Of a stretch of DNA of 20,199 nt, positions 1 through 20,199 are shown piece after piece (positions within the stretch are counted from its first letter, which is position 1; each line of letters opens with the position of its first letter). Under the pieces are notes generated by a model that was not told the origin of the DNA, made no database searches, and worked only from the letters and a program-made list of their open reading frames with translations. A program made the translations under genes and the position numbers. Source of the stretch: a virus; the IMG/VR virus record IMGVR_UViG_3300001533_000616, positions 1 through 20,199 of that record. One strand, written 5' to 3'.

Positions 1-45
1 TAAAAAAACAGAATGGAAACCTTTAGGTGTATGGGGGAATTGCTA

Positions 46-894
46 ATGATTATTGTATCAGGTTGTAGAAGATCGGGCACATCATTAATGATGAGACTAT
101 TAGGTATGAATTTAGGCTTTGATAGGATTTATGGTGAAGCACACCCTATGGGAATAAGGAAGTCACCCTTTGATACACAGGGTATGTTTGAGCTACGGCG
201 TGAAGCAATGCAGCCATCACCAGAGATACAAGAAAAAAGACAACAGTTACAAGGTGATGGTGTCTATGAGTGTGAATACACTATTAGTGGATTACGTTAT
301 GATTATTATACACCATTACCACCAAGGAACAGTATAATTAAGGTTGTAGCAGAGGGTCTTATTAATACGGACCCATCACTAATTGATGAAATAATCTTCA
401 TGGTTCGTGATCCATATAATATGCTATTGAGTCATAGTAAGATTATATATAAGACACCTATGTTTGATGATGCATCGCAGGTCTTCTTTGAACCATTGGA
501 TCCTCCTGGTGCTATTGATCAATTGTTACAAGCATCATTGTTTCTTAATAAATATAAAGGTAAATTGACTTTAGTGCAATATGAAACAATGTCAACAACC
601 AAACTACCATATATAGAAGTAGGATATGGCACAATCAAACCAAAAGCACATGCTATCATAGGTAATTTAGATGATGGTATTTGGGCTGAATTATATAAGG
701 TCTATGACCTATTCCAGAATCATAAATTTCAAGACATAATTAACACAATTATGAGACCTGATAGTTTTTATGCTTTCCATACACGACCTTGGTATTGTAA
801 CGGCAAGTTAGTAGATTTTATTGATTGTAACAACTGTGATGATTTAAATTGTACATATAAAATGGAGGTAGAAAAATGCAAACCGACACTATAA
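46..894 (+). CDS. Sulfotransferase-like P-loop protein
   Basis: Probably a PAPS-dependent sulfotransferase or a relative that binds a similar nucleotide. From the start at 46 it has 282 residues. SGCRRSGTS at residues 5-13 fits the 5'-phosphosulfate-binding loop, and MVRDP at about 119-123 followed by SHSK fits the 3'-phosphate-binding motif; both are seen directly, and the family assignment is from memory of the family. An in-frame ATG at 13 would add 11 residues but has no ribosome binding site. The ATG at 46 follows GGGGA with 7 bases of spacing and gives the N-terminus usual in this family (MIIVSG). The C-terminus carries a Cys cluster (CNNC..LNC) that is not part of the core fold. The substrate is unknown; phage or host surface glycans are possible. 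The gene overlaps the next one by 19 bases, so the two are likely co-translated. Confidence 0.72.
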   Translation: MIIVSGCRRSGTSLMMRLLGMNLGFDRIYGEAHPMGIRKSPFDTQGMFELRREAMQPSPEIQEKRQQLQGDGVYECEYTISGLRYDYYTPLPPRNSIIKVVAEGLINTDPSLIDEIIFMVRDPYNMLLSHSKIIYKTPMFDDASQVFFEPLDPPGAIDQLLQASLFLNKYKGKLTLVQYETMSTTKLPYIEVGYGTIKPKAHAIIGNLDDGIWAELYKVYDLFQNHKFQDIINTIMRPDSFYAFHTRPWYCNGKLVDFIDCNNCDDLNCTYKMEVEKCKPTL

Positions 895-1496
895 AAGAGA
901 CATTCCCACAATTAGGGCCACAATTAGGTCAACACGCTGGTAATAAAGGTGGTCCTCTAATGATTTATAAGGATATATTGTTACGTGTATATCCAGAACT
1001 TGAGCCATTATATAAGACCTTTGGTGAAAGAAAATGCAATTGTAACACTGGCCCAAATTATTTTGATATTTGGAAAACAATACATAGACTAAATAAAGAT
1101 GGTCGTGATCTATCTCTACTCGCTGATTTACCTATTGACTTCAAACATCGAGTTGTACAGTCAAATATCAATGCAAAATATTGTGGGGATGAACGTATAC
1201 CATGTAGGCAATGTTATATGAAACATTTGTCACAGGCTATCATATTGCTTGGTGAAGTATTACAAGGATATGATGGTGATGAGCACCTACATAAATGGTT
1301 AGCAATTGGTCATTTAGCTGAAGCTGGTGATGAAATAAGTGGTATTGATGTATTACGTGCAAATAATGTACGCTTGATACGTTTGGATATTATGGCCAGT
1401 ATTGATAATAAAGAAATGATCCAACATAATTGTAATCAATTAAAGAAGATCATTCAGTTTGAAGAAAGTGATACTGTACCAGATATTTTAGAATAA
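876..1496 (+). CDS. Cys/His-rich protein of unknown function
   Basis: I cannot name this 206-residue protein. The start is well supported: GGAGGT at 864-869 sits 6 bases before the ATG, inside the end of the sulfotransferase-like gene. The N-terminal 30 residues are low in complexity (FPQLGPQLGQ, Gly-rich). The middle has Cys pairs (CNCN, then CGDERIPCRQC) followed by KHLSQA and HLHKWLAIGHLAEAGDE, which looks like a helical region with His and Cys able to bind a metal. No signal peptide or membrane segment is visible. The C-terminal third is helical and charged. It is the last gene of the plus-strand operon, and a strong terminator hairpin follows. A function linked to the sulfotransferase-like neighbour is only inferred from the overlap. 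Confidence 0.8.
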   Translation: MQTDTIKETFPQLGPQLGQHAGNKGGPLMIYKDILLRVYPELEPLYKTFGERKCNCNTGPNYFDIWKTIHRLNKDGRDLSLLADLPIDFKHRVVQSNINAKYCGDERIPCRQCYMKHLSQAIILLGEVLQGYDGDEHLHKWLAIGHLAEAGDEISGIDVLRANNVRLIRLDIMASIDNKEMIQHNCNQLKKIIQFEESDTVPDILE

Positions 1497-1527
1497 AAAA
1501 AAGCACTACTAAATATAGTAGTGCTTT
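1495..1527 (-). terminator. Intrinsic terminator of the minus-strand late operon
   Basis: A perfect 12-bp stem (1500-1511 pairing with 1516-1527) encloses the loop AATA. Read on the minus strand it is followed by a T-run (complement of the A-run 1495-1502, partly paired in the stem). It lies just past the end of the last minus-strand gene. Read on the plus strand it is followed only by a weak T stretch, so it mainly serves the minus strand. Confidence 0.8.
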
Positions 1528-1532
1528 ATATT

Positions 1533-1569
1533 ATGCGCCAGTGGACTAAAGCACTGGCGCATTTTTTTT
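1533..1569 (+). terminator. Intrinsic terminator of the plus-strand operon
   Basis: An 11-bp GC-rich stem (1533-1543 with 1552-1562) and an 8-base loop are followed by a run of eight T on the plus strand. It lies 37 bases past the stop of the Cys/His-rich gene. The same bases encode the last residues of the minus-strand NrdD-like mini-gene, whose TAG stop falls in the loop. Confidence 0.88.
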
Positions 1570-1710
1570 GCTAAGAGCTATGTTATAGTTCTTACGGTCT
1601 TTAAATTCTTCTCTTTTTCCTTTGTTCCAATATGCAACAGGCCTAAAGTAGCCACAGACACGGCTATATATCTCACATTTTAGACCACATTTTTGGCGTG
1701 TAGAACTCAT
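1546..1710 (-). CDS. 54-residue NrdD-like glycyl-radical-loop protein
   Basis: A small gene read from ATG at 1710 to TAG at 1546. Its core matches the C-terminal end of class III (anaerobic) ribonucleotide reductase NrdD: CEIYSRVCGYFRPV at residues 12-25, then WNKGKREEFKDR at 28-39. In NrdD, the RVCGY-type motif contains the glycine that carries the catalytic radical (Gly20 here), and the WN.GK.EEF.DR stretch follows it. Cys8 and Cys12 resemble a remnant of the NrdD zinc ribbon, but two full CxxC knuckles are absent. There is no catalytic barrel or ATP-cone, so it cannot be a reductase by itself. It overlaps the end of the DUF115-like gene by 38 bases. AAGGA lies about 12 bases before the ATG, rather far. 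It could be a spare-part radical domain, a regulator or a leftover; the motif match is strong and the role is open. Confidence 0.72.
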   Translation of the reverse strand: MSSTRQKCGLKCEIYSRVCGYFRPVAYWNKGKREEFKDRKNYNIALSKKNAPVL

Positions 1711-2377
1711 GATTATTACAGATCCTTTCTATTATAGCTCGTTGTGTAAAAAATCTTTTATTATATTTCATATTATCGGGAAGATGTTGTAGTTGTTTTG
1801 GATAACCCCATTCACCAATTGCACTTGCATCACAACTCACAAAAATCTGTTTGCTACACCCCCAAAATTGACTTATTTTTGCAGCAAAACCAACAGTGAA
1901 ATCAACCCTTGTTTCATGATTAATCAAATCAGGTGTTATTATATACTTTTTAGGATGACTATTATATAAGCGACCACTATAGATACCTAATAACATTGAC
2001 CCCTTTGTTGACCAACATGATTCATTAATCTTGAGTACATCAAGCTGTGCAGCATAGATATGGTCATCATAATAATCCTCAACATAATGAATAGCTTGAT
2101 TAATACAAATTTTAGGGTAACTGGGGTCCAAGTCATATTCGGTTAAATAATCAAGACTAGGTCCTTTACCAATTATGTAACATGGTAGCCCTAAGTATTG
2201 GTTCTTTGTCTCCTTAAATGGATTATTAGGATCAAGCAATCTCCATCGATAACCTATATTGTCTAATAAGTAACAATACTTAATTAATGGTGCTAATACG
2301 TTAGGGTTTCGAGTATGTGCAATGAAGTTACCATTATAGTCCCTAATATAACCTCTTAGTTCACAGGGTATGTCCAT
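1673..2377 (-). CDS. DUF115 / MptE-like GKGPSLD protein
   Basis: A 234-residue protein with the motif CYIIGKGPSLDYL at about residues 66-78, followed about 20 residues later by KICINQAIHYV. This glycine-rich GxGPSL loop and the following (I/V)xxNxA strand are typical of the DUF115 (6-hydroxymethylpterin pyrophosphokinase MptE-like) group, whose members are often linked to sugar or nonulosonate transfer onto surface structures and also occur in phages. IFVSCDASAIG near residues 180-190 resembles the later conserved strand. The start is supported by AAAGGA about 10 bases upstream, and the gene overlaps its upstream neighbour by 22 bases. No membrane segment is seen. It may act on glycans like the nearby sulfotransferase-like protein, but that is inference. 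Confidence 0.6.
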   Translation of the reverse strand: MDIPCELRGYIRDYNGNFIAHTRNPNVLAPLIKYCYLLDNIGYRWRLLDPNNPFKETKNQYLGLPCYIIGKGPSLDYLTEYDLDPSYPKICINQAIHYVEDYYDDHIYAAQLDVLKINESCWSTKGSMLLGIYSGRLYNSHPKKYIITPDLINHETRVDFTVGFAAKISQFWGCSKQIFVSCDASAIGEWGYPKQLQHLPDNMKYNKRFFTQRAIIERICNNHEFYTPKMWSKM

Positions 2378-2781
2378 CTTTGGTTTTCCTTTACACCTAA
2401 TAATAATTCCCGTTTGTTATTGTATTTGTTATCCTGGTCCACTGGCTCCTGGTCCACTGGCTCCTGGTCCACTGGCTCCTGGTCCAGGTCCACTGGCTCC
2501 TGGTCCACTGGCTCTAAGACCCGATTTGTACATTGAACGCAATTTACCTTTTTGATTGGTTCATCGCCACAGTAGTAAGACTCAACGAGCGTCTTACAGC
2601 AAGCTGACTTAACCATTACTTTCCTCAATTTCAGACAAGCAATGTCAACGGATTTGAATCTACTTTTCCCAACTTTAATAAAGCCCTCTATTTCTCTGGG
2701 TACATCCTTTGTCATAAAAAAAATAACATCACCGTTATTATTCATAAGATATTTGCGATTATCAATTTGTTGTAATTTCAT
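2356..2781 (-). CDS. Cys-rich protein with EPVDQ repeat linker
   Basis: A 141-residue protein of unknown function. The N-terminal half is a small mixed domain. It is followed by a Cys cluster (SACC, YYCGDEP, NCVQC; about residues 59-83) that could bind zinc; CGDE plus a later CxQC resembles the cluster in the plus-strand Cys/His-rich protein. Residues of about 88-115 are an acidic tandem repeat, EPVDQ five times with one unit reading EPVDLDQ, probably a flexible linker. The C-terminal 25 residues are basic and polar. An AGGA site about 7 bases upstream supports the ATG at 2781. The gene sits among accessory genes after the tail module. Confidence 0.72.
   Translation of the reverse strand: MKLQQIDNRKYLMNNNGDVIFFMTKDVPREIEGFIKVGKSRFKSVDIACLKLRKVMVKSACCKTLVESYYCGDEPIKKVNCVQCTNRVLEPVDQEPVDLDQEPVDQEPVDQEPVDQDNKYNNKRELLLGVKENQRWTYPVN
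2434..2514. repeat. 15-bp tandem repeat (CTGGTCCACTGGCTC, 5 units)
   Basis: Units at 2434-2448, 2449-2463, 2464-2478, 2479-2499 and 2500-2514. The copies are identical except the fourth, which carries an extra 6 bases (a GGTCCA duplication). All changes keep the reading frame of the Cys-rich gene, in which each unit encodes EPVDQ on the minus strand. The tract is much richer in GC than its surroundings. Confidence 0.95.
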
Positions 2782-2834
2782 GTTATGTTCCTAAATCTTT
2801 ATTATTTTTAATTATCTTGTTCATTAAAAATGAT

Positions 2835-3125
2835 TTAAGACCCTTTCTTTTTAAAATTAAATAATAAATCTGCTTCCTCCTTCCATTTTAACGCCTCTTT
2901 TAATGTTTCAAAATATTGTGGTATTGTATATTCGACATCATGTATATCTGAACAGGGTGTTATGTCAAGTAACCATATGGTATTGGGTGTTATTTTATAG
3001 ATTAAATAATCTAAGTATGTTTCACCTTTTGAACCAACACCATTACAGTAACTATCCCACACATCACGATGTTGTGCGTAGAGTGTACGTGCAACTTCTG
3101 ACATTTGTAGTCCATTATAACGCAT
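2835..3125 (-). CDS. Small protein of unknown function
   Basis: A 96-residue protein that I do not recognise. The start codon shares a base with the stop of the upstream gene (TAATG) and GGAG lies 5 bases upstream, so it is translated as part of the late operon. It is soluble and mixed alpha/beta in character: a helical N-terminus (QMSEVARTLYAQH), a central strand pair (TIWLLDITPC) and a C-terminal amphipathic helix (FETLKEALKWKEEADLLF) ending in a Lys-rich tail. It follows two large tail-tip candidates; an accessory virion or assembly role is possible but unproven. Confidence 0.7.
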   Translation of the reverse strand: MRYNGLQMSEVARTLYAQHRDVWDSYCNGVGSKGETYLDYLIYKITPNTIWLLDITPCSDIHDVEYTIPQYFETLKEALKWKEEADLLFNFKKKGS

Positions 3126-4696
3126 TAGGACTCCGGCTCGGATTCACAATCAGTTGCTGTATGCCATGTGACCCAGGACACTTCATCATCAACACGGACG
3201 ACCTTAATATTACGTCTAAGCATTTGTAAATCTTTCCCATTTAATCTTATATCAGTAACAACACTTATATCTGTTGGTGCTTGCCATCCTTTGAAACCAT
3301 CAGTACGTACACCATAAAAATCGGAAAGTCCAGGTTGATATTGATCATTATCTAACCGTAGTCCACCACAAGGACCCACTGTAATACTACACTCATAACG
3401 TGTGACAAAATATAACGTGCCACAATCATCATAGATCCGGAGCGGATTATCAGGAAATTGGATATGATGTGTTGACAATGATTTTATTTCATTGGGTCCT
3501 TGAAATAGCTCATATTCACGTTTTCCAATATTTACTAAATTGGGTATTGAACGTAGTATGATTGTCCCATCTGATTGTAAATATATCACCATACTGTCAT
3601 CATTACAAGATAATGAACGGAATGCTAATTTCTTAGAGTCATCATCCCACATATGGAAAACACCCACACCTATACCCACATTCATACACTGTGGCCTTGC
3701 ACTAAGATCAATCTCTGTAGGATCAATAGATGGCTCTGGATCTTCACCATTAGTTCTATAAGAAAAGAAAACTGTATTATCCTCTGACGTAAGTGAGCGT
3801 ATGTTATGTCTTTCTGCATCTTTATCATAATTATAGAGATAGAAGCCATTTCCTACATTTTGAATGGCTAATTCTTTTAATTGTGTGACTGTGATATTAC
3901 CACGTTGATGCTGATTCACAACCCAATAGTATACGTTTGGACGTACAGTGACTTTGTATAATTCACAAATTAAAAAATTAAAACAATATTGGACTTCACC
4001 ATTTGATGTAGGCGACCAATCCTCTTTCATTGGTTTGATTACTGTATCATGTCTTAAAAATATTTCTAATGGCTCCCATGCCCCAGTATCCATAACTTTT
4101 ATGATTATTGAAATATAAAGATAATTATGCCCTTCTGATGAATTTATACTAACTGGACTATCAGGCCAGTGCTTTGGTTGTATTCCCTCAGCGGGAAAAA
4201 ATAATGTACCCTTTTTGATCAATAGTTCATTGCCATCCATAAAGGGCATATAAGGTGTTACAGCAAATGGGCCACTATAACTATCTGGCTTTATAAGAAT
4301 TTCACCATATTGCATCTGTTCTACTGTAGAAACATAGGTACCATCCTCTTCCTCAATAACAATACGTGCAAGCGGGAAGCTGTGTGCTATAGTAGGAGCA
4401 TATGTGGGATAATTTAATATACCAGACTCAAAATTTTCCTCCGTCACATGACCAAAACAATAATCTAATCCACCATCTGAAAGCCAAACACTAAGGATAA
4501 GATACCCAGTACCTGCACCTTGGTGTATTGTGCATGGACCACCTTCACCTATTTCTAAAAGCAAACGATCATAGATAACGATATTATTATTATCTTTAAC
4601 TATAAAATCTAATGAATTATCATCACTTTTAATAACCTTAAATGGTCCATCATACTCTGATCTACCACCTAACATTGTCCACATTACTTTATCCAT
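3125..4696 (-). CDS. Putative tail-tip or adhesin structural protein
   Basis: A 523-residue, beta-rich protein with no signal peptide or membrane segment. The stretch FPLARIVIEEEDGTYVSTV then QMQYGEI (about residues 105-135) resembles a pattern recurring in phage baseplate and tail-tip-associated proteins of unknown function (PLA.I...DG......Q...G.I); this is recalled, not searched. The rest has repeated hydrophobic strands and many Asp/Gly turns, in keeping with a fibre or receptor-binding protein. Its ATG directly follows the stop of the 847-residue tail gene with no gap, and GAGG lies about 6 bases upstream, so the two are probably made in a coupled way. The receptor and fold are unknown. 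Confidence 0.6.
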   Translation of the reverse strand: MDKVMWTMLGGRSEYDGPFKVIKSDDNSLDFIVKDNNNIVIYDRLLLEIGEGGPCTIHQGAGTGYLILSVWLSDGGLDYCFGHVTEENFESGILNYPTYAPTIAHSFPLARIVIEEEDGTYVSTVEQMQYGEILIKPDSYSGPFAVTPYMPFMDGNELLIKKGTLFFPAEGIQPKHWPDSPVSINSSEGHNYLYISIIIKVMDTGAWEPLEIFLRHDTVIKPMKEDWSPTSNGEVQYCFNFLICELYKVTVRPNVYYWVVNQHQRGNITVTQLKELAIQNVGNGFYLYNYDKDAERHNIRSLTSEDNTVFFSYRTNGEDPEPSIDPTEIDLSARPQCMNVGIGVGVFHMWDDDSKKLAFRSLSCNDDSMVIYLQSDGTIILRSIPNLVNIGKREYELFQGPNEIKSLSTHHIQFPDNPLRIYDDCGTLYFVTRYECSITVGPCGGLRLDNDQYQPGLSDFYGVRTDGFKGWQAPTDISVVTDIRLNGKDLQMLRRNIKVVRVDDEVSWVTWHTATDCESEPES

Positions 4697-7240
4697 TTAA
4701 GCCTCACTCTGTATGATATGTTTGGCACCATAAATTGCTGCTATACTTGTACCTGGCAATAAGTCAAGATCTACAGGTATTTTTACCTTTATATTACTAC
4801 CATCTGCCAATACAACATTATCCATTGATGATGAACTAATCTCTGGGTCAATTGTAGCATCATTACCCATAGATGGTACATGGCAATGGGCTATACCTAA
4901 TTTCTTGTCAACAGTATCTACAATCATACGTTTGACCATAGAACTTGCTACATCATCATATGCCTTATCACCTTGATTCTCACTAAGCGTGCCCTTTGTT
5001 TTAAGGCTACGGCCCTTCTTTTTTATTGCCTTTGGTACATATGGCATGGGTGTACTAATCTGTATGTCTGTGTAATCTTCAAATGCATCACCTGCAATTG
5101 GTGCCACTTCATCAGTAAATATGTCACTCGGGAAAGCACTACCACCACTACCTGAAATCGGGGTCCAGAGCTTCAACGTGCAAGATTCAGTGTCGTTATT
5201 CAAATTATATTCAATTACTTGCCCTTTAACAGCTGTTGTGAATGGTAAGCTAACCGTCACAATATCATAGACATCTAAGACAATGCCTTTCAGGAATGTT
5301 GTGAACTGTATAATTTGCCATGTGTTAGCATAACGCTCAAGCCAAAACTCCATACTTCGTGCAACACACAGCCTTACATTATAGATTAAATAATCATGAT
5401 CTAAATTTAAGCGTTCAAAGGCTTCAATATTTTTAGATTTGACAATTTTACGTTCATAGTCAGTAGGGAAATAGCTCTCGTGCCATTTAGCATCAATACG
5501 TGTGTACATGTCAGTTATATCTGATAGTGAAAGCCTAAAGGTATCTCTCTCAACTATATCCATGTCTAATGTTAATCCTGATACTGGTACCTTATCTTCT
5601 GTTAAGTCTTTAAGATAGGCTATACCATTACGGATTACGAGCCCTAAATGTGCTTCCCAGCATATTTGTTCCAAGAGTGTTGATGCATTGATACTTGACT
5701 GTAGGGCAAAACCCACAGGATAATTCTTAACACTGTTACGATTTTTTACAGCTGTAAATGTTGAACTATCAACTGTACATGGCATACGGTCTTGTCTCTC
5801 TGTATAATTAGTAACAATATGTTGTATTACATCAACAACATTGGGCCCTATAGTTGATTCCACAACAGCATATACATCATCACTTGCCCAGCCTTGTGAT
5901 AATGAACTAAGTCGCTTGTTAAGTGTAACAGAGGTAACTGCCTGATCAGGGTATGCTGTTGTATCATTGAGATTAGTTGTATAGAATGATGATGGTATAG
6001 TATATAGACCACCATCCTTTATGCCAAATAATCCAAAAACAGAGCCACTGGGTACTGCATTTATGCATAGGTATTGATTAATATATACCCAATCATCACC
6101 TGTTTTTTTAGCATATAGATAGACTGGAGTACCAGGAGGTATAGACCAAGCAGAAGGATAGCTATATTGTAATTTACCAGGCCAACTTAAATTATATTGA
6201 CCACAAATCTCAACAACATGTTCACTACTCACACGTGATGAACCACCTTGACCAAGTAGCACTGGTCGACCAAAAGGGTCCATAACTTGGTTCTCTAGGA
6301 CACATTTATTCTTGTCTTGTTGTGAGACACGATTATGTGAAAAATATTGACCAGCGACAGATTTAGCACCACTAACACCAGCGTCAACTTCTTCTTCTTC
6401 TGACTCATCTGTATACATATTACTTATATTATATCTTATACGGACATAGCGACCCGCTAACTGGGTACCAGTATAGTCACTACACCAGAAAACACTTGGG
6501 TTACCATAGTCTGGATCATTAACACGACTACCCCGGGGATTAATAGCCACTGAACCATAGGTCTTATTAAATTCATTATGTATGAATGTACCATCAACAA
6601 TATCACCAGCCATTAAGACACCAGCAACTTGAACTATTATGCTTTCTGTTGGGAATTGTTCTGGATTAGTTAATCTAAAGTCACCTTTATTAACAATAAC
6701 ATGAGCACCAGCATTAGAAGCTTTACCAGTGCTGGTACTCTTAATAGTATCTAATGTGATTGACTCCGGTATACATGTAATATTTACACCTTTGACACCG
6801 AGAACAGTACCAAAACACATGGGCGGGTACTGACGTTCACATTCTTCATCCTCGGGTAATATTGTTACATCTTCTGATCGTAATCTATCTACTACTGTGA
6901 ATTCAACAGTTCGGTTATTTTCAAACCAAGTTATGGGTGATGTTATGGCACCATCAATCATAACAATACTGCCAGCCACATCATTGAATGCTTTCTCAAT
7001 TGTACATCTTTTATACATTAATGGGTCTGTGTCCATCAATGTTTTAAATGTACCACTACTATCGTTAATTAAAACTGTAACATCGGATATAGAGCCAATT
7101 TGATTACTTGACCCCTGTTGATTTATCTGTGATACATTAATCACGTCATATGCAACACCATCTATTTTGACAATGATTGTTGGCTCTGAACTATATTGCC
7201 TGTCAAGTTGTGTTTGTATTGCACCTGTAACTGTTTTCAT
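4697..7240 (-). CDS. Putative tail hub / tail-tip protein
   Basis: An 847-residue protein. The N-terminus (QLDRQYSSEPTIIVKIDG, then VTVLINDSSGTF and a TVEFTVVDRL strand near residue 110) resembles the start of phage tail-tip or hub proteins that contact the distal tail proteins. The centre is long and beta-rich. A Lys-rich linker (IKKKGRSLK, about residues 733-741) separates it from a C-terminal domain of about 100 residues. It lies after two distal-tail-like genes and before a putative adhesin, the position of the hub/Tal gene in many siphoviruses. GGGAG about 7 bases before the ATG supports the start. No clear lysozyme or peptidase motif is seen. The hub assignment rests mainly on position and general pattern. 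Confidence 0.6.
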   Translation of the reverse strand: MKTVTGAIQTQLDRQYSSEPTIIVKIDGVAYDVINVSQINQQGSSNQIGSISDVTVLINDSSGTFKTLMDTDPLMYKRCTIEKAFNDVAGSIVMIDGAITSPITWFENNRTVEFTVVDRLRSEDVTILPEDEECERQYPPMCFGTVLGVKGVNITCIPESITLDTIKSTSTGKASNAGAHVIVNKGDFRLTNPEQFPTESIIVQVAGVLMAGDIVDGTFIHNEFNKTYGSVAINPRGSRVNDPDYGNPSVFWCSDYTGTQLAGRYVRIRYNISNMYTDESEEEEVDAGVSGAKSVAGQYFSHNRVSQQDKNKCVLENQVMDPFGRPVLLGQGGSSRVSSEHVVEICGQYNLSWPGKLQYSYPSAWSIPPGTPVYLYAKKTGDDWVYINQYLCINAVPSGSVFGLFGIKDGGLYTIPSSFYTTNLNDTTAYPDQAVTSVTLNKRLSSLSQGWASDDVYAVVESTIGPNVVDVIQHIVTNYTERQDRMPCTVDSSTFTAVKNRNSVKNYPVGFALQSSINASTLLEQICWEAHLGLVIRNGIAYLKDLTEDKVPVSGLTLDMDIVERDTFRLSLSDITDMYTRIDAKWHESYFPTDYERKIVKSKNIEAFERLNLDHDYLIYNVRLCVARSMEFWLERYANTWQIIQFTTFLKGIVLDVYDIVTVSLPFTTAVKGQVIEYNLNNDTESCTLKLWTPISGSGGSAFPSDIFTDEVAPIAGDAFEDYTDIQISTPMPYVPKAIKKKGRSLKTKGTLSENQGDKAYDDVASSMVKRMIVDTVDKKLGIAHCHVPSMGNDATIDPEISSSSMDNVVLADGSNIKVKIPVDLDLLPGTSIAAIYGAKHIIQSEA

Positions 7241-7241
7241 G

Positions 7242-7619
7242 TTATGCTCCCGTATCCAATGTTATCGAAAAATCACAATACTCTTCTGTTTTAGTTTCAT
7301 CATGTCTATGACCACCCGTCTTAGTTATGACAAGACTCTCATTTACATAATATAATGTATGATCTACCTCATGCATGTCAGTATATATGATAGGACGACC
7401 ACCCACAGTACGAAAGAAAGCACAGACTTCATAATACTTATACATAGGGACCAATGTGAATGATAACGTATAGACCATATTCATAGGTCCACGCCTAATT
7501 GTATGTAATCTATTATTATAATCACGACGTACAATGATATTATTAGTAGGTACTATTGTATCACCACGTTGTGGATTAGGTAATGTTATTGTTACCTCTT
7601 CATGGCTAATAGTTATCAT
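7242..7619 (-). CDS. Small distal-tail-like protein
   Basis: A 125-residue beta-rich protein. Its ATG overlaps the upstream stop (ATGA). The line RRGPMNMVYTLSFTLV near residues 42-57, a central helix (YYEVCAFFRTVGGRPI) and a closing beta strand (YCDFSITLDTG) match the layout of small beta-sandwich proteins at the siphovirus tail end, in which a strand is followed by a helix, a G..I..TD loop and a final F.F.L strand. The upstream 134-residue neighbour has the same layout, so the two may be paralogues or partners. Position between the tape measure and the hub candidate supports a tail-tip role. The exact family is not identified. Confidence 0.55.
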   Translation of the reverse strand: MITISHEEVTITLPNPQRGDTIVPTNNIIVRRDYNNRLHTIRRGPMNMVYTLSFTLVPMYKYYEVCAFFRTVGGRPIIYTDMHEVDHTLYYVNESLVITKTGGHRHDETKTEEYCDFSITLDTGA

Positions 7620-8020
7620 ACTCTATGACCCTCAAATGTGAAAGTGAAACTTGTCTTACAGTTCTTTGTATCTGGTCGTGTATCAAATTGTGCTATCTCT
7701 GAATTATCTACAATAACACCCTCCCAAACAACACTCCAGAAATCAGTAAGTTGTATCTGATTACCATAGTAATTAGATAAAAATGATAGTATAGCCACAT
7801 AGTCACGTAATAGTACTATTTTATATTTAAGTTGTTCATCAGCAACTGTAGTACTGCGGCGAAAATATTTATTCACACCATTATATAATACATTCATATT
7901 ACCACGTGGATCAATGGTATGTGTATCACCAAGTATAGGGCTACGTAATATTATTTCAGCATCAGAAACAATATCTTTTAGTTTTATAGTTTTACTACGT
8001 ACATATTTAGGTTCACTCAT
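7616..8020 (-). CDS. Small distal-tail-like protein
   Basis: A 134-residue protein starting at an ATGA overlap with the upstream gene. It contains DPRGNMNVLYNG (about residues 37-48), the helix LRDYVAILSFLSNYYGNQI (71-89), LTDFWSVVWEGVI (91-103) and a terminal FTFTFEG strand. The helix-G..I.L.D..W.G.I pattern is common in small tail-tip/distal tail proteins of siphoviruses. It shares this layout with the following 125-residue protein. A distal tail ring or adaptor joining tail tube and hub is the best guess; I cannot assign a named family with confidence. Confidence 0.55.
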   Translation of the reverse strand: MSEPKYVRSKTIKLKDIVSDAEIILRSPILGDTHTIDPRGNMNVLYNGVNKYFRRSTTVADEQLKYKIVLLRDYVAILSFLSNYYGNQIQLTDFWSVVWEGVIVDNSEIAQFDTRPDTKNCKTSFTFTFEGHRV

Positions 8021-8775
8021 GCTAATGCTCCACTATAATTGCTACCACCATCACGTTTTAATGGGTCAACACGCCAAGTACGTATATATTGACTAAGCAC
8101 TAATTGACCTTCACATGTTTTTTTCACAACCACCAATGTTGCAATGATTTGTGATAAGCCAGTTTTATTAATGACCAATTTACTCATCACATATTCAACG
8201 ATTTGCTCAAATGAAATAATAAAATTGATACCAAAGGTATCACGTAGAAAGGTAACAAGGTCTTGTAGATTAAAGACTTGAGTGTTATCTTTCCTATAAG
8301 TACGCAACACACTGATTAATTGATCAAAGGCCATCTGATCAATAGATTGATTAACTAAATGAGCTATACTCTGTACACCAATTCCAGTAGTTACTGAACG
8401 ACTCAATACCATATTTATATTATTACTATGACTAAGGGTCATGGCATCTTGTACCTGTAAGACCAGATGTAGTAAATCACTCATGGACAATGAATCTTGT
8501 GACTGCTTAACTAAGGATAGTAGGTCACTTATAGATAGTTCATTACTACCTATGGTTAGATATGCCATTAGTTTTGTGATTGTTTGTTCTAATGACAATG
8601 AATCTTGTGACTGCTTAACTAAGGATAGTAGGTCACTTATAGATAGTTCATCCTGTGTTTGTAGGACCAAATTAATATGTTCTAGTATCTTGATTAAGTT
8701 ATCAAGATCTTTAACTTTGTCCTCTGTGGTATTGAAACCCATTGAAGATGTACAACTATGATTATATTCTGCCAT
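8017..8775 (-). CDS. Leucine-rich repeat-bearing virion protein candidate
   Basis: A 252-residue protein of unknown function. Residues of about 41-120 hold repeats of roughly 16 residues with the pattern QDxLSxSDLLxLVxQS (QDELSISDLLSLVKQS, NELSISDLLSLVKQS, QDSLSMSDLLHLVLQV), separated by a divergent copy. Similar SDxLSL-type repeats occur in phage fibre and structural proteins. The remainder is predicted mostly helical, with a YSGALA C-terminus. The ribosome binding site before 8775 is weak (TTGGA), and a 13-bp hairpin lies just upstream, so translation may be limited. Location between a conserved virion protein and distal-tail genes suggests a structural role. Confidence 0.6.
   Translation of the reverse strand: MAEYNHSCTSSMGFNTTEDKVKDLDNLIKILEHINLVLQTQDELSISDLLSLVKQSQDSLSLEQTITKLMAYLTIGSNELSISDLLSLVKQSQDSLSMSDLLHLVLQVQDAMTLSHSNNINMVLSRSVTTGIGVQSIAHLVNQSIDQMAFDQLISVLRTYRKDNTQVFNLQDLVTFLRDTFGINFIISFEQIVEYVMSKLVINKTGLSQIIATLVVVKKTCEGQLVLSQYIRTWRVDPLKRDGGSNYSGALA
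8486..8651. repeat. 58-bp direct repeat, two identical copies
   Basis: Copies at 8486-8543 and 8594-8651 are identical by direct reading and are spaced by 108 bases (36 codons), which keeps the frame of the 252-residue gene. They encode ELSISDLLSLVKQSQDSLS twice. Perfect identity at synonymous positions points to a recent duplication or gene conversion. Confidence 0.95.
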
Positions 8776-8792
8776 AATTTATCCAACTAAGG

Positions 8793-8844
8793 GCCATAGT
8801 GGTAGCTGTTATGGGTGGGAGAGCAGCACCCCTACCACTATGGC
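8793..8844. other. Intergenic 13-bp inverted repeat (hairpin)
   Basis: A perfect 13-bp inverted repeat (8793-8805 with 8832-8844, core GCCATAGTGGTAG) with a 26-base spacer that can form an inner GGGTG/CACCC stem. It fills most of the 79-base gap between the 159-residue virion gene and the 252-residue gene. No T-run follows on either strand, so it is not a standard intrinsic terminator; an mRNA stability, processing or translation-control element is possible. Confidence 0.7.
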
Positions 8845-8854
8845 ATGTCATTAT

Positions 8855-9334
8855 TTATGCATTCGCGGCTTCAACAGTATATGTGACCTTAATCTCGTCA
8901 CCGTCAACAACGCCCTGTGATGCAGTGAAAGCGGCAGTAGACCATAACGTACCAGAACTACCTGTTGCGGCAGAGCAAACAAATATACCCTTGACATCAC
9001 CTGTAGCATTCATTGCAAATGTTACAACTGTTGTATTAGTGATCGCTTGACTGGATGCTGCATCCTCAGTCCATTCTTGACGATTACCAGTATAATCAGT
9101 ATATTCTGTCCAACCAGAATGTACAGCCAGTGTATCAGCTGCTGCAAATGCAGTCCAACCGCTATCATCAACAAGGCCGATGTACCAAGTACCTATGGGT
9201 GATGTATCATGGAACATGACATTGAGTATCTTATCCAACCCCTCATTGACAATTGCATTATTTCCTTCTTCAACATGCAGCACTTTACCGTTGCGTACAT
9301 GTTCCACTTTAAATTTCCCTTTGAGATCTAACAT
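8855..9334 (-). CDS. Conserved phage virion protein (WYIGL / HSGWTE type)
   Basis: A 159-residue protein with the order of motifs of a widespread phage protein family: GKFKVEHVRNGKVL at the N-terminus, NEGLDKILNVMF, WYIGLVDDSGWTAF (about 50-63), DTLAVHSGWTEY (67-78), NRQEWTED (83-90), a V.GIFV strand, GTLWSTAAF (128-136) and a closing GDEIKVTYTVEA. Family members usually lie near structural genes and are thought to be virion or fibre components; a precise role is not established to my knowledge. AAGGAT about 8 bases upstream supports the start. The length is normal for the family. It sits directly after the tape measure gene in the late operon. Confidence 0.75.
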   Translation of the reverse strand: MLDLKGKFKVEHVRNGKVLHVEEGNNAIVNEGLDKILNVMFHDTSPIGTWYIGLVDDSGWTAFAAADTLAVHSGWTEYTDYTGNRQEWTEDAASSQAITNTTVVTFAMNATGDVKGIFVCSAATGSSGTLWSTAAFTASQGVVDGDEIKVTYTVEAANA

Positions 9335-9353
9335 TGTTTGATCCTTGTTTTAT

Positions 9354-12300
9354 TTAGTTTTTTATTATACCTTGCTTAGTGCCACGGGCTGTAGCACCAA
9401 GTACTGTCCGTCCTAACTCTTTGCCATCGACAGCAATAGTGACTACTTTACCTGTTTCAAGTTCACGGTATCGTTCTCTTGAAACCGTCTTACTATCAAC
9501 CTCTCTTGATATCCGTTCAAATGCACCCTTCTCCCTTGTAAATTTTTCATCAAATTGACCTATTTCAGCACGCATAGTACGACCAGTGTCTTCAGGATCA
9601 TTTAATCCAAGCTCGTTCCCTGCTCTATTATAACGTTGTATGCTACTACGTTGTTTTACTTGTTCCTTTTTAATTCGTATATATTCTTCCTCTGTAACAT
9701 AGGCTGTAGGGCCAGTACCAGCAACCAAATTAGCTTGGCTTTTTAAGAAACGTGGACTTATGATGCTGTCATCACTCCATGACCCACGTGCACTGCTCCG
9801 TTGAGCTGTAATCTTATTGATACTTTTTATAAGATTACCCATTGCGGTCTTTTGAAATTTCTCCAGTGCTGTTAATGTTGGTGCTATAATACTGGCTACT
9901 TGTCTTTGCTCTACTTGATTCTGTACGTTACGTGAGCCAATAAAACTAAATCTTGCACCAGGCCCTGGTGATTTATTAAGCGTTGAATTAAGTGACTCAA
10001 CCACCGCTGGTCTATTAAGACTATGTTTTTCACGTTCTAATTCAATGTTTGTTGCTCTTAATCTCTCTTTTTCTTGCTGTGAGGGCTTATCAAGATCAAG
10101 GTCCAAATCACTTCTATCCTTGGGCAACCTATTTACCAGCTCATTAAGTATCTCATGCATCCGTGCATCAGCAACATGGATACTATATTTCTTTGTGCCA
10201 GCATCTGCCAAATCACCCAAATCATTTGCTGTCTTTTGTTCTAATTCTAATTGAGTCTTTAGACCAGTATTACCTTTGATTAATGTATCATACATCTTAG
10301 TAAAAATGGAGAATTGCTGATCTTCGGGTGCTTCACGTCTTTCAAGCTCTAATTTAAATATCTCTTCTTCAAGTGGTGATCTTGCTTTAGTTTGTAAATC
10401 ACCCTCTGAAACACGTTGTAGTTGTGCTAAGTCTTTAGGTGTTCTAAGTGCTACACCCTCTATACGTAGCCGTTGTTGCATTTCATATTTATTAATAACG
10501 TCGGCTATACCATCTGCTGCTTTATTAAGATTGATGAGGGTATCATCATCATAACGCTTATTTCCATTATTAATAAGGTCTTGAGTTGTACTAAGTAATA
10601 GTGTACGGTTCTCTTTAATCTCTGCATCTGAAACTGATATACCACGTGTTAATTTCTCAGCAAACTCTGATAACTTAACAATATTGGCTTCAATACTTGC
10701 ATTGTAACCAAGTAAAAGAGGATCAGATTGAGGTATTTGAGTAGGTGTAGATGGTGTCAACTGATTGCTTTCTGCTCTACGCCGGAGCTTCTCTTCATCC
10801 TGACGTATCTTTTCCCATGGACCAAGTAACTCTGTTATACTTGTACCTGCAGCTTGTTTCTCTGTAACATCTTTTGTTTTAATATCTGTTGCTTGTGTCA
10901 CATAAGCATCAAATTGCTGTTTCTTAAGTATGTTATCATTAAGTATTGCTTGCTTCGCTACAATTTCAGCTAACTTTGTAATATGCAGCTGTAATGCGTC
11001 CACTTCAAGTGTACGTGCACCAAGGACTTTTTCCAATTGGTCTATTGCATTAATAACCCCTCCACCAGCTGCTGTTACTCTACGACCAAGTATATCAGTT
11101 TGGTTCTGTATATCACTCCCAAACTGTATAGCTACTTGTTGATCATCTATTGATAAGGGCTTAACATTACGTAAAGTGTCAAGCATCTGGTTTTGAATTT
11201 TTTCTATTTCTGTCTGAAGTTTGAGCTGTTCTTCAGGGTCTTTAGATTCAGTGTACTTTTGATGTAGTGCCGTGATTTTTTCTTGGTCTTGAGCTATGTC
11301 TTTTTGTACAGATTTTATGTGTGCTTGCTCATTACGCAGGATATAGAGACGCTCTTTTTCCTTCTCCATGATACGTGTTTCAAGACGTGATTGTGATTCA
11401 ATAATACGGGCACGTTGTTGTAAGACCTCATTATAAGTTAAGCCATATTCTTGTAACTTTTCTGTCATACCAATTGTCTGCTCAATAAGCTTACGGCCTG
11501 TATCCATATCACCACGACCATATGCTTCTCTTGCAACATCCATTGTCTGGCGTCTAAGTGCTAAGAGACCACGTAGTCTTGTAGCATAATTCATATCATC
11601 AGTAGTTAAGGCTGTCTTACTTTGAATATAATCAATCATGCGTGTACGTGCTTTACGCCATTCATCACTGACTTCTTTAATATTATCAATCTCAGATAAT
11701 CTTTGGTCTATAGCTCTCTCTGGACCAGTGTTACTTCTTACTATACCTCTTGATGATTTAATCAAGCTCATAGATTTACTTGATGCCGCTTCTAAAGCTG
11801 AAACATAACGACTTAAGGATGTAGTTACAGCATTATATTGTGTAGATGATAATTTCTTAAGTCTATTGACAATATTTGCATTTTTATCAAGTTCTTTATT
11901 TAATTCAGCTATCTCACTTGCTAATTTTGTTGTCTCTTTACGTGTTACTTCAGACGCAAATTCCTTTTGGCTTTTCCCCGCTTTATTATATAACTCAATT
12001 TGTCTTGAGATCAAACGATCAACCATTGTTGTTGATGATGCTACACCACTAAGTAACTGATTATATGCACGATTAACATTGGTTACTATTTCAATGCCTC
12101 TATACAGTGTCTTAATTGCATATGAGACACCTATTAACAAGGCTGCACCTTTAAGTGCTGTACTCAAGAATGTCATAGCCTTACCAGTACGATAAAGCAT
12201 TATTTCCTGTTTCATTAATGCAGCAGTCTGTGCCTCTGTACCAGCAGTCATCGTCTTCTGTAGTACCTGATATCTTATGACCTCCATTGCTGCATCCGAC

Positions 12301-14447
12301 AATGGCCGTGTAAGATATTTTGCAATTTGGATTGTTTTCCAGCTTGCAAAGGCTAAGGCAGTTGTCTTAACACTAAGCGTTAAGCCCTTAATAACATTAT
12401 CAGTACCACCGACGAAGCCAATAAAGGAAACTATTGTATCAATTGCACCACGACCAAAGGTCACTTGTAAATAGTTACGCATCTGCTGAATATAGATCTC
12501 TAATCTCTTAGCATTTGAGTCCATACCAATATCAACAGCATTTAAGTAAGAAGCGACCTTATCCTCATATTTAGCGAGCGCATTAGTATAGTCATCAAGA
12601 TTATTACGCGTTAATGCTACAATACCCGCAATGGCTTGTATACGACTAAAAAGACGGCCTGCTTCAGCTGTGCCACCCTCACTAATCAATTTAGTTATCC
12701 GGCGTAACACTTCTTCAAAACCAAATATCTGTATTGCTGCTTCACCAGATTCAACACCCCAGGATTGGAATAATTCTTTAAGTCCTTTAGTTGGTACAAT
12801 CATCTTTAGAAGAATATTACGCATCTGTGTGCTTGCAGTGGTGAACTTGATACCTTGGATCGTCATCGCAGCAATACCAGCATTGATTTGATCAAGTGGT
12901 ATACCTAATTGATTAGCAATAGGTAAAATACGACCCATTGCATCAGCCATTTCATCAGCACGGACACGACCAAGTTCAATTGTCTTGAAAAATGATGCAC
13001 TAATTTCTTGTACAGATGCAGCACTTAGACCATAAGAATTAAGACCACCAGTTAAAAGAGCAACTGCATCACGTGCCGAACTAACGGAAGCAATCGAGAA
13101 TTGCAATGCTTGATTCATGAATTGTGTTGCTTCAATACCTTTGGCCATTTGGTTTGTTACAACTTGATATACACCCTCTGACACATCATTGGCCATATTA
13201 CCATATGTATTTGAAAGCTTGATTACTTCATCAGTCCATTTGGATATAGACAGTTGTGCATCTTGACTGATGGTCCGTATACGTGCAATACTTATCTCAA
13301 GTTCTTGCATTTTAGCTATAACAGTCTGCACACTAAAGACAGCCCTATAGACAAAGTATACTGCAACCAATCGTGATATTCTCTTGATAGAGTTCTCCCA
13401 CTGTTGTGCAAATTCATGTGCAGCTGTTTTAGTACTATGTATTAATTGGTCATTTAACCGCTGTGCATGTATGGCCTTTTTACTTTGTGCAGTATTATAA
13501 GACTTCTCCATACGGGCATATTGCCCTTCTAATGTCTTAAGTGCCCTTGTCTCATGTGCAATGGCTTTATCAATTTCAGCAATACTATGGGTTACACCTT
13601 GTACTTTACGTGCCTCATTTGCCTTAAGGCGTTGTATATAAGTATTGACACTACCAATATCACCAGGTATTTGACCAGTTTTGTGTAGTTTTATAAAATT
13701 AGCATTCTGACGTAGTACGTCTTGTTCAATTTTAATTTGCTGTAGGCGCTTAGTATGTGTATCTTGCTGTGCACCCTGTTCTTGACGGTAGCGTTGCATT
13801 GTGGCAGCATGCTGTTTTTTATATTCTGCATCAATACGTGCTATCATTGACTGCTTATGGTTATGTACCCTTTTCAGCTCATGTATTTCTAATTGTGCAG
13901 TCCGTTCAATAACTTCCTTGTTTGCTTGTGCTTGTTTGACTGCTGAAATATGTTGTTGTAATTTATCTGATCTATCTGAACCCAATAAGCGACGTAGATT
14001 ATCTAATCTATCGTCGCTACTTACAGTTTCAGTACTTATAGGTATAGTTGTATTAAGCTTAGAGCGAATTTTACCTTGGATCATAGCTGCATCATCAGTA
14101 ATACGTACATTGACACCAACGTTAAGTTTGCTTAGTTTGTTGAGTTGTCGCTGTAATTGTGTTGATGCTGTATCTTTTATTAAGGGTGTAATTGCTACAA
14201 CCGGTTTCAGATTACTTAATCCAGTGAGATCATCCTTAATCTTTTTAATTGATGCATTAACAAGACCCACTTGCGTGTTGAATGTTTTCAGATCAAGCTT
14301 AAGTGGTGTACCAACTTTCAAACTATTAAGGGTCTTTATACTCTGAATAAGTCTTTCAGCCGCAGCAGCTTGCGCATTGATAACAGTATTTAGTTTTTCA
14401 ATGTTCTCAAGACCATTAGTTTTTAACCCAAAATTGTATTCTGACAT
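9354..14447 (-). CDS. Tail tape measure protein
   Basis: A 1697-residue protein that sets tail length and is thought to act in DNA ejection. Residues of about 180-340 and 800-1500 are rich in charged helices typical of coiled coils. Residues of about 350-630 match the TP901-type PhageMin_Tail core: a hydrophobic start (LVAVYFVYRAVFSV), then SISKWTDEVIKLSNTYG, GVYQVVTNQMAKG, ALLTGGLNSYG, ADAMGRILPIANQLGI and FTTASTQMRNILLKM. A hydrophobic segment near 760-785 (LKGAALLIGVSYAIKTLY) may cross a membrane during ejection. The C-terminus ends in a VTIAVDGKELGRTV motif seen in other tape measures. AAGGAT lies 7 bases before the ATG. At about 0.15 nm per residue it would fit a tail of roughly 250 nm (a rule of thumb). 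The chaperone gene upstream fits, though one gene lies between. Confidence 0.95.
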   Translation of the reverse strand: MSEYNFGLKTNGLENIEKLNTVINAQAAAAERLIQSIKTLNSLKVGTPLKLDLKTFNTQVGLVNASIKKIKDDLTGLSNLKPVVAITPLIKDTASTQLQRQLNKLSKLNVGVNVRITDDAAMIQGKIRSKLNTTIPISTETVSSDDRLDNLRRLLGSDRSDKLQQHISAVKQAQANKEVIERTAQLEIHELKRVHNHKQSMIARIDAEYKKQHAATMQRYRQEQGAQQDTHTKRLQQIKIEQDVLRQNANFIKLHKTGQIPGDIGSVNTYIQRLKANEARKVQGVTHSIAEIDKAIAHETRALKTLEGQYARMEKSYNTAQSKKAIHAQRLNDQLIHSTKTAAHEFAQQWENSIKRISRLVAVYFVYRAVFSVQTVIAKMQELEISIARIRTISQDAQLSISKWTDEVIKLSNTYGNMANDVSEGVYQVVTNQMAKGIEATQFMNQALQFSIASVSSARDAVALLTGGLNSYGLSAASVQEISASFFKTIELGRVRADEMADAMGRILPIANQLGIPLDQINAGIAAMTIQGIKFTTASTQMRNILLKMIVPTKGLKELFQSWGVESGEAAIQIFGFEEVLRRITKLISEGGTAEAGRLFSRIQAIAGIVALTRNNLDDYTNALAKYEDKVASYLNAVDIGMDSNAKRLEIYIQQMRNYLQVTFGRGAIDTIVSFIGFVGGTDNVIKGLTLSVKTTALAFASWKTIQIAKYLTRPLSDAAMEVIRYQVLQKTMTAGTEAQTAALMKQEIMLYRTGKAMTFLSTALKGAALLIGVSYAIKTLYRGIEIVTNVNRAYNQLLSGVASSTTMVDRLISRQIELYNKAGKSQKEFASEVTRKETTKLASEIAELNKELDKNANIVNRLKKLSSTQYNAVTTSLSRYVSALEAASSKSMSLIKSSRGIVRSNTGPERAIDQRLSEIDNIKEVSDEWRKARTRMIDYIQSKTALTTDDMNYATRLRGLLALRRQTMDVAREAYGRGDMDTGRKLIEQTIGMTEKLQEYGLTYNEVLQQRARIIESQSRLETRIMEKEKERLYILRNEQAHIKSVQKDIAQDQEKITALHQKYTESKDPEEQLKLQTEIEKIQNQMLDTLRNVKPLSIDDQQVAIQFGSDIQNQTDILGRRVTAAGGGVINAIDQLEKVLGARTLEVDALQLHITKLAEIVAKQAILNDNILKKQQFDAYVTQATDIKTKDVTEKQAAGTSITELLGPWEKIRQDEEKLRRRAESNQLTPSTPTQIPQSDPLLLGYNASIEANIVKLSEFAEKLTRGISVSDAEIKENRTLLLSTTQDLINNGNKRYDDDTLINLNKAADGIADVINKYEMQQRLRIEGVALRTPKDLAQLQRVSEGDLQTKARSPLEEEIFKLELERREAPEDQQFSIFTKMYDTLIKGNTGLKTQLELEQKTANDLGDLADAGTKKYSIHVADARMHEILNELVNRLPKDRSDLDLDLDKPSQQEKERLRATNIELEREKHSLNRPAVVESLNSTLNKSPGPGARFSFIGSRNVQNQVEQRQVASIIAPTLTALEKFQKTAMGNLIKSINKITAQRSSARGSWSDDSIISPRFLKSQANLVAGTGPTAYVTEEEYIRIKKEQVKQRSSIQRYNRAGNELGLNDPEDTGRTMRAEIGQFDEKFTREKGAFERISREVDSKTVSRERYRELETGKVVTIAVDGKELGRTVLGATARGTKQGIIKN

Positions 14448-14457
14448 TATCTTATCC

Positions 14458-15012
14458 TTAGAAAGGTGTTGCGCCCTTTGGGACGATATATTTCTCTAAC
14501 TGCGGTATTACTCCAAGTAGTTCAGTATCTATAACATTCATAAAAGCACGACCACCATCACGAAACAAATGCCATGGTGTTGTTTTTTGTGGCTGTTTGA
14601 ATGCCATATCTGTTGTATCATTCTCAAGATAATATGGTACTTCTGTCTTAAAATTAAATGTGAAACTGGTTAATTCCTTTGTCACTGCAAATGTATAGCT
14701 AGAATATGTCCCAGGTGGCTGTCTCTTACCATCAGGGTCTTGACCATATATAGGTATGGGTACTGGTAAATAATATTCTGATGAAACAATGCTACCTTCA
14801 AATGTACGAACATTTGTAATAAAGCTACCTTTTGCGAAACCACTAACCACAGGTGTCCCTTCAACCCCACTATTACCCCCTCGATTAGCTGCTGTATCAA
14901 CAAAAGCTGTTGCTGCTCGCTTTAATAATTCTTGTACATTATACTTAAAATCAATAAGCCAATTATCCTTATTGAATTGCAATGGCTCATAATTGGTTAT
15001 AATTTTAAGCAT
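14458..15012 (-). CDS. Putative gp10-like tail completion/connector protein
   Basis: A 184-residue protein. After a helical N-terminus it has TPVVSGFAKGSFITN (about residues 53-67), a later F.F.F strand leading to TEVPYYLENDT (123-133), and TPWHLFRDGGRAF (144-156). This order, TPV.(T/S)G.A.GS followed by a VPYY..N(E/D) strand and a C-terminal helix, recalls the HK97 gp10-like head-tail joining/tail completion family, but the match is only by eye. It lies between the chaperone and the tape measure, an unusual place for that family, so another minor tail role is possible. The start has AGGA about 10 bases upstream; a small hairpin lies in the leader. Confidence 0.55.
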   Translation of the reverse strand: MLKIITNYEPLQFNKDNWLIDFKYNVQELLKRAATAFVDTAANRGGNSGVEGTPVVSGFAKGSFITNVRTFEGSIVSSEYYLPVPIPIYGQDPDGKRQPPGTYSSYTFAVTKELTSFTFNFKTEVPYYLENDTTDMAFKQPQKTTPWHLFRDGGRAFMNVIDTELLGVIPQLEKYIVPKGATPF

Positions 15013-15033
15013 GATTAATTAATCCTAAGATTA

Positions 15034-15055
15034 TGGCTACCAATGATGGTAGCCA
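15034..15055. other. Intergenic 8-bp hairpin
   Basis: TGGCTACC (15034-15041) and GGTAGCCA (15048-15055) form a perfect 8-bp stem around a 6-base loop. It lies between the stop of the GT fusion frame (15062) and the next start (15012). No T-run follows, so it is probably not a terminator. Confidence 0.5.
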
Positions 15056-15061
15056 CATATC

Positions 15062-15735
15062 TTAAAGCTTTGATCCTATTTGTATTTTTAATGTTTCCAT
15101 TTCTTCATATTCACGTATCTGATCATAAGCTAATAATAAGGCTTGATGCCATACATCATTCTTTTCCCATGATTTCTTTATGCCAGGTGGTAGTAGTCCC
15201 AGTCTCTCACAAGCTGTCCACTTTGTATAGAGACCAGTTCTACCAGACGGTACAACTATGTCGTCTGTACCACCACCTGCTCCGAAGCTAAAAAACGGTC
15301 ACGGGCCTCACGTATTTTGTTATCATCAAGTGCATTTGCTTCCCACACGGCCTCTAAGATTGAAGTAATCTCTACTTCAGAGAAAAAGGCTGCCTTCAAT
15401 TCCTTATCATAGTTGGACCATGTATCTGGATCAGCTAAAGACACAGTGTCCCATTTTAATCCAGGAGTAGCACTCAATGACTTAATGACAATGTAACTTG
15501 TCTTTTTCTCAGCATACTCATGTACAGCTTTCTTATAATCAGGACTCTCAAAGTTGGGTGTTTGTTCTTCTGTACCAGGCTTAGTGCGCATAGGTGGTAC
15601 GGGTGGCTTGATCATTCCATCAAACTCTTTAAAGTCAAGTATAGCTTGGGCCTTGAATATGATGTTTTTATCATTACGTGGTATGACAACCACAGTGACA
15701 TTGGGGCCATTAAAATTGTAACCTTCGATTTGCAT
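15062..15735 (-). CDS. Tail assembly chaperone, frameshifted long form (gpGT-like)
   Basis: The 224-residue product of a -1 shift on the heptamer at 15295-15289. The first 149 residues are those of the short form. The ribosome then reads 75 more codons in the -1 frame to TAA at 15062. The extension starts SFGAGGGTDDIVVP, continues with RTGLYTKWTACERLGLLPPG and WEKNDVWHQALLLAYDQI, and ends REYEEMETLKIQIGSKL. A Gly-rich hinge followed by a helical W..C...G..P domain and an acidic IREYEEME helix is typical of chaperone T domains that bind the tape measure. No ATG start in the -1 frame would explain this coding sequence otherwise. The fusion is inferred from sequence; both products are expected in a fixed ratio. 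Confidence 0.82.
15256..15735 (-). CDS. Tail assembly chaperone, short form (gpG-like)
   Basis: A 159-residue protein made by normal termination at TAG 15256. It begins with a beta-rich domain (GPNVTVVVIPRNDKNIIFKAQ) and ends in a helical region (VEITSILEAVWEANALDDN, then KIREARDRFLASEQ). Position after the tail-tube candidate and upstream of the tape measure, together with the frameshift site in its last codons, identifies it as the short member of a G/GT-type chaperone pair. Such proteins bind the tape measure and recruit tube subunits and are not in the mature virion. AGGAG lies about 11 bases before the ATG, slightly long. No sequence similarity to lambda gpG is claimed; the role rests on context and frameshift architecture. 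Confidence 0.8.
   Translation of the reverse strand: MQIEGYNFNGPNVTVVVIPRNDKNIIFKAQAILDFKEFDGMIKPPVPPMRTKPGTEEQTPNFESPDYKKAVHEYAEKKTSYIVIKSLSATPGLKWDTVSLADPDTWSNYDKELKAAFFSEVEITSILEAVWEANALDDNKIREARDRFLASEQVVVQTT
15289..15295 (-). promoter_or_regulatory. Programmed -1 ribosomal frameshift site (T TTT TTA)
   Basis: In the zero frame the codons are CGT TTT TTA, giving the canonical X XXY YYZ heptamer TTTTTTA on the minus strand. Slipping back one base joins the chaperone frame to the 75-codon extension. A possible downstream stimulator is the stem GGTACA/TGTACC (15271-15266 with 15254-15249), whose loop holds the zero-frame TAG. It can extend by two wobble pairs and one G-C pair. It starts about 14-17 bases after the heptamer, farther than usual. 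An alternative stem CAGACG/CGTCTG overlaps it. Confidence 0.85.
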
Positions 15736-15762
15736 AATAAATTGCTCTCCTATTTATTTAAT

Positions 15763-16239
15763 TTACGACCGGGCAGTGACAACTGCTTTTGTTGCATTAC
15801 ATTTACCAGTCGCACTTATTGTACCAGCCTTTGAATCATAGGCTAATTGCTCATTGCGGTAGTAAGGTAATGTTATTTTCTCTGTTGTGGTACTTGAACC
15901 ACAGAGGACAGCATTACTGATGACAATACTGATACTTGGTTCACGACAATCATCAGTATCTGTACTGGTCCAGCCAGCCTCACCATTAAGAACCTCACGT
16001 GGTGTGACATCCTCTGTTCCAATGGACTCAAACCATTCCCAGTTAAATGCAAAACTTGCATCCATGGGTTGCTCATCACCAGGCCGCACTTCATCAAGAA
16101 GGCCACGGTCAAGTGTGTATTCACGGTTTTGGTACTCTGTGAAAGTAAGATTACCATCACCAATTTTGATGGTTATCTTTTCAGTGGATATGTTACCACC
16201 GATCAATTCAATTGTAGCATTTCTCAAACTAAATTTCAT
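15763..16239 (-). CDS. Putative major tail (tube) protein
   Basis: A 158-residue beta-rich protein. It begins MKFSLRNATIELIGG, has KITIKIGDGNLTFTE, then RGLLDEVRPGDEQPMDASFAFNWEWF (about residues 45-70; a GDE.PMD..F.F.WE pattern seen in putative phage tail-tube proteins), GWTSTDTDDCREPSISIVI and a closing GTISATGKCNATKA segment. It immediately precedes the frameshifted chaperone gene, the usual place of the tube gene in siphoviruses, and its size fits a tube subunit. AGAGGT lies about 8 bases before the ATG. The assignment comes from recalled patterns and position, so a related minor structural protein remains possible. Confidence 0.65.
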   Translation of the reverse strand: MKFSLRNATIELIGGNISTEKITIKIGDGNLTFTEYQNREYTLDRGLLDEVRPGDEQPMDASFAFNWEWFESIGTEDVTPREVLNGEAGWTSTDTDDCREPSISIVISNAVLCGSSTTTEKITLPYYRNEQLAYDSKAGTISATGKCNATKAVVTARS

Positions 16240-16257
16240 TTTAGTTACCTCTTTTAA

Positions 16258-16716
16258 TTAATGACCAGCAAAGTCATCGTTGTAATATAGCCCTTCAACC
16301 TTTGATTGGAATACATCCAAATCGGGGGCTACCCTACCGATTGGATAAATAATAATATCTGACTTAGTGTTAGGTTTCAAATACAAGCAGTCAACAAAGG
16401 TACCAGTGTCCACAGTCTCATCACCATAGCGGTATATTGATATGCTACTCGTAAATGCATTAGCAATATCACCACTTAATGTTTCTAACGTGTAGAGTTT
16501 GGTTCCACCATGTGTGTACTGTATCAGTATACTAACAAACAAATCAACACGTAACATGCCACTGCGTTCGGTATAGTGTGGTCCTTCGAGTCTAAGCTCA
16601 CACCATGTATCTGCTTTAGTGGTCTTATCACCATCTATAACAATAGTCGGTGTTATACGTGTTGCAAAATGTTGAGCTACTGATGCTTTGACCCAACGTG
16701 GTAGATGCTTTTTCAT
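16258..16716 (-). CDS. Putative tail terminator protein
   Basis: A 152-residue protein starting PRWVKASVAQHFATRI, then WCELRLEGPHYTERSG (about residues 38-53), a strand pair (VDLFVSILIQYTHG), a long helix leading to SISIYRYGDE, and a C-terminal VFQSKVEGLYY. The RW.KASV..HF start and EGP.(F/Y)TE motif recur in phage proteins found between the head-closure and tail-tube genes, which fits a tail terminator that caps the tube and joins it to the head. This is pattern memory plus position. Its ATG overlaps the upstream stop (ATGA) and AAGGT lies about 8 bases upstream. Confidence 0.55.
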   Translation of the reverse strand: MKKHLPRWVKASVAQHFATRITPTIVIDGDKTTKADTWCELRLEGPHYTERSGMLRVDLFVSILIQYTHGGTKLYTLETLSGDIANAFTSSISIYRYGDETVDTGTFVDCLYLKPNTKSDIIIYPIGRVAPDLDVFQSKVEGLYYNDDFAGH

Positions 16717-17108
16717 GCTTTTAACCTTATTGACACAGCAAGACCATGTTCAAAGAACTCAGGCTTACTGGGCTTGTATTTGATACCATTAATGATTATA
16801 TAATCACGAAGATCAGGCTCACGATTAGCATATATACTTGTAAGATCCTTAGTATCAACAATAACATACTTAGTATCAATCTCTAAGTTTGTTTTGAAGC
16901 CTAAAGCATTATAAGTAATTGCTTGAAGCGTAACAGGCAATAATATTGCACGAGACACGGTTATTTGTGTATAACTACTGGTAATTGTACCAGTAGTTAA
17001 GTTACGTGCTGAAGCAATAAAAATGTGCCATGTTAGTGATGCACCCCATTTCTTTTTCAAGTCATAGAGTACACCACGGATCATCTTCTTATTGTAAGCC
17101 TGTATCAT
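16713..17108 (-). CDS. Putative head closure (stopper) protein
   Basis: A 131-residue protein. RGVLYDLKKKWGASLTWHIF at the start, VSRAILLPVTLQ (about residues 50-61), YVIVDTKDLTS (81-91), LRDYIIINGIKYKP (99-112) and FFEHGLAVSIRLK at the end follow the pattern of conserved phage neck proteins in which RAI.LP, a (F/Y)II D..DL segment, an RDYI...G..Y loop and a final strand recur. It is the first gene after the major capsid gene and precedes the terminator candidate, consistent with a head-closure role. The start lies 6 bases after the capsid stop, and the binding site is weak, so translation is probably coupled. Confidence 0.55.
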   Translation of the reverse strand: MIQAYNKKMIRGVLYDLKKKWGASLTWHIFIASARNLTTGTITSSYTQITVSRAILLPVTLQAITYNALGFKTNLEIDTKYVIVDTKDLTSIYANREPDLRDYIIINGIKYKPSKPEFFEHGLAVSIRLKA

Positions 17109-17114
17109 GATTAA

Positions 17115-18368
17115 TTAACCCAGCATTACGTAGCCTTGATTGGTGTCAAAAATGGCAATACCACAAAGCAAATCAGCTGTAACAAGCAAGCCTTGTTTGT
17201 ACTGGTCATAACCCATTGTGAGACGGATTGCCAAGTCATTAAAGCTTACAACAGCTGACTGTACACCAGTGTTACTCGGTGGAATGGCCATGGGACGTAC
17301 AACTAAGCCCAAGGCATCCTTGGAGAAAGCGAAGTTATATGAACCACCAGGACCAAAGGCAACTATATCACCATCATCAACAGCTGTAGTCAATGGGCGG
17401 TTAAGCAGAAAGTCTGCTTCAGTACCCACATTATTTTCGATTGAGATGATCGTATATACGTCATCATCAATACGAACAATCTGACCAACTTGTGGTGGAA
17501 ATGTATCACTGATACCATCAATATGGATGGGCAATGTATAACCCGCAGCATACGATGATCCTGAGAGGTCAATAGCACCTGCTACATATGATGTGACAAC
17601 TGCATCATCAGTAACATCATTACGCAATGCGGGTGATATATTGATTTGTGTCGGTGTTGAACCACCCACTGTCCCAGTGACACGATATGGGTACATGGAA
17701 CCAGCAATAGTGACATAACTACCAGTTGTAATAGCTGCAGAGAAGTCATCAACAGTAAGATCAGTATCACCAATAGCATAGCCACCAACGTTGTCAATTG
17801 TACCAACAGCCTTATAGGCTGTGTCACGATTAACATACGGTGTATTTTGACCCATGAACCAGTCGATACCATACTTACGACCCAAACTTGCTTCACGCAG
17901 GGCTGTACCATCATCACCAACCTTATTTGCATCAGTGAATTCGGAAAGCTCTAACAAGTTTGCCTCTGAATCAGGAGTGATTACTGCATTCTTTGCAGCG
18001 GGGAGGAGGCCACTGACCATCATTTGACGGGTACCAAGAATATAATTCTTAGCAGTGGACACACTCAAACCACCCAACTGGCCATAAGCATTATCAAGGA
18101 AACGTGGAACATAACCCAAAACTGCACGGTCAACAGATGTGGCAATATTGAGAATCGCTGGTTGCAAATACATTTGTACCAAGTATGAACGTCGTGTAGA
18201 AATGTTGGTCCAACGTAACTGGGAGTTTGTTGGAAACGGCATCCTGTGCAGACACATCATCATTAGGACCTTTACGCTTGGGGACAAACTTGGCAGGTCT
18301 GTTTGCATTGACAGTTTCGCCATAATTAGCAATTCTGTCTTCATAGTCACGGTTAATGAGATTAGCAA
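17115..18368 (-). CDS. Major capsid protein (P22 coat-like), C-terminal fragment
   Basis: This open frame carries about the last 355 residues of the capsid protein. Meaningful capsid sequence begins near 18185 with YLVQMYLQPAILNIATSVDR; the earlier part of the frame, including the ATG at 18368, is out-of-frame sequence overlapping the N-terminal fragment. Typical features of P22-coat-like proteins follow: SVDRAVLGYVPRFL, a NAVITPDSEANLLEL segment, DDGTALREASLGRKYGIDW and QNTPYVNR. Then comes a beta-rich insertion with ITTGSYVTIAG, and the end has YNFAFSKDALGLVVRPMAIP and MGYDQYKQGLLVTADLLCGI. Hundreds of copies of this protein form the shell. The gene needs the fragment ending near 18186 to be complete. 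Confidence 0.85.
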   Translation of the reverse strand: MLISLTVTMKTELLIMAKLSMQTDLPSLSPSVKVLMMMCLHRMPFPTNSQLRWTNISTRRSYLVQMYLQPAILNIATSVDRAVLGYVPRFLDNAYGQLGGLSVSTAKNYILGTRQMMVSGLLPAAKNAVITPDSEANLLELSEFTDANKVGDDGTALREASLGRKYGIDWFMGQNTPYVNRDTAYKAVGTIDNVGGYAIGDTDLTVDDFSAAITTGSYVTIAGSMYPYRVTGTVGGSTPTQINISPALRNDVTDDAVVTSYVAGAIDLSGSSYAAGYTLPIHIDGISDTFPPQVGQIVRIDDDVYTIISIENNVGTEADFLLNRPLTTAVDDGDIVAFGPGGSYNFAFSKDALGLVVRPMAIPPSNTGVQSAVVSFNDLAIRLTMGYDQYKQGLLVTADLLCGIAIFDTNQGYVMLG

Positions 18369-18474
18369 TGACCATATTTTCTTCGAGAATAGCCAATGAT
18401 TCCTGGGCCCAGAGTGTTGGATTCAGATTGTCGAGATCATTGGCGTAACGAGGTTTGAAGTACTTCTTTTTCAT
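18130..18474 (-). CDS. Major capsid protein (P22 coat-like), N-terminal fragment
   Basis: The true start of the capsid gene: AAAGGT lies 6 bases before the ATG at 18474, just after the scaffold gene. It reads LNPTLWAQESLAILEENM, ANLINRDYEDRIANYGETVNA, PAKFVPKRKG, then NKLPVTLDQHFYTTFIL near residue 97, all matching the N-arm and spine region of P22-coat-like proteins. After TTFIL the frame drifts into noncapsid residues and stops at 18130. The capsid sequence resumes in the +1 frame (YLVQMYLQPA). Compared with the family as I recall it, about a dozen residues between these two points are missing, so a deletion with net loss of 3n+2 bases near 18176-18190 best explains the break. Confidence 0.8.
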   Translation of the reverse strand: MKKKYFKPRYANDLDNLNPTLWAQESLAILEENMVIANLINRDYEDRIANYGETVNANRPAKFVPKRKGPNDDVSAQDAVSNKLPVTLDQHFYTTFILGTNVFATSDSQYCHIC

Positions 18475-18496
18475 TTAATTACCTTTGTTGTTTGGA

Positions 18497-19321
18497 TTAA
18501 TTACCCTTTGCTTGCGATTTAATAACTTGCCGGTATTTACGGTATTCTTCTGGATCCTTAATATTGTAGCCTTTTTCAGTGCCACTATAGTTCATACTAC
18601 CTAAGCCCCCGATAATATTACTTTTGAAAAGATTACCATAACGATCAGGCAAGTCCTTCATACGTTTTACTGCCTCTGTGGTACTTAACTCAAGTGTCAC
18701 AGGCTTACCTTCTTTGTCCACATCATTGAATCGAACTTTAGGTACCAAAGTACCAGTTTCCTTGTCTTCAATGAGCCTTGTATTATTGCTTAAAATCTGC
18801 ACAATTTGAACAGGGCTGAAGGCCTCATTTTCAACGGATGCATCCATAAGACTGCGTGTGATTTTCTCCTCTGTGTATAACGTTTCCCATTTTTTGGCAC
18901 GAGATTCAAGCTCGGTGACTTGTGTCTTCATTGTAGTCTCTAATTTTTCTTTTTCCCTTTGAGACCGTTCCTTTTCAGTCATTGACTGTGTCCGGAGTTC
19001 TTCAATTTGACTTTCAAGCTTTTCTTTCTCTTTTTCAGTCATACCAGCAGAACTTTTAATTGTCTCAAGTTCCTTGATTAATCTATCATTCTGCTCACGG
19101 AGTTTTTTCTTGTCTTCGGCAATGAAGCGATTCACATCATCTTGTGTGAATGTTTTTGGATTCTCGGTATTTTTTTCATCAGTACCTTTGTCATCAGTAC
19201 CTTTGTCATCAGTCTCAACTGTTACATCTTCATCACCGTGTCTGGGGTTAAATAGCACATGACCTGTGGCCATATGACAACGTTGATACCACCAGCGACG
19301 ACTCACTTCTTGCTTTCTCAT
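18497..19321 (-). CDS. Capsid scaffolding protein
   Basis: A 274-residue protein that guides capsid assembly and is absent from mature heads. The motif TFTQDDVNRFIAEDKKKLREQ (about residues 58-78) is typical of phage scaffolds, followed by a long charged coiled coil (to about residue 145, with TEKEKEKLESQIEELR) and a C-terminal part with AVKRMKDLPDRYGNLF and SIIGGLGS-like turns. The N-terminus is unusual: RRWWYQRCHMATGHVLFNPRHG, with Cys and His residues, then an acidic repeat (TDDKG). AAGGAG lies 5 bases before the ATG at 19321. It directly precedes the major capsid gene, the normal scaffold position. No protease motif is seen. Confidence 0.82.
   Translation of the reverse strand: MRKQEVSRRWWYQRCHMATGHVLFNPRHGDEDVTVETDDKGTDDKGTDEKNTENPKTFTQDDVNRFIAEDKKKLREQNDRLIKELETIKSSAGMTEKEKEKLESQIEELRTQSMTEKERSQREKEKLETTMKTQVTELESRAKKWETLYTEEKITRSLMDASVENEAFSPVQIVQILSNNTRLIEDKETGTLVPKVRFNDVDKEGKPVTLELSTTEAVKRMKDLPDRYGNLFKSNIIGGLGSMNYSGTEKGYNIKDPEEYRKYRQVIKSQAKGN
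19177..19213. repeat. 15-bp tandem repeat in scaffold gene
   Basis: Two full copies of CATCAGTACCTTTGT (19177-19191 and 19192-19206) and a partial third copy. They encode an acidic TDDKG repeat in the N-terminal linker of the scaffold and stay in frame. Confidence 0.85.
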
Positions 19322-19330
19322 TTCTGCTCC

Positions 19331-19774
19331 TTAGGTTGCCCTATTAACCGCTATACTACTGACATCGCGTAGATAAGGTGTCATTAATTTCCAAGCTGTT
19401 GCACTTGGTACACCTACTACTAAATGTTCAGGGACAAAACTACGGTCATAGGTTGTTTTTATTGTAGCAAATGCACTACTTTGTACATTGCTTGCCTCTA
19501 TTTCCACATCAGGATCAACATCATCAAGCAACCTTAATGCTATTTCAACACAAGCTGACTTAATGTCTGTTGGTACTGTATCACTATCACCACGTGGGAA
19601 TTCATTCTCTTGCGTTGAGCTATATTTATCACCATAATAATTGAAGCCATTAATAATACGTGTAGCCATTATCAATGCCTTATCTTTATCTACACTTGTA
19701 GCAGCAGTCCAAGAGTCAATATGTAACCTTGTATCAAAATAAAGTTGTGCTTCTTCTATTGTTATATATTGCAT
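19331..19774 (-). CDS. Head-tail adaptor (DnaT_2-like family)
   Basis: A 147-residue helical protein. ITIEEAQLYFDTRL at the start, DKDKALIMATRIINGFNYYGDKY (about residues 29-51), then NEFPRGDSDTVPTDIKSACVEIALRLL (57-83) is the pattern of the DnaT_2-like family found in phage head modules: AL..ATR.I....Y.G.K, Q...FPR, (V/I)P..I..A..E.AL.LL. Members of this family are placed near portal and head genes and resemble gp6-type adaptors. AAGGAG lies 7 bases before the ATG, and the gene overlaps the upstream one by 13 bases. It lies before the scaffold rather than after the capsid gene, which is less usual. Confidence 0.7.
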   Translation of the reverse strand: MQYITIEEAQLYFDTRLHIDSWTAATSVDKDKALIMATRIINGFNYYGDKYSSTQENEFPRGDSDTVPTDIKSACVEIALRLLDDVDPDVEIEASNVQSSAFATIKTTYDRSFVPEHLVVGVPSATAWKLMTPYLRDVSSIAVNRAT

Positions 19775-20061
19775 GTTTGACTCCTTGTACAGAAATCATC
19801 AACAAAGGTTATAAAATCCTTATGTATTGCTGGCCACTTAGTCGTTGATAATATTTGATGAATTAATCTAATATCATTATCACCAATATTAATCTCTTCG
19901 ATTCTTGTCTCTGTTTCAAGATTATCAAGTATCTTAAAGCAAACACGCATTCCATTTACATCTAAATTTTTTGCTTGTTTTAATGCATAGATTAATAAAT
20001 CAGAATAGAAGACATTACCCTCAGGTTGTTTCATTGTGGTTTCTTTATTCTTTATTTTCAT
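19762..20061 (-). CDS. Small helical protein of unknown function
   Basis: A 99-residue protein that I do not recognise by name. DLLIYALKQAKNLDVNGMRVCFKILDNLE (about residues 21-49, two joined helices), EINIGDNDIRLIHQIL and PAIHKDFITFVDDFC form a layout (MR.R.KILD.LE, then a .L.D.D...I. strand/helix, then a FVDD end) seen in small proteins of several phage head modules; no function is assigned. AGGT lies about 5 bases before the ATG at 20061; a second in-frame ATG at 20034 has no clear binding site. It overlaps the adaptor start by 13 bases. Confidence 0.7.
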   Translation of the reverse strand: MKIKNKETTMKQPEGNVFYSDLLIYALKQAKNLDVNGMRVCFKILDNLETETRIEEINIGDNDIRLIHQILSTTKWPAIHKDFITFVDDFCTRSQTCNI

Positions 20062-20086
20062 TTCATACCTATTTATTAAAACTTTA

Positions 20087-20113
20087 TCAATAATTGCATT
20101 CAGGGCATTTCAT
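20087..20113 (-). CDS. Possible 8-codon mini-ORF (MKCPECNY)
   Basis: ATG at 20113 reads eight codons to TGA at 20087. GGAGG (20132-20128) and GGTGGG lie upstream, with 14 and about 8 bases of spacing. It overlaps the end of the upstream gene and precedes the 99-residue gene. CPEC resembles the first knuckle of a zinc ribbon. It may be chance or a short leader; support is weak. Confidence 0.25.
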   Translation of the reverse strand: MKCPECNY

Positions 20114-20199
20114 TTTTGATTCCCACCCCTCCAGCGGACACGCTCAACGCGGAGTTGCTCGCTTTAACCACGTCAGATAATGTTTTTGCTGAATTAGGG
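20100..20199 (-). CDS. 3' end of upstream structural gene (partial)
   Basis: The last 32 complete codons of a gene that begins beyond the window, ending at TGA 20100-20102. It reads PNSAKTLSDVVKASNSALS, then VSAGGVGIKNEMP. A portal or other head protein would be expected here from the gene order, but the fragment is too short to confirm this. Its codons (GCG, AGC, TCC, GTG, GGG, TTG) are richer in GC than those of the neighbouring genes. Confidence 0.5.
   Translation of the reverse strand, partial: PNSAKTLSDVVKASNSALSVSAGGVGIKNEMP

Follow-up and report, generated by a model that had tools for sequence, protein, structure and literature searches.

The stretch of viral DNA analysed here (20,199 nucleotides, referred to as the window) encodes a stand-alone version of the glycyl-radical domain (GRD) of NrdD, the class III ribonucleotide reductase (RNR). 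Comparison with viral and cellular relatives makes it probable, at roughly three chances in four, that the gene is a phage copy of the exchangeable GRD subunit found in split class III RNRs, and that its product works in trans with the NrdD barrel of the host. The features of the window that bear on this reading are the following.

1546 to 1710, minus strand: ORF of 54 amino acids, the stand-alone NrdD GRD (translation, Pfam NRDD match, 41 short-ORF relatives)
1651 to 1653, minus strand: codon of Gly20, the predicted radical glycine in RVCGY (invariant in 37 of 37 aligned sequences, at the position of the NrdD radical glycine)
1687 to 1689, minus strand: codon of Cys8, which corresponds to the fourth cysteine in the zinc ribbon of fused NrdD (alignment to CPxCGxxCEVYSRV)
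1594 to 1629, minus strand: WNKGKREEFKDR tail, residues 28-39 (W28, N29, K32, E35 and R39 invariant in alignment A1)
1673 to 2377, minus strand: ORF of 234 amino acids directly upstream of the GRD (ORF list), with a 38-base overlap at the GRD start in a different frame
1500 to 1562, no strand assigned: two hairpins with A/T runs, at 1500-1527 and 1533-1562 (sequence and RNA folding)
2835 to 3125, minus strand: ORF of 96 amino acids with homologues near GRD genes in phage contigs L001 and L009 (neighbour clustering)

The GRD frame starts with ATG at 1710 and stops with a TAG ending at 1546, and its predicted product is MSSTRQKCGLKCEIYSRVCGYFRPVAYWNKGKREEFKDRKNYNIALSKKNAPVL. The first-pass annotation had located it correctly, omitting the strand, and the features it pointed out (start, stop, RVCGY with Gly20, WNKGKREEFKDR tail) are all present in the translation. 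The search against NrdD-family profiles that it called for gave clear matches. Pfam NRDD (PF13597) matched with an E-value of 4.3e-11 and 42.6 bits (cut-off 26.2 bits), NCBIfam NrdD (TIGR02487) with an E-value of 1.9e-10, and PHROGs contributed a weak NrdD match. NRDD was the only hit in the Pfam scan down to E 1, which returned no match of the pyruvate formate-lyase (PFL) type. By these scores, the match to NrdD is beyond chance. It spans columns 526-562 of 562, and since these are the last ~37 columns of the profile, the homology is limited to the C-terminal radical loop of NrdD. The catalytic barrel, already described as missing, is indeed absent from the window: a PF13597 search of the entire 20,199-base record, which is a fragment, found the GRD as its single match. 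Nor does the window protein have a full zinc ribbon of the Cys4 type ahead of its radical loop. The C-x3-C pair noted earlier consists of Cys8, the only match to a ligand position, and Cys12, at a position occupied by C, T or V among relatives.

Tape-measure, major head and scaffold-like proteins identify the record as that of a tailed phage. The GRD gene is the last of a leftward gene run, and the overlapping 234-residue ORF upstream of it has no match in Pfam and PHROG searches. The hairpin pair downstream folds at -36 kcal/mol on either strand, with the GRD stop codon in the loop of the second hairpin, and is likely to be a two-way terminator between convergent genes. Elsewhere in the window, a 141-residue ORF (2356-2781, minus strand) carries a tandem (D)QEPVDQEPV repeat, with a DNA repeat near 2431-2513, and an ORF at 13-894 (plus strand) has a weak sulfotransferase match below the cut-off (Pfam E 0.0017).

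The window gene is not an isolated case. A scan of IMG/VR yielded 41 further GRD loci, and all 41 have a short ORF. In an alignment of 37 sequences, most of them picked without requiring the glycine, since the seeds included several other peptide patterns, the columns S16, R17, G20, P24, W28, N29, K32, E35 and R39 are invariant. The radical-domain reading of the first-pass annotation, which would have been refuted had related phages lost Gly20 or had the profile search given no NrdD match, is supported by both checks. The pooled phage pairs have a pN/pS of ~0.41, indicating purifying selection, and conservation parallels that of fused NrdD position by position. The 41 short-ORF relatives and the invariant glycine rule out a chance match or a decayed remnant. 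That the gene is a functionless left-over of a broken nrdD, as the missing barrel of the window might suggest, has a negligible probability in view of the same short form in 41 other viral loci, often with its own ribosome-binding site and start, and of the purifying selection. Three of the viral GRDs (L032:2817-3155, L036:5794-6114 and L044:4680-5114) have an extra N-terminal Cys-rich segment (CHDCG...KCxxC), which is perhaps a zinc ribbon of their own. These extensions indicate that the domain is being recombined, and could point to a protein whose fold has been kept for a non-radical role, such as regulation of NrdG or NrdD, or metal binding. Such repurposing usually relaxes the glycine, whereas conservation in the viral family equals that of fused NrdD at each position, and we therefore consider it very improbable.

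The expectation that related phages would lack a full nrdD holds for 23 of 24 viral GRD records, in which a PF13597 search found no barrel. The exception, contig L002, carries a barrel without a GRD, in the order GRD, radical-SAM activase (Pfam Radical_SAM, Fer4_12) and NrdD barrel. The barrel matches PF13597 from 1 to 530 and terminates in ...CPKCGYISGEHDTCPNCV*. As it contains one in-frame TGA (L002:8175-8177), the L002 phage may read TGA as an amino acid. In the phage loci, an activase adjoining the GRD was found only in L002 and in the phage with a fused NrdD, L043. A further contig, 37 kb long (IMG/VR 3300028857_000016, containing both L001 and L005), carries a pair of distinct stand-alone GRD genes, and the search detected no barrel there. 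In the best-populated group, the neighbours of the GRD genes encode exonuclease VIII, ssDNA-binding protein, a Sak4-like protein, RusA, primase and a ParB-like protein. A small domain mimic could in principle tie up the host NrdG or block the barrel of NrdD and so deprive the host or competing phages of dNTPs; a takeover factor of this kind could well be encoded by a lone, exchangeable gene. This inhibitor or decoy role is improbable, though somewhat less so than repurposing. All residues needed for radical function are under purifying selection, chiefly the glycine, which a decoy would not need; L002 combines GRD and activase with a barrel on one contig, as a working enzyme would require; and many copies lie amid replication and recombination genes.

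The natural partner of such a domain is found in cells. In a scan of GTDB genomes, split NrdDs were identified in which a barrel ORF is followed by a GRD ORF of 45-60 amino acids and a radical-SAM activase, the latter being present in every split locus of sufficient length. The barrels stop inside or just after the zinc ribbon, at profile position 657-664 of 699. This arrangement is encoded by numerous anaerobic bacteria and by some archaea; it occurs in Desulfuromonadales, Lentisphaerota, one planctomycete, Muiribacteriota, Margulisiibacteriota, Elusimicrobiota, Micrarchaeota and Woesearchaeota. Because the relative frames of barrel and GRD vary among loci, and translation of the GRD has a start of its own, in many cases with a ribosome-binding site, the two are separate genes. 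For the same reasons, a programmed frameshift or stop read-through joining them is out for most loci. An intron or intein as the cause of the split was rejected as well, as most gaps measure tens to hundreds of bases and the sequences flanking the split are divergent tails.

A PF13597 survey of five classes, with class names inferred from the seed loci, showed how common the split is. In the class of the Desulfuromonadales genome G033, a split copy is present in each of the 55 genomes with NrdD, accompanied in one genome by a fused copy, and in the class of G049 (46 genomes) the split copy is present in 43 of the 43 genomes with a barrel. For the class of G028 (Lentisphaerota), the proportion is at least 18 of 81, and for that of G287 (Bacteroidia) it is 3 of 7; the class of G288 (Clostridia) has almost exclusively fused NrdDs. 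When 67 barrels were placed in a quick tree, the split label had to change 8 times, and well-supported branches made at least 4 of these changes unavoidable; the split thus appears to have arisen independently at least four times. Further variants of NrdD organization were encountered. Two genomes (G201 and G203) have two divergent split NrdD sets each, and one locus (G239:C100) has two tandem GRD genes behind a single barrel. Three archaeal NrdD frames of 1125-2639 amino acids (L084, L102 and L105) contain large inserts that are likely inteins, and five fused NrdDs (L043, L071, L086, L093 and L116) continue beyond the GRD into a glutaredoxin/thioredoxin-like CPNC tail.

The first-pass annotation had taken the window protein for a trimmed form and had suggested, by analogy with YfiD/GrcA, that it could be a spare part, decoy or regulator. 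Its domain assignment was correct, but it overlooked NrdD without a GRD as the natural partner. As NrdD is essentially always split in the classes of G033 and G049, we prefer the description as the GRD subunit of a split NrdD; the term spare part may still explain why phages carry it.

The zinc ligands suggest which kind of barrel the window GRD would fit. One group of split barrels (type A) ends in ...CPxHGYxxGEHxxCP[HLY], without the fourth ribbon cysteine, and the partner GRDs start with KCxxKTEVYSRVCG, which has a cysteine at that place. Another group (type B) retains CPxC, and the partner GRDs lack the cysteine. Exceptions to the complementarity are L002, where both chains carry the cysteine, and L153, where neither does. 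Because barrel and GRD ligands complement each other, we infer a zinc site shared between the two chains of type A pairs. The window sequence KCGLKCEIYSRVCGYF fits the KCxxKTEVYSRVCG[YF] pattern of type A partners, which, with Cys8, assigns its GRD to type A.

A structure model is in line with this assembly. At locus L101, the barrel and the GRD share a reading frame, which allowed the DNA to be read through two TGA codons to obtain a single chain for AF2. The model has a mean pLDDT of 85 and a pTM of 0.80. The barrel is ordered, the junction (660-680, 21 residues) is disordered with pLDDT <50, and the GRD is again ordered with values of 81-86. Residues 96-719 of the model superimpose on residues 85-735 of P. 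copri NrdD (8p2s_B) with a Z-score of 36 and an rmsd of 2.6 over 562 residues, and alignments were also obtained with the T. maritima, T4 and S. thermophilus NrdDs. According to the model, the split GRD is compatible with the usual docked place. The result speaks to compatibility only: as the two parts were covalently joined by read-through and the input alignment included fused relatives, the model does not prove that the GRD binds in trans. Within the SCCR motif, the CC pair, which is required for activity of T. maritima NrdD (PMC4493059), is invariant in split and fused barrels.

GRDs without an adjacent barrel also occur in cellular genomes, usually in those that carry a split NrdD elsewhere. 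In the class of G028, such orphans were found in 9 of 18 genomes with split NrdD, in 2 of 63 with only fused NrdD, and in 0 of 18 without NrdD (9/18 versus 2/63: Fisher p 8e-6, with counts confounded by relatedness and assembly quality). Pooled counts point in the same direction, with 6 of 170 on the fused-only side; they were made by hand, are confounded by relatedness, and overstate the fused-only side by including three cases later shown not to be of the orphan-GRD type. Among the candidate orphans, those of G511, G321 and G501 proved to be fragments or to come from the tails of another NrdD type; a fourth, in G485, does not match the NrdD profile.

The orphans bear on the possibility that the phage GRD is a spare part for full-length NrdD, replacing a tail lost to oxygen as YfiD/GrcA and T4 Y06I do for PFL. 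The mechanism is established for PFL, its extension to other glycyl radical enzymes has been suggested (PMC8683613), and clear orphan GRDs are present in G030 and G111, two genomes in which only fused NrdD turned up (both are draft bins, possibly incomplete or contaminated). Yet orphans favour genomes with GRD-less NrdD, the survey of the Clostridia type, with nearly all NrdDs fused, yielded no clear orphan GRD, and Cys8 fits a barrel without the fourth zinc cysteine. A spare part for the fused enzyme is thus unlikely, if still the least improbable of the alternatives to a GRD subunit for split NrdD.

The chromosomal orphans checked individually (L147, L148 and L149, from a set that also contains L150, L151 and L154) are prophage genes, lying among terminase, head, primase and transposase genes. 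Over 8,352 bases, the IMG/VR provirus L008 matches part of the G058 chromosome with 100% identity; G058 thereby harbours a relative of the window GRD (L008/L148). The NrdD of G058 itself is split, with a type A GRD (L146). For the related phage L019, the closest DNA matches come from the class to which G058 belongs. The cellular GRDs nearest to the window protein are mostly from Lentisphaerota, with split NrdD, which suggests a possible host of the window phage there. No viral relatives were found for the window neighbour gene and the major head protein, and a comparison of the neighbour and head proteins with 198 genomes of the class containing Lentisphaerota gave one weak match.

The window protein can be compared with several known systems. 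With class III NrdD (PF13597; structures from P. copri, T. maritima and T4), it shares the C-terminal GRD with radical glycine loop and tail, but it lacks barrel and ATP-cone, has one of the four zinc ligands, and is 54 residues long instead of ~600-740. GrcA (YfiD, T4 Y06I) is likewise a separate small radical glycine protein, in one case phage-borne. However, GrcA is of PFL type, has ~14 kDa, and backs up a complete enzyme, whereas the domain in the window is that of NrdD and is an obligate missing piece in hosts with split enzyme. RNR chains divided between genes have been described, namely the split class II NrdJa/NrdJb and phage split NrdA or NrdD (PMC9669993, PMC3653736). In these cases, class II chains are divided, or genes are broken by introns, inteins or homing endonucleases. 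In contrast, the NrdD cut described here frees the radical domain, is seen again in lineages that are not related, and leaves a piece that phages carry by itself. A viral relative of 144 residues from the ANMV-1 virus (AJP62049.1, in KP703175.1) has the same GRD and no barrel in its record. It differs by an extra N-terminal Cys-rich segment and by its archaeal hosts, and is annotated as 'anaerobic ribonucleoside triphosphate reductase', as if it were an enzyme. Spare radical domains have been demonstrated only for PFL, and their existence for other glycyl radical enzymes has been stated to be open (PMC8683613). We found no report of a class III RNR with a separate radical-domain protein in the open-access literature, subscription journals being mostly outside the search.

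If the phage protein is a GRD subunit for split NrdD, the host NrdG would place the radical on Gly20, the GRD loop would dock into the barrel of the host (or another) NrdD, Cys8 would complete the zinc site of the barrel, and the pair would make dNTPs for phage replication. Oxygen cuts glycyl radical enzymes at the radical glycine, with loss of the downstream piece (PMC8683613, PMC3019208). In a split enzyme, the cut would cost only a subunit of ~50 amino acids, which can be remade. We propose that supplying the GRD alone would be cheap and sufficient, because it is the oxygen-cleaved, exchangeable part. A GRD from the phage would then renew or raise the RNR activity of the host during replication. 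With dATP, the GRD of the P. copri enzyme becomes mobile and the substrate can no longer bind (PMC11226230). More speculatively, a phage GRD with altered docking could loosen the dATP feedback.

A wider picture can be offered only tentatively, as we would sooner bet against it than for it. In many anaerobes, the radical domain of class III RNR may be a replaceable 'cartridge', and phages may supply their own, either to renew an oxygen-cut enzyme or to keep the host RNR active under conditions that would turn it off, such as inhibition by dATP. Apart from this picture, class III RNR, which makes DNA precursors, is a second glycyl radical enzyme in which the radical domain can be its own protein, of ~50 amino acids and across whole classes. 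The arrangement may account for a cheap tolerance of anaerobes to oxygen damage of their RNR, and split NrdD is a small and clean system for the study of radical transfer between two chains. The window GRD would be a very small phage auxiliary metabolic gene. Finally, the two halves of a working enzyme can appear as a short protein bearing the annotation 'anaerobic ribonucleoside-triphosphate reductase' and an NrdD gene with an apparent C-terminal truncation.
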